From Roseicyclus persicicus (GTDB lineage: Bacteria > Pseudomonadota > Alphaproteobacteria > Rhodobacterales > Rhodobacteraceae), in assembly GCF_012395815.1 (NCBI RefSeq), contig NZ_JAAZQQ010000001.1, positions 682,001 through 746,000 on the forward strand: DNA of 64,000 nucleotides, in the 5' to 3' direction. The first letter of the stretch is position 1, and the number at the start of each line of letters is the position of its first letter. Shown in pieces: positions 1 through 64,000 of this stretch. Under the pieces are notes generated by a model that ran no database searches, was not told the DNA's origin, and saw only the letters and a program-made list of their open reading frames with translations. The position numbers were made by a program, and so were the translations under genes.

Positions 1-44
1 ATTACGACGGGCTGGACGCCATCATCGACCGGCTCATTCCCTGA
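1..44 (+). CDS. C-terminal end of an unidentified protein (partial)
   Basis: Frame 3 reads YDGLDAIIDRLIP and then TGA at 42-44. The residues look like a normal amphipathic C-terminal helix and the codon use matches the rest of the window, so this is probably the end of a gene that starts before the window. Too little remains to name it. The next gene on the same strand starts about 44 bases later. Confidence 0.5.
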   Translation, partial: YDGLDAIIDRLIP

Positions 45-87
45 CGGGGCATTGACGTGCGGGGCAGGGCGGCCAATTCTCCGCCCC

Positions 88-1281
88 ATGGAAAAACCCG
101 TATTCACCGGCAAGTTCACCCAGCAGGAGCCGATCCCCGAGGCCGCGATCGAGGCGGCCGTGCGGGTCATGCGCTCGGGCCGGCTGCACCGTTACAACCT
201 TCTGCCGGGCGAGGAGGGCGAGGTGTCCGCCCTCGAACGCGAATTCGCCGCCTATACCGGCGCGCGGTACGCGCTGGCCGTCGCCTCGGGCGGCTACGCC
301 ATGGGCTGCGCGCTCAGGGCGCTGGGCGTCGGGCCGGGGGACCGGGTGCTGTCGAACGGCTTCACGCTGGCCCCGGTGCCGGGCGCGATCGCCTCCGTGG
401 GCGCCGAGCCGGTCTTCGTCGAGACGACCGAGAGCCTGACCATCGACCTCGATGACCTCGCGGTGAAGGCCGCATCCTCGGGCGCGAAGGTGCTGCTCCT
501 CAGCCACATGCGCGGGCACATCTGCGACATGGAACGGCTGGTGCAGGTCGCCGCCGCCCATGGCCTGCAGGTGGTCGAGGATTGCGCCCACACCATGGGC
601 GCGGCGTGGAAGGGCGTGCCGTCCGGGCGGCACGGGATCATCGGCTGCTACTCGACCCAGACCTACAAGCACATGAACTCGGGCGAGGGCGGACTGCTGG
701 TCTCGGACGACGCCGACGTGATGGCGCGGGCCATCATGTTGTCAGGATCCTACATGCTATACGGCCGGCACTCTGTGGGTCCATCTGTGGATAGGTACGA
801 AAACGTAAAGTACGTCACCCCCAACGTCTCGGGCCGGATGGACCATCTGCGCGCCGCGATCCTGCGCCCGCAGCTGGCCGACCTGCCTGCCCAGATCGCC
901 CGCTGGAACGCGCTCTACCGCACGGTCGAGGAGGGGCTGCGCAACACCCCCGGCCTCAAGGTGATCGAGCGCCCGCCGCAGGAAACCATCGTCGGTTCCT
1001 CGATCCAGGTGCTGCTGCCCGGCTGGGCGCCCGACCGGGTGCGCGCGCTGGTCGCCGGCTGCGCCCGGCGGGGGGTGGAGCTGAAATGGTTCGGCGCCGA
1101 GGAACCCGTCGCCTTCACATCGCGCTACGACAGCTGGCGCTACGCCCCGCCCCAGCGCCTGCCCAGGACCGACGCGATCCTCGCCGGCCTCATCGACATG
1201 CGCCTGCCGCTCACCTTCTCCGAGGCCAACGCCCGCCTGATCGCCGAGATCATCCGCGACGAGGTCCGCGCCGCCGCCTGA
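88..1281 (+). CDS. DegT/DnrJ/EryC1-family PLP-dependent aminotransferase
   Basis: A 397-residue fold-type I sugar aminotransferase homologue. This family usually transfers an amino group to a keto-sugar during antibiotic, LPS or capsule synthesis; the substrate here is not evident. Visible family signatures are the EDCAHTMGA block and the PLP-lysine region TYKHMNSGEGG, near residues 203-213. The ATG at 88 is chosen because MEKPVF begins the conserved region; an in-frame ATG at 52 adds only a low-complexity tail. It stands alone, with no sugar-biosynthesis neighbours in view. Codons at 739-813 are strikingly unlike the rest of the gene (TTG, TCA, GGA, CTA, TCT, AGG, GTA), although the reading frame and the conserved sequence are intact. 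Confidence 0.85.
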   Translation: MEKPVFTGKFTQQEPIPEAAIEAAVRVMRSGRLHRYNLLPGEEGEVSALEREFAAYTGARYALAVASGGYAMGCALRALGVGPGDRVLSNGFTLAPVPGAIASVGAEPVFVETTESLTIDLDDLAVKAASSGAKVLLLSHMRGHICDMERLVQVAAAHGLQVVEDCAHTMGAAWKGVPSGRHGIIGCYSTQTYKHMNSGEGGLLVSDDADVMARAIMLSGSYMLYGRHSVGPSVDRYENVKYVTPNVSGRMDHLRAAILRPQLADLPAQIARWNALYRTVEEGLRNTPGLKVIERPPQETIVGSSIQVLLPGWAPDRVRALVAGCARRGVELKWFGAEEPVAFTSRYDSWRYAPPQRLPRTDAILAGLIDMRLPLTFSEANARLIAEIIRDEVRAAA

Positions 1282-1358
1282 CCCCCCGAAACGGGGGATG
1301 GCGGGGCGGGCCCGCGCGATGCCAGATCGCCGCAACCGCACGCTTCGAGGGTTCCGCC

Positions 1359-1784
1359 ATGCTCCGCCGCACCGTCCTTGCCCTGGCCCTGCTTGCCGCG
1401 CCCGCCCCGGCCCTGGCCGAGTGGGTCCACATCCCGTCCGCCGCCCGTGCGCAGGCGACGGGGGAGGGCGGCGTGATGCTGGCCGTCGAGTGCGGATCGA
1501 CCGGCGTGCCCGGCCTCAACGTCGAGGAGATCTGGCCGACGACCGAGTGGGTCTCGGTCGACATCGTGATCGGCACGACCGAATACCGCCTCGAGGCGCG
1601 CTGCGAGGCCGGGGTCTGCCCGCTGAACCTGATGAGTTTCCCGATGATCGCCGACGTGATGGAGACGCTGCAATCCGGCCGCGAGGCGGTGATCTCCTAC
1701 ACGCAGGGGGCCTACATCGGCCGCGTCCCGCTGGCCGGGTCGCGCGACGCCATCGGGCGGGTGCTGGCGGAATGCCCGGTCTGA
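1359..1784 (+). CDS. Small secreted cysteine-containing protein, first of a tandem pair
   Basis: A 141-residue protein with a clear Sec signal peptide (MLRRTVLALALLAAPAPALA, cleavage before EW). The mature part contains cysteines spaced as C, then CEAGVC, then CPV at the very end, which suggests disulfides in the periplasm. I do not recognise the family and assign no function. The next gene starts 13 bases before this stop and encodes a clear paralogue with the same signal peptide-W-C pattern, PLAG motif and CP ending. The pair therefore looks like a tandem duplication in one transcript. GC-rich codon use is normal for the window. Confidence 0.7.
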   Translation: MLRRTVLALALLAAPAPALAEWVHIPSAARAQATGEGGVMLAVECGSTGVPGLNVEEIWPTTEWVSVDIVIGTTEYRLEARCEAGVCPLNLMSFPMIADVMETLQSGREAVISYTQGAYIGRVPLAGSRDAIGRVLAECPV

Positions 1785-2194
1785 TCCGCGCCGCCGTTGC
1801 ACTGATGCTTGCCGCCGGCCCGGCGCTGGCCGACTGGACGTACGACCCCGCGACGCAACGGGCCCAGCCCGCCGACCCCGTGGGGCCCTTCCTGGCCGTG
1901 ACCTGCGCGGCGCCCTTCATCGACCTCACCCTCGAAGGCCACGCGCCGCCCGAGGCCGACACGGTATTCCTGCTGAGCATCGACGACGAGACCTGGGCCT
2001 CCGGGGCCGTCTGCCGCGATGGCGTCTGCCTGATGGACGTGGGCCCCGTGCCCATGGCGCGCGCGATCTTTGCCGGGCTGCGGGCGGGGGAAACGGCGCG
2101 GGTGACGGACGTGAACGGCGCCGAGATCGTCACAGTGCCGCTGGCCGGGGCGCGGCCCGCGATCGTCCCGGTGCTCGACGCCTGCCCGCTCTGA
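1772..2194 (+). CDS. Small secreted cysteine-containing protein, second of a tandem pair
   Basis: A 140-residue predicted periplasmic protein with a signal peptide (MPGLIRAAVALMLAAGPALA) and mature start DW. It parallels the preceding gene: CRDGVC matches CEAGVC, VPLAGARPAI matches VPLAGSRDAI, and both end in CP plus one hydrophobic residue. The ATG at 1772 lies inside the end of the previous gene, which indicates translational coupling. Function is unknown. The stop is only 4 bases from the end of pyrG on the other strand, so the two genes converge with almost no room for a terminator. Confidence 0.7.
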   Translation: MPGLIRAAVALMLAAGPALADWTYDPATQRAQPADPVGPFLAVTCAAPFIDLTLEGHAPPEADTVFLLSIDDETWASGAVCRDGVCLMDVGPVPMARAIFAGLRAGETARVTDVNGAEIVTVPLAGARPAIVPVLDACPL

Positions 2195-2198
2195 CGCG

Positions 2199-3842
<1,644 letters not shown>

Positions 3843-4012
3843 GTCAGCCTGGTCTCCCGTGCCGGGATGTGCCGCGGGGGCCGCGGGCCTGTCCCTATCC
3901 CTCTATCACGGGGTTTGAAGATAACCGGATTCGGACGGGCGCTGCAAGGCGCCCAGCCACATCATGTTGAGCGGGGAGGGGGTGACCCCCAAAATATGTG
4001 GGTGGTGCGGGC

Positions 4013-4381
4013 TCAGTCGGCCCGCGGCGGAAGCACCGGCGAGTCGCCCGTGATCGGCGGCAGCAGGTCCGAGGCGGGCGGCAGGGCCGGGCCGTCGGTG
4101 GCCGGGGCCTCGTCGGTGGGGGCGCCCGTGCCGATCCGGTCGAGCACCGAGGAGCCGGCCGAGTTCTGCGCCGCCAGGATCGTCAGCGTGATCGAGGTGG
4201 CGAGGAAGGCGATGGCGAAGGCCCAGGTCAGCTTGCCCAGCGCGGTCGCCGCCTGGCGGCCCGTCATCACGCCGCCGCCGCCGCCCATGCCCAGACCGCC
4301 CCCTTCGGAACGCTGCAGAAGCACCACGCCGATCAGACAGATCGCGAGGATGAGGTGGACGACGAGGATGACATTTTCCAT
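4013..4381 (-). CDS. secG: Preprotein translocase subunit SecG
   Basis: A 122-residue inner-membrane protein of the SecYEG channel. It has two hydrophobic segments (about residues 3-22 and 50-72) separated by the typical glycine-rich loop: QRSEGGGLGMGGGGG is the family hallmark. The C-terminal tail is a proline- and alanine-rich extension, as is common in Rhodobacterales. It lies upstream of pyrG on the same strand. A GGGGG-TGA-CCCCC palindrome at 3978-3990 lies between the two genes but lacks a convincing T-tract. Confidence 0.95.
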   Translation of the reverse strand: MENVILVVHLILAICLIGVVLLQRSEGGGLGMGGGGGVMTGRQAATALGKLTWAFAIAFLATSITLTILAAQNSAGSSVLDRIGTGAPTDEAPATDGPALPPASDLLPPITGDSPVLPPRAD

Positions 4382-4435
4382 GGGCGAGTTCCTGGCGAGG
4401 CCGGCTCGGATTTGCGCCTACTTATGGGATGCGGC

Positions 4436-4587
4436 ATGCCGCCGCAAGCCTTTCAGGCACAACCATAGCGCGAGTCGGTGATGTTTGCGCAAGCTATTTG
4501 TTCCAGTTGAATGGAATTTGCTGACGGCACACGACTGTATGCCGACGCATGCCGCCGGCCAGTTTCCGGCAGGGGTGCGGCGGCATG
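4436..4587. repeat. secG-purA gap with three ATGCCGCCG-type repeats and a leader hairpin
   Basis: The 308-base gap between the divergent secG and purA genes (4382-4689) has no convincing gene. It holds three copies of a short motif: ATGCCGCCGCA at 4436-4446, ATGCCGCCGGC at 4549-4559, and the reverse complement TGCGGCGGCAT at 4576-4586. The last two can pair as a stem around an inner GCCGG/CCGGC hairpin, in the presumed purA leader. A further palindrome, TTCCA-N6-TGGAA, lies near 4501. A regulatory role is inference. Confidence 0.4.
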
Positions 4588-4689
4588 TCGCAGCCTTGGG
4601 GCGGTTTCGCCCGGTTCCGCGAGACTCCGCTTTCAACCGGGCCGTGGCCCCGGTATAGCCGCCGCGGGCCGCAAACCGGAGGATCCGCC

Positions 4690-5985
4690 ATGGCTAACGT
4701 CGTCGTCGTCGGTGCCCAGTGGGGCGATGAGGGCAAGGGCAAGATCGTCGACTGGCTGTCCGAGCGCGCCGACGTGATCGCGCGCTTCCAGGGCGGCCAC
4801 AACGCGGGCCACACGCTCGTCATCGACGGCACCGTCTACAAGCTGCACGCGCTGCCCTCGGGCGTGGTGCGCGGCGGCAAGCTCAGCGTGATCGGCAACG
4901 GCGTGGTGCTCGACCCGTGGCACCTGCTGCGCGAGATCGAGACGATCCGCGGGCAGGGGGTGGAGATCACGCCCGAAACCCTGATGATCGCCGAGAACAC
5001 GCCCCTGATCCTGCCGATCCACGGCGAGCTCGACCGCGCCCGCGAGGAGGCCGCCAGCCCCGGCGCCAAAATCGGCACCACTGGGCGCGGCATCGGCCCG
5101 GCCTACGAGGACAAGGTCGGCCGCCGGTCCGTCCGCGTCGCGGACCTGGCCGACGACGCCACGCTGGAGGCGCGGGTGGACCGCGCCCTGACGCACCACA
5201 ACGCGCTGCGCGCCGGCCTCGGCATCACGCCGGTCGACCGCGCCGAGCTGATCGCGAAACTGAAGGAAATCGCGCCCGAGATCCTGAAATACGCAGGCCC
5301 GGTCTGGAAGGTGATGACCGAGAAGCGCAAGGCGGGCAAACGCATCCTGTTCGAGGGCGCGCAGGGCGCGCTGCTCGACATCGACTTCGGCACCTACCCC
5401 TTCGTCACCTCGTCCAACGTGATCGCGGGGCAGGCGGCGACGGGCGTGGGCATCGGGCCGGGCGCCATCGACTACGTGCTCGGCATCGTGAAGGCCTACA
5501 CCACCCGCGTGGGCGAGGGGCCGTTCCCGACGGAACTGCTCGACGCCGACGGCGACCGGCTGGGCCAGCGCGGGCACGAGTTCGGCACCACCACGGGCCG
5601 CAAGCGCCGCTGCGGCTGGTTCGACGCCTGCCTCGTGCGCCAGACCTGCGCCACCTCGGGCGTCAAGGGCATCGCGCTGACCAAGCTCGACGTGCTGGAC
5701 GGGTTCGAGACGCTCAAGATCTGCGTGGGCTACGAGCTCGACGGCGAGCGGCTGGACTACCTGCCGACCGCCGCCGACCGGCAGGCGCGCTGCCGACCGA
5801 TCTACGAGGAGATGCCGGGCTGGGCCGCCTCGACCGAGGGCGCGCGCAGCTGGGCCGACCTGCCCGGCGAGGCGGTGAAATACGTCCGCCGGATCGAGGA
5901 GTTGATCGAGACCCCGGTGGCCCTACTGTCCACCTCGCCCGAGCGGGACGACACGATCCTCGTGACCGACCCCTTCGCGGACTGA
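4690..5985 (+). CDS. purA: Adenylosuccinate synthetase
   Basis: A 431-residue enzyme joining IMP and aspartate, with GTP hydrolysis, in the first committed step to AMP. The N-terminus carries the GDEGKGK P-loop and the GHNAGHT block with the catalytic histidine. The [14 protein letters not shown] and [14 protein letters not shown] signatures are also intact. ATG 4690 follows a GGAGGATCC ribosome-binding stretch and gives the canonical start [15 protein letters not shown]. It is followed after 17 bases by a small membrane protein gene on the same strand. Confidence 0.98.
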
Positions 5986-6002
5986 TCCACAACGGGGGGC
6001 CC

Positions 6003-6230
6003 ATGGCACTCAGCTACAAGACCCGGCGGCGGCTGTCGCTCCTGATCCTTCTGTTCGGCCTGCCGGCCTACATCGGCATGGCCTGGTGGATCATGAGCCT
6101 GTTCGAGCGCCCGTCGCTGTGGCTGGAGTTCGGCATCTACGTGCTCCTGGGCATCCTCTGGGCGCTGCCCCTCAAGGCGGTGTTCAAGGGCGTCGGCCAG
6201 GCCGACCCCGACGCGCCGCGCGACGAGTGA
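6003..6230 (+). CDS. DUF2842-family small membrane protein
   Basis: A 75-residue protein with two predicted transmembrane helices (about residues 12-31 and 40-60) and short charged ends: the N-terminus is KTRRR and the C-terminus is acidic. Sequence and size match the DUF2842 family of alphaproteobacteria, whose function is unknown. It starts 17 bases after purA and probably shares its transcript. The gene ends just before a strong hairpin that serves the convergent gene. Confidence 0.8.
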   Translation: MALSYKTRRRLSLLILLFGLPAYIGMAWWIMSLFERPSLWLEFGIYVLLGILWALPLKAVFKGVGQADPDAPRDE

Positions 6231-6242
6231 CCCCCTGACAGG

Positions 6243-6272
6243 AAAAAGGCCCCGCGGCGGAACCGCGGGGCC
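6243..6272 (-). terminator. Rho-independent terminator
   Basis: A 10-base-pair GC stem (GGCCCCGCGG, 5-base loop, CCGCGGGGCC at 6248-6272) is followed, on the minus strand, by a run of five T residues. It lies 21 bases beyond the stop of the minus-strand gene at 6294 and fits an intrinsic terminator for that gene. It may also stop purA transcripts, but on the plus strand there is no T-run. Confidence 0.75.
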
Positions 6273-6293
6273 GGCGCGCGGGACGAACGCGCG

Positions 6294-8909
6294 TCATTCG
6301 GTGTCGGTGGCCGGCATCAGGCGGAAGGCGCCGCGCGCGACCCGGGTGATCCGGCCGCGCCGCATCAGCCCGCCGAAGGCCTGCAGCATGTCCTCGCGGC
6401 TGATCGAGTTGTCGGTCGCCTCGGCGATCATCTGGAACAGCTCGGGCCGGTCGAAGGTGTTGCCCCCGAACTCGGCCTGGGCATAGGCGGCGGCCAGTTC
6501 CACCACCTCCTCGATCTCGACCGCGTCGCTGCGCTCCAGCCGCAGGGCGAAGCGTTCGCTGTGGGTCAGCGCGATCTCGGCCTCGGGCACCGCCTCGGCA
6601 TGGGGCGGGGCGGTCGGGGCGACGCGCACCGGCGACGGGGCCGGCGCGGGCTCGGGCTCGGCCTCGTGGGCGCGCGCGGCGCTGCCGCCGCGGGCGAGGT
6701 TCATGATCATGCCGGCCCGCTGGGCCAGCTGCGCAAGGCTGTTGCCCACCCGACGCGGCGCCGCATCGGCAGCCCCGGCCGTTTCGGTCACGCGGAGCGG
6801 TGCCGCGGCGGTCTCGGGGGCGGCCTCGCCGGCGCTGACGCGGCGCGGGCGGACGGGCTCGGCGCGCGCCGCGCGCTCCTCGTCGACGCGCTGTTCGGAC
6901 ACCAGCACCAGCGGCGCCTGCCGCGTCTCGGTCCGGCGGCGGGTCACGTCGACGCGCACCCGGCGCGGGCGCATCACCTGCGCCAGATCCTCGCGGTAGT
7001 CCGCGGTGGCGTCGCGGGGGTCGGCCGCGCCCTCGGGCGCCAGCTGCCGGTCGGCGCTGCGGGCGGCGACGGCGGCCTTCAGGTGCTCGATGTTGGCGCG
7101 GCGGCGCGTCGTCTCGGCATGGGACAGCCGGCTTTCGGTGGCGTCGAACAGCCGGTCGGCCTGCTCGGCGGCGGCCTCCAGCCCGGAGCCCCGGGTCGGG
7201 GCCGGGGCCTGCGTCTCGGGCTCGGTCGCGGCGCGCAGGGCCGCGGCGATCGCCGCCGTATCCGCATCCTCGGCCGGAGCCGGATCGGTGTCCGCCTGGG
7301 CCGCCGCGGCGGCCGCGGCCTCGACCCGGTCGAGTTCCTCGTCGGCGTCGGCGTCGGCCTCGGGCGCGTCGTCGTCCTCATCCTCGGCTTCGGTTTCGGC
7401 GACCTCGGCGACCTCGTCGGCCTCGTCGGAGGCCTCGGCGACCGCCACCTCGGCGCGGGACCGGACCGCCGCCGCGGCGAGCGCGGGTGCGGTGGCCGCG
7501 GCGATGGCCGCCGCCAGCGCGTCGTCGTCGTCGGTCGGTTCGTTGTCGTCCTCGCCGAAGTCGGCCTCGGCCATCGGCATCCGGGCCGCGGCGGCGGGCT
7601 GCGGGGCCACGTTTTCGTCGGCGTGCCCGTCCTCGTCCCCGTCCTCGTCGTCGTCCTGCGCGCGGGTGGCGGGCTCCATGTCCTCGTCGTCGGTGGCGGC
7701 CCGGCGGATTCGGGCCAGCCGCTCGGCGACCGACACGCCGTCGAGCGGCGCACCGAGGCCGCTGTAGACCGCGACGTCGATCTCGTCCTCGTCCTCGTCG
7801 AGCGCGGCGAAGATGGCAGCCTCGGCGTCCTCGTCCATGGTCTCGGCAACGGCCTCGTCCATGGGCTCGGCGACGACCTCGTCCATGGTCTCGGCGACGG
7901 CCTCGTCCACGGGGGCCGGCTCGGGGGTCGGCGCCGTGCCGGCGAGCGCGGTGGCGATGGCGGCCAGGGTGTCCTCGCCGCCGCGACGGTCTTCCGCGTC
8001 GGCGGGCTCGTCCGCGCCTTCGTCCTCGATCCCGGCGAGCTCATCGGCGTCGATTTCGGTTTCCGCGACCTCGACCACCTCGATGGTCTCCTCGACGGCC
8101 CACGCCTCGGCGACCTCGGTCTCCTCGGCGATCTCGGCGGCGTCGTCCTGGATCTCCTCGATGTCCTCGGCCGTCTCGACCTCGGTTTCCTCGGCGGCTT
8201 CGATCTCGCTCTCTTCCGCGATCTCCGCGGCCTCGATCTCGACCTCGGCGTCCCCGGTCTCCGCCTCGGCCTCATCGACCGCCGGCTCGCCCTCGGGTTC
8301 CTCGACGGCGGTGTCGTCGGCGGCCTCCGCGGCGATCTCCTCGACCGTCTCCTCGGCGGCGACGTCGGCATCGTCGGTGGCGGTCTCGGCGACCTCCTCC
8401 TCCGCGGCGTCCTCGGCGTCCTCAATGGCCTCCTCGGCCGCGATATCCGCGACGTCCTCCTCCTCGGCGGCGGTCTCGGCAACCGCCTCCGCCGGGGTGT
8501 CCTCGGCGGGCGCTTCTTCGACCTCGGCCTCGGCAATCCCGTCGTCCAGCACCGCGAGGGAATCGTCTCCCGCGCTGTGCGGGGCCACCGGCGCCTCGGC
8601 GGCGGGCGTCTGCACGGGCTGCGGCGCAGGGGCAGGGGCGGCGGGCGCCTCGGCCGGCTGGGCCCGCAGCAGGAGCCCCGATTCCAGCATCCGAGCCTCG
8701 ACCCGGCGCTGGATCGCGGCCTCGGTGATCCGGTGCAGCATCTCGGCGTCCGGGGTCGGCGGCTCGGCGCCGAAGTACCTGTCCTCGGCCGCCAGGTCCC
8801 GGAAGTACTCCGCGATCGCCTTCATCGCCTCGAACGGCTTGTCGAAGCCCTCCAGCGTGCAGGAGAAGGTGCCGTAGGACACCGTCAGGATCTTGTTCGC
8901 GTCGCTCAT
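6294..8909 (-). CDS. Large acidic low-complexity protein of unknown function
   Basis: An 871-residue protein with three zones. Residues 1-80 form a globular-looking domain ([17 protein letters not shown]) that I recall as conserved in Rhodobacterales. Residues about 110-560 are dominated by Glu, Ala, Asp and Val, with imperfect VAETMDE repeats encoded near 7828-7905. The last 90 residues are again ordered, with a winged-helix-like pattern ending [15 protein letters not shown]. There is no signal peptide or transmembrane segment. The ordered ends flanking a disordered acidic middle suggest a scaffold or DNA-mimic-like protein, but this is speculation. Automatic labels linking it to chemotaxis have no support in the sequence. 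It ends in an intrinsic terminator. Confidence 0.8.
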
Positions 8910-9030
8910 GGGTCTCTTCGCTCTGCTCGACCGGACGAAGCCGGATTCTTAATCGTTGCCTTCTGTCTCCCAAAGTGATTCCCCACAAACGGGACCTCAT
9001 TTGGGCGTTTCAAAGGAGATTATCCTGAAA

Positions 9031-9750
9031 ATGGGCGACAATGTGCCAAGGCCGGCGCCGCTGTTCCGGTCCGACACCGGGGTCACGCTCCTGGGCGGGG
9101 GGGCGCTGGGGCCCGGCGATCTCGACGCCGCGCTGGCGCTGGCGCCCCGTCTCGTGGCCGCCGATGGCGGCGCCGCCGCGGCGCTGGAGGCCGGCCACAT
9201 GCCCGAGGCGGTCTACGGCGACATGGACAGCCTGCCGGACGCCGCGCGCGCGAAGATCCCGGCGGCCCGCATCCACACCGTGCCCGAGCAGGAGAGCACC
9301 GATTTCGACAAGGCGCTCCGCCACATCGTCGCCCCCGTGGTGCTGGCGGCGGGCTTCACCGGCGCGCGGGTCGACCACGAGCTGGCCGTCTATCACGTGC
9401 TTGCCGCCCGCGCCGCGGCGCGTTGCATCGTGATCGGGTCTGCCGACCTCGTGCTCCATGCGCCGCCCCGGCTCGCGCTTGACCTGCCGGCGGGCACGCG
9501 CCTGTCGCTGTTCCCGCTGGCCGAGGTGACGGGCCGGTCCGAGGGGCTGGCCTGGCCCATCGACGGCCTCGCCTTCCACCCCGCCCGCCGCATCGGGACC
9601 TCGAACCGGACCACGGGATCGCGCGTCGCGCTGGACTTCGACGGGCCGGGCATGTTGCTGATCCTGCCCCGCGCCGCGCTGGCCCGGGCGGCCGCCGCGC
9701 TGGCGTCCGCGTCAGTTTGGTCTCGCACCGCGCCCCCGGGTTCGGTATGA
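9031..9750 (+). CDS. thiN: Thiamine pyrophosphokinase
   Basis: A 239-residue enzyme that pyrophosphorylates thiamine to the cofactor thiamine diphosphate. Family blocks are present in order: ADGGAAAALEAG, GDMDSL (metal-binding aspartates), EQESTDFDKAL, GARVDHELA and GTSNRTTG. ATG 9031 is chosen because AAAGGAGAT lies 11 bases upstream and because the next residues reach the conserved region directly. The gene diverges from the acidic-protein gene. rpiA follows after a 43-base gap. Confidence 0.9.
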   Translation: MGDNVPRPAPLFRSDTGVTLLGGGALGPGDLDAALALAPRLVAADGGAAAALEAGHMPEAVYGDMDSLPDAARAKIPAARIHTVPEQESTDFDKALRHIVAPVVLAAGFTGARVDHELAVYHVLAARAAARCIVIGSADLVLHAPPRLALDLPAGTRLSLFPLAEVTGRSEGLAWPIDGLAFHPARRIGTSNRTTGSRVALDFDGPGMLLILPRAALARAAAALASASVWSRTAPPGSV

Positions 9751-9793
9751 ACGGGGCAGGACGACCCCGGGGCAACAGGAGACAGGCCGCATC

Positions 9794-10582
9794 ATGACCG
9801 CCCAGCTTTCCCCCATCGACAAGGCCAAGTACGTCGCCGCCCGCCGCGCGGTGGAATTCGTCGAGGACGGCATGCGCGTGGGCCTCGGCACCGGCTCGAC
9901 CGCCGCCTGGATGGTGCGCTGCCTGGGCGAGCTGATCCGCGACGAGGGCATGAAGATCACCGGCGTCGCCACCTCGACGCGCACCGCCAAGCTGGCGGCC
10001 GAGGTCGGCATCCCGGTCAAGACGCTGGACGAGGTGCGCTGGCTCGACCTCACCATCGACGGCGCGGATGAATACGACCCGAACCTGAACCTCATCAAGG
10101 GCGGCGGCGGCGCGCTCCTGCAGGAAAAGATCGTGGCGACGGCCTCCGATCAGATGATCGTGATCGCCGACCTGTCCAAGCAGGTCGACACGCTGGGCGC
10201 CTACCCCCTCCCGGTCGAGGTGATCCCCTTCGGCTGGCAGACCACCAAGGCGCTGATCGAGGAGATGCTGTCGAACCTCGACGTGATGGGCCGCAATTCC
10301 AGCCTGCGGCTCAACGGCACCGACCCGTTCCGCACCGACGAGGGCAACTTCATCCTCGACCTGCACCTGCGCCGGATCGGCAACCCCACCCAGCTGAGCC
10401 TGGTGCTGAACCAGATCCCGGGCGTGGTCGAGAACGGGCTGTTCCTCGACATCTGCGACGTGCTGGTGATCGGCAATGCCGACGGCACGGTCGAGGTGCG
10501 CGACATCAACAACGGCACCGTCGAGCACGAGCGCATCGACATCAACGACACCGAGAACCTGTTCGTCGAAACCGGCGAATAG
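9794..10582 (+). CDS. rpiA: Ribose-5-phosphate isomerase A
   Basis: A 262-residue isomerase interconverting ribose-5-phosphate and ribulose-5-phosphate in the pentose phosphate pathway. The signatures GLGTGSTAAWMV, DGADEYDP (catalytic acid) and KGGGGALLQEKI are intact, and length is normal. It lies between thiamine pyrophosphokinase and glutathione reductase. Pairing with a glutathione reductase gene is a recurrent order in Rhodobacterales and fits NADPH supply through the pentose phosphate pathway. Confidence 0.97.
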   Translation: MTAQLSPIDKAKYVAARRAVEFVEDGMRVGLGTGSTAAWMVRCLGELIRDEGMKITGVATSTRTAKLAAEVGIPVKTLDEVRWLDLTIDGADEYDPNLNLIKGGGGALLQEKIVATASDQMIVIADLSKQVDTLGAYPLPVEVIPFGWQTTKALIEEMLSNLDVMGRNSSLRLNGTDPFRTDEGNFILDLHLRRIGNPTQLSLVLNQIPGVVENGLFLDICDVLVIGNADGTVEVRDINNGTVEHERIDINDTENLFVETGE

Positions 10583-10671
10583 GCCGCCCGCGACACGGCG
10601 CGGTCTGGCGCCCGGCCGCCGTCCGTGAAATACCTCGCCCCCGGACACAGGACAGGACCGACCGGGGCAGC

Positions 10672-12114
10672 ATGGCGGATTTCGACTACGACCTCTTCGT
10701 GATCGGCGGTGGATCGGGCGGCGTGCGCGCCGCGCGCGTCGCCGCGGCCACAGGCGCCCGCGTGGCGCTGGCCGAGGACAGCCGCATGGGCGGCACCTGC
10801 GTGATCCGGGGCTGCGTGCCGAAGAAGCTGATGGTGTTCGCCTCGGCCTACCGCGAGGGCTTTGCCGACGCCCGCGCCTATGGCTGGGACGTGACCGAGG
10901 GCGATTTCGACTGGGCCCGCTTCTCGGGCACGTTGAACGCCGAGCTCGACCGGCTTGAGGGCGTGTACCGCAAGCTCCTGCAGGGCTCAAAGGTCGAGAT
11001 CTTCGACCTGCGCGCGCGGCTCGCCGACCCCCACACGGTCGCCCTGTCCGACGGGCGCAGCGTGACCGCCAAGCACATCCTCGTGGCCACCGGCGGGCAC
11101 CCGGTGCGCCCCGACCTGCCCAACGCGCATCTCGGGATGGTGTCCGACGACATCTTCCACATGGCGCGCCTGCCGCGGTCGATCCTGATCGTGGGCGGCG
11201 GCTACATCGCCTGTGAATTCGCCTGCATCCTCAACGGCCTGGGCGTCGAGGTGACGCAGTTCTACCGCGGTGCGCAGATCCTGCGCGGCTTCGACGACGA
11301 GGCCCGCGGCCTGATCGCCGACATGATGCAGGAGCGCGGCGTCGCGCTGCACCTCGGCACCAACATCGTCGAGATGGCCGCCGCCACCGCCGATCACATG
11401 GACCTGCCGACCGAGGAGCGCATGGGCGCCCCCGCCGACGCGCCCCCGGCCGCCACGTCCGGCGCCACCTCGGGGCCGATCTGGGTCAAGGGCTCGAACG
11501 GGCTCGAAGGGGTCTACGACGCGGTGCTCTTCGCCACCGGCCGGGCCCCCAACACCCGCGACATGGGGCTGGAGGAGGCGGGCGTGCAGATCGGCCGCCG
11601 CGGCGAGATCGTGGTCGACCAGTATTCGCAGACCTCGGTGCCGTCGGTCTACGCCATCGGCGACGTGACCAACCGGGTCAACCTGACACCGGTGGCGATC
11701 CGCGAGGGCATGGCCTTCGTCGAGACCGTCTTCCGCGGCAACCTCACCCCGGTCGACCACGAGCTGATCCCGTCGGCCGTCTTCACCCAGCCCGAGTTCG
11801 GCACCGTCGGCCTCAGCGAGGAGGAGGCCCGCGAGCGGGAGCCGGTCGAGATCTACTGCACCTCGTTCCGGCCGATGCAGTCGGCCTTTGCCGGGCGGCC
11901 CGACCGGGTGCTGATGAAGCTGGTGGTGTCCAAGGCCACGCGCCGCGTCCTGGGCTGTCATATCGTCGCGCCGCAGGCCGGCGAAATGATCCAGCTGGCG
12001 GGCATCGCGGTCAAGATGGGCGCCACGAAAGAGGACTTCGACCGCACCGTTGCGGTGCATCCGACCATGGCCGAAGAGCTGGTGACGATGAAATCGCCCG
12101 TGCGCACGGCTTGA
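10672..12114 (+). CDS. gor: Glutathione-disulfide reductase
   Basis: A 480-residue FAD flavoprotein that reduces glutathione disulfide with NADPH. The N-terminal Rossmann motif GGGSGGVRAARVAA and the redox-active disulfide GGTCVIRGCVPKK identify it. The NAD(P)-binding GGGYIACEFA and the C-terminal HPTMAEELV dimer and catalytic histidine block are complete. An Ala/Pro/Thr-rich insertion at about residues 250-270 (PADAPPAATSGATSG) interrupts the NADPH domain; it looks like a surface loop. Confidence 0.95.
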   Translation: MADFDYDLFVIGGGSGGVRAARVAAATGARVALAEDSRMGGTCVIRGCVPKKLMVFASAYREGFADARAYGWDVTEGDFDWARFSGTLNAELDRLEGVYRKLLQGSKVEIFDLRARLADPHTVALSDGRSVTAKHILVATGGHPVRPDLPNAHLGMVSDDIFHMARLPRSILIVGGGYIACEFACILNGLGVEVTQFYRGAQILRGFDDEARGLIADMMQERGVALHLGTNIVEMAAATADHMDLPTEERMGAPADAPPAATSGATSGPIWVKGSNGLEGVYDAVLFATGRAPNTRDMGLEEAGVQIGRRGEIVVDQYSQTSVPSVYAIGDVTNRVNLTPVAIREGMAFVETVFRGNLTPVDHELIPSAVFTQPEFGTVGLSEEEAREREPVEIYCTSFRPMQSAFAGRPDRVLMKLVVSKATRRVLGCHIVAPQAGEMIQLAGIAVKMGATKEDFDRTVAVHPTMAEELVTMKSPVRTA

Positions 12115-12140
12115 TTTGAGGGCAAAAACGCACAGCTTGG

Positions 12141-12169
12141 CGTGAAACCCGGGGCAAGGTGCCCCATAT
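12141..12169 (+). promoter_or_regulatory. RpoH (sigma-32) type heat-shock promoter for hflKC
   Basis: CGTGAAA (12141-12147), 14 bases, then CCCCATAT (12162-12169) matches the E. coli sigma-32 consensus CTTGAAA-N13/14-CCCCATNT with one mismatch. It lies 44 bases upstream of the hflK start. Placement before a membrane protease regulator makes biological sense, but the assignment is from sequence only. Confidence 0.6.
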
Positions 12170-12212
12170 GTGTTGCGACAGACGATCCGATTTGTGAGGG
12201 GAACGACGATCA

Positions 12213-13370
12213 ATGGCTGGCAATAGTGGCGGACCCTGGGGCGGCGGTGGCGGCTCCGGCGGCGGTGGCAACCGCGGCAACAACGGCTCGGGCGGACCGG
12301 GCGGGCGGCGTCCGGGCGGCCCCGACCAGCAGATCCCCGAACTCGACGAGATCGTCCGCAAGGGCCAGGAACAGCTGCGCGTCCTGATGGGCGGCCGTGG
12401 CGGCCGGTCCGGCGGCGGCGGGGGCGGGGGCGACAACCCGATCAGCCCGCGCACGCTGTGGGTCGTCGGCCTCGTGGCCGCGCTCGGCTTCTGGGCCTAC
12501 AACTCCTTCTACACGGTCCGGCCCGAAGAGCAGTCGGTCGAGCTGTTCCTGGGCGAGTTCTCGTCGATCGGGAACCCGGGCCTGAACTTCGCGCCCTGGC
12601 CGATCGTCAGCGCCGAGGTGGTCAACGTCACCTCCGAACGCAACGAGTCGATCGGCGCCAGCCGGTCGGGCATCGACGACAACGGCCTGATGCTGACCAC
12701 CGACGAGAACATCGTCGACATCGACTTCGAGGTGGTCTGGAACATCTCCGACCCGGCCGAGTTCCTCTTCAACCTGCGCGACCCCGAGGCGACCATCCGC
12801 GCCGTCTCCGAGGCCGCCATGCGCGAGGTCATCGCCCAGAGCCAGCTCGCGCCGATCCTGAACCGCGACCGCGGCCTGATCGCCGACACCGTGCAGACGC
12901 TGATCCAGCAGACGCTCGACAGCTACGACTCGGGCGTGAACATCGTCCGTCTGAACCTCGACCGCGCCGACCCGCCGGCCGAGGTGATCGACGCCTTCCG
13001 CGACGTGCAGGCCGCCGAACAGGAGCGCGACCAGCTGGAACGCCAGGCCGACGCCTACGCCAACCGCGTCCTCGCCGGCGCCCGAGGCGAAGCCGCGCAG
13101 ATCTTCGAACAGGCCGAAGGCTACCGGGCGCAGGTCGTGAACGAGGCGCAGGGTGAGGCGAGCCGCTTCCTCGCCGTTCTCACCGAATACCGGCAGGCCC
13201 CCGAGGTCACGCGCCGCCGTCTCTACCTCGAGACGCTCGAGCGCGTGCTCGGCGACGTCGATCTGGTGATCCTCGACCAGGAGGGCGGCGGCAACCAGGG
13301 CGTCGTGCCCTACCTGCCGCTCGACCAGATCCGCCGCAACACCACCACCACGACGGGGAGCTCGAACTGA
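12213..13370 (+). CDS. hflK: FtsH protease activity modulator HflK
   Basis: A 385-residue SPFH/prohibitin protein that forms the membrane HflK-HflC cage around FtsH. The N-terminal 75 residues are glycine-rich and disordered, then one transmembrane helix (about 81-97) precedes the periplasmic SPFH domain. The late region contains the long alanine/glutamate coiled coil (about 255-320) typical of stomatin-like proteins. The stop overlaps the hflC start by one base, so translation is coupled. A heat-shock-type promoter precedes it. Confidence 0.95.
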   Translation: MAGNSGGPWGGGGGSGGGGNRGNNGSGGPGGRRPGGPDQQIPELDEIVRKGQEQLRVLMGGRGGRSGGGGGGGDNPISPRTLWVVGLVAALGFWAYNSFYTVRPEEQSVELFLGEFSSIGNPGLNFAPWPIVSAEVVNVTSERNESIGASRSGIDDNGLMLTTDENIVDIDFEVVWNISDPAEFLFNLRDPEATIRAVSEAAMREVIAQSQLAPILNRDRGLIADTVQTLIQQTLDSYDSGVNIVRLNLDRADPPAEVIDAFRDVQAAEQERDQLERQADAYANRVLAGARGEAAQIFEQAEGYRAQVVNEAQGEASRFLAVLTEYRQAPEVTRRRLYLETLERVLGDVDLVILDQEGGGNQGVVPYLPLDQIRRNTTTTTGSSN

Positions 13371-14260
13371 TGCGCCGTATCACCTTCCTCGTGCCCGTCC
13401 TTGTCCTGGGCGTGGCGGTCCTTCTGAGCTCGGTCTTCGTGGTCGACGAACGCCAGCGCGCGCTGGTGCTGCAGTTCGGCCAGATCCGCCAGGTGATCGA
13501 AGAGCCGGGCCTGAACTTCAAGATCCCTTTCATCCAGGAGGTGGTCTACTACGACGACCGCATCCTGTCGGTCGACACGCTGCCGATCGAGGTGACGCCG
13601 TCCGACGACCGCCGCCTCGTGGTCGACGCCTTCGCGCGCTACCGCATCATCGACGTGGTGCAGTTCCGCCAGGCCGTGGGCGCCGGCGGCATCCGGGCCG
13701 GCGAGGACCGGCTCGAGGGCATCATCAACCCGACCATCCGCGCCGTGCTGGGTGCCGATGGCGTGACCTCGAACACGATCCTGTCGCCCGAGCGGACCGT
13801 GCTGATGGAGCAGATCACCGCGCAGGCGCGCGCCCGCGCCGCGGCGCTGGGGATCGAGGTGCTGGACGTGCGGCTGAAGCAGACCAACCTGCCGGCGCAG
13901 AACCTCGAGGCGACCTTCGCCCGGATGCGCGCCGAGCGGGAACGGGAAGCCACCGACGAGCGCGCCCGCGGCGAGGAAGCCGCGCAGCGTGTCCGCGCCC
14001 AGGCCGACCGGACCGTGGTCGAGCTGGTGTCCGAGGCGCAGCGCGAGGCCGAGATCATCCGAGGCGAGGCCGATGCCGAGCGCAACCGGATCTTCGCCGA
14101 GGCCTTCGGGCAGGACCCCGAGTTCTTCGAGTTCTACCGCTCGATGACGGCCTACGAGCGCGCCCTGCGGCGCAACTCGACGATGGTCATTTCGCCCGAC
14201 AGCGAGTTCTTCGAGTATCTCGGGGGCTCGGGCGTGGCCATTCCCGCCCCGGTCCAGTAA
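13370..14260 (+). CDS. hflC: FtsH protease modulator HflC
   Basis: A 296-residue SPFH protein with an N-terminal transmembrane anchor (about residues 5-22). The band-7 domain follows, then a coiled coil rich in Glu, Arg and Ala (about 180-240), then the FYRSMTAYERAL segment typical of HflC. It partners HflK in the inner membrane to restrain FtsH. It directly overlaps hflK upstream and is followed after 13 bases by the DUF2065 gene, the same order as in enterobacteria. Confidence 0.96.
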   Translation: MRRITFLVPVLVLGVAVLLSSVFVVDERQRALVLQFGQIRQVIEEPGLNFKIPFIQEVVYYDDRILSVDTLPIEVTPSDDRRLVVDAFARYRIIDVVQFRQAVGAGGIRAGEDRLEGIINPTIRAVLGADGVTSNTILSPERTVLMEQITAQARARAAALGIEVLDVRLKQTNLPAQNLEATFARMRAEREREATDERARGEEAAQRVRAQADRTVVELVSEAQREAEIIRGEADAERNRIFAEAFGQDPEFFEFYRSMTAYERALRRNSTMVISPDSEFFEYLGGSGVAIPAPVQ

Positions 14261-14273
14261 GGGGCGCCGGGCC

Positions 14274-14474
14274 GTGGGCCTGATCCTGGTCCTCGGCATC
14301 GGCATGGTGCTCGTGATCGAGGGGCTGGTGTTCGCACTGGCCCCTTCGCGCCTGGACGACCTGCTCAAGCTGATGAACCAGATCCCGGTGGAGACCCGGC
14401 GCCTGATCGGCCTTGCGGCCGTCACGCTCGGGGCGGTGCTGGTGTCCTGGGCGATCAGCGCCGGCGCGATGTGA
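14274..14474 (+). CDS. DUF2065-family membrane protein
   Basis: A 66-residue protein with GTG start and two hydrophobic helices (about residues 3-24 and 44-63) joined by the short SRLDDLLKLMNQIP segment. Sequence and position directly after hflKC match DUF2065 (YjeT-like) proteins. No biochemical role is established. It is presumably co-transcribed with hflKC. Confidence 0.85.
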   Translation: MGLILVLGIGMVLVIEGLVFALAPSRLDDLLKLMNQIPVETRRLIGLAAVTLGAVLVSWAISAGAM

Positions 14475-14761
14475 CCGCCCGCGGGGCGCGACGTCCGGGC
14501 CGACCCCCGGCACCCAGAGCCCTTTCTTTCCTGCGCCCGCGGCTGTCCCCAGCCCGGGGCGCGGGGTCAGGCTTTCCCCACCCCGCGCAACAGGCGCTGG
14601 CATTCGGCCCCCGTCCCGGTAGCATATGTCACGATGAAGTGACGCCGGCCCTGTCCCGAACCCGCCGCGCCGGGATTGATCCGGGGCCGCCGGCGGCAAA
14701 TATCAGCAGGGCGAGGGCGGGCCCGCACCCGTCCCCCAAGGCTTGGACAGGAGGAAAGTTC

Positions 14762-16279
<1,518 letters not shown>

Positions 16280-16302
16280 GCCACCCCCCAACCGCGACAG
16301 AC

Positions 16303-16333
16303 AAACCCCCGGGTCGATGGCCCGGGGGTTTTT
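16303..16333 (+). terminator. Intrinsic terminator after degP
   Basis: CCCCCGGG and CCCGGGGG pair across a 7-base loop (16306-16328), extended by AAA/TTT, and a run of T residues follows at 16329-16333. It lies 24 bases after the degP stop. The flanking A-run also makes it usable by the convergent minus-strand gene. Confidence 0.85.
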
Positions 16334-16357
16334 CCTTGCCGACCGTCGCGCCGAGCC

Positions 16358-17828
<1,471 letters not shown>

Positions 17829-17829
<1 letters not shown>

Positions 17830-18614
17830 TGCGCGCCGCGGCGGGGCTGCTCCTCGCTGCGCTCTTCGCCGGGCCCGTCTCGGCCTGCGCGGTCGCGCCC
17901 TGGGAGGGGCGGGCTATGGACGGGTCGCTGGCCCGGCTCGACGCCGCCGCGGGCCCCGTCGCCGCCTGGTACGAGGACCCGACGACGCGCTACGCCCATG
18001 GCGTGCTGGGCGACGCCGTCGAGGCCGGCACCCTTGCCGTGCAGATCGCCCCCTTTCCCGACTGCCGCGTCGCCCGCGTGACGCTGCCCGAGGTGGAGGT
18101 CTTCGAGGACCTCGCCCCGCGGCTGGCCGACCTCGACGGCGACGGCCGCGCCGAGCTGGTCGTGGTGCAGAGCCACCGCGACCTCGGCGCGCGCCTGGTG
18201 GTCTACGCGGCCGGCGACGAGGCCCTCACGCTCGCCGCCGCCACCCCCAACATCGGCCGGCCGAACCGCTGGCTCGCCCCCGTCGGCGCCGCCGACCTCG
18301 ACGGCGACGGATTGACCGAGATCGCCTACATCGACCGCCCGCACCTTGCCCGCACGCTGCGCGTCTGGCGCTACGGCGACGGCCGGCTGACCGAGGTCGC
18401 GGCGCTGGAGGGGTTGACCAACCACCGCATCGGCGACGCACACATCCCGGGCGGCCTGCGCGACTGCGGCGACGGCCCCGAGATCATCACCGCCGACGCC
18501 GGCTGGACCGCCGTCATGGCCACCCGCCTGACCGCGGAGGGTCGCCTCGACACCCGCCCCCTCGGCCCCTGGTCCGATACCGCCGCCGCCGCGGCCCTCG
18601 CCTGCGCCGACTGA
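17829..18614 (+). CDS. Secreted FG-GAP/VCBS-repeat protein
   Basis: A 261-residue protein with an N-terminal signal peptide ending near PVSA-CAV, so a lipoprotein is possible but the lipobox is weak. Two calcium-loop-like repeats are clear: [13 protein letters not shown] and [13 protein letters not shown], typical of FG-GAP/VCBS beta-propeller blades. It is probably a small extracytoplasmic propeller; no catalytic residues are recognised. Its start overlaps the ferredoxin stop, although the two proteins have no obvious common job. Confidence 0.75.
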
Positions 18615-18660
18615 CCCCCGCCTTCACCCGCCGTTAAGGTTAACGCGGCACCCCCGCCCC

Positions 18661-18682
18661 CTTCATCTTTCCCCAAATACGC
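18661..18682 (+). repeat. Intergenic repeat (CTTCATCTTTCC type), copy 1
   Basis: CTTCATCTTTCCCCAAATAC plus GC, identical to copies at 33213-33234 (reverse) and 44584-44605. It lies between the VCBS gene and aspS. Upstream, 18632-18646 holds CGTTAAGGTTAACGC, which is also found at a similar distance from copy 2, so copies 1 and 2 share a composite element of about 60 bases. Confidence 0.7.
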
Positions 18683-18783
18683 AAAGCCCCGGCCGGCCGT
18701 CCGGCGCCGCCGCCGGGGTTGACTTCGCCGCCCGGCGACGCTCTATCGGCGCGACGCCCGAGACGCGCAAAGGAACCCGCCAG

Positions 18784-20562
18784 ATGCACGCCTACCGCAG
18801 CCACACCTGCGCCGCCCTGACCGCCGCGAATGTCGGCGAGACCGTCCGCCTGTCGGGCTGGGTGCACCGCCGGCGCGACCATGGCGGGGTCATCTTCATC
18901 GACCTGCGCGACCATTACGGCATCACGCAGGTGCTCTGCGACCCCGACAGCCCGGTGTTCTCCCAGGTCGAGAAGCTGCGCGCCGAATACTGCATCCGCA
19001 TCGACGGCGTGGTGAAGGCGCGCGACCCGCAGCTGGTGAACGCCAAGATCCCGACCGGCGAGATCGAGGTCTTCATCCGCGACATGGAGGTGCTGGGCGG
19101 CGTCAACGGCGACCTGCCGCTGCAGGTCTTCGGCGACCAGGACTACCCCGAGGAAACCCGCCTCAAGTACCGCTACCTCGACCTGCGCCGCGCGCCGATG
19201 CAGCGCAACATGGTACTGCGCTCGGATGTGGTCGCCTCGATCCGCCGCCGCATGTGGGACATTGGCTTCCGCGAATACCAGACGCCGATCATCACCGCCT
19301 CCTCGCCCGAGGGCGCGCGCGACTTCCTCGTGCCCTCGCGGCTGCATCCCGGCAAGTTCTACGCGCTGCCCCAGGCGCCGCAGCAGTTCAAGCAGCTGCT
19401 GATGGTGTCGGGCTTCGACCGCTATTTCCAGATCGCGCCCTGCTTCCGCGACGAGGACCCGCGCGCCGACCGCTCGCCGACCGATTTCTACCAGCTCGAC
19501 CTCGAGATGAGCTTCGTCGAGCAGGAGGACGTGTTCCACACGCTGGAGCCGGTGCTGAAGGGCCTCTTCGCCGAGTTCGGCGGCACCCGCACGGTCGATC
19601 AGGTCTGGCCGCGCATCTCCTACGCCGACGCGGCGCTGTGGTACGGCACCGACAAGCCGGACCTGCGCAACCCGATCAAGATGCAGGTCGTGTCCGAGCA
19701 TTTCGCGGGCTCCGGCTTCGCGATCTTCGCCAAGATCTTGGAGCAGGACGGCACCGAGGTCCGCGCGATCCCCGCGCCGGGCGGCGGCTCGCGCAAGTTC
19801 TGCGACCGGATGAACGCCTGGGCGCAGCAGCAGGGCCTGCCGGGGATGGGCTACATCTTCTGGCGCGACGGGGAAAACGGGCTCGAGGCCGCGGGGCCGC
19901 TCGCCAAGAACATCGGCGAGGAGCGGACCGAGGCGATCCGCCGGCAGCTGCACCTCAAGGCGGGCGATGCCGCCTTCTTCCTCGCCGGCAAGCCGGCCGA
20001 GTTCGAGGGCGTCGCGGGCCGCGCGCGGGTCACGATCGGGCAGGAGCTGGGGCTGGTGGACGAAAGCCGCTTCGCCTTCGCCTGGATCGTCGATTTCCCG
20101 ATGTACGAGAAGGACCCCGAGACCGGCAAGATCGACTTCTCGCACAACCCCTTCTCGATGCCGCAGGGCGGCCTCGACGCGCTGCAGGGCGACCCGCTGG
20201 CGGTCAAGGGCTACCAGTACGACCTCGCCTGCAACGGCTACGAGATCGTCTCGGGCGCAATCCGCAACCACAAGCCCGAGATCATGTTCAAGGCCTTCGA
20301 GCTGGCGGGCTACGGCGCGGACGAGGTGCGCAAGCGCTTCGGCGGCATGGTCAACGCCTTCCAGTACGGCGCCCCGCCCCATGGCGGCTGCGCGGCCGGG
20401 ATCGACCGGATCGTGATGATCCTCGCCGACACCGCGAACATCCGCGAGGTCATCCTGTTCCCGATGAACCAGCGCGCCGAGGACCTGATGATGGGCGCCC
20501 CGTCCGAGCCGACGAGCGACCAGCTGATGGAGCTGGGCCTGCGGGTCATCCCGCGGGATTGA
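18784..20562 (+). CDS. aspS: Aspartate--tRNA ligase
   Basis: A 592-residue class IIb synthetase that charges tRNA-Asp. An N-terminal OB anticodon-binding domain (to about residue 105) begins [12 protein letters not shown]. Motif 2 reads [10 protein letters not shown] and motif 3 ends GIDRIVMI. The bacterial-type GAD insertion domain occupies the middle (about 290-420). Length is normal for the long bacterial form. A DnaA-type 9-mer and an intrinsic terminator follow the stop. Confidence 0.98.
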
Positions 20563-20570
20563 TCCACAGC

Positions 20571-20579
20571 TTATCCACA
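20571..20579 (+). promoter_or_regulatory. Consensus DnaA box
   Basis: TTATCCACA is the exact 9-base DnaA consensus. It lies 8 bases after the aspS stop, next to a related GATCCACAG. A single box is not an origin; it may titrate DnaA or be chance. The same 9-mer recurs at 43751 on the other strand. Confidence 0.4.
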
Positions 20580-20601
20580 GGGCATCGCGGAACTGAAAGG
20601 G

Positions 20602-20624
20602 AACGGGGCCAAGCGCCCCGTTTT
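20602..20624 (+). terminator. Intrinsic terminator after aspS
   Basis: AACGGGGC and GCCCCGTT pair around a 5-base loop (20602-20622), followed by more T residues to 20624. It lies 40 bases after the aspS stop and just before the convergent response-regulator gene ends. Confidence 0.75.
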
Positions 20625-20659
20625 CCATGTCGGAATATCGTATCCTTTCGCATCCCGTC

Positions 20660-21367
20660 TCACATCGCCAGCGGCAGCGCCTGGATCCGCCGCGAGAGGG
20701 AGGCCCGGAGCGCCCGCCGCTCGCCGCTCTCGATCCCGCTGCCGATGCGCCCGGCCTCGTCCTCAAGCCCGGCGTCGTGCGCCCCGCGCGCCACGCCCAG
20801 CAGGAACCGCCGGAGGTATCCGGCCGGCGGCTCGTCGAGCGCCAGCAGGTCCATCGCGTGGGCGAGATCCTCGCGCAGCGCGATCACGTCGGGTTCCACC
20901 GGGCCGGTGTCGGCGGGGCGGGGCGCCTTGGGGCGCAGGTCGGCGGGCAGGCGGCGCAGGATCGCGTCCTGGAACACGGCCAGCGACTCGACCGGCTTGG
21001 GCAGGAAGCCGTCGGCGCCGGCGGCCCGCGCCTCCTGCTCGGCGGCCTCGCGTTCCGCCCCCGAGGTGCCCAGCAGGATCGGCACCCGCGGGCGCATCGC
21101 GTGCATGCGCGCGATCAGGTCGAGCCCCGAGCCGTCGGGCAGGCCGAGGTCGACGATGGCGACCGACGGGCGGTAGACGTTCAGGTGCCGTTCGGCCGAC
21201 TGGATGCAGTCGGCCCGCCGGATCCGGGCGCCCGACCGCAGGCACAGAAGCCGCATCGCCTCGGAGGCGAAGCGGCTGTCCTCCACCACCAGCACCGTCA
21301 GCCCGAGCAGCGGCCGGTCGGCCGTGGGCCGCGGGCGCAGGTCCATCTCCGTGATCGTGTCGTCCAT
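20660..21367 (-). CDS. Response regulator with single receiver domain
   Basis: A 235-residue protein. The receiver domain spans about residues 22-140, with acidic pocket ED at 29-30, phospho-acceptor D73 (AIVDLGLPDGSG) and conserved K124 (PKPVE). The following 95 residues are helical and carry no recognisable DNA-binding or enzymatic output domain. No histidine kinase is adjacent. It may act as a phosphorelay carrier or through protein contact. The C-terminal domain is not one I recognise. Confidence 0.8.
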   Translation of the reverse strand: MDDTITEMDLRPRPTADRPLLGLTVLVVEDSRFASEAMRLLCLRSGARIRRADCIQSAERHLNVYRPSVAIVDLGLPDGSGLDLIARMHAMRPRVPILLGTSGAEREAAEQEARAAGADGFLPKPVESLAVFQDAILRRLPADLRPKAPRPADTGPVEPDVIALREDLAHAMDLLALDEPPAGYLRRFLLGVARGAHDAGLEDEAGRIGSGIESGERRALRASLSRRIQALPLAM

Positions 21368-21536
21368 GCCGCCATCCCCCGATGCAAGCCGGGCCCGAGT
21401 CGCCCGCCCCCCGATTAAGGCCCCGTTCAGGTTGCCGCCGGGTTAACGGCCCGCCTGCGGCGCTTCATCCCTTGGCAGGGCGGCGGGGGCGGGCCATATC
21501 TCGCCCCGACCCGCAGACGCGAAAGGAGCCAAGCCC

Positions 21537-21941
21537 ATGATCGGACGCCTGAACCACGTGGCCATCGCCGTCCCCGATCTGGAGGCCGCCGCCGCGCAGT
21601 ACCGCGACACGCTGGGCGCCAAGGTCGGCGCGCCGCAGGACGAGCCCGCCCATGGCGTGACGGTGATCTTCATCGAGCTGCCGAACACCAAGGTCGAGCT
21701 GCTGTACCCGCTCGGCGAGAACTCCCCCATCAAGGGCTTCCTCGACAAGAACCCCTCGGGCGGCATCCACCACATCTGCTACGAGGTCGAGGACATCCTG
21801 GCCGCCCGCGACCAGCTGCGCGCCGCCGGCGCCCGCGTGCTGGGCGACGGCGAGCCCAAGATCGGCGCCCATGGCAAGCCCGTGCTGTTCCTGCACCCCA
21901 AGGATTTCACCGGCACCCTCGTCGAGCTGGAGCAGGTGTGA
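21537..21941 (+). CDS. mce: Methylmalonyl-CoA epimerase
   Basis: A 134-residue VOC-fold metalloenzyme interconverting (S)- and (R)-methylmalonyl-CoA for propionyl-CoA use or the ethylmalonyl-CoA pathway. Two beta-alpha-beta halves are visible. Metal ligands are expected at the first-strand His (NHVAIAVPD), the GGIHHICYEV histidine and the final LVELEQ glutamate. ATG 21537 has AAAGGAG at good spacing. The stop overlaps the next start. Confidence 0.93.
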   Translation: MIGRLNHVAIAVPDLEAAAAQYRDTLGAKVGAPQDEPAHGVTVIFIELPNTKVELLYPLGENSPIKGFLDKNPSGGIHHICYEVEDILAARDQLRAAGARVLGDGEPKIGAHGKPVLFLHPKDFTGTLVELEQV

Positions 21942-22222
21942 TGGGCGTCGTCACCGGCCTCGTTCTCTACGCGATCATCTGGTTCATGACGCTGTTCGTC
22001 GTGCTGCAGGTGGGCGTGACCAGCCAGTCCGACGCGGGCGAGCGGGTCACGGGCACCCACGGCTCGGCCCCGGTGAACCCGCAGCTCAAGCGGCGCTTCC
22101 TCGTCACCTCGGGCGTGGCCGCGGTGATCTGGGCGGCGATCGCGGGCGTGATCCTGTCGGGCGCCATCACCATCGCCGACATAGACCTGTTTACCCGCTT
22201 CGGCCTCGGCCAGCCCGGCTGA
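21941..22222 (+). CDS. DUF1467-family membrane protein
   Basis: A 93-residue protein with two transmembrane helices (about residues 5-25 and 52-74). It matches the DUF1467 family found directly after methylmalonyl-CoA epimerase in many alphaproteobacteria. ATG 21941 overlaps the mce TGA by one base; a GTG three bases earlier is also possible. The 3' end overlaps the convergent EI24 gene by 32 bases. Function is unknown. Confidence 0.85.
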   Translation: MGVVTGLVLYAIIWFMTLFVVLQVGVTSQSDAGERVTGTHGSAPVNPQLKRRFLVTSGVAAVIWAAIAGVILSGAITIADIDLFTRFGLGQPG

Positions 22223-22898
22223 GCATGTGGTAGAGGTGGGTGAAGGTCGCCGCGCCCAGGATCGGCACCAGCAGGTTCACCACCGGGATCGTCAGCGGCA
22301 CCGCCATCAGCACGCCGGCCACGAACAGGGTTCCTGAATTGGCCTTTCGGAACGCCCGCGCGCCCGCCGGGTCGCTGCGGCGGAGCGCGACCAGCTGGCC
22401 GTATTCCCGGCCCAGAAGGATGCCGTTCACCACCCAGAACAGGATCGGCGCGACGGGGGCGAAGATCAGGTAGGCGATCAGCGCCACCAGGTTCACCGCC
22501 ACCACCAGGCCCAGGAACCGAGCGGCGTCGGCGATGCCTTCCAGCACGCCCACGCTGCGGGCGGGGGGCAGGCCGGGGTAGTGCACGTCCTCGACCGCGT
22601 CGGCGACCTGTTCGAGGAAGATGCCCATGAAGGCCGAGGCCACGGGCACCATCAGGACCACCGACAGCAGCAGGAACAGCGGCACCGCCGCCCAGCTGAG
22701 CGCGGTGTCGGCCCAGGTGATCTCGCCGATCCAGGGCAGGGTGAAGGCGTCGGGCACGAACCAGCCCACGACCGTGACGAAGGCGAGGTAGAAGCCGACG
22801 AGGAGCAGCAGCGTCAGCCCGACGCCGAGCGCGAGGACCCCCAGAAAGCGGCGGTCGGACAGTTGGCCGATGGCCTTGAGGAAGGCGGAAAAGATCAT
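22191..22898 (-). CDS. EI24-domain (CysZ-like) integral membrane protein
   Basis: A 235-residue multi-span membrane protein with about five hydrophobic segments. The pattern EYGQLVALRR with RKANSGTLFVAGVLMAVPL resembles EI24/CysZ family proteins. E. coli CysZ takes up sulfate, but this group in Rhodobacterales has no tested substrate and no sulfur genes are adjacent. Its ATG overlaps the nitroreductase stop by 3 bases, so the two are coupled. Confidence 0.75.
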   Translation of the reverse strand: MIFSAFLKAIGQLSDRRFLGVLALGVGLTLLLLVGFYLAFVTVVGWFVPDAFTLPWIGEITWADTALSWAAVPLFLLLSVVLMVPVASAFMGIFLEQVADAVEDVHYPGLPPARSVGVLEGIADAARFLGLVVAVNLVALIAYLIFAPVAPILFWVVNGILLGREYGQLVALRRSDPAGARAFRKANSGTLFVAGVLMAVPLTIPVVNLLVPILGAATFTHLYHMLSRAGRGRSG

Positions 22899-23476
22899 GT
22901 CTCGATCCAGCGGGTGAGGGCGTCGATGTCGGGGCGGGGCCGGTCGGCGGGCTGGTGCCTCGGCGTGCCGAGATGGACGAAGCCCGCGACGACCTCGGGG
23001 GCCGCGATCGCGAAGGCGGCCTGCAGGAACGCCGCGTCGCGCGCCATCCAGCTGGTCAGCCAGTGGCCGCCATAGCCCGCGGCCTCGGCGGCATTGACGA
23101 GGCTGAGGCAGGCCAGCGCGGCGGATTGTTCCTGTTCGACCAGCGGCACGGTGCTGACGGTGTTGGGCCGGCAGATCACTGCGACGGTCAGGGGCGCGTC
23201 GTCGAAGGCGCCGGCCTGTTTTTCCAGCTTGTCGGGGTCGCGGCCCTGCGCGGTGCCGATCTCGCGGGTCAGGCGGGCGAGCCGCGCGATGGCGGGCTTG
23301 CGCAGCACCTCGAAGCGGAAGGGGACGAGCTTGCCGTGGTCGGGCACCCGCGCGGCGGCGGTCAGGAGCGTGCGCAGCGTGGCGTCGTCGGGCACGGGGT
23401 CGCCCAGCATCCGCACAGGCACGGAGCGGCGGGTCAGGAGGAAGTCGAGGGGCGTGCGCGGATCCATGTCCGCCAT
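22895..23476 (-). CDS. Nitroreductase-family flavoprotein
   Basis: A 193-residue FMN-dependent nitroreductase-like oxidoreductase of the YdjA type. The N-terminal LLTRRSVPVRMLGDP pattern holds the FMN-contacting arginine pair. AARVPDHGKLVPFRFEVL and AAEAAGYGGHWLTSW are typical. The physiological substrate is unknown. ATG 23476 (MADMDPRTP) is used; the in-frame ATG at 23467 is equally possible. It precedes and overlaps the EI24 gene. Confidence 0.85.
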   Translation of the reverse strand: MADMDPRTPLDFLLTRRSVPVRMLGDPVPDDATLRTLLTAAARVPDHGKLVPFRFEVLRKPAIARLARLTREIGTAQGRDPDKLEKQAGAFDDAPLTVAVICRPNTVSTVPLVEQEQSAALACLSLVNAAEAAGYGGHWLTSWMARDAAFLQAAFAIAAPEVVAGFVHLGTPRHQPADRPRPDIDALTRWIET

Positions 23477-23523
23477 GTCAGCGCTGTGGCGCCGCCGATC
23501 AAGGGGGAATCCGGGGCAGGGCG

Positions 23524-23610
23524 GCGCGAAACTGCAGTTTCGCGCGGCGGAAAACCGCAGTTTTCCCATACGGAAAGCTGCAGCTTTCCGCCTGCGTTGT
23601 CCTGCAGGAC
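23524..23610. repeat. Array of four palindromes with CTGCAG-type centres
   Basis: Between the topA stop and the nitroreductase start lie four consecutive palindromes. They span 23524-23545 (22 bases, perfect, arm GCGCGAAACTG), 23549-23566 (18 bases, one mismatch, arm GGAAAACCG), 23571-23590 (20 bases, perfect, arm CGGAAAGCTG) and 23599-23610 (12 bases, GTCCTGCAGGAC). Each centre is CTGCAG or nearly so, while the arms differ. In topA orientation the array begins 11 bases after the stop. It could form tandem hairpins in RNA. Confidence 0.85.
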
Positions 23611-23621
23611 GACGCCCCGCC

Positions 23622-26318
23622 TCAGCCCTTGGCCGATTTCCCCTTGGCCTTGGCGGGCGCCTTGGCCTTCGCCTTGGCCGCCGGCTTCTTGGCCTTGCCC
23701 TTGCCGCCCTTGGCCGCCTTCTCGGCGATCAGCTCCAGCGCCTGCTCCAGCGTCACCGCCTCGGGCGCCACGTCCTTGGGCAGCGTCGCGTTGACCTTGT
23801 CCCACTTCACGTAGGGCCCGTAGCGGCCCGGCATCACCTGCACCGGCCCGCCGTCCGGGTGCTCGCCCAGCTCCTTCAGCGGCGCCGCGGCGGCCCCGCG
23901 CCCGCGCCCGCCCGCGGCCTTGGCCGCCAGCAGTTCCACCGCCCGGTTCATGCCGATGGTCCAGACCTCGTCGACCTCGGGCAGGTTGGCGTAGAGCGGC
24001 TTGGCCGCCTCCTTGGCCTTGTAGCTGACGTAGGGCCCGAAGCGCCCGATCGCGGCCTCGACCGGCGCGCCGTCCTCGGGGTGCGCCCCGACGAGGCGGG
24101 GCAGCGACAGGAGCTTCAGCGCCTTCTCGATGTCCATCGCGTCAGCGGCCCAGCCCTTGGGCAGCGAGGCGCGCTTGGGCTTGGGGTTGTCCTCGGTCGC
24201 GTCGCCCAGCTGCACATAGGGCCCGAAGCGCCCGTCGCGCAGCGTCACCGGCTGCGAGGTGTCGGGGTCGACGCCCAGCATCTTGCCGTCGGGGCCGATG
24301 CCGGTGCCGTCCTCGGCATCGGGGTTCGGCGGGCCGAAGGGGCGGGTGTAGCGGCACTCGGGGTAGTTCGAGCAGCCGATGAAGGCCCCGCCCGAGCGCG
24401 CGGTGCGCATCGACAGCCGGCCGTTGCCGCAGACCGGGCAGGCGCGCGGATCGCCGCCGTCGGCGCGGGCCGGGAACAGGTGCGGCTCCAGCACCTCGTT
24501 GATCTTGTCCAGCACCTCGGTGATGCGCAGCTCCTCGGTCTCGGCCAGCGCCGCCGAGAAGTCGCGCCAGAAGGCCTGCAGCACGTCCTTGTAGGCGCGA
24601 TCGCCGGCGCTGACCTCGTCGAGCTGGTTCTCGAGGTCGGCGGTGAAGTCGTACTCCACGTAGGTGCGGAAATAGTTGACGAGGAAGGCCGTCACCAGCC
24701 GCCCGATGTCCTCGGGGATCAGCCGGTTCTTGTCCTTGCGGACGTAGCCGCGGGCCTGGATCGTGTCGAGGATCGAGGCGTAGGTCGAGGGCCGCCCGAT
24801 GCCCAGCTCCTCCATCCGCTTGACCAGCGTCGCCTCGGTGTAGCGCGGCGGGGCCTGGGTGAAATGCTGCTGCCCGATCACCGCGCCGTCGCCCGACATC
24901 AGCGCGGCCTCGTGCTCGGCCATGGCGCCCGACGCGGGCGGCTGGCCGGTGATCTTGCCCCATTCCGCGGCGTAGGCGCGGGCGCTGGGCTTCACCGCGT
25001 CGCCCTTGGCGATCTGCGGCAGGCGGCGGTCGTCCTCGTCCTCGGCGTCGTCGCGGCCTTCCTCGTAGACCTTGAGGAACCCGTCGAACAGCACCACCTG
25101 GCCCGTCGCACGCAGCTCCACCTGCCCGTCGGCGGCGGCGACGGTGACGGTGGTGCGCTCAAGGCGCGCGGCCTCCATCTGGCTGGCGATGGTGCGCTTC
25201 CAGATCAGCTCGTAGAGCTTGCGCTGGTCGTCCTCGGACAGGCGCAGGTCGCCGGGGCCCTTGGACATGTCCGTGGGCCGGATGCACTCGTGCGCTTCCT
25301 GCGCGTTCTTGGCCTTGTTCTTGTACATGCGCGGGCTCGACGGCACGTAGTCCTTGCCGTAGCGCGCGGCGATGGCGTCGCGGGCGGCGTGGACGGCCTC
25401 GGGCGCCATGTCGATGCCGTCGGTCCGCATGTAGGTGATGTGCCCCGCCTCGTAGAGCCGCTGGGCCGCGCTCATGGTCTGGCGGGCGCCCATGCCGAAC
25501 TTGCGGCTCGCCTCCTGCTGCAGCGTCGAGGTCATGAAGGGCGGCGCGGGGTTGCGCGCCGTGGGCTTGGCCTCCACGTCGGTGACCGACAGCGCGCGGG
25601 AGGACACGGCCTGCACCGCAAGCGACGCCTCGGCCGCGGTCTTGAGGTCGTAGCGGTCGAGCTTCTTGCCGCGGAGGTGCGTCAGCCGCGCCTCGAAGCT
25701 CTGGCCGCGGGGGGTGTCGAGCATGGCGCGCACCGACCAGTATTCGCGGGGCCGGAACGCCTCGATCTCCATCTCGCGGTCGACGATGATGCGCAGCGCG
25801 ACCGACTGCACCCGGCCCGCGGATTTCGCGCCGGGCAGCTTGCGCCAGAGCACCGGGCTCAGGCTGAAGCCCACGAGGTAGTCGAGCGCGCGGCGGGCGA
25901 GGTAGGCCTCGACCAGCTCCATGTCGACCTGCCGCGGCGCCTTCATCGCCTCGGTCACGGCGGATTTGGTGATCGCGTTGAACACCACGCGGCTGACCTG
26001 GGTGCCGGCCTTGATCGCCTTGCGGCTGGTCAGCGCCTCCTGGAGGTGCCAGCTGATCGCCTCCCCCTCGCGGTCGGGGTCGGTGGCGAGGATCAGGGTG
26101 GGGTCGTCCTTGAGCGCGTCGGCGATGGCCTTGACGTGCTTCTTGCTCTCGGGGGCGACCTCCCACTGCATCTCGAAGCCCTGTTCGGGGTCGACCGAGC
26201 CGTCCTTCGAGGGCAGGTCGCGGACATGGCCGTAGGAGGCGAGGACCGTGTAATCGCTGCCGAGATACTTGTTGATGGTCTTGGCCTTGGCGGGCGATTC
26301 GACGACGACGACGGGCAT
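23622..26318 (-). CDS. topA: DNA topoisomerase I (type IA)
   Basis: An 898-residue enzyme that relaxes negative supercoils through a 5'-phosphotyrosine. The Toprim domain begins MPVVVVESPAKAKTINKYLG and the catalytic tyrosine lies in ITYMRTDG. One four-cysteine zinc ribbon is present (CPVCGNG, then CSNYPEC). It is followed by zinc-less repeats marked FGPYVQLGD, FGPYVSYK and YGPYVKWD. The final 40 residues are a Lys/Ala-rich basic tail likely to grip DNA. ATG 26318 starts exactly at the conserved N-terminus. dprA lies upstream on the same strand. Confidence 0.97.
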   Translation of the reverse strand: MPVVVVESPAKAKTINKYLGSDYTVLASYGHVRDLPSKDGSVDPEQGFEMQWEVAPESKKHVKAIADALKDDPTLILATDPDREGEAISWHLQEALTSRKAIKAGTQVSRVVFNAITKSAVTEAMKAPRQVDMELVEAYLARRALDYLVGFSLSPVLWRKLPGAKSAGRVQSVALRIIVDREMEIEAFRPREYWSVRAMLDTPRGQSFEARLTHLRGKKLDRYDLKTAAEASLAVQAVSSRALSVTDVEAKPTARNPAPPFMTSTLQQEASRKFGMGARQTMSAAQRLYEAGHITYMRTDGIDMAPEAVHAARDAIAARYGKDYVPSSPRMYKNKAKNAQEAHECIRPTDMSKGPGDLRLSEDDQRKLYELIWKRTIASQMEAARLERTTVTVAAADGQVELRATGQVVLFDGFLKVYEEGRDDAEDEDDRRLPQIAKGDAVKPSARAYAAEWGKITGQPPASGAMAEHEAALMSGDGAVIGQQHFTQAPPRYTEATLVKRMEELGIGRPSTYASILDTIQARGYVRKDKNRLIPEDIGRLVTAFLVNYFRTYVEYDFTADLENQLDEVSAGDRAYKDVLQAFWRDFSAALAETEELRITEVLDKINEVLEPHLFPARADGGDPRACPVCGNGRLSMRTARSGGAFIGCSNYPECRYTRPFGPPNPDAEDGTGIGPDGKMLGVDPDTSQPVTLRDGRFGPYVQLGDATEDNPKPKRASLPKGWAADAMDIEKALKLLSLPRLVGAHPEDGAPVEAAIGRFGPYVSYKAKEAAKPLYANLPEVDEVWTIGMNRAVELLAAKAAGGRGRGAAAAPLKELGEHPDGGPVQVMPGRYGPYVKWDKVNATLPKDVAPEAVTLEQALELIAEKAAKGGKGKAKKPAAKAKAKAPAKAKGKSAKG

Positions 26319-26658
26319 GGGTACGCTTCCTCTCGGGCCGGGGGGGCCTCGTGGCGGCGGACCATGTGGGGTCTCGGCCCGGCTTGTCAATGCGGCAGGG
26401 CGGGGGCGGAAGCGCCTAATTTTCAATGAGGGTTTTTTCGGGGGGCCGCGCGGGCCGGGGCCGGGACGGGTTGGAGCCGTGCCGCCGGGCCCGCCGTTCC
26501 CCGGACGATCCTGCCGGCCGATGCGGGCACGGCGGGGCCCCGACCCACGCCCCGGACGACGCGGCTGGGGCGTGGACCCGCCGGCCTCGGGGACCGGCCC
26601 GGCACCGGGCGGGTGGAGGGGCACGGCCCTGCCCGGCCGCCGCGGGCCCGGGCGCGGG
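26319..26658. other. Intergenic region between dprA and topA
   Basis: This 340-base stretch is gene-free. The part near topA (26362-26430) holds a promoter candidate and an AT-richer patch (AATTTTCAATGAGGGTTTTTT). The rest (26440-26658) is monotonous GC-rich sequence in which open frames have no credible start, composition or homology. Confidence 0.5.
26362..26390 (-). promoter_or_regulatory. Candidate topA promoter
   Basis: Read on the minus strand, a perfect TTGACA (26390-26385) is followed after 17 bases by ACATGG (26367-26362), about 44 bases upstream of the topA ATG. The -35 is strong and the -10 is weak, as is common in GC-rich alphaproteobacteria. Confidence 0.4.
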
Positions 26659-27822
26659 TCAGAGCCGCGTGACGAGGCCGCCCCCGCCGCGGGCGATCCG
26701 GCCCGCCATCTCCAGCACGGCCAGCGCCTGGGCCACCGCGCGGGCCGGGCGGCCGAGGTCGCGGATCAGCTGGTCCTCGGCCACGGGGCCTGCGCCGAGC
26801 AGGTCGAGGATCGCGGCCTCGTCGCCGCCGGGCGGGGGCGGGGCAGGGGGCGCCGGTGCGACCGGCGCCTCGGCCCTGGGCGCGGCGCGGGCCGGGGCGG
26901 GGGCGCCCCCGGGCGTGCCGAGCGCCTCGATCACGTCCTCGGCGCCGCGCACCAGCAGCGCGCCGTCGCGGATCAGGAGGTTGCCGCCCCCCGCCCGGCT
27001 GTCGAGCGGATGGCCGGGCACCGCCATCACCTCGCGGCCCTGGTCGAGCGCCATCCGCGCCGTGATGAGCGAGCCCGAGCGCGTCGCCGCCTCGATCACG
27101 ATCACGGCGCGCGACAGGCCGGCCACGATGCGGTTGCGGCGCGGGAAGTGGCGCGCCTGCGGGTCGAGGCCGAAGGGCATTTCCGACAGGCACAGGCCGC
27201 GCTCGGCGATGGCGCGGGCGAGGTCGGCGTTCTCGGGCGGGTAGATCACGTCGAGGCCGCCCGCCATCACGGCGACGGTGCCGGTCTCGAGCGCCGCTCG
27301 GTGCGCGAGCGCGTCGATGCCGCGGGCCAGCCCCGAGACGACGACGAAGCCCGCCGCGCCGAGGTCGGCGGCCAGGTGGCGCGCCATCCGCGACCCCAGC
27401 GCCGAGGCGTTGCGGGTGCCGACCAGCGCCAGCATCGGCCGGGCCATGAGCGACGCCCGCCCCCGGGCCCAGAGCACCGGGGGCGCGTCGGCGATGCCGG
27501 CCAGCGGCGCGGGGTAGTCGGGATCCCCGAGGCAGATCATGCGGGCGCCGGCGCGGGTCGCCGCGCGCAGCTCGGCCAGCGCGACGGGCTCGGGGCAGGG
27601 GCTGTAGCCCTCCACGCCGGCGGCGCGGGCGACCTCGGGCAGCGCCGCGAGCGCGGCACCTGCGTCGCCGTGTTCGCCCATCAGCCGCAGGTAGGTGGCG
27701 GGGCCGACACGGCGCGACCGGATCAGGCGCAGCCGTGCAAGGCGCTCGGCCGCGTCGGCGGCGGGGGGCGGGAGGCTGGCGGGGGCGGATTCGGCGAATC
27801 CGAACTCGGTCTCGGGGCTCAT
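26659..27822 (-). CDS. dprA: DNA-processing protein DprA
   Basis: A 387-residue Rossmann-like protein that loads RecA onto single-stranded DNA during natural transformation; it is widely kept even in species not known to be competent. The core shows LVGTRNASALGSRMA, VVSGLARGIDALAHRAAL and GGLDVIYPPENADLA. A C-terminal winged-helix domain (DML1-like, about 320-387) completes the architecture. It lies between tldD and topA on the minus strand, separated from tldD by a palindrome array. Confidence 0.93.
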   Translation of the reverse strand: MSPETEFGFAESAPASLPPPAADAAERLARLRLIRSRRVGPATYLRLMGEHGDAGAALAALPEVARAAGVEGYSPCPEPVALAELRAATRAGARMICLGDPDYPAPLAGIADAPPVLWARGRASLMARPMLALVGTRNASALGSRMARHLAADLGAAGFVVVSGLARGIDALAHRAALETGTVAVMAGGLDVIYPPENADLARAIAERGLCLSEMPFGLDPQARHFPRRNRIVAGLSRAVIVIEAATRSGSLITARMALDQGREVMAVPGHPLDSRAGGGNLLIRDGALLVRGAEDVIEALGTPGGAPAPARAAPRAEAPVAPAPPAPPPPGGDEAAILDLLGAGPVAEDQLIRDLGRPARAVAQALAVLEMAGRIARGGGGLVTRL

Positions 27823-27879
27823 GCCCGGCAGGCTAGGCCCGTGCCGGTTAACGCGAGGTTACCGGCGCCGACCGGGGGC

Positions 27880-27991
27880 GGGAGAGTTTTGCAAAACTCT
27901 CCCCACGCCCTTGCAAGGGCGTGGGCCAGAGCCTTGCAAGGCTCTGGTCCGTTTCTTGCAAGAAACGGGCCAGCCTTTTGCAAAAGGCTGG
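27880..27991. repeat. Array of five perfect palindromes centred on TTGCAA
   Basis: Five perfect palindromes stand nearly end to end: 27880-27903 (24 bases, arm GGGAGAGTTTTG), 27902-27925 (24, arm CCCACGCCCTTG), 27926-27947 (22, arm CCAGAGCCTTG), 27949-27968 (20, arm CCGTTTCTTG) and 27970-27991 (22, arm CCAGCCTTTTG). All share only the central TTGCAA; the arms are unrelated. The period is about 23 bases. In tldD orientation the array begins 5 bases after the stop, and dprA follows. It is not a CRISPR: there is no constant repeat and no spacers. Confidence 0.95.
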
Positions 27992-27996
27992 TGCCC

Positions 27997-29421
27997 TCAG
28001 GCCGCCGAGCCGCCCACCGTCAGCCCGCCGATCAGCAGCGTCGGCTGGCCCACGCCCACCGGCACCCACTGCCCCGCCTTGCCGCAGTTCCCCATGCCGG
28101 GGTCGAGCGCCATGTCGTTGCCGATCGCCCGGATCTGCTGCAGCGCCGTCGCCCCGTCGCCGATCAGCGTCGCGCCCTTCACCGGGGCGCCCACCTTTCC
28201 GTTCCTGACCCGGTAGGCCTCGGTGCAGCTGAACACGAACTTGCCGTTGGTGATGTCGACCTGCCCGCCGCCGAAGCCCACGGCGTAGATGCCGTCTTTC
28301 ACCTCGGCCACGATGTCGGCGGGGTCCGTGTCGCCGCCCAGCATGTAGGTGTTGGTCATCCGCGCCATCGGCGCATGGGCGTAGCTCTCGCGCCGCCCGT
28401 TGCCCGTGGGCGCGACGCCCATCAGGCGGGCCGACTGCCGGTCCTGCATGTAGCCCACCAGGATGCCGTCCTCGATCAGCACGTTCCTGCCCGAGGGCGT
28501 GCCCTCGTCGTCCACGCTGATCGACCCGCGCCGGTCGGGGATCGTCCCGTCGTCCAGCACCGTCACCCCCGGCGCGGCCACCCGCTGGCCCATCAGCCCG
28601 GCGAAGGCCGACTGCTTCTTGCGGTTGAAGTCGCCCTCGAGCCCGTGGCCCACCGCCTCGTGCAGCAGGATGCCCGGCCAGCCCGGCCCCAGCGCCACGT
28701 CCATCACGCCCGCGGGCGCGGGTTCCGCCGACAGGTTCACCACCGCGATTCGCAGCGCCTCGCGCGCCACGCCCTCCCAGTGGCCGCGGGTCAGCAGCCC
28801 GGTCAGCCCGATCCGCCCGCCGCCGCCCGCCGAGCCGGATTCGCGGCGGCCGTTCTCCTCGACGATGACCGACACGTTCAGCCGCACCATGGGGCGCACG
28901 TCGCGCACGCGCGTGCCCTCGGGGCGCAGGATCTCGACCTCCTGGTGGCTCGCGGCGAGCGAGGCCGACACCTGCACCACGCGGGGGTCGAGGGCGCGGG
29001 CGAAGGCGTCGATCTCGGCCAGCGTCTGCAGCTTGACCGCGAACTCGGCGCCCGACATCGGGTCGGCGTCGGTGTAGAGGCGGCGGTTGGTGCCCATCGG
29101 CGCCTCGGCCATCGTGCCGCCGCCGTCGCCCACGGCCAGCCGCGCGGTCTCGGCGGCCCGGCGCAGCGCCGCCTCGGAGATCTCGGTGGAATGGGCGTAG
29201 CCCGCGACCTCGCCCTTCACCGCGCGCAGGCCGAAGCCTTCGGCGGCGTCGTAGCTGGCCGTCTTGACCCGGCCGTCGTCGAACACCAGCACCTCTGACC
29301 GGCGGCGTTCCAGGAACAGCTCGCCGTCCTCGGCCCCGTCGGTCGCCGCGCGCAGGATCGCCAGCGCCGCGCCCTCGTCCAGAAGCGTGTCGAAGGGGCG
29401 GAACGGGGTGGGATCTGACAT
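27997..29421 (-). CDS. tldD: Metalloprotease TldD
   Basis: A 474-residue subunit of the TldD/TldE (PmbA) zinc protease, which processes small peptides such as microcins and modified peptides. The active-site HEXXXH motif is H254-E255-AVG-H259 ([13 protein letters not shown]). The substrate-groove glycine-rich blocks are intact and length is typical. It diverges from ctaC, a standing arrangement in Rhodobacterales. No TldE partner gene is in the window. Confidence 0.96.
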
Positions 29422-29455
29422 GGCGGCTCCGGGGGATGCTTCGCTGCGGCGCAAA

Positions 29456-29469
29456 ATGATCCAGGTCAA
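29456..29469. promoter_or_regulatory. FNR/FnrL-like site in the tldD-ctaC divergent region
   Basis: ATGAT-CCAG-GTCAA matches the FNR-type consensus TTGAT-N4-ATCAA at 8 of 10 defined positions. It lies between divergent tldD and ctaC, about 137 bases before the ctaC start used here. Oxygen control of the oxidase operon would be logical; the call is from sequence only. Confidence 0.4.
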
Positions 29470-29605
29470 CTTTGCGCGGGGTGAGACATTTCGACCAAAT
29501 GCGTCGGCTCGCCCCCAGCTATATGGTCCGCCCGACGTTGAACGCAACGGTGGGCCGTGCGAGGGAGCCACGGGCGGCGCGCCGCGAATGACAGGACAGA
29601 CGGGA

Positions 29606-30496
29606 ATGACGTTTCGCAAGACGCTGAGCGGCCTCTGGGCCGGTATTGGTGCAACCCTCGTGGCCGGCGCGGCCGCGGCCCAGACGGCGAGCCTGCGCGA
29701 GGGCCTCGAGATCATCGGCGCCCCCACGCCCGGTGCGATCGGCTTTCAGCCTGGCGTGACCGAGGTCGCGCGCGACATCCGCGCGCTCGACAGCTTCCTG
29801 CTGGTCATCATGACCGTGATCGTGCTGTTCGTGACCGCGCTGCTGATCTGGTCGATGGTGCGGCACAACGCCCGCGCCAACCCCAAGCCCGCGACCTTCA
29901 CCCACAACACCAAGATCGAGGTCACCTGGACCGTCGTGCCGCTGGTGATCCTGGTGGTGATCGGCGCCTTCTCGCTGCCGGTGCTGTTCAAGCAGCAGAC
30001 CATCCCCGAGGCCGACGTCGTCGTGAAGGCGACCGGCTACCAGTGGTACTGGGGCTACGAGTACCCCGAGCACGGCATCGCCTATGACAGCTTCATGCTG
30101 CAGGAGGACGAGCTGGCCGAGTACGGCTACGGCCCCGACGAGCACCTGCTGGCCACCGATACCGCCATGGTCGTGCCGACCGGCGCCACCGTCGTGGTGC
30201 AGGTCACCGCCGCCGACGTGATCCATTCCTGGACCGTGCCGGCCTTCGGCGTGAAGCAGGACGGCGTCCCCGGCCGCCTGGCCGAGCTGTGGTTCGAGGT
30301 CGAGGTGGGCCAGGAAGGCGTCTACTTCGGCCAGTGCTCCGAGCTCTGCGGCGTGAACCACGCCTACATGCCGATCACCGTCTTCGCCGTGACGCAGGAG
30401 GAATACGACGCCTGGCTCGCCGGCGAGGCGCAGGAATTCGCCTCGATCGGCAACATGCGCGCCCCCGGCGTGATCGAACTGGCCTCGGCCGAGTGA
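29606..30496 (+). CDS. ctaC: Cytochrome c oxidase subunit II
   Basis: A 296-residue subunit that accepts electrons from cytochrome c through the binuclear CuA centre. It has a signal peptide (ending GAAAAQ), two transmembrane helices (about 62-84 and 106-127) and a periplasmic cupredoxin domain. CuA ligands are H207, C244, E246, C248, H252 and M255 ([13 protein letters not shown]), and the aromatic electron-entry patch is YQWYWGYEY (145-153). ATG 29606 is used; an in-frame ATG at 29588 would lengthen the signal by six residues. It leads the cta operon; subunit I is not in this window. Confidence 0.96.
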
Positions 30497-30502
30497 CCGA
30501 AG

Positions 30503-30580
30503 GGGCCGGGCCTTGGGTCCGGCCCGCAGACCGGGCCCTGGCCCGGTGAACCTTCCGGGCCGAGGCCCGGTCTACGGACC
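30503..30580 (+). repeat. Tandem GC-rich hairpins between ctaC and ctaB
   Basis: Four consecutive hairpins begin 6 bases after the ctaC stop. They are 30503-30525 (10-base-pair stem, TTG loop), 30530-30547 (near-perfect ACCGGGCC/GGCCCGGT), 30555-30570 (CCGGGCC/GGCCCGG) and 30569-30580 (GGTC-TACG-GACC). The last two overlap by two bases. The final one would form a C(UACG)G-type tetraloop in RNA. No T-tract follows, so processing or differential stability of the operon mRNA is more likely than termination. Confidence 0.75.
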
Positions 30581-30592
30581 AAAGCGAGCACG

Positions 30593-31531
30593 ATGACCGA
30601 CCTGACCACCAACACGACCGCCAAGGCCGCCGAGGGCGAGGCCCGCTTCGGCGACTACGTGCAGCTGCTCAAGCCGCGCGTGATGTCGCTCGTGGTGTTC
30701 ACAGCGCTGGTCGGCCTGCTGGTCGCGCCGGTTCCGGTCGACCCGATGATCGGCTTCACCGCGATCCTGTTCATCGCGCTGGGCGCCGGCGCCTCGGGTG
30801 CGCTGAACATGTGGTACGACGCCGACATCGACCGCGTGATGCGCCGCACCGCGCGCCGCCCCGTGCCCGCGGGCCGGGTCGAGGCGGGCGAGGCGCTGTC
30901 GCTGGGGCTGTGGCTGTCGGCGATCTCGGTGGCGATGCTGGGGCTGGCGACGAACTGGATGGCCGCGGGCCTCCTGGCCTTCACCATCTTCTTCTACGCG
31001 GTCGTCTACACGATGTGGCTCAAGCGCGCGACGCCGCAGAACATCGTGATCGGCGGCGCGGCCGGCGCCTTCCCCCCGATGGTGGGCTGGGTGGCGGCGA
31101 CGGGCTCGGTCAGCCTCGAGGCGCTGCTGATGTTCGGCCTGATCTTCATGTGGACGCCGCCGCATTTCTGGGCGCTCGCGCTGTTCATGAAGTCGGACTA
31201 CCACGAGGCCCGCGTGCCCATGCTGACCGTGACCCATGGCCGGGCCGAGACCCGGCGGCAGATCCTGATCTACACCGTGCTGCTGGTGCCGGTGGCGCTG
31301 GGCCTGGGCTTCACCTCCGTCGCGGGCCCCGTCTACCTGGCGGCCGCGCTGGTGCTGAACGCGGTGTTCCTCAAGGGCGCCTGGGACATCTGGCGCCGCG
31401 ACGAGGCCGCGGCCGAGGCCGACGGCTACGCCACCGAAAAGCGCGTGTTCCGCTTCTCGCTCTATTACCTGTTCCTGCATTTCGGCGCGCTCCTGGTCGA
31501 CGCCGGCCTGCGCAGCTGGGGGATCGCCTGA
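30593..31531 (+). CDS. ctaB: Heme O synthase (protoheme IX farnesyltransferase)
   Basis: A 312-residue UbiA-family prenyltransferase that farnesylates haem B to haem O for the terminal oxidase. The aspartate-rich motif [19 protein letters not shown] (about residues 77-95) binds prenyl diphosphate and magnesium. About nine hydrophobic helices follow. It lies in the cta operon and its TGA overlaps the next ATG by one base. Confidence 0.97.
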
Positions 31532-31725
31532 TGCCGATCACCGAAACCCATGACCTGCACAAGCGCCGGCTTGGGCGCAACGTGGGCGTCGCGCTCAGCC
31601 TCGTGGCCTTCGCGGCCATCGTCTTCGGCCTGACGGTCGCCAAGATCCGGCAGGGCGCCTCGATGGAGGCCTACGACCACGCGCCGCGCGTGTCGATCAC
31701 CCCGCCCGTGGAGACCGGCCGATGA
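31531..31725 (+). CDS. coxF: CoxF-like small membrane protein of the cytochrome oxidase operon
   Basis: A 64-residue single-span protein. A basic N-terminus (HKRRLGRN) precedes one helix (about 17-38), and a short polar tail follows. Size and position between ctaB and ctaG match the small CoxF proteins of alphaproteobacteria, whose role in oxidase assembly is unproven. It overlaps ctaB by one base and ctaG by four, so the three are translated as a coupled unit. Confidence 0.8.
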   Translation: MPITETHDLHKRRLGRNVGVALSLVAFAAIVFGLTVAKIRQGASMEAYDHAPRVSITPPVETGR

Positions 31726-32291
31726 CCCAGAACCAGAAGGTCGTGACCCGGCTGCTCGGCGTGATCGTCCTGATGGGCGGGCTCGCCTGGGCCTCGGTGC
31801 CCTTCTACGACTGGTTCTGCCGCGTGACCGGCTTCGGCGGCACCACGCAGGTGGCCGAGCAGGGTAGCGAGACGGTTCTGGACCAGACCATCCGCGTCCG
31901 CTTCGACGCCTCGCTGGCACGCGACATGCCCTGGGAATTCCGGGCGATGCAGCCGCACATGGACATCCGTATCGGCGAGACGGGGCTTGCGTTCTACGAG
32001 GCCTACAACCCGACCGACCAGCCCGTCGCCGGTACCGCGAGCTTCAACGTCGCGCCCTACGAGACCGGGGCCTATTTCGTGAAGATCGCCTGCTTCTGCT
32101 TCGAGCTGCAGGTGCTGCAGCCCGGCGAGCGGGTCGAGATGCCGGTCAGCTTCTTCGTCGATCCCGCCATCCTCGACGACGCCGAGGCGCGGGGCACGCC
32201 CGCCATCACCCTGTCCTACACCTTCCACGTGACGGACATGCCCGAGGATTACGCCGCGCTCGGGCCCGAGCCCGAGACCGTGGCCAACTAG
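31722..32291 (+). CDS. ctaG: Cytochrome c oxidase assembly protein CtaG/Cox11
   Basis: A 189-residue copper chaperone that delivers copper to CuB of subunit I. It has one N-terminal membrane anchor (about residues 9-28) and a periplasmic immunoglobulin-like domain. The copper-binding pair is C124 and C126 in ACFCFELQ, and C33 in DWFCRVTG is also conserved. The ATG overlaps the coxF stop. Confidence 0.96.
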   Translation: MTQNQKVVTRLLGVIVLMGGLAWASVPFYDWFCRVTGFGGTTQVAEQGSETVLDQTIRVRFDASLARDMPWEFRAMQPHMDIRIGETGLAFYEAYNPTDQPVAGTASFNVAPYETGAYFVKIACFCFELQVLQPGERVEMPVSFFVDPAILDDAEARGTPAITLSYTFHVTDMPEDYAALGPEPETVAN

Positions 32292-32318
32292 AGAACAACC
32301 GGACCGAGGACGACACCC

Positions 32319-33137
32319 ATGGCCCATACCAAGAACCACGACTACCACATCATCAACCCGTCGATCTGGCCGCTGATGGCCGCGGGCGCCGCCTTCATCA
32401 TGCTGTTCGGCGCGGTGAACTGGATGCACGGCGGCGCGCCGTGGATGTTCGCGATGGGCTTCGTCGCGGTGCTCTACGTCATGTTCGGCTGGTGGGCCGA
32501 CGTGGTGGCCGAAAGCAACGCGGGCGACCACACGCCGGTCGTGCGCATCGGCCTGCGCTACGGCTTCATCATGTTCATCATGTCCGAGGTCATGTTCTTC
32601 GCGGCGTGGTTCTGGGCCTTCTTCAAGCACGCGCTCTACCCGATGAGCGAGTACGAGGCGTCGCAGTACGTGATGCCCGAGATCTACGCGGTGGACCCGT
32701 TCCACCTGCCGCTGATCAACACGCTGATCCTGCTGCTGTCGGGCTGCGCGGTGACCTGGGCGCACCACGCGCTGGTCCATGGCGGCCCGCGCCGCGACGT
32801 GGCCAACGGCCTGATCATCGGCGTCGTGCTGGGCCTGGCCTTCACCGCGCTGCAGGCCTTCGAGTACTGGGAACTGATCGCGCACTACGACTGGGTGTTC
32901 GGTCAGGACAAGTTCTTCTCGACCTTCTTCCTGGCCACCGGCTTCCACGGCCTGCACGTCATCATCGGGACGATCTTCCTGTTCGTCTGCTGGCTGCGGG
33001 TGCTGAAGGGCCATTTCACCGCCGAGAAGCACATCGGGTTCGAGGCCGCGGCCTGGTACTGGCACTTCGTCGACGTGGTATGGCTGTTCCTCTTCTTCGC
33101 GGTCTACATCTGGGGCCAGGCGCAGGTCGTGCACTGA
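32319..33137 (+). CDS. ctaE: Cytochrome c oxidase subunit III
   Basis: A 272-residue seven-helix membrane subunit of aa3-type oxidase. It begins [19 protein letters not shown] and contains the [18 protein letters not shown] segment and the final [13 protein letters not shown] helix that mark the family. It supports proton uptake and stability of subunit I. It is separated from ctaG by 27 bases and from the SURF1 gene by 175 bases that contain an intergenic repeat. Confidence 0.97.
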
Positions 33138-33212
33138 CCCTGCGCGCCGGGCGCCCGTGACCCCGGTCGCGGGCCTGCCCGGCGGCGCGCCCCGCGGCCG
33201 GCGTCTGTCCTT

Positions 33213-33255
33213 GCGTATTTGGGGAAAGATGAAGGGGCAGGGCGCGCGTTAACCT
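33213..33255 (-). repeat. Intergenic repeat (CTTCATCTTTCC type), copy 2, composite form
   Basis: On the plus strand GCGTATTTGGGGAAAGATGA plus AG (33213-33234) is the reverse complement of copy 1. A linker of 13-14 bases follows, then CGTTAACCTTAACG (33247-33260 region), which also occurs beside copy 1. Both parts and their spacing are kept, in opposite orientation relative to the flanking genes. Confidence 0.7.
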
Positions 33256-33312
33256 TAACGGGACATGAAGGGCCTGCCGTCGGGGCGGGCCCTTTCCTTG
33301 GGAGAGGATGGC

Positions 33313-33987
33313 ATGGGACGGGTGATCGGGGCGCTGGTGCTGGGGCTCGGGGGGGCGGCGATCCTGCTGTCGCTCGGGGTCTGGCAGGTGCAGCGGCTGG
33401 GGTGGAAGCAGGGCGTGCTGGTCGAGATCGAGGCGCGCATCGCGGCCGACCCCGTCGACCTGCCCGCCACGCCCGACCCGGTGGCCGACCGCTACCTGCC
33501 CGTGGCGGTGACGGGCGTCTTCGGGGAGGGTTTCGTCCGCGTGCTGGTCAGCCAGCGCGGGATCGGGGCGGGCTACCGGATCATCTCGCCCCTGGAGACC
33601 GCCGAGGGCCGCCGCCTGCTGGTCGACCGGGGCGTGGTGCCGGTGGCCGACGCGGTGCCGCTTGCGCCCGAGGGCGTGGTGACCGTCACCGGCAACCTGC
33701 ACTGGCCCGAGGAGCGCGACGGCTTCACGCCCGAGAACGATCTCGACGACAACATCTGGTTCGCCCGCGAGGTCGACGTGCTGGCCGCGCATCTGGAAAC
33801 CGGGCCGGTGCTGGTCATCGCGCGGTCGCTGGACCCGGCCGAGGCGGGCGTGACCCCCCTGCCGGTGGGGACCGAGGGCATCCCGAACGACCACCTGAAC
33901 TACGCCATCACCTGGTTTTCGCTCGCCGCGGTCTGGTTGGGGATGACAGGCTTCCTGCTCTGGCGTATCAGGCGGCGATCTGAGTGA
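33313..33987 (+). CDS. SURF1-family cytochrome oxidase biogenesis protein
   Basis: A 224-residue inner-membrane protein with one helix at each end (about 2-22 and 198-217) around a periplasmic domain, the standard SURF1 plan. SURF1 proteins insert or retain haem a in subunit I. GGAGAGGATG provides the ribosome-binding site for ATG 33313. The stop overlaps the possible upstream start of thrC. Confidence 0.92.
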   Translation: MGRVIGALVLGLGGAAILLSLGVWQVQRLGWKQGVLVEIEARIAADPVDLPATPDPVADRYLPVAVTGVFGEGFVRVLVSQRGIGAGYRIISPLETAEGRRLLVDRGVVPVADAVPLAPEGVVTVTGNLHWPEERDGFTPENDLDDNIWFAREVDVLAAHLETGPVLVIARSLDPAEAGVTPLPVGTEGIPNDHLNYAITWFSLAAVWLGMTGFLLWRIRRRSE

Positions 33988-34001
33988 GGACGGCCGCGCC
34001 G

Positions 34002-35390
34002 ATGCGCTACATCTCGACCCGGGGGCGCGCCCCGGAGCTGAGCTTCGAAGACACCATGCTGACGGGCCTTGCGCGCGACGGGGGCCTTTACGTGCCCGCC
34101 GAGCTGCCGCGCATGACCGAGGCCGAGATCGCCGCGCTGGCGGGCGTCAGCTACGAGGAGGCCGCGTTCCGCGTGATGCGGCCCTTCCTCGGCGACGCCT
34201 TCGCCGACGACGAGTTCCGCGGGATCATCGCGCGCGCCTACGCGGGCTTCGGCCATGCCGCCCGCGCGCCGCTGAAGCAGCTGCAGGACAACCATTTCCT
34301 GCTGGAGCTGTTCCACGGGCCGACGCTGGCGTTCAAGGATTTCGCCATGCAGCTGATCGGCCAGCTGTTCCAGGCGGCGCTGGCCCGCCGGGGCGAACGG
34401 GTGACGATCGTTGGCGCGACGAGCGGCGACACCGGGTCGGCGGCGATGGAGGCCTTTCGCGGCCTCGACAACGTGAACGTGTTCATCCTGTTCCCGCATG
34501 GCCGCGTGTCCGAGGTGCAGCGCCGGCAGATGACGACGGTGACCGAGGCCAACGCCCATGCGCTGGCCATCAGCGGCACCTTCGACGACGCGCAGGCGCG
34601 GCTGAAGGACATGTTCAACGACTTCGACTTCCGCGACGAGGTGCGGCTGGCCGGCGTCAACTCGATCAATTTCGCCCGCGTGCTGGCGCAGGTGGTCTAT
34701 TATTTCACCTCCGCCGTCGCCCTGGGCGCGCCGCACCGCGCCGTCAGCTTCTGCGTGCCCACTGGCAATTTCGGCGACATCTTCGCAGGCTACCTCGCCA
34801 AGCGGATGGGCCTGCCGATCGAGCGGCTGGTGGTGGCGACGAACCAGAACGACATCCTGCACCGGGCGCTGGCCTCGGGCGATTACGAGACGCGCGAGGT
34901 GGCGCCCTCGATCTCGCCCTCGATGGACATCCAGGTCAGCTCCAACTTCGAGCGCGCGCTGTTCGACGCCTACGGCCGCGACGGGGCGGCGGTGGCGCAG
35001 CTGATGGACGAGTTGAAATCGGGCGGCGGGTTCCACATCTCGCAAGGGGCGCTGCAGGCGCTGCGCGGCGATTTCGCCAGCGGCCGGGCGTCGGAGGCCG
35101 AGACCGCCGCCATGATCGCCCGCGCCCGGGCCGAGATGGGCGAGCTCCTGTGCCCCCATTCCGCCGTGGGCGTGCATGTGGCCCAGGACTTCCTCGGCGC
35201 GACGCCGATGGTCACGCTGGCCACCGCGCACCCCGCGAAGTTCCCCGACGCGGTCGAGGCGGCCACCGGCATCCGGCCGCCCCTGCCGCCCCGCATGGCC
35301 GACCTCATGCAGCGCCCCGAGCGGGTGACGCGGGTGGGCAACGATCTGACCGAACTGGAAACCCTGATCCGAAAGGCGCTCGCCGCGTGA
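34002..35390 (+). CDS. thrC: Threonine synthase
   Basis: A 462-residue PLP enzyme that converts O-phosphohomoserine to threonine. PLP lysine K112 lies in GPTLAFKDFAMQ, and the phosphate-binding loop reads GATSGDTGSAA. The N-terminus MRYISTRG matches the long (yeast/Gram-negative) class. ATG 34002 is preferred; a GTG at 33984 overlapping the SURF1 stop is possible. It overlaps the next gene by four bases. Confidence 0.96.
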   Translation: MRYISTRGRAPELSFEDTMLTGLARDGGLYVPAELPRMTEAEIAALAGVSYEEAAFRVMRPFLGDAFADDEFRGIIARAYAGFGHAARAPLKQLQDNHFLLELFHGPTLAFKDFAMQLIGQLFQAALARRGERVTIVGATSGDTGSAAMEAFRGLDNVNVFILFPHGRVSEVQRRQMTTVTEANAHALAISGTFDDAQARLKDMFNDFDFRDEVRLAGVNSINFARVLAQVVYYFTSAVALGAPHRAVSFCVPTGNFGDIFAGYLAKRMGLPIERLVVATNQNDILHRALASGDYETREVAPSISPSMDIQVSSNFERALFDAYGRDGAAVAQLMDELKSGGGFHISQGALQALRGDFASGRASEAETAAMIARARAEMGELLCPHSAVGVHVAQDFLGATPMVTLATAHPAKFPDAVEAATGIRPPLPPRMADLMQRPERVTRVGNDLTELETLIRKALAA

Positions 35391-36649
35391 CCCTCGACCT
35401 GCACACCCTGAAGAACGGCCTGCGCATCGTCACCGAGCACATGCCGGGGCTCGAATCCGCGGCGCTGGGCCTGTGGGTCTCGGCGGGCGGGCGGCACGAG
35501 GCGGCGGACCAGAACGGGATCGCCCATTTCCTCGAGCACATGGCCTTCAAGGGCACGAAACGGCGCAGCGCCCAGCAGATCGCCGAGGAGATCGAGGACG
35601 TGGGCGGCTACATCAACGCCTACACCTCGCGCGAGGTGACGGCCTATTACGCCCGCGTGCTCAAGGACGACGTGCCGCTGGCGCTGGACCTCGTGGCCGA
35701 CATCGTGCTGAACCCGGTGTTCGACCCGCGCGAGATCGAGGTGGAGCGCGGCGTGATCCTGCAGGAGATCGGGCAGGCCGCCGACACGCCCGACGACATC
35801 ATCTTCGACTGGCTGCAGGAAGAGGCGTACCGCGGCCAGCCGCTGGGGCGCACCATCCTGGGGCCGGCCGAGCGCGTGCGCGCCTTTGGCCGCGCCGATT
35901 TCGACCGCTTCGTCGCGCAGCATTACGGGCCGGGGCAGCTCATCCTGTCGGCGGCGGGCGCGGTGGACCACGACCAGATCGTGCGGCTGGCCGAGCAGGC
36001 CTTCGGGCACCTGCCCGCCTCGGCGCCGGTGACGCCCGAGCCCGGCGCCTTCACCGGCGGCGAGCGGCGCGAGGTCAAGGCGCTGGAGCAGGCGCATTTC
36101 ACGCTGGCCCTCGAGGCGCCCGGCTACAAGTCCGACGACATCTACACCGCCCAGATCTACGCGACCGCGCTTGGCGGCGGCATGTCCTCGCGCCTGTTCC
36201 AGGAGATCCGGGAAAAGCGCGGCCTGTGCTACACGATCTATTCGCAGGTCGGCAGCTACGACGACACCGGCCTCCTGACGATCTACGCCGGCACCTCCGG
36301 CGAGGAACTGCCCGAGCTGGTCGGCCTGACCATCGACGAGATCCGCCGCTCCACCGAGGACATGACCGAGGCGGAACTGGCCCGCGCGCGGGCGCAGATG
36401 AAGGCGGGCCTGCTGATGGGCCTCGAAAGCCCCTCGGCCCGGGCCGAGCGGCTGGCGCGGCTGGTGGCGATCTGGAACCGGGTGCCGCCGCTGGAGGAAA
36501 CCGTCGAGCGGATCGACGCGGTGACGCTGGCGGGCCTGCGCGACCACGCGGGCGCGCTCCTCCAATCGGGGCGGGCGGCGATGGCGCTCTATGGTCCCGT
36601 CGCGGACGCGCCCGAGCTTGGCCGCGTGACGGAGCGTCTGGCCGCCTGA
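35387..36649 (+). CDS. M16-family zinc metallopeptidase (processing-peptidase-like)
   Basis: A 420-residue peptidase of the insulinase/MPP family. The inverted zinc motif HXXEH is H47-FLE-H51 in AHFLEHMAFKGT, so this is the catalytically competent subunit type. The glycine-rich GGGMSSRLFQEIREKRGLCY loop typical of MPP is also present. The GTG start overlaps the thrC stop. It is the bacterial relative of the mitochondrial processing peptidase; the physiological substrates are unknown. Confidence 0.93.
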   Translation: MTLDLHTLKNGLRIVTEHMPGLESAALGLWVSAGGRHEAADQNGIAHFLEHMAFKGTKRRSAQQIAEEIEDVGGYINAYTSREVTAYYARVLKDDVPLALDLVADIVLNPVFDPREIEVERGVILQEIGQAADTPDDIIFDWLQEEAYRGQPLGRTILGPAERVRAFGRADFDRFVAQHYGPGQLILSAAGAVDHDQIVRLAEQAFGHLPASAPVTPEPGAFTGGERREVKALEQAHFTLALEAPGYKSDDIYTAQIYATALGGGMSSRLFQEIREKRGLCYTIYSQVGSYDDTGLLTIYAGTSGEELPELVGLTIDEIRRSTEDMTEAELARARAQMKAGLLMGLESPSARAERLARLVAIWNRVPPLEETVERIDAVTLAGLRDHAGALLQSGRAAMALYGPVADAPELGRVTERLAA

Positions 36650-37233
36650 TGCTGTCGCGGAAACGGCACCTCCGGCTGGACACGGGGCGCCTGTCGCTCC
36701 GCCTGCCGCGCCATGCCGATTTCCGCGCCTGGACCGCGCTGCGCGAGGCGTCGCGCGAGTTCCTGTCGCCATGGGAGCCGACGTGGGCCGTCGACCACCT
36801 GAGCCGCAAGAGCTTTACCGGCCGCGTCTACTGGGCGCAGCGGGCGGTGACGCAGGGCACGGCGGTGCCGCTGTTCATCTTCGCCCGCGACGACGAGACG
36901 CTGCTTGGGGCGATCACGCTCGACAACATCCGCCGCGGCCCGGCGCAATCGGCGACGCTGGGCTACTGGATCGGCGCGCCGCACGCCCGCAACGGCTACA
37001 TGCGCGAGGCGATCGAGGCGGTGGTGCACTATGCCTACCGGGTGCAGGACCTGAGCCGGGTCGAGGCCGCCTGCCTGCCCGAGAACGCGGCCTCGCGCGG
37101 GGTGCTGGAAAAGACCGGCTTCAAGTACGAGGGCGTCGCCCAGAGCTACCTGCAGATCAACGGGCGCTGGCGCAACCACGTGCTCTATGCCCACCTGCGC
37201 CACGACCGCCGCGGTCGGACCGAGATCGGCTGA
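36649..37233 (+). CDS. GNAT acetyltransferase, RimJ/RimL type
   Basis: A 194-residue N-acetyltransferase. The region GYWIGAPHARNGYMREAIEA is the acetyl-CoA pyrophosphate loop, and ENAASRGVLEKTGFKYEG is the classic RimJ/RimL C-terminal block. The family acetylates N-termini of ribosomal proteins or small molecules; the substrate is not evident. The ATG overlaps the peptidase stop by one base, so it is in the same operon. Confidence 0.9.
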   Translation: MLSRKRHLRLDTGRLSLRLPRHADFRAWTALREASREFLSPWEPTWAVDHLSRKSFTGRVYWAQRAVTQGTAVPLFIFARDDETLLGAITLDNIRRGPAQSATLGYWIGAPHARNGYMREAIEAVVHYAYRVQDLSRVEAACLPENAASRGVLEKTGFKYEGVAQSYLQINGRWRNHVLYAHLRHDRRGRTEIG

Positions 37234-37277
37234 CGCCGCCGCTTGCCATTCCAGCAGAAGGGCCCAGTTTCCCCGCC

Positions 37278-38675
37278 ATGACCGACATCCTGACCCGCCT
37301 TGCCGCCCTTCTGCCGCCCGCCGCCCTGCGCGAGGCCGGCCCCGCCTACCTCGAGGAGCCGCGCGGCCGCTGGCAGGGCAAGGCGCTGGCCGTGGTGGCG
37401 CCGGGCAGCGTGGCCGAGGTGGCGGCGGTGCTGCGGCTCTGCAACGAGACCGGGACGGGGGTCATTCCCTATGGCGGCGGCACGGGCCTCGTCGGCGGGC
37501 AGCTGGCCGAGGACGGGGCGCCGCCGGTGATCCTGTCGCTGGAGCGGATGCGCGCGGTGCGCAGCTTCGACGCCGAGGCCGGCACCATGGTGGTCGAGGC
37601 GGGCGCGGTGCTGGCCGACATCCACGCCGTGGCCGAGGCCGAGGGCTGGATCTTTCCGCTGACGCTCGCCTCGCAGGGGTCTGCGCGGCTGGGCGGGCTC
37701 TTGGCGACGAATGCCGGCGGGGTCAACGTGATCCGCTACGGCAACGCGCGCGACCTGGTGCTGGGGGTCGAGGCGGTGCTGGCCGACGGCACCGTGGTGA
37801 ACACGCTGTCGCCGCTGCGCAAGGACAACACCGGCTACGACATCCGCCACCTGCTGATCGGGTCCGAGGGGACGCTGGGGGTGATCACGGCGGCGTCGCT
37901 CAGGCTGTTCCCCAAGCCCGCCGCGACCGGGGCGGCGATGATGGTGGTCGAAAGCCCCGAGGCGGCGCTGGCGCTGTTGCGCATGGCCAAGGCGCGGATC
38001 GGCGATGCGATCTCGGCCTTCGAGCTGATGGGCAAGGAGGGCTTCCTGTTCCTCGACGAGGTCGGCCCCGAGACGCGCCAGCCCTTCGACCCGCGGCCCG
38101 ACTGGGTGTGCCTCGTCGACGTCGGCATGGGGGCGGGGGGCGACCCCTCGGGCGCGCTGGAGGCGCTGTTCGCCGAGGCCTTCGAGGCGGGGCTGGTCAG
38201 CGACGGGGTGATCGCCCAGTCCGAAGCGCAGCGGGCCGAGTTCTGGACCCTGCGCGAGAACATCCCGGCGGCGAACCGGCGGATCGGGGCGGTGTCGTCG
38301 CACGACATCTCGGTGCCGGTGGCGGCGATCCCGCGCTTCATCGCCGAGGCGCCGGCGCGGATCGGGGCGGAGGGGCAGTTCCGGCTGAACTGCTTCGGCC
38401 ACATGGGCGACGGGAACCTGCACTACAACGTGTTCCCGATGCCGGGCAAATCCCGCGCCGACCACGACAACCAGCGCTCGGCCATCAAGCGCGCGGTGCA
38501 TGACCTGGTGCAGGAGCTGGGCGGGTCGGTCTCGGCCGAGCATGGGGTGGGGCGGCTCAAGGTCGACGACCTGGAGCGCTACGGCGACCCGGGCAAGCTG
38601 GTCGCGATGCGGGCGATCAAGGCGGCGCTGGATCCTAGGGGCATCCTGAACCCGGGCGCGGTGCTGCGGGGCTGA
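37278..38675 (+). CDS. FAD-binding oxidase/dehydrogenase, GlcD family
   Basis: A 465-residue flavoprotein of the VAO/PCMH fold. The FAD-binding domain carries PYGGGTGLVGGQ and the ATNAGGVNVIRYG block. The C-terminal cap has NCFGHMGDGNLHYNVF and AEHGVGRLK, as in glycolate oxidase GlcD and D-2-hydroxyacid dehydrogenases. It probably oxidises a 2-hydroxy acid such as D-lactate or D-2-hydroxyglutarate. No GlcE or GlcF partners are adjacent, which favours a single-subunit D-2-hydroxyacid dehydrogenase. Confidence 0.9.
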   Translation: MTDILTRLAALLPPAALREAGPAYLEEPRGRWQGKALAVVAPGSVAEVAAVLRLCNETGTGVIPYGGGTGLVGGQLAEDGAPPVILSLERMRAVRSFDAEAGTMVVEAGAVLADIHAVAEAEGWIFPLTLASQGSARLGGLLATNAGGVNVIRYGNARDLVLGVEAVLADGTVVNTLSPLRKDNTGYDIRHLLIGSEGTLGVITAASLRLFPKPAATGAAMMVVESPEAALALLRMAKARIGDAISAFELMGKEGFLFLDEVGPETRQPFDPRPDWVCLVDVGMGAGGDPSGALEALFAEAFEAGLVSDGVIAQSEAQRAEFWTLRENIPAANRRIGAVSSHDISVPVAAIPRFIAEAPARIGAEGQFRLNCFGHMGDGNLHYNVFPMPGKSRADHDNQRSAIKRAVHDLVQELGGSVSAEHGVGRLKVDDLERYGDPGKLVAMRAIKAALDPRGILNPGAVLRG

Positions 38676-38760
38676 AGCGGGCGCCTCGTCGCTGCGCTCC
38701 TCGGCGGGACCGCGCGATGCCCGGCCCTGGCGTGGGTGGAGGGTGCGGGAGCCTCCGGCG

Positions 38761-38826
38761 GGAGTATTTCAGAAAGCAAAGATGAGGGGGCGCGCCTCTG
38801 CCCATCTTTGCTGTCCAAATACTCCG
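38761..38826. repeat. Inverted pair of TATTT/ATCTTT intergenic repeats
   Basis: GGAGTATTTCAGAAAGCAAA then GATG (38761-38784) faces CATCTTTGCTGTCCAAATAC then TCC (38803-38825). Two 9-base-pair stems (GCAAAGATG/CATCTTTGC and GGAGTATTT/AAATACTCC) can form around a 16-base loop. It lies between convergent genes and could end transcription both ways. It resembles the CTTCATCTTTCC repeats elsewhere. Confidence 0.7.
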
Positions 38827-38872
38827 GGGGGAGGCCGCAGGCCGGGGGGCTGGCCCCCCAGCGCGGTCGCCG

Positions 38873-40582
38873 TCAGCTCCGGACGCCGGAAAAGCGCGCC
38901 TGCCACTCCGCCCGGGTCTCGTCCGCGATCTTGGCGAACATGACCTCGGGCACCGTGAAGGCGTGGCCCGGCGGCAGGGCGTGGAGCGCGGCCACGGCGC
39001 TGTCGGGCCAGGCGGGGTCCACCCCCATCGCGCCCGCCATGGTGGCTGCGGCGTCGGGAATGAAGGGCGAGGACAGCCCCGCGTAGAAGGGGATCAGGTT
39101 CAGCGCGAAGCGGGTGATGGCCGCCGCGCGCGCGGGGTCTTCCTTGAACACCGTCCAGGGGCCGGCGGCCTGCAGGTACTCGTTGCCCGCGACCCAGATC
39201 GCGCGCAGCTCGGCCGCGGCCTTGCGGATGTCGATGGCATCCATGTGCGCGGCGTAACGGTCGAGGCGCGCCTGCAGGTCGGCGATCAGGGCCTGTTCCT
39301 GGTCCCCGTAGGCGCCGCCTTCGGGCACCGTCTCGCCGAATTTCGACCGGCAGAACTTGGTGATCCGGCTCACGAAGTTCCCCAGCACGTCGGCGAGGTC
39401 CTTGTTCACGTCCTGCTGGAACGCCTCCCAGGTGAATTCCGTGTCCGAGGTCTCGGGGGCGTGGGACAGGAGCCACCAGCGCCAGTAGTCCGCCGGCAGG
39501 ATCTCCAGCGCCTGGTCCATGAACACGCCGCGGCCCTGCGAGGTGGAGAACTGGCCGCCGTCGTAGTTCAGGTAGTTGAAGGACTTGATGTAGTCGACGA
39601 GCTTCCATGGCTCGCCCGAGCCGAGGATTGTCGCCGGGAAGCTGAGCGTGTGGAAGGGCACGTTGTCCTTGCCCATGAACTGGACGTAGCGCACATCCTC
39701 CGCGCCCTTGTCCGTCCGCCACCAGCGTTCCCAGTCGCTGCCCTTGCCCGCGTCGACCCATTCGGCAGCGCAGGCGATGTATTCGATCGGCGCGTCGAAC
39801 CAGACGTAGAAGACCTTTCCCTCCATCCCCGGCCAGTCCGCGTCGCCCTTTCTGACCGGGATGCCCCAGTCGAGGTCGCGGGTGATGCCGCGGTCCTGCA
39901 ACCCGTCGCCGTCGTTGAGCCATTTCCGGGCGATCGAGGTGGTCAGGATCGGCCAGTCGGTCTTGGAGTCGATCCAGGCGGACAGCTGGTCGCGCATGGC
40001 CGACTGGCGCAGGTAGAGGTGCTTCGTCTCGCGCACCTCGAGGTCGGTCGAGCCCGAGATGGCCGAGCGCGGGTTGATGAGGTCGGTCGGGTCGAGCTGT
40101 TTCGTGCAGTTCTCGCACTGGTCGCCGCGGGCCTTCTCGTAGCCGCAGTTGGGGCAGGTGCCCTCGATGTAGCGGTCGGGCAGGAAGCGGCCGTCGGCGT
40201 GGGAATAGACCTGTTTCTCGCTCACCTCGCGGATCAGTCCGGCTTCGGCCAGCCGGCCCGCGAAATGCTGGGTCAGGCGGTGGTTCTGCGGGCTGGAGGA
40301 CCGCCCGAAATGGTCGAAGGACAGGCGGAAGCCGCGGGCAAGCTCGGCCTGCACCGCGTGCATCTCGGCGCAATACTCGGCCACCGGCTTGCCGGCCTTG
40401 GCGGCGGCCAGTTCCGCGGGCGTGCCGTGCTCGTCGGTGGCGCAGAGGAACAGCACCTCGGCGCCGCGGGCGCGCATGTAGCGGGCGTAGAGGTCGGCCG
40501 GCAGCTGGCTGCCAACCAGGTTGCCCAGGTGCTTGATCCCGTTGATGTAGGGGATCGCCGAGGTGATGAGGATGCGCGCCAT
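38873..40582 (-). CDS. metG: Methionine--tRNA ligase
   Basis: A 569-residue class I synthetase. The HIGH-like motif is KHLG within [11 protein letters not shown], and the knuckle [17 protein letters not shown] binds zinc. The anticodon stem-contact-fold domain makes up the C-terminus; there is no dimerising OB tail. The KMSKS loop reads QFSTS (344-348, in [12 protein letters not shown]), with Gln replacing the first Lys and Thr the catalytic second Lys. I recall the same change in other Rhodobacterales enzymes. It converges on the FAD-oxidase gene. Confidence 0.96.
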
Positions 40583-40656
40583 CTTGGCCTCCGGGGCTCT
40601 GGTCCGGTGCCCCGTTTAGCGCCGCCGCCCGGCGCTGGCCAGAGGGCAGGCGCGGG

Positions 40657-41871
40657 TCATTTCGACCGGCGGAAGATGCGCCCGACCAGGAACGAGGTGC
40701 GGGGGATCCAGACATAGGGGTTGCGGGTGCCCGCCGAGGGGCGTGTGCGCATCCGCACCAGCCCGAACAGCAGCAGCCCCACATGCGCCGCCGCGATGAA
40801 GGCGAACAGAGCCGGCGGCCCGTAGGCGGCGATCAGCCACGAGGTGGTCAGCGGCGCCGCGATGGCCCCGATGGCGTAGAAGAACATCAGCGCCGCCGAC
40901 AGCTCCACCCGCTCGCTGTCCTCGGCCCAGTCATGGGCATGGGCGGCGGCGATGGAGTAGATCGGAAAGCTCGCCGCCCCGAACAGGAGCGCGGCCAGGA
41001 ACACCGCCACGACGCCAAGCCCCGAGGACGCGACCGTCACCCCGCAGGCCGCGATGGAGGCCACCGAGAACCAGACCAGCACGTGGCGCCGGTCGTGCCG
41101 GTCGGCGGCCCAGCCCGCCGGCCATTGCGCGACCGCGCCGCCCAGCACGAAGGCGGCGAGGAACAGGCCGATCTGGTCCGCCGTCAGCCCCACCTGCGCC
41201 CCGTAGAGCGGGCCGACCATGCGGAAGGACGCGCCCGAGACGCCCGACACGATCACGCCCGCCACGGCCAGCGGCGACAGGCGCCAGGCGATGCCCGGGC
41301 GCAGGCGCGGCGCGGCGCCGGTCTCGGGCTGGGGCGCGCGGGTCAGCGTCAGCGGCAGCAGCGCGGCGCAGCACAAGATGCCCAGCAGGTTGTAGGAGAC
41401 GTAGGATGCGGGCTCCAGCACCCCGATCATCAGCTGCGCCAGCAGGCTGCCGCCGGTGTCCACCATCCGGTAGGTGCCCATGGTGCGGCCGCGGTTGGCG
41501 TTGTCGGTCTTGGCCTGCAGCCAGGCCTCGATGACGGTGTAGCAACCCGCCACGCAGAACCCCGTGGCCGCGCGCATCACCGCCCAGGCATAGGCGTCGA
41601 CCACCATCATGTGCGCCAGCAGGCCGATGGCGCCCGCCGCCGTGAAGGCCGCGAAGGCGCGGCTGTGCCCGACCGAGCCCATGACCCGCGGCGCCCACCA
41701 GCAGCCGATGAAGAAGCCGAAGAAATGCGCCGACCCGAGCAGGCCGATCTGGCCCGTGGTGAAGCCGAGTTCGGTGCCCGACAGCACGTCGAGCGGCCCC
41801 ACGCCGCCCGACGAGAGCTGCAGGAGCAGCACCGAGAGGAACAGCGCGGCGAAGGAGACGAGAAGGCGCAT
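40657..41871 (-). CDS. MFS transporter (YcaD-like)
   Basis: A 404-residue major-facilitator protein with 12 predicted helices. The first loop WWAPRVMGSVGHSRAFA and the AGWAADRHDRRHVLV loop between helices 8 and 9 are the usual MFS motifs. The substrate is unknown. It lies downstream of imuA on the same strand after a 94-base gap, and upstream of metG. Confidence 0.85.
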   Translation of the reverse strand: MRLLVSFAALFLSVLLLQLSSGGVGPLDVLSGTELGFTTGQIGLLGSAHFFGFFIGCWWAPRVMGSVGHSRAFAAFTAAGAIGLLAHMMVVDAYAWAVMRAATGFCVAGCYTVIEAWLQAKTDNANRGRTMGTYRMVDTGGSLLAQLMIGVLEPASYVSYNLLGILCCAALLPLTLTRAPQPETGAAPRLRPGIAWRLSPLAVAGVIVSGVSGASFRMVGPLYGAQVGLTADQIGLFLAAFVLGGAVAQWPAGWAADRHDRRHVLVWFSVASIAACGVTVASSGLGVVAVFLAALLFGAASFPIYSIAAAHAHDWAEDSERVELSAALMFFYAIGAIAAPLTTSWLIAAYGPPALFAFIAAAHVGLLLFGLVRMRTRPSAGTRNPYVWIPRTSFLVGRIFRRSK

Positions 41872-41965
41872 CGGGTCTTTTCAGGGCGTTACCCTGCCTG
41901 CCTAGCGGGGCAGGGCGGGGACTGTCACGCGCGTTTGCGCCATTTCGGCGTCCGTTTGCGCGGGC

Positions 41966-42586
41966 TCAGGCGGGCTCGGCCATGTCGGCGGCCGCAGGCG
42001 CCGGGCGCCCGTCGGGGCCGCGCGCCACCGCCCAGTCGCCCGGGCCCCCGTCGCGCGCCCGCAGCCGCGACAGCCGCCAGCCCGCGGCCTCGGCCCCGTG
42101 CGCGGGCTCCAGCCGCCAGCGGCTCTCCACCCCCGCCGCGCCGCCCTCGCCCGGCGTCAGCAGCAGGGCCAGCGGCGCCGTGCCCTGCGCCTCCGCCCCG
42201 GCCTCGGCGGCCAGGTGCAGCCGCCGCACCGGCGTCAGGCCCGGCGGCTCGGGCAGGTCGCAGACCACCAGCGGCACCACGCCCGCCCGCAGCGCCTCCT
42301 CCATCGCCCACAGCAGGTCCTCCGCCCGCTCGGGCTCCACGAAGATCAGCCGGCCCGGGTCGATCTCGGCCCGGACGCCGGCCATGTGCAGCCGGTCGGG
42401 GTGCCAGGCGGGCCGGATCCACAGCACCGGCCCCTGCGCCTCGGCGGCCAGCCACAGCGCCAGCCGCCGCCGCGCGCCGCCGCACAGCTCGTGCGCCCGC
42501 GCGCCGGTCAGCCGGAACCGGCCGAGAAGCGGCAGGCCGGGCCGGTCCCGGCGGTGCGACTGGCGGGTCAGTTTCGTGAGGTCCAT
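41966..42586 (-). CDS. imuA: ImuA-like SOS mutagenesis protein
   Basis: A 206-residue protein of the ImuA family, RecA-related accessory factors of the ImuA-ImuB-DnaE2 mutasome for error-prone lesion bypass. Recognisable blocks are RAHELCGGARRRLALWLA, GPVLWIRPAWHPDRL, EDLLWAMEEAL and LPEPPGLTPVRRLHLAAEAG. No Walker A motif is visible, which is normal for ImuA. A perfect LexA box lies 17 bases upstream. Neither imuB nor dnaE2 follows; the next gene is an MFS transporter, so this imuA is separated from its usual partners. Confidence 0.75.
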   Translation of the reverse strand: MDLTKLTRQSHRRDRPGLPLLGRFRLTGARAHELCGGARRRLALWLAAEAQGPVLWIRPAWHPDRLHMAGVRAEIDPGRLIFVEPERAEDLLWAMEEALRAGVVPLVVCDLPEPPGLTPVRRLHLAAEAGAEAQGTAPLALLLTPGEGGAAGVESRWRLEPAHGAEAAGWRLSRLRARDGGPGDWAVARGPDGRPAPAAADMAEPA

Positions 42587-42602
42587 GGGCCGGAGTATAG
42601 AT

Positions 42603-42617
42603 GTTCATGAAATGTTC
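42603..42617 (-). promoter_or_regulatory. LexA (SOS) box upstream of imuA
   Basis: GTTC-ATGAAAT-GTTC matches the alphaproteobacterial LexA operator GTTC-N7-GTTC exactly. It ends 17 bases before the imuA ATG on the minus strand. The divergent aldo/keto reductase starts 82 bases away on the other side. Confidence 0.85.
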
Positions 42618-42698
42618 TCAAGTCCGCCCCGATCCCGGGTTGCACATCCCGCCCCGGCCCCTAGTTTGCCGCCGCGACGCGACGAAAAGGGACAGGAC

Positions 42699-43745
42699 AT
42701 GCGCAGCATCACCCTCGGCTCGACCGACCTCGAGATCACCGACTACTGCCTCGGCACGATGACCTGGGGCAACCAGACGCCCGAGGATGACGCGCACCGG
42801 CAGATGGACATGGCGCTGGATGCCGGCATCACCATCGTCGACACCGCCGAGATGTACCCGGTCAACCCGGTGACGCCCGAGACCGTGGGCCTGACCGAGA
42901 CGATCCTGGGCAACTGGAACGCCAGGAACCCCGGCCGCCGCGGCGACTACGTGCTGGCGACCAAGATCACCGGCAAGAACGCGGGCTTCGTCCGCCCCGG
43001 GCAGGACATCACGCCCGAGACCTTCACCGCGGCGCTGGACGCCTCGCTCGCCCGCCTGCAGACCGACGTGATCGACATCTACCAGCTGCACTGGCCCAAC
43101 CGCGGCAGCTACCATTTCCGCCAGAACTGGGGCTTCGACCCCTCGAAACAGGACCGCGCCAAGACCCGCGCCAACATGCTGGCGGTGCTCGAGGCCGCGC
43201 AGACGGCGGTGCAGGCCGGCAAGATCCGCCATTTCGCGCTCTCGAACGAAAGCGCCTGGGGCACGGCGCAATGGCTCCAGATCGCCGAGGCCCACGGGCT
43301 GCCGCGGGTGCAGTCGATCCAGAACGAATATTCGCTCCTCTGCCGCCTCTACGACACCGACCTCGCGGAGCTGGCGGTGAACGAGCAGGTGACGCTGCTG
43401 GCCTATTCGCCGCTGGGCGCCGGGCTCCTGACCGGCAAGTACCAGGGCGGCGCCCTGCCCGAAGGTAGCCGCATGGCGATCAACGGCAACCTCGGCGGCC
43501 GCAAGACCGACCGGGTGTTCCCCGCCGTCGCCGCCTACCTCGAGCTTGCGGCCAGGCACGGCCTCGACCCGGTGCACATGGCGCTGGCCTTTACCGTGCA
43601 GCGGCCCTTCCCGGTCTCCACCATCTTCGGGGCGACGACGGCCGACCAGCTCGGCCGCATCCTCGCCGGGCTCGACGTGACGCTATCCGCCGAGCTGCTG
43701 GCCGAGCTCGACACGGTTCACGCGGCGCATCCAATGCCGTTCTGA
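42699..43745 (+). CDS. Aldo/keto reductase (Tas-like)
   Basis: A 348-residue NADPH-dependent (alpha/beta)8 oxidoreductase. Catalytic tetrad candidates are the Asp in IVDTAEMYP, the Tyr in the same block, the Lys in LATKITG and the His in YQLHWPN. The sequence DTAEMYPVNPVTPETVG is typical of Tas-type reductases. The physiological carbonyl substrate is unknown. ATG 42699 follows AAGGGACAGG. Confidence 0.92.
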   Translation: MRSITLGSTDLEITDYCLGTMTWGNQTPEDDAHRQMDMALDAGITIVDTAEMYPVNPVTPETVGLTETILGNWNARNPGRRGDYVLATKITGKNAGFVRPGQDITPETFTAALDASLARLQTDVIDIYQLHWPNRGSYHFRQNWGFDPSKQDRAKTRANMLAVLEAAQTAVQAGKIRHFALSNESAWGTAQWLQIAEAHGLPRVQSIQNEYSLLCRLYDTDLAELAVNEQVTLLAYSPLGAGLLTGKYQGGALPEGSRMAINGNLGGRKTDRVFPAVAAYLELAARHGLDPVHMALAFTVQRPFPVSTIFGATTADQLGRILAGLDVTLSAELLAELDTVHAAHPMPF

Positions 43746-43750
43746 CGCTT

Positions 43751-43759
43751 TGTGGATAA
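43751..43759 (-). promoter_or_regulatory. Consensus DnaA box
   Basis: TGTGGATAA on the plus strand is the reverse complement of the DnaA consensus TTATCCACA. It lies 6 bases after the aldo/keto reductase stop in a 204-base intergenic stretch (43746-43949) that otherwise shows no clear signal. Confidence 0.4.
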
Positions 43760-43949
43760 ATCTGGGGATACAACGCGAAAGGGGAATCTTCGCGCCGGTT
43801 TTTCGCGGATGTGCGACGAACCTGTCTGAGAAATGAAAGCTGGGTTCGCCCATGCACACGCGGCATCACGCGCCGCCTCCGCGAATTCCCCGTGACAGGC
43901 GCGCCGCGCGGCGCGAGACTGCGCCGACCCTGACATGAGGCCCCGACCC

Positions 43950-44576
43950 ATGCCCGTCGTGCTCTGCTATGGCGACAGCAACACCCACGGCACCAAGCCG
44001 CTGACCGCGCTCGGCGTCTTCGGCCGCTACCCGCGGGGGCACCGCTGGCCCGACGTCATGGCCGCCGCCCTCGGCCCGGACGTGCAGGTCATCGCCGAGG
44101 GGCTGCCCGGCCGCACCACCGTCCACGACGATCCCGTGGAGGGCGGCTGCCGCAACGGCATCGCGGTGCTGCCCGCGATCCTGCACAGCCACCGCCCCAT
44201 CGACCTGATGGTGGTGATGCTCGGCACCAACGATCTCAAGACCCGCTTCTCCGTCTCCGCCTTCGAGATCGCCCGCTCGGTCGAACGGATCTGCACGCTG
44301 GCCCGGGCCGAGGGCGTCGTCGCCGACCTCCTCGTCGTCGCCCCCGCCCCGGTGCGCGAGGCCGGCATCCTCGCCGACACCTTCGCCGGCGCCGAAACGC
44401 GCCAGCAGGGCCTCGCCGCCCAGCTCGAGGCCGCCGCCCGCCGCCTCGGTGCGGGCTTCCTCGACGCCGGCGCCCATGTCACCGTCTCGCCCGTGGACGG
44501 CGTCCATTGGGAGGAAGACGCCCACCACCGTTTCGGCGCCGTGATGGCCGAGGCGGTCGCGGCCCGTCTCGCCTGA
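43950..44576 (+). CDS. SGNH/GDSL-family hydrolase
   Basis: A 208-residue esterase-like enzyme. Block I is CYGDSNTHG with the nucleophile serine, block III is MLGTNDLK, and block V is DGVHWEEDAHH with the catalytic Asp and His. There is no signal peptide, so it is probably cytoplasmic, like related arylesterases. ATG 43950 is chosen because it begins the family's usual MPVVLCYGDS; an ATG at 43935 is possible. Confidence 0.88.
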   Translation: MPVVLCYGDSNTHGTKPLTALGVFGRYPRGHRWPDVMAAALGPDVQVIAEGLPGRTTVHDDPVEGGCRNGIAVLPAILHSHRPIDLMVVMLGTNDLKTRFSVSAFEIARSVERICTLARAEGVVADLLVVAPAPVREAGILADTFAGAETRQQGLAAQLEAAARRLGAGFLDAGAHVTVSPVDGVHWEEDAHHRFGAVMAEAVAARLA

Positions 44577-44583
44577 CCCGCCC

Positions 44584-44605
44584 CTTCATCTTTCCCCAAA
44601 TACGC
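44584..44605 (+). repeat. Intergenic repeat (CTTCATCTTTCC type), copy 3
   Basis: CTTCATCTTTCCCCAAATAC plus GC, identical to copy 1, begins 8 bases after the SGNH hydrolase stop. It lies in a 110-base gap before the convergent XRE regulator gene. No second copy is seen in the gap. Confidence 0.7.
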
Positions 44606-44686
44606 CCTTCGGGAGCGCCCCATCCGCCCCGCACGACGCCAGCCCACCGCGCGCCCCGCCGAGGAGCACGGCGACGAGGCGCCCCC

Positions 44687-45550
44687 TCACCCCACCACCT
44701 CCCGCAACTGCGCCAGGTAGGCCGGGATCGCCCGCGCCGACACCTCCGCCTCCCGCACCAGCCCGTCGAAATGCCGCGTCACCGTCCGCACCCGGTCGCG
44801 GTCGCGGAAGGCGATGTAGTGCCGCCCCATGTAGATCACCGCCATCTTCGGCCCGAACACCGTCACCGGCGCCGAGAACACCTGTCGCGCATCGAACAGG
44901 AAGATCCGCAGCGACGGGTAGAACTGCTCGTAAAGCTCCGCGAACCAGTCGATCTGTGCCCGCCGCACCTCCGCGCCCAGCCCAGCGTAGTAACCCTGCC
45001 CGCGGGCAAAGCTCTCCAGCTCGTGCACCGGCAGCGCCATCTCGTAATCGGCCTCGGTCAGCCGCATCCAGTCGAGCCGCTCCGCCGCCGCGTCGATCGC
45101 CGCGTCGGGGCGCTTGTGCGTCACCGGCGCGTATTCCCAGCGCAGCATCGCGTTGGTCTTCAGCATGTCGGGCAGGGTCGCCGGCACGTGCCGGATCTTG
45201 TAGCCCTCGGCCTCCCGGTGCCAGGCGAAGATCTGGTCGTCGAGCCCCGTCGCCCGTCCCGTCTCCGAGATCGACAGCGAGGAATCGACCAGCGCGCCTG
45301 CCTGCTCCGGCCGGTCGGTCAGCCCCAGCAGCCAGTCCGCCGACACCCCCAGCGCCTGGGCGCAGGCCGCCACCACATGCCCCCCCGGCATCCGCGTGTC
45401 GCCCTCGGCCAGCATCTGCGTCACGCTCGACCGGTCCACCCCGATCGCGCGCGCCAGCGCCGCCCGGCTCAGCCCTGCCGCCGTCAGCCCCGCGCCCAGC
45501 CGCTCGCGGAAGGTCGCCGCGACGCCGCGCTTGTCGATTTTCGTCACCAT
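44687..45550 (-). CDS. XRE-family transcriptional regulator
   Basis: A 287-residue regulator. The N-terminal helix-turn-helix lies at about residues 15-75 (LSRAALARAIGVDRSSVTQM). The 200-residue C-terminal domain is not one I recognise and may sense a ligand. The divergent neighbour is a fatty acid desaturase. Two direct repeats immediately before the ATG are probable operators, so autoregulation and control of the desaturase are likely but inferred. Confidence 0.8.
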   Translation of the reverse strand: MVTKIDKRGVAATFRERLGAGLTAAGLSRAALARAIGVDRSSVTQMLAEGDTRMPGGHVVAACAQALGVSADWLLGLTDRPEQAGALVDSSLSISETGRATGLDDQIFAWHREAEGYKIRHVPATLPDMLKTNAMLRWEYAPVTHKRPDAAIDAAAERLDWMRLTEADYEMALPVHELESFARGQGYYAGLGAEVRRAQIDWFAELYEQFYPSLRIFLFDARQVFSAPVTVFGPKMAVIYMGRHYIAFRDRDRVRTVTRHFDGLVREAEVSARAIPAYLAQLREVVG

Positions 45551-45579
45551 CGTTGAGAATCCATCACAACGTTGAGAAT
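45551..45579. promoter_or_regulatory. Two direct CGTTGAGAAT repeats, probable XRE operators
   Basis: CGTTGAGAAT occurs at 45551-45560 and again at 45570-45579, 19 bases apart, or about two helical turns. The first copy abuts the ATG of the XRE gene. The 125-base divergent region to the desaturase contains no other strong signal. Confidence 0.6.
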
Positions 45580-45675
45580 TGGTGGAGAAAACCCTGACTG
45601 CCCAACCTTTTCAAGATCACATATCCGTGACGGCAGGCGCGACCCTCGCGCCCGCACCCGACCCCGAGGGCCACC

Positions 45676-46557
45676 ATGCGCGTCGAATGGCCGACGTTCC
45701 TCTTGATCTGCGCCACCTACGCCGCCTTCGCCGCCTGCCTGGTCTGGCTCCCCGGCCTCAGCCTCGCCCTCGCCATCCTCGCGCTGATCCCGGTCATCGC
45801 GCTGCAATCCTCGCTGCAGCACGAGGTGATCCACGGCCACCCCTTCGCCGAACGGCAGCTGGGCGAGATCCTCGCCTTCCCCTCGCTCAACCTCGCCATC
45901 CCCTACCTGCGTTTCCGCGACACGCATCTCGCGCACCACATGGACGCGACGCTGACCGACCCCTACGAGGACCCGGAATCGAACTACCTCGACCCGGCCG
46001 TCTGGGCTCGCCTGCCGCGCCCGGTGCGGGCGCTGCTCAACGCCAACAACACGCTCGTCGGGCGGATGCTCCTCGGCCCCGCCATCGGCCAGGCCGCCTT
46101 CATGGCCGCCGATCTCCGCCTGATCCGCGCGGGCGACCGCCGCGTGCTGGCGGCCTGGGCCTGGCACCTGCCCCCCACCGCCGCGATCGTCGCCCTCGTC
46201 CTCGCCTCCGACCTGCCGCTCTGGGCCTATCTGGTCGCCTGCTACGGCGCGCTCTCGGTGCTCAAGATCCGCACCTTCCTCGAACACCAGGCGCACGAGC
46301 GCGCCCGCGGCCGCACCGTCATCATCGAGGACCGCGGCCCGCTCGCCTTCCTGTTCCTCAACAACAACCTGCACGTGGTCCACCACATGCACCCCAAGCT
46401 GCCCTGGTACCGGCTGCCGCGGATCTACTTCAACAACCGCGACAAGTACCTGTCGCGCAACGCGGGCTACCGCTACGCCAGCTACGCCGAGGTGTTCCGC
46501 CGCCATTTCCTGCGCGCCAAGGACCCGGTGCCGCACCCGCTCTACCCGCAGAAATAG
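45676..46557 (+). CDS. Membrane fatty acid desaturase
   Basis: A 293-residue integral-membrane di-iron enzyme. Three histidine boxes are present: HEVIHGH (about residue 56), HLAHH (about 85) and HVVHHMH (about 235). Hydrophobic segments separate them in the usual order. It may introduce a double bond into a fatty acyl chain or act on a related lipid such as a carotenoid or ornithine lipid. It is divergently arranged with the XRE regulator gene. Confidence 0.9.
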   Translation: MRVEWPTFLLICATYAAFAACLVWLPGLSLALAILALIPVIALQSSLQHEVIHGHPFAERQLGEILAFPSLNLAIPYLRFRDTHLAHHMDATLTDPYEDPESNYLDPAVWARLPRPVRALLNANNTLVGRMLLGPAIGQAAFMAADLRLIRAGDRRVLAAWAWHLPPTAAIVALVLASDLPLWAYLVACYGALSVLKIRTFLEHQAHERARGRTVIIEDRGPLAFLFLNNNLHVVHHMHPKLPWYRLPRIYFNNRDKYLSRNAGYRYASYAEVFRRHFLRAKDPVPHPLYPQK

Positions 46558-46594
46558 ATTGCAGGCCGGGGGCTTGCGGCGCATGTGAGGCGCC

Positions 46595-47509
46595 ATGCCC
46601 CTCTGGATCACCGCCACGATCTTCGCCGCCTTCCTGCAGAACCTGCGGTTCCTGCTGCAGCGGCACCTCAAGGTCACGACGCTCTCGACCATGGGCGCGA
46701 CATGGGCGCGCTTCGCCTTCGCCACGCCCGTCGTGGCGGTCTCGCTCGCGCTCTGGCTCGGGGTCAGCGGGCAGGCGCTGCCGGGGTCCACGCCCGCCTT
46801 CTGGGCCTACGCCGTCATCGGCGCCATCGCGCAGATGCTGGCCACCGCCTGCGTCGTGGCCCTGTTCGGGCGGCGCAACTTCGCCGTCGGCGTGACGCTG
46901 GCCAAGACCGAGGTGATCCTGACCGCGCTGATCGGCCTCGTGGTGCTGGGCGAGGCGGTGTCGGCCCCGGCGCTCCTGGCCATCGGGATCGGCTTCTTCG
47001 GCGTGATCCTCCTGTCCGACCCCCCGAAGACCGACGTGGCCCTGCCCTGGCGCGCGCGGCTCTTCAACGCCGCCTCGGGCTACGGGCTGGCCTCGGGCCT
47101 CCTCTTCGGGGTCTCGGCGGTCTGCTACCGCGGCGCCACCCTCAGCCTCACGGGCGGCGACGAGCTGCTGCGCGCGGCCACCGCGCTCCTGACGGCGACG
47201 ACGGTCCAGACCGTCACCCTCGGCCTCTGGCTCGCGGCGCGCGAGGCGGGCCAGATCGCCCGCGTCCTCGCCGCCTGGCGGGTCTCGGCGCTCGTGGGCC
47301 TCACCTCGGCGCTCGGCTCGCTCGGCTGGTTCACCGCCTTCGCCCTGCAGACGGCGGCCTATGTCAAGGCGCTCGGCCAGGTCGAGCTCCTGTTCACCTT
47401 CCTGTTCTCGGTGTTCTGGCTCCGCGAACGGTCATCGGCCAAGGAGATCGGGGGCGCGGCCCTCCTCGTCGCCTCGGTCCTCCTCATCTTCCTCGGGGCC
47501 CTCGCATGA
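46595..47509 (+). CDS. EamA-family (DMT) transporter
   Basis: A 304-residue drug/metabolite-type transporter with ten predicted helices in two EamA repeats. Each repeat ends in the family pattern, such as LAKTEVILTALIGLVVLGEA and KALGQVELLFTFLFSVFWLR. The substrate is unknown. It begins 37 bases after the desaturase and overlaps the next gene by four bases. Confidence 0.88.
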   Translation: MPLWITATIFAAFLQNLRFLLQRHLKVTTLSTMGATWARFAFATPVVAVSLALWLGVSGQALPGSTPAFWAYAVIGAIAQMLATACVVALFGRRNFAVGVTLAKTEVILTALIGLVVLGEAVSAPALLAIGIGFFGVILLSDPPKTDVALPWRARLFNAASGYGLASGLLFGVSAVCYRGATLSLTGGDELLRAATALLTATTVQTVTLGLWLAAREAGQIARVLAAWRVSALVGLTSALGSLGWFTAFALQTAAYVKALGQVELLFTFLFSVFWLRERSSAKEIGGAALLVASVLLIFLGALA

Positions 47510-48438
47510 TCGCCATCGCGCTCTCCATCGCGCCGATCTTCCTCCTGATCGTCACCGGCTACGCGCTCCGCCGCGGCGGCATCCCCTCCGAGGAATTCTG
47601 GACGCTGAACGACCGCCTCGTCTACTTCGTGCTGATGCCGGCGCTGTTCTTCGTGCTGATCTCCGACACCGACCTGTCCGACCCCAACCTCATCCCCTTC
47701 ACCGCGACGCTCTACGCCGGTTTCTTCCTCGCCGTCGGCGCGGCCACCGCCGCCGCGATCCTGCTGCGCTACGAGGGGCCGCAGGCGACCTCGATCCTGC
47801 AGGGCGCCAGCCGCTTCAACACCTTCATCTCGCTCGCCGTGGCCGAAACCCTCTACGGCGCGCCCGCGCTGCAACTGGCGGTGCTGGCCGCGGCGGTGCT
47901 GGTGCCGGTGGTGAACCTGACGGTGGTGGGCCTGTTCTCGGTCCTCCTGCCGCGGCCGGGCAGCCCGGTGCTGGTGAACGCGGCGCGTGGGCTGGCGACC
48001 AACCCGCTGATCCTGTCGATCCTGGCGGGGGCCTGCGTGAACTGGCTCGGCTGGGGCCCGATCCCGGTGCTGCAGGACACGCTCGCGGTGCTGGGGCAGG
48101 CGGCGCTGCCGATCATGCTCCTGTGCGTCGGGGCCAGCCTCAAGCTCCGCGGCCTCCATGCCGAGCTGGTGCCGATGGCCATCGCGGCGGGCACCAAGCT
48201 GGTGCTCTTCCCGCTGGTCATCCTGGGCCTCGCGCTGCTTCTCGGCCTGCCGCCCCTGACGGCGCAGGTGGCGCTGATCTACGGGGCGCTGCCCACCGGG
48301 GTCGCGGCCTACACGCTTGCGCGCCAGATGGGCGGCGACGCCCCCCTGATGGCCGCGATGATCACGGTGCAGACGCTCTTGGCCTTCGCGCTGATGCCGC
48401 TCTGGCTCAGCCTCGGGGAACGGGTCTTCGGGCTCTGA
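47506..48438 (+). CDS. AEC-family auxin-efflux-type transporter
   Basis: A 310-residue permease of the auxin efflux carrier family with about ten helices. The segment LPIMLLCVGASLKLRG and the late TGVAAYTLARQMGGD motif are typical. Bacterial members often move malonate, malate or amino acids; this one is unassigned. The ATG overlaps the EamA stop (ATGA). Confidence 0.88.
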   Translation: MIAIALSIAPIFLLIVTGYALRRGGIPSEEFWTLNDRLVYFVLMPALFFVLISDTDLSDPNLIPFTATLYAGFFLAVGAATAAAILLRYEGPQATSILQGASRFNTFISLAVAETLYGAPALQLAVLAAAVLVPVVNLTVVGLFSVLLPRPGSPVLVNAARGLATNPLILSILAGACVNWLGWGPIPVLQDTLAVLGQAALPIMLLCVGASLKLRGLHAELVPMAIAAGTKLVLFPLVILGLALLLGLPPLTAQVALIYGALPTGVAAYTLARQMGGDAPLMAAMITVQTLLAFALMPLWLSLGERVFGL

Positions 48439-48445
48439 CCCCCCC

Positions 48446-48467
48446 CTTCATCTTTCCGAAAATACGC
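48446..48467 (+). repeat. Intergenic repeat (CTTCATCTTTCC type), copy 4
   Basis: CTTCATCTTTCCGAAAATAC plus GC differs from copies 1-3 at two inner bases. It begins 8 bases after the AEC transporter stop, in the gap before the convergent NUDIX gene. The same 8-base distance from the stop is seen at copy 3. Confidence 0.7.
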
Positions 48468-48525
48468 CGGGGGGTGCGGGGGGCAGCGCCCCCCGCGGGT
48501 CGCCGCCGCAGGCGGCGAACCCCCG

Positions 48526-49194
48526 TCAGAGCCGCGTGAACCGGCTGACCTCGTCGCGGTTGTCGAAGAACGGGACCCCGGGCGCCGCCGTGCCCTGCAG
48601 CCGCGCCGACAGCTCGGCCAGCACCACCTCGGTGATGAAGGGCATGTCATAGCCCCGGACGGCGTCGAGCGGCACCCACTGCAGGTGGCCCAGCTCCTCC
48701 TCCGCCCGGCTGAAATCGTCGGGGTCGTTGCGCAGCGCCTCGGCCTCGACGAGGAAGAACCGCGCGTCGAAGCGGCGGGGCCGGCCCGGCGGCGTGATCG
48801 CCCGGAACAGGAAGGTCGCGTCGGTCCCGTCGGGCAGGTGCCCGGTGGCGATGTAGCCGCGCCAGCCCTGCGGCGCGGGGAACGCGGCGGCGCGCGCATC
48901 GGGCGCGCCGATCAGGAGGCCGGTTTCCTCCCACAGCTCGCGGGTCGCCGCGGCGATCAGGGTGTCGGGCGGCAGGGCGCTCTGGTTCGCCAGCGCCGCG
49001 GCGCAGGTGGCGGCAGGGGGTGCCGCCAGCGGGATCGTCGCGTCGACGGCATCGACCGCGCCGCCCGGGAATACGAACTTGGACGGCATGAAGGCCGCGT
49101 CGCGCCCGCGCTGGCCCATCAGGACGCGCGGCCGCGTGGCCGCATCGCGCAGCACGATCACCGTCGCCGCGTCGCGGATCGCGGTCTTGTCCAT
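48526..49194 (-). CDS. NUDIX hydrolase with split Nudix box
   Basis: A 222-residue NUDIX-fold protein. The core RELWEETGLL supplies the metal-binding glutamates. The usual short gap between the FPGG glycines (FVFPGGAVD) and this core is enlarged by an insertion of roughly 30 residues, as in NUDT19-like acyl-CoA pyrophosphatases. A nucleotide or CoA-derivative substrate is plausible. Its ATG overlaps the DUF983 stop. Confidence 0.85.
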   Translation of the reverse strand: MDKTAIRDAATVIVLRDAATRPRVLMGQRGRDAAFMPSKFVFPGGAVDAVDATIPLAAPPAATCAAALANQSALPPDTLIAAATRELWEETGLLIGAPDARAAAFPAPQGWRGYIATGHLPDGTDATFLFRAITPPGRPRRFDARFFLVEAEALRNDPDDFSRAEEELGHLQWVPLDAVRGYDMPFITEVVLAELSARLQGTAAPGVPFFDNRDEVSRFTRL

Positions 49195-49595
49195 CAGAAC
49201 CCGTGCATCCGCTTCGCCCACTGCACCCCCACGATCAGCCCCTTGAAGCGCGGCAGCAGGAACAGCGCCATCGCCACCACGCCGACCGAGAACACCGAGG
49301 CCAGCACCCAGGGCGACGGCAGGAAGGTCTCGTAGACCACCAGCATCAGCGTGCCCATCACCTTGGCGGTGACGAGGATCGACAGGTAGGCCGGCCCGTC
49401 GTCGGCGCGGGCGTGGCTCAGGTCCTCGCCGCAGGCCGGGCAGGCGGGAGCGAGCGTCAGGTAGCCCTGGAACAGCGCGCCCTCGCCGCAGCTGGGGCAG
49501 CGGCGGGCCAGCCCGCGGCGGATCGCGGGGCCGGCGGGGCGCTCGGGCGGGCCGGGCAGGAATTCGGGGCGGAGGGCGGCGTCGTCGTGGCTCAT
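49194..49595 (-). CDS. DUF983 zinc-ribbon membrane protein
   Basis: A 133-residue protein. The N-terminal part has two CXXC pairs (CPSCGEG and CPACGED) forming a likely zinc ribbon. Two transmembrane helices (about residues 72-92 and 98-117) follow. This matches DUF983, whose function is unknown. It is translationally coupled to the NUDIX gene. Confidence 0.88.
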   Translation of the reverse strand: MSHDDAALRPEFLPGPPERPAGPAIRRGLARRCPSCGEGALFQGYLTLAPACPACGEDLSHARADDGPAYLSILVTAKVMGTLMLVVYETFLPSPWVLASVFSVGVVAMALFLLPRFKGLIVGVQWAKRMHGF

Positions 49596-49729
49596 GGCGC
49601 CCTACATGCGGCGGGGGTCGGGGGTCGTAAAGGGCGCTGTCGTCGCGGGGGGCCGAAATTTTCCGCGACGGAACCGGCGGGCTGCCGCGTGAGACAGGTC
49701 AGACAGGCACGAACACAGGAGATTTGCCC

Positions 49730-50245
49730 ATGTCCACCCTCAAGACCGCCACCCTCGCCCTGCTGATCCCGCTGGCGCTGGCCGTCCCCGCGCTCGCCCA
49801 GCAGGGCCCCGGCGATGGCCGCGGGCCCGGTCCGCAGATGCTGTTCTCCGAGATGGACCTCGACGGGGACGGCGCGGTCACGCTGGAAGAGATGCAGCAG
49901 GCCCGGCAAGGCCGCTTTGCCCGCGCCGACGCCGATGGCGACGGGCTGCTGACCCGCGACGAGCTGGTCGCGCAGGCCATGGCCCGCGCCGAGGCCGGGA
50001 TCGACCGGCTGCTGGAGCGCGCCGATGCCGACGGCGACGGGGCGCTGAGCGAAGCCGAGCTCGACGAGATGCGCGACGCGCGCCGGATGGCGGGGCTCGA
50101 GCGGATGTTCGAGCGCGTCGACGCCGATGGCGACGGGCAGGTCACCGAGGCCGAGTTCGACGCCGCGCTCGCCCGGATGCACGAGCGCCGGGGCGACCGC
50201 GACGGTCGCGGCCATGGCCACGGCCACGGCTTCTGGCGCGGCTGA
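49730..50245 (+). CDS. Periplasmic EF-hand protein
   Basis: A 171-residue protein with a signal peptide (to about residue 24, ending ALAQ) and four EF-hand loops: DLDGDGAVTLEE, DADGDGLLTRDE, DADGDGALSEAE and DADGDGQVTEAE. The C-terminus is rich in His and Gly (RGHGHGHGFWRG), which suggests additional metal binding. AGGAGA precedes ATG 49730. It is followed by an ECF sigma factor gene and a Spy-like gene, suggesting a metal or envelope stress module. Confidence 0.88.
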   Translation: MSTLKTATLALLIPLALAVPALAQQGPGDGRGPGPQMLFSEMDLDGDGAVTLEEMQQARQGRFARADADGDGLLTRDELVAQAMARAEAGIDRLLERADADGDGALSEAELDEMRDARRMAGLERMFERVDADGDGQVTEAEFDAALARMHERRGDRDGRGHGHGHGFWRG

Positions 50246-50332
50246 GGCCTGTGCCCGGGCGGCGCCGGCCCTGTCCCCCGGCCCGGCGCCGCCCCCCTTT
50301 CCCAGCCCCCGGAGGGAGCGCTAGTCTGGGTC

Positions 50333-50920
50333 ATGTCCGGCGAACCGCCCGCCTATGCCGCGCTTCCCGACGGGGCGCTGATGGTCCTCTTCGCCAATGG
50401 CGACCCGGGGGCCGCGCGCGTTCTGACCGGGCGGCTCCTGCCGCGGGCGCTGAGCCACGCGGCCCGCGTGCTGGGCGACCGGGCCGAGGCCGAGGACGTG
50501 GCGCAGGAGGCGATGATGCGGCTGTGGCGCGCCGCCGGCGACTGGCGGCAGGACGGCGGGGCGCAGCCCGCGACCTGGCTTTACCGGGTGGTGGCGAACC
50601 TCTGCACCGACCGGCTCCGACGGCGCGGGCGCATGGACCCGCTGGACGACCCCGACGCGGCGGCCGACGGCACGCCGGGGGTCGAGGCGCGGATGCTGCA
50701 GGCCGACCGGCTGGCCGCACTCGATGCCGCGCTGGCCACCCTGCCGGACCGGCAGCGGCAGGCGGTGGTGCTGCGCCACATCGAGGGGCTGTCCAACCCC
50801 GAGATCGCGGCGATACTGGATGTGGGCGTGGAGGCCGTGGAAAGCCTCACCGCCCGGGGCAAGCGGGCGCTGGCCGCCGCGCTTGCAGGCAGGAAGGAGG
50901 CCCTGGGCTATGGCGACTGA
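50333..50920 (+). CDS. ECF-type RNA polymerase sigma factor
   Basis: A 195-residue sigma-70 family protein with region 2 (DRAEAEDVAQEAMMRLWRA) and region 4 (LPDRQRQAVVLRHIEGLSN, then EIAAILDVGVEAVESL). GGAGGGAG provides a strong ribosome-binding site. The next gene starts inside its end, and probably encodes its membrane-bound regulator. The target promoter is not identified. Confidence 0.9.
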   Translation: MSGEPPAYAALPDGALMVLFANGDPGAARVLTGRLLPRALSHAARVLGDRAEAEDVAQEAMMRLWRAAGDWRQDGGAQPATWLYRVVANLCTDRLRRRGRMDPLDDPDAAADGTPGVEARMLQADRLAALDAALATLPDRQRQAVVLRHIEGLSNPEIAAILDVGVEAVESLTARGKRALAAALAGRKEALGYGD

Positions 50921-51278
50921 ACGGGATGACGACGGGCTGGAGAGCTTCTTCGCCGCGGCGCGCGGGGCCGGGCGGCCCTCGGACGACCTTGTCGCGCGGG
51001 TGCTGGCCGATGCCGCCGCGGTGCAGGGTGCGGGCCGCGCGCCTGCGCCGGCGCCTTTGCCCCGGTCCGGCGGCTGGTTCTCCGGCCTTGCCGGGGCGCT
51101 GGGCGGCTGGCCCGCGGTGTCGGGCGTGACGCTGGCCGGGGTGGCGGGGCTGGTGCTGGGCTTCACCGCGCCCGACCTCGTCGACAGCTGGTCGGGCGGG
51201 CAGATCTGGTCGCTGTCCGGCGGTGTCGGCACGATGCCCGAGATCGGGGCGCTGTGGGAGGAGGCGGGCGATGTCTGA
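50910..51278 (+). CDS. Probable membrane-anchored anti-sigma factor
   Basis: A 122-residue protein. A charged cytoplasmic N-terminus (about 1-65) precedes one transmembrane segment (about 68-88, VSGVTLAGVAGLVLGFTAP) and a short periplasmic tail. No sequence family is recognised. Overlap with the sigma factor gene upstream and the sensor gene downstream is the main reason for the call. Confidence 0.6.
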   Translation: MATERDDDGLESFFAAARGAGRPSDDLVARVLADAAAVQGAGRAPAPAPLPRSGGWFSGLAGALGGWPAVSGVTLAGVAGLVLGFTAPDLVDSWSGGQIWSLSGGVGTMPEIGALWEEAGDV

Positions 51279-51759
51279 TCCGGCAGCAGCCCCCAAACCG
51301 GCCCGCAGCGGCCGCGGCGTCAGGATCGCGCTGGCCCTGTCGCTGGCGCTGAACCTGCTGATCCTCGGGCTGGTGGCCGGGGCGGTGCTGGCCGTGGGGC
51401 CCCGGGGCGGCGACGACCCGCGCCTGCGGACGCTGGGGCTGGGACCCTTTGCCCTCGCCCTGTCGCGGGAGGACCAGGAGGCGGTGCGCGGCCGGATCGA
51501 CCGCGACGCGCTGCGGACCGAGCGGCGGGCGCTGGGGGCGAGCCTCCTGCAGCTGCGGCAGGCGCTGCTGGCCGAGCCCTTCGACCGTGCGGCGGCCGAG
51601 GCGGCGCTGGCGCGGTCGCGCGCGGCGGCCGAGGCGCTGCAGGGGCAGGGCCACGCGGCGCTGCTCGACCAGATCGGGACGATGGACGCGGCCGAGCGCG
51701 CGGCGCTGGCCGACCGGCTGGAGCGCGCGCTGCGCCGGCTGGCGGGCCGCGACCGCTGA
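51271..51759 (+). CDS. Periplasmic heavy-metal-sensor-like (Spy/CpxP/CnrX-like) protein
   Basis: A 162-residue membrane-anchored protein. The N-terminal helix (about residues 18-42, VRIALALSLALNLLILGL) is a signal anchor. The periplasmic part is a long alpha-helical, Arg/Ala/Glu-rich domain of the type found in CnrX, ZraP and Spy. It overlaps the anti-sigma gene. With the ECF sigma it resembles a CnrYXH-like three-part system, though the classic metal-binding histidines are absent. Confidence 0.7.
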   Translation: MSDPAAAPKPARSGRGVRIALALSLALNLLILGLVAGAVLAVGPRGGDDPRLRTLGLGPFALALSREDQEAVRGRIDRDALRTERRALGASLLQLRQALLAEPFDRAAAEAALARSRAAAEALQGQGHAALLDQIGTMDAAERAALADRLERALRRLAGRDR

Positions 51760-51762
51760 GGC

Positions 51763-53145
51763 TCAGGCGGCGGGCAGGGGCGACAGGGTGACCTGGTCGC
51801 GCCCATGGGCCTTGGCGCCGTAGAGCGCCCCGTCGGCGCGGTCGATCAGGCTCTGCCCGGCCTCGCTGCTGCCCGGCGCGGCCAGCGCGATCCCGACGCT
51901 GAGCGTGATCGTCAGCGGCGGCACCTCGCCCCCGACGAGAAACGGCGTCTCTCCGATGCTGGCCCTGAGCCGCTCGGCGCAGTCGAGCGCGGCGCGGCGG
52001 TCGCTGTCGGGCAGGGCGACGAGGAACTCCTCCCCGCCCATCCGCGCCAGCAGGTCGCCCGTCCGCAGCTGCGCCCGCAGGCGGCGCGCCACGAGGCTGA
52101 GCACCGCGTCGCCGACGGAATGGCCGTGGCGGTCGTTGACCTGCTTGAAATGGTCGATGTCGAGCAGCATCACCGCCACCCCGCGCCCGGGCCGGGCGAT
52201 CATGCGGTCGAGCTGGAACAGCGCGTAGCGGCGGTTGTGCAGGCCGGTCAGGCTGTCGGTCACGGCCATCTCCAGCCCCGCCTGCAGCGAGGCGCGGAGC
52301 CGGTCGGCCTGCCGCTTGCGGCCCAGCTGGGTGCGGATGCGCAGCGCCAGCTCCTGCGCGTCGACCGGGTCGTAGAGGATGTCGTGGGCGCCGAGGTCCA
52401 GCGCGATGGCGGCGCGCTCGCCGTCGCCGGCGGGCAGGATCATCACCGTCGCCGCGTTGCGCGTCGCGGGGCGCGACAGGAGGTCGGACAGGAGCCGCAG
52501 CCCCTCGTTCCGGTGCGTGAGGTCGGCGGCGATGACGAAGACGTCCGGCGCCTCGCCCTCCTCGGAGCCGACGCCCATCAGCGCCGCGTCGCGCGGCAGG
52601 ATCGACACCTCGCCGCCAAGCCGGTCGTCGAGCGCGGTCTTCCACAGCACCGCGCCCTTGGGCCCCGGCGCCACCAGCGCGATGCGGCCCGGCCGTTCCT
52701 GCCCGGCAAAGGTCGCGGCCGCCTCGGCGAAGCCCAGCGCGGGTTCGCCCCGCTGGCGCAGCTCGCGCGCCGTGTCGCGGGCGCGCAGGAGCGACCGCAC
52801 CCGCGCCAGCAGCGTCACCTCGTCCACCGGCTTGGTCAGGAAATCGTCGGCGCCCGCCTCGAGCCCCGCCATCTTGGAGGCGCGGTCGGTCAGCGCCGTG
52901 ATCAGGATCACCGGGATGTCCGCCGTCTCGGGCTCGGCCTTGAGCCTGCGGCAGACCTCGAGCCCCGACATGTCAGGCATCACCACGTCGAGCAGGATCA
53001 GGTCGGGCCGCCCCGCGCGGGCCGCCGCGAGGGCAGCCTCGCCGCAATCGGCCTGATCGACGGCGTAGCAGGCGGCGGCGAGCTTCACCTTCATCACAAT
53101 TCGGTTCGTGGCCACGTCGTCTACGACCAGAATTCGCCCTGTCAT
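51763..53145 (-). CDS. pleD: PleD-like diguanylate cyclase response regulator
   Basis: A 460-residue protein with PleD order: REC1 (D9-D10, phospho-acceptor D53, K105), a degenerate second REC (about 150-275), then a GGDEF domain. The active-site signature is GGEEF at 370-374, which is compatible with c-di-GMP synthesis. An inhibitory site R361-TG-D364 lies five residues upstream. It would make c-di-GMP after phosphorylation of D53. No kinase is adjacent. Its 3' end faces the sensor gene with only 3 bases between. Confidence 0.92.
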   Translation of the reverse strand: MTGRILVVDDVATNRIVMKVKLAAACYAVDQADCGEAALAAARAGRPDLILLDVVMPDMSGLEVCRRLKAEPETADIPVILITALTDRASKMAGLEAGADDFLTKPVDEVTLLARVRSLLRARDTARELRQRGEPALGFAEAAATFAGQERPGRIALVAPGPKGAVLWKTALDDRLGGEVSILPRDAALMGVGSEEGEAPDVFVIAADLTHRNEGLRLLSDLLSRPATRNAATVMILPAGDGERAAIALDLGAHDILYDPVDAQELALRIRTQLGRKRQADRLRASLQAGLEMAVTDSLTGLHNRRYALFQLDRMIARPGRGVAVMLLDIDHFKQVNDRHGHSVGDAVLSLVARRLRAQLRTGDLLARMGGEEFLVALPDSDRRAALDCAERLRASIGETPFLVGGEVPPLTITLSVGIALAAPGSSEAGQSLIDRADGALYGAKAHGRDQVTLSPLPAA

Positions 53146-53263
53146 CCGCGCCTCTCGCCCGGTCCTCGTGCATTCGCCTCGACACGGGGGCCGGGCGAAC
53201 TGTAGGACCGTTGTGGCCTCGCAATGGTTAACAAACTCTTTAATCCATGAGCGGAACTTGGGG

Positions 53264-53542
53264 ATGAAGCAAGATTTGGCGGAAACCCGCGCGCTGGCGG
53301 TGCTGGGCTGGCTGGCGGCGCAGGACGAGCTGTTCCCGGTGTTCCTGGGCGCCACGGGCGCGTCGGAGGCCGATCTGCGGCGCCGCGCGGGCGATCCCGA
53401 GTTCCTCGCCTCGGTGCTGGAGTTCCTGATGATGGACGACGCCTGGGTGCTGGACTGCGCCGCCGCGATGGGCTGGCCGCCGACGGACATGGCGGCGATC
53501 CGGGCGGGCCTGCCGGGGGGCGACCTGCCGCACTGGACCTGA
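53264..53542 (+). CDS. DUF3572-family protein
   Basis: A 92-residue, mainly helical acidic protein that matches the DUF3572 family of alphaproteobacteria (QDELFPVFLGATG, then LEFLMMDDAWV). Its role is unknown. It is divergently arranged with the PleD-like gene, the family's usual setting near c-di-GMP or cell-cycle genes. ATG 53264 is used; the ribosome-binding site is weak. Confidence 0.8.
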   Translation: MKQDLAETRALAVLGWLAAQDELFPVFLGATGASEADLRRRAGDPEFLASVLEFLMMDDAWVLDCAAAMGWPPTDMAAIRAGLPGGDLPHWT

Positions 53543-53553
53543 GGGCCGACGGG

Positions 53554-54006
53554 TCAGTCGGAGGGCGGCAGCTCGCCGGCGCTCAGCCGCGTCAACAGCG
53601 CCTTGAGCGTCATCAGCTCGTCGAGGCTGAGCTTGCCGTGGAAATGCTGCATCGCCTCGCGGCAGGTAGGCAGGGCGGCGCGGAACTGGGCCTCGCCCAG
53701 CTCGGTCAGCCGCACCTCGGTGGTGCGCCGGTCGTCGCGGCCCATCTCGCGGGCGATCAGGCCGTCGGTTTCCAGCACGCGCAGGGCGCGAGACGTGGCG
53801 GTCCGGTCGATGCCCACGAAATCGGCGATGTCGGAGGGGTTCTTCTTGCCTTCCTCGGCCACGGCCAGCAGCACGCACCAGCCGACCCGCGTGAAGCCGA
53901 ACTTCCGCAGATCCGCCTCGACCCGCCGCTCGATGATCCGAGCCGTGCGGGACACGTGATGGCCCACACTGTCGTGCAGCCCGAACTTGAGATGCGTTCC
54001 GTCCAT
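53554..54006 (-). CDS. MarR-family transcriptional regulator
   Basis: A 150-residue winged-helix dimeric regulator. The recognition segment reads NPSDIADFVGIDRTATSRAL and the wing contains DDRRTTEVRLT. Helical N- and C-termini supply dimerisation. It is divergent from a HAD phosphatase gene with a 90-base gap, which may be its target. The ligand is unknown. Confidence 0.9.
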   Translation of the reverse strand: MDGTHLKFGLHDSVGHHVSRTARIIERRVEADLRKFGFTRVGWCVLLAVAEEGKKNPSDIADFVGIDRTATSRALRVLETDGLIAREMGRDDRRTTEVRLTELGEAQFRAALPTCREAMQHFHGKLSLDELMTLKALLTRLSAGELPPSD

Positions 54007-54096
54007 GGTGACCCCGCGCTATAAGGGGAGTGTAGGGCGCTGTCACGGGTTTTCGAGGGCAAGCGATCCGGTCTGCCAGCGAGGTGCCGAATTTCC

Positions 54097-54804
54097 ATGC
54101 AACCGCGACATGCGCCCGCCGGGCTCCTGTTCGACAAGGACGGCACCCTGTTCGATTTCCAGCGCAGCTGGGGCGGCTGGGCCCGCGACGTGATCTCCGA
54201 CCTCGCGGGGGGTGACCCGGGGCTGGCCGCGCGCCTGGCCGACGCGTTGGGCTATGATGCGGGAAACCTTGTCTTTTTGCCCGGTAGCCTGTCGATCGCC
54301 GGCACCGTGCGCGAGCAGGCCGAGGCGATCGCGCCGCACCTGCCGGGCCGGGGTGTGGCGGCCCTCGAGGCCCGGCTGGTCGCCGCCGCCGGGCGGGCGC
54401 CCATGATTCCGGCGGTGCCGCTCCGGCCCCTGCTGGCGGCGTGGCGGGCGCAGGGCCTGTCGCTGGGCATCGCAACAAATGATGCCGAAGTTGCAGCAAG
54501 GCAACAGCTGGAAGCAACTGAAATAATTGACGTTTTTCACTTTATTGCCGGGTATGATTCGGGGTTCGGCGCCAAGCCGGGGCCGGGAATGTGCCTCGCG
54601 TTCGCCGAAGCGCGCGGGCTCGACCCGTCCGACTGCGTGATGGTGGGCGACAGCCGCCACGACCTCGAGGCCGGCCGCGCGGCGGGGATGCGCGTGGTGG
54701 GCGTGCTGACCGGCCCCGCGGGCGTCGACGACCTGGCGCCGCTGGCCGATGCGGTCCTGCCCGACATCGGCGCCCTGCCGGCCTGGCTGGCGGCCGCCGG
54801 CTGA
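54097..54804 (+). CDS. HAD-family hydrolase (phosphoglycolate phosphatase-like)
   Basis: A 235-residue phosphatase. HAD motif I is FDKDGTLFD with catalytic aspartates, motif II the Thr in GIATNDAE, motif III the Lys in GAKPGPG, and motif IV GDSRHDLEAG. A helical cap is inserted after motif I. The substrate is uncertain; phosphoglycolate is a common guess. Codons from 54472 to 54558 are AT-rich (ACA AAT GAT, GAA ATA ATT, GTT TTT CAC TTT), unlike the rest of the gene, while the frame and motif II stay intact. Confidence 0.88.
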   Translation: MQPRHAPAGLLFDKDGTLFDFQRSWGGWARDVISDLAGGDPGLAARLADALGYDAGNLVFLPGSLSIAGTVREQAEAIAPHLPGRGVAALEARLVAAAGRAPMIPAVPLRPLLAAWRAQGLSLGIATNDAEVAARQQLEATEIIDVFHFIAGYDSGFGAKPGPGMCLAFAEARGLDPSDCVMVGDSRHDLEAGRAAGMRVVGVLTGPAGVDDLAPLADAVLPDIGALPAWLAAAG

Positions 54805-54945
54805 CCCGGGCGGGCGGCGCCGCGCTGGGAAGAATGCGACGCCCCGGTGTCGGAGACCGGCAATCCGGCCGCGGACCGATGCGCAAGGGTGCCCCCGACG
54901 TCGCGTGAGGACGCGCCGCACCCGGCGCAAGGAAGGCCAGACCCG

Positions 54946-56505
54946 ATGAACGACATCGCCCCCAACCGTCGCCGCCGCGCCGGCGGCCGCAGCGGCCACA
55001 CGGCCCGCAGCGGCGGCCATGCGATCGAGCAGATGCCCTGGCGGCTGCCGCGCAACACCGACCGCCCGATCGAGCCGCTGCCCGAGGAAGGCGTGCGCGC
55101 GATCCACGACGGCGCCATGCGGGTGCTGGCCGAGATCGGGATCGAGTTCCTGAACGACGAGGCCATCGGCCACCTGCGCGCCGCGGGCTGCAAGGTCGAG
55201 GGCCAGACCGTCCGCTTCGAGCGCGCCTTCGTCGAGGAGATGGTCGCCCGCGCGCCCGCCTCCTTCACGCTCACGCCGCGCAACCCCGACCGCGCGATCA
55301 CACTGGGCGGGGGCTACATCCTGTTCGGCAACGTGTCCTCGCCGCCGAACGCCTGGGACCTCGAACGCGGCAAGCGACCGGGCGATTTCGAGACCTACCG
55401 CGAATTCATCAAGCTCACGCAGTATTTCAACTGCATCCACTTCGCCGGCGGCTACCCGGTGGAGCCGATCGACATCCATGCCGGCGTGCGCCACCTCGAC
55501 TGCCTCCACGAGAAGCTGACGCTGACCGACAAGGTCGTGCACGCCTATTCGCTCGGCCCCGAGCGGGTAGAGGACGTGATGGAGATGGTCCGCATCGCGG
55601 GCGGGCTGACCCATGCCGAGTTCGACGCGAGCCCGCGGATGTACACCAACATCAACTCGGTCTCGCCGCTCAAGCACGACTGGCCGATGCTGGACGGCGC
55701 CATGCGGCTGGCGCGCCGGGGCCAGCCGGTGGTGGTCACCCCCTTCACGCTGGCGGGCGCGATGGCGCCGGTGACGCTCTCGGGCGCCGTGATGCTCAGC
55801 CTCGCCGAGGCGCTGGCGGCCATCGCGCTCCTGCAATGGATCGCGCCGGGCTGCCCGGTGGCGATCGGCACCTTCACCTCCAACGTCGACATGAAGTCGG
55901 GCGCGCCGGCCTTCGGCACGCCGGAATACATGCGCGCGACCCAGATCACCGGCCAGATGGCCCGGTTCTACGGGCTGCCGCTGCGGTCGTCCGGCGTCTG
56001 CGCGGCCAACGTGCCGGACGGGCAGGCGATGTGGGAGACCATGAACTCGCTCTGGGCGGCGGTGCAGTCGGGGACCAACATGGTCTACCACGCGGCCGGC
56101 TGGCTCGAGGGCGGGCTGATCGCAAGCCCCGAGAAATTCGTGATGGACTGCGAGGTGCTGCAGCAGATCCAGCGCTATTTCGAGCCGGCGCTGCTGGGCA
56201 CGACCGAGGCCGACCTTGCCATCGACGCCATCGCCGAGGTGGGCGCCGGCGGCCATTTCTTCGGCTGCCAGCACACGCAGGACCGCTACCAGACCGCCTT
56301 CTACGGGCCGTTCCTGTCGGACTGGCGCAACTACGAGGCCTGGCAGGCGGCCGGCGGGGTCTGGACCGCCGAGCGCGCGCACGGGATCTACAAGAAGATC
56401 CTCGCCGAGTTCGAGCCGCCGCCGATGGACGAGGCCATCCGCGAGGAGCTGGCCGACTTCGTTGCCCGCCGCAAGGCCGAGGGCGGCGCGCCGACCGACT
56501 TCTGA
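54946..56505 (+). CDS. MttB-family (trimethylamine methyltransferase-like) protein
   Basis: A 519-residue TIM-barrel methyltransferase of the MttB superfamily. Typical blocks include GVRAIHDGAMRVLAEIGIEF, GNVSSPPNAWDLERGKRPGD and SGAVMLSLAEALAAIALLQ. The frame has no in-frame UAG, so it is a non-pyrrolysine member, like glycine-betaine methyltransferase MtgB. A corrinoid protein partner is expected but none is adjacent. AAGGAAG precedes ATG 54946. The substrate is unassigned. Confidence 0.85.
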   Translation: MNDIAPNRRRRAGGRSGHTARSGGHAIEQMPWRLPRNTDRPIEPLPEEGVRAIHDGAMRVLAEIGIEFLNDEAIGHLRAAGCKVEGQTVRFERAFVEEMVARAPASFTLTPRNPDRAITLGGGYILFGNVSSPPNAWDLERGKRPGDFETYREFIKLTQYFNCIHFAGGYPVEPIDIHAGVRHLDCLHEKLTLTDKVVHAYSLGPERVEDVMEMVRIAGGLTHAEFDASPRMYTNINSVSPLKHDWPMLDGAMRLARRGQPVVVTPFTLAGAMAPVTLSGAVMLSLAEALAAIALLQWIAPGCPVAIGTFTSNVDMKSGAPAFGTPEYMRATQITGQMARFYGLPLRSSGVCAANVPDGQAMWETMNSLWAAVQSGTNMVYHAAGWLEGGLIASPEKFVMDCEVLQQIQRYFEPALLGTTEADLAIDAIAEVGAGGHFFGCQHTQDRYQTAFYGPFLSDWRNYEAWQAAGGVWTAERAHGIYKKILAEFEPPPMDEAIREELADFVARRKAEGGAPTDF

Positions 56506-56624
56506 CGCCCCCGGAAATGCCTTGATATTGCCCCGGTTGGGCAAGGCTTCGTTTACGCTTGGCCCCTAATCCTGCCTGACAGGCCGGGCGCGCGGTGCGC
56601 CGGGCAAGGGACGAGGCGGCGGCG

Positions 56625-57212
56625 ATGCACGGCATGATCAACCGCGCCCTGCAGGGCTTCCTGACCACGACCTACGGCGACGCGGTCTGGGCCGAGGTGC
56701 GCAGCCAGGCGGGCCTGCCCTTCGCCGACTTCGAGGCGATGCTCGACTATCCCGATGCCCTGACCATGGCCTGTTTCCAGGCCGCCTGCCACGTCCTCTA
56801 CAAGCACCCCAACGCGCTGCTGGAGGATATCGGCACCTGGCTGGTGACCGACGCGCACCTCGAGCCGCTGCGGCGGCTGATGCGGTTTTCCGGGCCCAGC
56901 TTTCTCGATTTCCTCCTCTCGCTCGAGGAGATGGGCGAACGCGGCCGCCTTGCCGTGCCCGACCTCGACATGCCCCGGATCGAGGTCGACCGGATCGACC
57001 CGTCCAGCTTCCGCATCCGGGCGCAATGGACGCTGCCCGGCATCGCGCCGATCCTGATGGGCTGCCTGCGCGCAATGGCCGACGACTACGGCGCGCTTGC
57101 GGTGCTGCGCCTCGACGGGGTCGAGGCGGGGGGCGAATGCCTGCACGTGCAGCTGCTCGACGCCGCCTATTCCCAGGGGCGCAGCTTCGACCTCGGCCGG
57201 GTGCGCGCATGA
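56625..57212 (+). CDS. H-NOX-like haem/NO-binding domain protein, key haem residues absent
   Basis: A 195-residue protein matching H-NOX domains along its length: MHGMINRALQGFL start, LLEDIGTWLV, LRRLMRFSG and a PGIAPILMGCLRAMADDYG helix. In guanylate cyclase and bacterial sensors the proximal haem His is the last residue of an LDALH-type motif; here the aligned motif is LEEMG, with Gly104. The YXSXR haem-propionate motif is also missing, as QWTLPG runs straight into the next helix. Haem binding by the classical route is doubtful. Its stop overlaps the downstream HNOBA-GGDEF gene, the standard signalling partner. Confidence 0.8.
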   Translation: MHGMINRALQGFLTTTYGDAVWAEVRSQAGLPFADFEAMLDYPDALTMACFQAACHVLYKHPNALLEDIGTWLVTDAHLEPLRRLMRFSGPSFLDFLLSLEEMGERGRLAVPDLDMPRIEVDRIDPSSFRIRAQWTLPGIAPILMGCLRAMADDYGALAVLRLDGVEAGGECLHVQLLDAAYSQGRSFDLGRVRA

Positions 57213-58282
57213 CCGGCCTGCTGCCCTCGCTCGACCGCGTGATCGGCCTGTCCGAGGGGGCGCTCGACACGCTCCTGCCGATGCATGTCTGGGCCGACCC
57301 CGCGGGCCGGATCGTGCAGGCTGGCCCGACATTGACCAAGATGGCGCGAATGGGCGACCTGACCGGGCGGTCCCTGTTCCGGGTGGTCGAGGTGCGGCGC
57401 CCGGCGCGGGTCGACGGGGCGCCGGCGCTGGCCGCGTTGGCCGGGCAGCGGATCGGCCTCGTCCTGACCCGCGCGCCGCACCTGCCGCTGCGGGGCGCGC
57501 TGGCGCCGCTGCCGGCGGGGGCGGGGATGATCCTCGACATCTCGCTCGGCCTGTCCTTCGCCCGCGCCGTGGCCGAGTTCGGCCTGACGCTCAACGATTT
57601 CTCGCCCTGCGACCAGACGGTCGAGCTTCTGTACCTGCACGAGGCCAACGCCTCGACCACGGCTCTGTCGCGGCACCTGACGCGGCGGCTCGAGGCCGCG
57701 CGCGCGGCGGCCCTGTCGCAGGCCCTGACTGACCCGCTGACCGGGCTGGCCAACCGCCGCGCCATGGACGCCGAGATCGCCGCCGCACTGGCCGACCCGA
57801 CGCGGGAATTCGGCCTGCTGCACATCGACCTCGACCTGTTCAAGCAGGTCAACGACGGCTTCGGCCACGCCGCGGGCGACGCCGTGCTGGAACGCGTCGG
57901 CGCGGTCCTGCGCCACATGCTGCGGCAGGACGACGTCGCCGCCCGCGTCGGCGGCGACGAGTTCCTGGTGATCCTGCGCGACTGCATCGAGCCCGAGGAT
58001 CTGGGCGCCGTGGCCACCCGCCTGATCGCCTCCATCGAGGAACCGGTGGAGTTCGAGGGGCATGTCTGCCGCATCTCGGCGTCGATCGGCGTCACCGCCA
58101 GCACCGATTACGCCGAGCGCCCCGGCCTCGACCGGCTGCTGGCCGACACCGACGCGGCCCTCTACGCGGCCAAGCGGGCGGGCCGGGGCCGCCACGCGAT
58201 GCATGGCGCGCCGGACGGGGACCTGCCGCGCCGCCGCCTCGACGACCCGATGCCGCGCCCGGCGGCGCGCGCGGGGGATTGA
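57209..58282 (+). CDS. HNOBA-GGDEF diguanylate cyclase paired with H-NOX
   Basis: A 357-residue protein. Residues 1-150 resemble the H-NOX-associated (HNOBA) PAS-like domain (MHVWADPAGRIVQAG, FGLTLNDFSPCDQTVELLYL), and a short coiled coil (about 150-170) leads to the cyclase domain. GGDEF at 248-252 is intact, with an inhibitory site RQDD at 239-242, so c-di-GMP synthesis is expected. Coupled translation (ATGA) with the H-NOX-like gene suggests that gene product regulates it. No EAL domain is present. Confidence 0.9.
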   Translation: MTGLLPSLDRVIGLSEGALDTLLPMHVWADPAGRIVQAGPTLTKMARMGDLTGRSLFRVVEVRRPARVDGAPALAALAGQRIGLVLTRAPHLPLRGALAPLPAGAGMILDISLGLSFARAVAEFGLTLNDFSPCDQTVELLYLHEANASTTALSRHLTRRLEAARAAALSQALTDPLTGLANRRAMDAEIAAALADPTREFGLLHIDLDLFKQVNDGFGHAAGDAVLERVGAVLRHMLRQDDVAARVGGDEFLVILRDCIEPEDLGAVATRLIASIEEPVEFEGHVCRISASIGVTASTDYAERPGLDRLLADTDAALYAAKRAGRGRHAMHGAPDGDLPRRRLDDPMPRPAARAGD

Positions 58283-58336
58283 GACCTGCGGCGGCGGGGC
58301 TAGCTCTGCGCCCATGTCCCTGCACCGCGCCCCCCG

Positions 58337-59656
58337 ATGACCGACCACCCCGATCCCCGTTCCCGCCCCGTGCCGGCCGGCCGGCTGGCGCGCGCCCGCG
58401 CGATGGGCGGGCTGGCCACCGGCCTTGCGGGCGGCGTCGCGCTGTCCGGCGCGCAGGCGCTGATCCGGGGCCGCCGGCCCCGCCTGTCCGAGCTGGTGCT
58501 GACGCCCGGCAACATCACCCGGCTGGCCGACCGCCTGTCCGAGATGCGCGGCGCGGCGATGAAGCTGGGCCAGCTGTTGTCGATGGAGGCGGGCGACCTG
58601 CTGCCCCCCGAGCTGGAGGCGATCCTGTCCCGCCTGCGGGCCGAGGCGCACGTGATGCCGCCGCAGCAATTGAAGCAGGTGCTACAGGACGCCTACGGCC
58701 CCGATTTCCGGCGGCTTTTCCGCAGCTTCGACACGCGCCCGCTGGCCGCCGCCTCGATCGGGCAGGTGCACCGGGCGCTGACGCCCGAGGGGCAGGCGCT
58801 GGCGGTCAAGCTGCAGTACCCGGGCGTGCGCGCGGCCATCGACAGCGACCTCGACAATGCCGCGGCGCTGATCCGGTGGTCCGGTCTCTGGCCGGCCGAG
58901 CTGGACATCGCGCCGCTGATGGCCGAGGCGCGGCGCCAGCTCCACGAGGAGGCGGACTATGCCCGCGAGGGCGTGGCGCTGGCCCGCTTCGGCGACCTCA
59001 TGGCCGGCGACGACCGCTTCGTCGTGCCCCGCCTCGACCCCGACCGCAGCCGCGCGGCGGCGCTGGCCATGAGCTTCGAGGCCTCCGAACCGATCGAGCG
59101 GCTGGCCGAGGCCCCCGCCGACCTGCGCGACCGGGCGGTGACGGCCCTGATCGAGCTGTGCCTGCGGGAGCTGTTCGAGTTCCGGCTGATGCAGACCGAC
59201 CCCAACTTCGCCAACTACCGCTGGCGGCCCGACACCGGGCAGATCGTGCTGCTGGATTTCGGCGCCACGCGCGAGATCTCGGCCGGGGTGGCCGAGGGCT
59301 ACCGCGCGCTGATGGCGGCAGGGCTCGAGGCCGACCGCGAGGCGGTGCTGGCGGCGCTGGAGCGGATCGGCTTCATTCGCGCCGGCCTTCCCGACCGCCA
59401 CCGCGCCACGCTGGCCGACATGGCGGAGATGGGCTTTGCGATCCTGCGCGGGCCGGGGCCGTTCGATTTCCGCGGCAACGACTTCGCCGACCGGGTCCGC
59501 GCGCGCGGTCGCGAGATCGGGTCCGAGCGCGAGCTGTGGCACCTGCCGCCGCCCGAGACGCTGTTCCTGCAGCGCAAGATCGGAGGTCTTTACCTGCTGG
59601 CCACGCGGCTCGGGGCGCGCGTCGACATCCCCGCGCTCGCGCGCCGCTTCGCCTAG
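58337..59656 (+). CDS. ABC1/AarF (UbiB-like) atypical kinase
   Basis: A 439-residue atypical protein-kinase-like protein. The ABC1-specific KXGQ motif is in AMKLGQLLSMEAGD, the alanine-rich AAASIGQVHRA replaces the glycine loop, VKLQYPGV carries the lysine, and DPNFANY and LLDFGATREI are the catalytic and metal motifs. Family members support ubiquinone biosynthesis or quinone handling through ATPase activity. Its stop overlaps that of the convergent BtuF-like gene by two bases. Confidence 0.9.
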   Translation: MTDHPDPRSRPVPAGRLARARAMGGLATGLAGGVALSGAQALIRGRRPRLSELVLTPGNITRLADRLSEMRGAAMKLGQLLSMEAGDLLPPELEAILSRLRAEAHVMPPQQLKQVLQDAYGPDFRRLFRSFDTRPLAAASIGQVHRALTPEGQALAVKLQYPGVRAAIDSDLDNAAALIRWSGLWPAELDIAPLMAEARRQLHEEADYAREGVALARFGDLMAGDDRFVVPRLDPDRSRAAALAMSFEASEPIERLAEAPADLRDRAVTALIELCLRELFEFRLMQTDPNFANYRWRPDTGQIVLLDFGATREISAGVAEGYRALMAAGLEADREAVLAALERIGFIRAGLPDRHRATLADMAEMGFAILRGPGPFDFRGNDFADRVRARGREIGSERELWHLPPPETLFLQRKIGGLYLLATRLGARVDIPALARRFA

Positions 59657-60435
59657 GCCAGCGCCGCCACGATGGCATCCAGCCCGTCGGTCAGGGCCGC
59701 GGGGCCGGGTTGCAGGATCAGGGGCGACTTGATCTCGGCGATGCGCCCGTCCCGCACCGCGGGCAGCGCCGCCCAGCCGGGGCGCGCGGCGATGCGCTCG
59801 GGGCGCACCTTCTTGCCGCACCACGAGGCCAGGATCACGTCGGGCCGCCGCGCCAGCACCGCCTCGGGCGTCACGATCCGGTCGGCGGCGCCCTGCGCCC
59901 GGGCCAGCTCGGGAAAGGCATCCTGCCCGCCCGCGATCCCGATCAGCTCGGACACCCAGCCGAGGCCCGAGATCATCGGCTCGTCCCATTCCTCGAAATA
60001 GACCACCGGGCGCGGGCCGGGGCGGCGGGCGGCCTGCGTCGCCACCGCGTCGAGACGGCGGGCGAAGCGGTCGGCCAGTTCCGCCGCCCGCTCCGGCTGG
60101 CCGACCGTGGCGCCGAGGTGCCGGATCATGGCGAGGATGCCCGCCACGTCGCGCTGGTTGTAGGCCATCACCGTGACGCCCTGCCGGATCAGCCCCGCCG
60201 CGATCTCGGCCTGCAGGTCCGAGAAGGTCAGCACGAGGTCGGGCGCCAGCGCCAGGATCTTCGGCAGGTCGGCCGAGGTGAAGGCCCCCACCCGCGGCTT
60301 GTCGCGCCGCACCTGCGGCGGGCGCACCGCGTAGCCCGTCACGCCCACGATCCGCGCCTCCTCGCCCAGAAGGTAGAGCGTCTCGACCGTCTCCTCGGTC
60401 AGGCAGACGATGCGCTCGGGCGGGAAGCGCCGCAT
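59653..60435 (-). CDS. btuF: Cobalamin-binding BtuF-like protein
   Basis: A 260-residue periplasmic-binding-protein-fold protein of the cobalamin/iron-siderophore class (ERIVCLTEETVETLYLLGEE, APDLVLTFSDLQAEI, YFEEWDEPMISGLGWV). There is no signal peptide: the conserved fold starts at residue 8. It could stay in the cytoplasm or be a salvage factor rather than a normal transporter component. No BtuC or BtuD gene is adjacent. An upstream cobalamin riboswitch supports the B12 connection. The start overlaps the preceding stop (TGATG). Confidence 0.8.
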   Translation of the reverse strand: MRRFPPERIVCLTEETVETLYLLGEEARIVGVTGYAVRPPQVRRDKPRVGAFTSADLPKILALAPDLVLTFSDLQAEIAAGLIRQGVTVMAYNQRDVAGILAMIRHLGATVGQPERAAELADRFARRLDAVATQAARRPGPRPVVYFEEWDEPMISGLGWVSELIGIAGGQDAFPELARAQGAADRIVTPEAVLARRPDVILASWCGKKVRPERIAARPGWAALPAVRDGRIAEIKSPLILQPGPAALTDGLDAIVAALA

Positions 60436-60746
60436 CAGAACGACAGCCGCCGCATCCGCGCGCCGCCGCGCCGCCGGGGCAGGGTCAGCGACAGGTTCAG
60501 CGGCGCCAGCGGCGCGGCGGCCGAGACTTCGAGCAGGCGGCAGAACTCGGCCACGGCGCGGCTGGCGTCGCGGAAAGGTTCGGCCATCGCCAGCGCGCGT
60601 TCGGCCGCGGGCGCGTAGGGCGCGGCCCCGGGCAGGCCGGCCAGCCATTGCATGTAGCCCATCTGCCCCAGCGCGCAGGCGCGCTCGGAGGTGTCAGCCG
60701 GGTCGGATTGCCCCAGCAGCTGGATCAGGGTTCGTTCGGTCAGCAT
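60435..60746 (-). CDS. Small protein of unknown function under riboswitch control
   Basis: A 103-residue, mostly helical protein with a repeated Ala/Glu-rich pattern and a basic C-terminus (PRRRGGARMRRLSF). I recognise no family. GGAGG lies 5 bases before ATG 60746. It is first in a two-gene unit with the BtuF-like gene, directly downstream of the cobalamin riboswitch, so a role in cobalamin handling is inferred from context only. Confidence 0.6.
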   Translation of the reverse strand: MLTERTLIQLLGQSDPADTSERACALGQMGYMQWLAGLPGAAPYAPAAERALAMAEPFRDASRAVAEFCRLLEVSAAAPLAPLNLSLTLPRRRGGARMRRLSF

Positions 60747-60864
60747 TGCGCCCTCCGCGCAAGGGGCGGGCGCGCAGGGCACAGTCGGGCGATGTCTCGG
60801 GCCGGGATCGGGCCATGTCTCGCGCTCCTGAACCGGGGCACCCCGCCCGGGTTTCGGTTTCAAC

Positions 60865-61038
60865 GGCGATGGCAGGTCTCCTGGCTTGCGGGTCGTCGCT
60901 TGCCCGATCCTTCCCGGGCCGGGGCCCAGTGGATGCTGTCGGGGTCGCTCGCCGCTCACAGTTGCGGGGGCAGCCGCGGGGTTTCACCGCGTTCCCTTTT
61001 CAGACCGGGGCAGGCGGGCCCGCCCGGTCACCATCGCC
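60865..61038 (-). ncRNA. Cobalamin riboswitch
   Basis: On the minus strand the leader shows GGTGAAACCCCGCGG, the core CCCCGCAACTGTGAGCGGC, a CCACTGGG block and the B12 box AGCCAGGAGACCTGCC (60871-60886). Closing stem P1 pairs GGCGATGG (61038-61031) with CCATCGCC (60872-60865). It lies about 120 bases before the first gene of the BtuF unit, on the same strand. Adenosylcobalamin would be expected to repress expression. Confidence 0.9.
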
Positions 61039-61130
61039 CGCAGGGGACGCCCTTTCCGCCCCGCGGTCAAGCGAAAGCCGGCGCCGCGGCGTTTGGGTCG
61101 CGGGGCAGGGGCGCCCGGGGCCCGCCGGGG

Positions 61131-62249
61131 TCAGACCCGCGCCGCGCCCTCGGCCAGCGTGGCCAGCTTGGCATAGGCGATCGCCGGGTCCACCGCGCCG
61201 AAGCCCGCGAAGGTGCCGAAGCCGCAGTCGCTGCCGCCGATCACGCGGTCCGCCCCCACGATGTCGACAAAGCGGCGCAGGCGTTCGGCCACGAGGTCGG
61301 GGTGTTCCACGAAGTTCGTGGTGGAATCGATCACCCCCGGCACCAGCACCTTGTCGTCGGGAATATCCGCCGCCCGGTCGCGGAACACCGCCCATTCATG
61401 GCCGTGGCGGGGGTTCGACGTCTCGAACAGCAGGTGGCGGGCGTTCACCGACATCAGCGTGTCGAACATCGTCGCCATCGGCACGTCGCAGACATGCGGG
61501 CCCTCGTAGTTGCCCCAGCAGATGTGCACGCGCACCCGGTCGGGGTCGATGCCGTCCAGCGCATGGTTCAGCGCCTCGACATGGGAGGCCGCGACCTTGA
61601 CGAACTCGGCGTCGGTCAGGTCGGTGAAGATCATGTGGCGGCTGAGCGCGAGGTCGGGGCAGTCGAGTTGCAGGTCGAGGCCCGCGTCGACGATGGTGCG
61701 GTATTCGTCCCGCATCGCGTCGGCCAGCGCGGCGAGGTAGGCCTCGCGCGAGGGATAATGCGCGTTCGGCAGGAACAGCGAGATCACCCCCGGCGAGGCC
61801 GCGTTCATGAAGCCGCGAGAGACGCCATGGGCGGCCATCGCCGCCTTGAGGTTGGCGATGTCCTTTTCCAGCTCGCCCTGGCCCTTCGACCGCACCTCGC
61901 CCGTGCATTTCGGCCGGGCGTAGGTGGGGGTGCCGCCCTCGTCCTTGATGCGGGTGAGGAAGGAGGGGAACATCTTGAGGTCGGCGGGCGCGTTGCGCGG
62001 GCTGTCGCCCTCGAAGCCGGTGTAGCGGTCCTTGACGTAGGTGGCGTAGCTGATCTTGGACGTTTCGCCATCGGAAACGATGTCGACGCCCGCCTCCTTC
62101 TGTTTCCGCACCGTGTCGTCCACCGCGGCCGTCATGCAGGCATCGAAGGCCGCCGCGTCGTAGGGCTGCCCCTTCTCGCGGGCGAAGATGAAATCCACCA
62201 CCTGCTGGCTGCGGGGGAGCGAGCCCACATGGGTCGTCGGAACGGGCAT
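61131..62249 (-). CDS. MetE-like (cobalamin-independent methionine synthase C-terminal family) protein
   Basis: A 372-residue protein matching the C-terminal catalytic half of MetE. It opens PTTHVGSLPRS and has the zinc-site blocks HICWGNYEGPH and GSDCGFGTFAG. It lacks the N-terminal half of true MetE, so it is one of the short MetE-like or epoxyalkane:CoM-transferase-like enzymes, with unknown thiol acceptor. AAAGGACC precedes ATG 62249. It follows the bicupin gene by 13 bases and ends about 90 bases before the cobalamin riboswitch. Confidence 0.85.
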   Translation of the reverse strand: MPVPTTHVGSLPRSQQVVDFIFAREKGQPYDAAAFDACMTAAVDDTVRKQKEAGVDIVSDGETSKISYATYVKDRYTGFEGDSPRNAPADLKMFPSFLTRIKDEGGTPTYARPKCTGEVRSKGQGELEKDIANLKAAMAAHGVSRGFMNAASPGVISLFLPNAHYPSREAYLAALADAMRDEYRTIVDAGLDLQLDCPDLALSRHMIFTDLTDAEFVKVAASHVEALNHALDGIDPDRVRVHICWGNYEGPHVCDVPMATMFDTLMSVNARHLLFETSNPRHGHEWAVFRDRAADIPDDKVLVPGVIDSTTNFVEHPDLVAERLRRFVDIVGADRVIGGSDCGFGTFAGFGAVDPAIAYAKLATLAEGAARV

Positions 62250-62262
62250 GGGTCGGGTCCTT

Positions 62263-63246
62263 TCAGGCGGTCCAGGTGGGGCCGGCGGGGTCGCCGGTGG
62301 CCACGACATGGTAGAGCGCGGCCTCGCCGGTCATCGACGGAAACGCCGTGTGGTCGAGATGCTCGGGCACGCTCATGGTGTCGCCGGGGGCCAGCGTCGC
62401 CTCGCCGGCGGGGTAGTGGGCGTTGCCCTCCCACACCACGCGCCAGTGGCCCTTGACCGGCATCAGGACCGAGGGGCGGTCGTGGCGGTGCATCTCGGTC
62501 GTCGACGAGCCGCGGGTCAGGAACCCCACCTCGAAGCCCGGGCGGTCGCGCAGCATCCCGGTTTCGCCGATCACCAGCACCGGCTTGCGGTCGGACAGCG
62601 CCACCATGTCCCAGTAGCGGGCGACGTAGCCGGGGACGACCTCGGCGGTGGTGGGCTCGGGGAAATTGGCCAGCTCCTGCTCGGACAGGAGCGGCATGGG
62701 GCCGACGCCGGCGGGCAGGGCCTGCCCCTTCTTGGTGTCGTAGAGCTTGCCCTGTTCCGACAGGACGAGGCCGTGGGCCCTGGCGTCCTCGATCACCTGC
62801 GGCGCCCAGATCACGCCGCCGCCCGCGTCGTCGCCGCCGAGGATGGCCATGATCATCCCGTAGTCGTCGCCGATGTTCTCGAAGCCGCGGAAGATGCCGG
62901 TGGGGATGTTGAAGATGTCGCCTTCCTCCAGCACCACCTCGCCCGCCTTGCCCCAGCGCCCCCAGAAGAACCGCCAGCGCCCCTTGAGGACGAAGAACAC
63001 CTCGGCCGTGCGGTGCGAATGCAGCGAGTTGCGGCACTTGGGCGGCTGGCCCGCCGCGCCGATGTTGAAGCCGTGCGGGATCGTCAGGTGGACGTGCTGG
63101 TCCGCCGCCTCGGACACGCCGCCGCCGATGATGGTGAAGTTCTCCTTCTGGTCGCTGCCCGGGGTGTGGGCGTCGATGAAGGCGGTGCGGCAGGGCTTGA
63201 GGTCGCCGTAGCGGACGATGCGGGCTTCCATCTCGGGCGGGGTCAT
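62263..63246 (-). CDS. Bicupin (two-domain cupin) protein
   Basis: A 327-residue protein with two cupin barrels. The first has the metal motif HSHRTAEVFFVLKG, and the second has MHRHDRPSVLMPVKG. Iron-dependent dioxygenases of the gentisate and hydroxyanthranilate type share this architecture, but no substrate signature is decisive. It is upstream of the MetE-like gene in the same orientation, downstream of the NTF2-like gene and separated from it by a palindrome array. Confidence 0.8.
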   Translation of the reverse strand: MTPPEMEARIVRYGDLKPCRTAFIDAHTPGSDQKENFTIIGGGVSEAADQHVHLTIPHGFNIGAAGQPPKCRNSLHSHRTAEVFFVLKGRWRFFWGRWGKAGEVVLEEGDIFNIPTGIFRGFENIGDDYGMIMAILGGDDAGGGVIWAPQVIEDARAHGLVLSEQGKLYDTKKGQALPAGVGPMPLLSEQELANFPEPTTAEVVPGYVARYWDMVALSDRKPVLVIGETGMLRDRPGFEVGFLTRGSSTTEMHRHDRPSVLMPVKGHWRVVWEGNAHYPAGEATLAPGDTMSVPEHLDHTAFPSMTGEAALYHVVATGDPAGPTWTA

Positions 63247-63272
63247 CACACGGGGTCCTTCCTGTGAACGGC

Positions 63273-63369
63273 CGGGGCAAGATCGTTGCAACGATCTTGC
63301 CCCGCGATTTGCAAATCGCGGCCAAGCGGCTTGCAAGCCGCTTCGCAAGGGTCTTGCAAGACCCTTGCG
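63273..63369. repeat. Array of four perfect palindromes centred on TTGCAA
   Basis: Perfect palindromes lie at 63273-63304 (32 bases, arm CGGGGCAAGATCGTTG), 63302-63321 (20, arm CCGCGATTTG), 63324-63343 (20, arm AAGCGGCTTG) and 63344-63369 (26, arm CGCAAGGGTCTTG). They share only TTGCAA at the centre, exactly as the array at 27880. In the orientation of the upstream gene the array begins about 30 bases after its stop, and the bicupin gene follows. Confidence 0.95.
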
Positions 63370-63399
63370 GCGCCGGGCGGGGCGGGGCGGCGCATTGGC

Positions 63400-64000
63400 T
63401 CAGGCCCCCGCCAGCAGGATCTGTTTCCAGACCGCGGTCTCGTCGAAGAGCGTCCAGTCGCGGCGCAGGGTGATGGGCCCATCGCCCAGCCGTCCGAATT
63501 CCGCGTGGGTGATGCCGAGCACGTAGACCATGGCGCCCGTGGGCGCGCCGAAGCTGCCCCAGCCCGAGTGTTTCCCCCAGAGCGACCAGCGCACCGCGGC
63601 GCGGGGGGGCATGGCGTCGTCCTGCCGGCCGATGACGTGGTGGATCGTGAACTCCGCCTCGGGGAAGGCCGCGCGCAGGCCCATCCAGAACCGGTCGGCG
63701 GCGTCGGTGCCGTGGGTGGTGACCCCGCCCGGGTAATGCAGCGTGCAGGCGCGGTCGTAGACCTCGGGGATGGCGGCCATGTCGGCGCCCATGATCCGGG
63801 TCAGGAGGTCGGCGAGCCGCGCGCCGGCGGGGTCGTCGTTGCCGCGGTCGGTGTAGGGGCCGGGGCGGTCGGTCTCGGGGGTCAGGGGCTTTACGCAAGC
63901 GCCCGGCCCCCCTTCGCGCGCGATCAGGTCGGCGGCGAAGTCCTTCGGCGCCCAGCCCAGCTGCCGCACGATGGCGCCCTGGTCGCGGATCAGCCATTCG
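63400..64000 (-). CDS. SnoaL/NTF2-like protein (partial, 5' end outside window)
   Basis: At least 199 residues remain open to the window edge. The C-terminal half is a SnoaL-like alpha+beta barrel: YDRACTLHYPGGVTTHGTDA, FTIHHVIGRQDD and RWSLWGKHSG. A GTG at 63969 could start it, but coding-like sequence (EWLIRDQGAI) continues to the edge, so the true start is probably outside. This fold covers polyketide cyclases and many unknown enzymes. It heads the cupin and MetE-like gene group. Confidence 0.75.
   Translation of the reverse strand, partial: EWLIRDQGAIVRQLGWAPKDFAADLIAREGGPGACVKPLTPETDRPGPYTDRGNDDPAGARLADLLTRIMGADMAAIPEVYDRACTLHYPGGVTTHGTDAADRFWMGLRAAFPEAEFTIHHVIGRQDDAMPPRAAVRWSLWGKHSGWGSFGAPTGAMVYVLGITHAEFGRLGDGPITLRRDWTLFDETAVWKQILLAGA

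Follow-up and report, generated by a model that had tools for sequence, protein, structure and literature searches.

Roseicyclus persicicus carries a dispersed family of tandem hairpin arrays at the ends of its genes, a family that is REP-like but differs in design from known bacterial palindrome repeats. As judged from aligned sequences, what is conserved is a hairpin of 22 bp: its tip is fixed, and its stem letters change in matched pairs. That the family is lineage-specific and acts at transcript ends in both directions is the reading we favour, with about even confidence.

The window, by which we mean the whole 64,000-nucleotide stretch of DNA that was analysed, contains one such array between tldD and dprA (27880-27991; no strand is assigned to this or the other arrays). 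It comprises five abutting perfect palindromes of 24, 24, 22, 20 and 22 bp, each centred on TTGCAA, with centre spacings of 22, 23, 22 and 22 bp, just as a sequence-only reading of the window had described it (five tandem perfect palindromes of 20-24 bp with a period of about 23). Units 1 (GGGAGAGTTTTGCAAAACTCTCCC, 27880-27903, 24 bp) and 2 (CCCACGCCCTTGCAAGGGCGTGGG, 27902-27925, 24 bp) overlap by 2 bp, and the remaining neighbours lie 0-1 bp apart: unit 3 (CCAGAGCCTTGCAAGGCTCTGG, 27926-27947, 22 bp), which has the commonest arm of the family, unit 4 (CCGTTTCTTGCAAGAAACGG, 27949-27968, 20 bp) and unit 5 (CCAGCCTTTTGCAAAAGGCTGG, 27970-27991, 22 bp). The last of these stands 5 nt past the stop codon of minus-strand tldD (27997-29421, start from a codon-bias gene call; Pfam PmbA_TldD domains 1-3), the 3' end of which thus bears the array. 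The start of the next gene downstream, dprA (26659-27822, minus strand; Pfam DNA_processg_A, DprA_N and DprA_WH), is 57 nt from the array. RNA folding (-70.0 kcal/mol, z -7.7) and DNA folding (-44.7, z -8.6) of the array each predict five clean hairpins, all with a stem of 8-10 pairs and a TGCA loop. An Rfam scan of window positions 27000-29000 returned nothing above gathering score and three sub-threshold microRNA matches, and a plasmid search gave no match to the window array. At the same junction in two related genomes (G001 and G006), four-unit arrays are found in which one unit aligns to units 4 and 5.

TTGCAA occurs nine times in the 64-kb window, each time inside either this array or a second one (63273-63369), which has four palindromes of 32, 20, 20 and 26 bp and lies between minus-strand genes at 62263-63246 and from 63400 onward. 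The counterpart of the second array in G009 (L304) is kept, with a matched change. A further array, with CTGCAG, CCGCAG and CTGCAG centres and a period of 23, lies at 23524-23590, downstream of minus-strand topA (23622-26318, assigned by Pfam).

The own genome (G000; 3.71 Mb in 10 contigs) was searched with the triple pattern TTGCAA-N12..26-TTGCAA-N12..26-TTGCAA, which arrays with mutated tips escape (one such array is known). The search gave 52 triples per strand against 0 for the reversed control, bearing out the earlier claim that the pattern lies beyond chance. All 52 belong to 28 arrays of at least three adjoining units. A split 2+2 array (L249) and the mutated-tip array near C8:37461-37548 bring the total to at least 30 arrays of three to five hairpins each. 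Units mostly abut, with 0-3 nt between them and a C(G/C)C-rich outward flank to the 22-mer, and the period is 22-23 bp in 258 of 289 spacings. They follow a degenerate consensus, CCAGRSYY-TTGCAA-RRSYCTGG (3' arm G-R-S-Y-C-T-G-G over 114 own units), with an almost invariant extended core, YYTTGCAARR, and GGCTCT as the commonest 3' arm (15/114). The sequence-only reading had stated that no two arms are related and that the sequence itself is not repeated. Genome-wide, neither statement holds: the arrays form a dispersed repeat family with a common, if degenerate, consensus, multi-hairpin segments are common to several loci, and the tldD array itself has 69 bp in common with another. The same reading had held that conserved arms in relatives, with an array unique to this locus, would point to ordinary local sequence; the arms of the tldD-dprA array are partly conserved in two relatives, and the array is not unique to its locus.

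Placement of the arrays was read from codon-bias gene calls, not annotation. For the 29 own arrays placed in this way, the flanking genes converge at 18 and run on the same strand at 11; no array separates divergent genes. Convergent junctions are enriched relative to the gene pairs of the window (p = 0.0004). Four array-rich genomes together hold 95 arrays (54 convergent, 36 same-strand, 5 undetermined). Where an array edge faces a stop codon, the distance is short: among 107 arrays, 133 of 166 such edges are ≤15 nt away (median 7.5). In 16 of the 18 convergent own arrays there are 2-12 nt to the stop codon on each side, the array filling the gap; in the other two, the gap on one side widens to 22 and 52 nt. 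Ten proteins, mostly from genes that end at arrays, were scanned with Pfam, and domains were found in nine; the set includes tldD, dprA, topA and a gyrase/topoisomerase IV A subunit. This placement resembles that of convergent REPs, most of which lie <20 bp from both 3' ends in the two species charted in the relevant part of PMC3733652. According to work cited in PMC12306157, REPs reduce translation when they lie <16 nt from a stop codon. Most arrays here are as close as that and could therefore influence translation.

Symmetry of the stems is close to complete. Arm pairs 1-6 are complementary in all 114 own units, which had been picked by at least three perfect arm pairs, against 30-83% after column shuffling. 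At arm positions 3 and 4 shuffled pairing is 30-34%, yet these positions are paired in 114/114. A looser search over the 107 arrays of all genomes examined gave 416 sites with 22 mismatches in 2496 pairs. With 11 sites judged unrelated by eye left out together with their 9 mismatches, 13 arm mismatches stand in about 405 units, none of them in the own genome. TTGCAA units of the four main genomes show 19 mismatches, of which six come from two chance TTGCAA occurrences between units (L314 and L296) and the other 13 are the same 13. Two of these fall in a single L316 unit, which looks as if a deletion had fused two units. The L316 array (G001:C76:8200-12200) has no middle, and one of its units combines the left arm of one ancestral unit with the right arm of another, which suggests a deletion between hairpins.

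Orthologous arrays were identified by their flanks, giving 29 groups with at least two members; for 20 of the 29 own arrays, a related genome has an array at the corresponding junction. Relative to G000, compensated and unmatched arm-pair changes number 39:5 of 300 in G001, 41:3 of 294 in G006 and 34:0 of 288 in G009, or 114 compensated against 8 unmatched over three comparisons that overlap in the own genome. Among the closer genomes the ratios are 8:7 (G001-G006), 0:7 (G001-G009) and 8:4 (G006-G009), so unmatched changes arise and persist for some time. Assembly errors may inflate the unmatched counts. G001, G006 and G009 are drafts, and G009 is 84% complete. The species pairs have a common history, which makes counts across pairs non-independent. 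Pooling the three overlapping comparisons gives 35 unit changes limited to one pair, of which 9 are transversion-type compensations. Arm sites diverge from G000 by 13.8% (G001), 14.5% (G006) and 11.8% (G009), and flanks by 15-16%; among G001, G006 and G009, divergence is 3.6-5.9 times lower in the arms than in the flanks. Centre sites changed in 1/300 (G001), 0/294 (G006) and 0/288 (G009), 1/882 overall, in a comparison that found units partly by their centre, so that units with changed centres may escape it. A less biased, centre-tolerant search found nine variant centres in about 405 units. The rare variants are TTCGAA, CTGCAG, TTGAAA (TTTCAA on the other strand), TTGGAA, TTACAA and ATGCAA. 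CTGCAG in place of TTGCAA is a compensated change of the closing pair, and the tip proper is therefore TGCA. T-N-N-A tips give unusually stable DNA hairpins. The earlier suggestion of selection on symmetry around a fixed hexamer agrees with these counts, in that symmetry is kept as letters change and the centre hardly varies.

In the transcript-end reading, the unit is a perfect palindrome of 22 bp; its predicted fold is a hairpin of about nine pairs in which a T-A pair closes the TGCA tip. Units stand head to tail in groups of three to five directly after stop codons, where they fill convergent gaps or follow the upstream gene of a same-strand pair. Selection would act on hairpin formation and on the tip, and template switching between arms and copying between arrays may help to keep the stems perfect. 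The arrays would stop transcription or shield 3' ends from nucleases in both directions, and some factor would recognise the tip. At the convergent junction L228, all seven array-less relatives with both flanks aligned (G011, G007, G002, G003, G004, G012 and G005) bear another terminator-like element, AT-rich with a hairpin, which fits a function at transcript ends.

Three observations speak against this reading. No T-run follows most hairpins of the window array: a terminator scanner gave one terminator-like site there (shuffle mean 0.3), the tail of which is the next unit. No replaced element of the L228 kind was found at the L230 or tldD-dprA junctions; at the latter, nine array-less relatives show no AT-rich element, and three of them a 12-16 bp palindrome. 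Finally, a purely RNA-level function would not predict so few G-U pairs. Of 804 pairs at same-strand loci, 2 are G-U, 2 A-C and 3 mismatched in other ways, and G-U makes up 8% in 61 other strong 3' hairpins of the own genome, a rough control because these were chosen by folding energy. The near-absence of G-U at same-strand loci fits a strand-symmetric process, whether two-sided function, DNA hairpins or template switching between arms. An excess of G-U as proof of RNA function was considered and rejected, the same-strand pairs holding as many A-C as G-U.

The family is best described as REP-like rather than REP, since its placement matches but the tag, the dimer layout and the RAYT enzyme are missing. 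In the portion of PMC3733652 concerned, REPs (GTAG and CGTC super-families) are dispersed palindromes of 20-40 bp with degenerate stems, found chiefly where genes converge or follow one another on the same strand and frequently <20 bp from a stop codon, and the arrays resemble them in all these respects. CGTC families are described there as having 8-9 bp stems and 4-5 nt loops, much as here, and as occurring mostly as head-to-head dimers and being without a dedicated transposase; the present arrays, unlike these dimers, are tandem with 3-5 units. TTGCAA units also differ from REP/BIME in being perfect palindromes through the centre, with no unpaired GTAG/CGTC tag or tail; no such tag was found at the stem end. 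RAYT/Y1 transposases (PF01797) were found in 0 of 13 congeneric genomes, three of them <90% complete, and in 5 of 14 control genomes. BIMEs are built from REP units that alternate in orientation and are joined by defined linkers, unlike TTGCAA units, which are self-symmetric, have no defined orientation and mostly lack linkers. REPINs consist of two inverted REPs with conserved sequence; like these RAYT-mobilised elements, the arrays are short hairpin repeats spreading within a genome, but their stems are free in sequence and no RAYT turned up. CRISPR was rejected, as the repeats differ and there are no spacers.

Outside the palindrome repeats, intrinsic and bidirectional terminators are likewise GC-rich hairpins right after genes, usable from both sides, but the arrays add a fixed tip, a fixed 22-23 bp period, 3-5 units in a row and common descent, with T-runs lacking at the window array. 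CsrB/RsmZ-type sponge RNAs are tandem hairpins with one conserved loop (GGA) and variable stems within one sRNA gene. The arrays are like them in combining a conserved loop with variable stems, and unlike them in being dispersed perfect palindromes at gene ends. Mitochondrial repetitive hairpin-forming and double-hairpin elements, in the part of PMC2800124 that describes them, are dispersed, apparently mobile and intergenic with a patchy presence, as are the arrays; they are organellar, and that part mentions neither a 22-bp tandem period at stop codons nor a constant tip. Among the matches listed from the open-licence PMC literature, none describes TTGCAA or TTCGAA palindrome arrays, and the one 'palindrom' match in the Roseibacterium elongatum genome paper is a reference to a CRISPR tool. 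Within that scope, no described family emerged, in line with the earlier statement that no named element has this design. Known bacterial palindrome repeats keep their sequence, and here it is shape and tip that are kept while the sequence is free. The 20 own arrays matched at the same junction offer a natural experiment on stem upkeep by selection, template switching and copying between loci.

Long identical stretches between loci differ from genome to genome. The tldD array and the array at C8:92490 have 69 identical bp in G000 and 20 bp at the same two loci in G006; another pair of loci is identical over 53 bp in G009, 48 in G001 and 12 in G006, and a third over 45 bp in G006 and ≤27 in other genomes. 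The simplest reading of these sequences is that segments of two or three hairpins have been copied between arrays, in either orientation. Arrays also reach new places, because the L230 junction has an array of ~90 bp in G000 and none in relatives: G002 has 4 nt between both stop codons and no element, G011 a short gap, and G001, G006 and G009 extra sequence but no array. Array edges show no constant terminal repeat beyond the C(G/C)C-rich edge, and array-less junctions no clear target-site duplication, both being features of MITEs.

Such lineage-specific sharing and the L230 insertion would suit selfish DNA, in which single-stranded DNA hairpins are recognised by stem shape and tip by a putative copying enzyme, insertions away from stop codons are lost and the host gains nothing. 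The strand-symmetric perfection of the stems with its few G-U pairs and the patchy presence of triples in 5 of 13 congeneric genomes (52, 37, 37, 38 and 2 per strand) point the same way. We nevertheless regard this explanation as doubtful, although it is the strongest of the rivals. The 13 congeneric genomes yielded no Y1 transposase, and no enzyme was found; 20 of 29 own arrays keep their junction, and the slower change of arms than flanks among G001, G006 and G009 fits constraint better than decay.

It is unlikely that the arrays are ordinary bidirectional terminators, tandem and palindromic by happenstance and each maintained by two-step RNA compensation. Their placement by stop codons, the elements at L228 and the strong enrichment of bacterial inverted repeats downstream of transcript ends, stated in the part of the survey PMC13155455 drawn on here, would all be expected. 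A constant stem length, a fixed tip and a fixed period at ≥30 loci are, however, needless for termination, T-runs are lacking in the window array and G-U is nearly absent. Several other convergent junctions of the own genome, where the hairpins have different loops and in some cases T- or A-runs, also argue against it, and the common consensus and common segments show common descent. Between the same convergent genes at L228, the array-less relatives (L321-L327) carry an AT-rich motif such as GTTTC..AAATATCC, then a GC-rich hairpin. The AT-rich terminator-like motif TTTCNNAAATATCC occurs 0 times in G000 and 3-85 times in each of the other 12 congeneric genomes, counted over both strands with up to one mismatch. 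An exchange of this motif for arrays in the own genome was considered and rejected: G001, G006 and G009 have both motif and arrays, and own intergenic regions contain the close variants AAATACGCC and AAATACTCC, so the zero count in G000 reflects sequence drift.

Binding sites of a dimeric DNA-binding protein (a nucleoid protein, gyrase or a repressor), phased at about two helical turns, would account for the 22-23 bp period and the nearly invariant core, but arm positions 3 and 4 are free in sequence and always paired, which a reader of double-stranded DNA would not need, and divergent promoters are avoided (0/29); this explanation is very improbable. Least probable of all is a neutral rebuilding of the palindromes by template switching during replication, with no selection. 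Part of PMC8794818 proposes that template switching can build and mend perfect stems, and stems are near perfect here despite 3-5 seemingly redundant hairpins per array, with transversion-type compensations among the changes; but the tip, left unprotected by stem copying, varies less than any other part (0-0.3%, compared with 12-14% for the arms, relative to G000), the closest pair, G001-G009, has 7 unmatched and 0 compensated changes, so mending is not fast, and placement is non-random. Because the unprotected tip is the most constant part, template switching alone is insufficient; a helper role, as in the transcript-end reading, is possible.

The TTGCAA form has a narrow distribution. Among 296 family genomes, one per genus, genuine TTGCAA arrays occur only in the own genome; eight others give one or two triple matches each, without palindromic arms. 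One unit, searched for as an exact match in named species genomes, was found in 59 stretches. Arrays of at least two TTGCAA units belong to Roseicyclus/Roseibacterium strains and MAGs and to Rhodobacterales HKCCE4037, HKCCSP123 and SKW234, and stretches from other phyla have no TTGCAA array pair. In viral contigs the triple pattern matched at least 120 stretches, and none among the matches listed has two TTGCAA palindromes of ≥14 bp.

The array design is, on the sequences compared, wider than the TTGCAA hexamer. A triple search with TTCGAA over 395 family genomes matched 16, and the reversed control 0 among the matches listed. Complete arrays, defined as three units each with at least 5/6 arm pairs, are present in 10 genomes of 10 genera (G177, G182, G196, G256, G304, G317, G338, G363, G392 and G398), the richest holding 29 triples per strand. 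Damaged arrays remain in G290 (two good units and a broken third) and G125 (worn), and the triples in G105, G112, G370 and G394 have no palindromic arms and are due to chance. In 19 arrays (65 units) of the TTCGAA genomes, 4 of 390 arm pairs are mismatched and the spacing is 22-25 bp. By window codon statistics, a rougher basis, 9 of these 19 arrays are convergent, 9 same-strand and 1 divergent. Three-unit arrays with CTGCAG, CTCGAG or CCCGGG tips lie beside predicted stop codons in HKCCSP123 (L090:4648-4715) and McBI.24 (L096:4476-4543). A position of these two mixed-tip arrays at topA was rejected, as the TopA protein of the window has no match in either locus.

A broader, family-wide interpretation, which we put forward only tentatively, is that the heritable unit is a hairpin shape with a clade-specific, self-complementary tip, the stem letters being free. 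Recognition and upkeep would be strand-symmetric and at the DNA level, arrays would be copied between gene ends, and the tip would switch from clade to clade, as though tracking a partner that itself changes. The tip classes would then be TTGCAA for Roseicyclus and its close relatives, TTCGAA for ten or more further genera and CTGCAG/CTCGAG for a few gene ends, such as that of topA. Such switches might be under way where one unit has an exchanged tip, as with TTCGAA or CTGCAG inside TTGCAA arrays and TTGCAA inside the TTCGAA arrays of Marivita. Tip-specific recognition at gene ends, if true, would point to a new factor in this large family of marine bacteria. The arrays could also be used as compact two-way gene-end parts.

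The plasmid search gave no match to a Marivita array. Two Marivita stretches from the unit scan are arrays with TTCGAA tips and one TTGCAA unit each. These (L084:7743-7855 and L089:3302-3413) have most units in common and, by eye, ~100 bp of flank; their stored loci run in opposite directions, and the picture resembles a duplication of the whole stretch.
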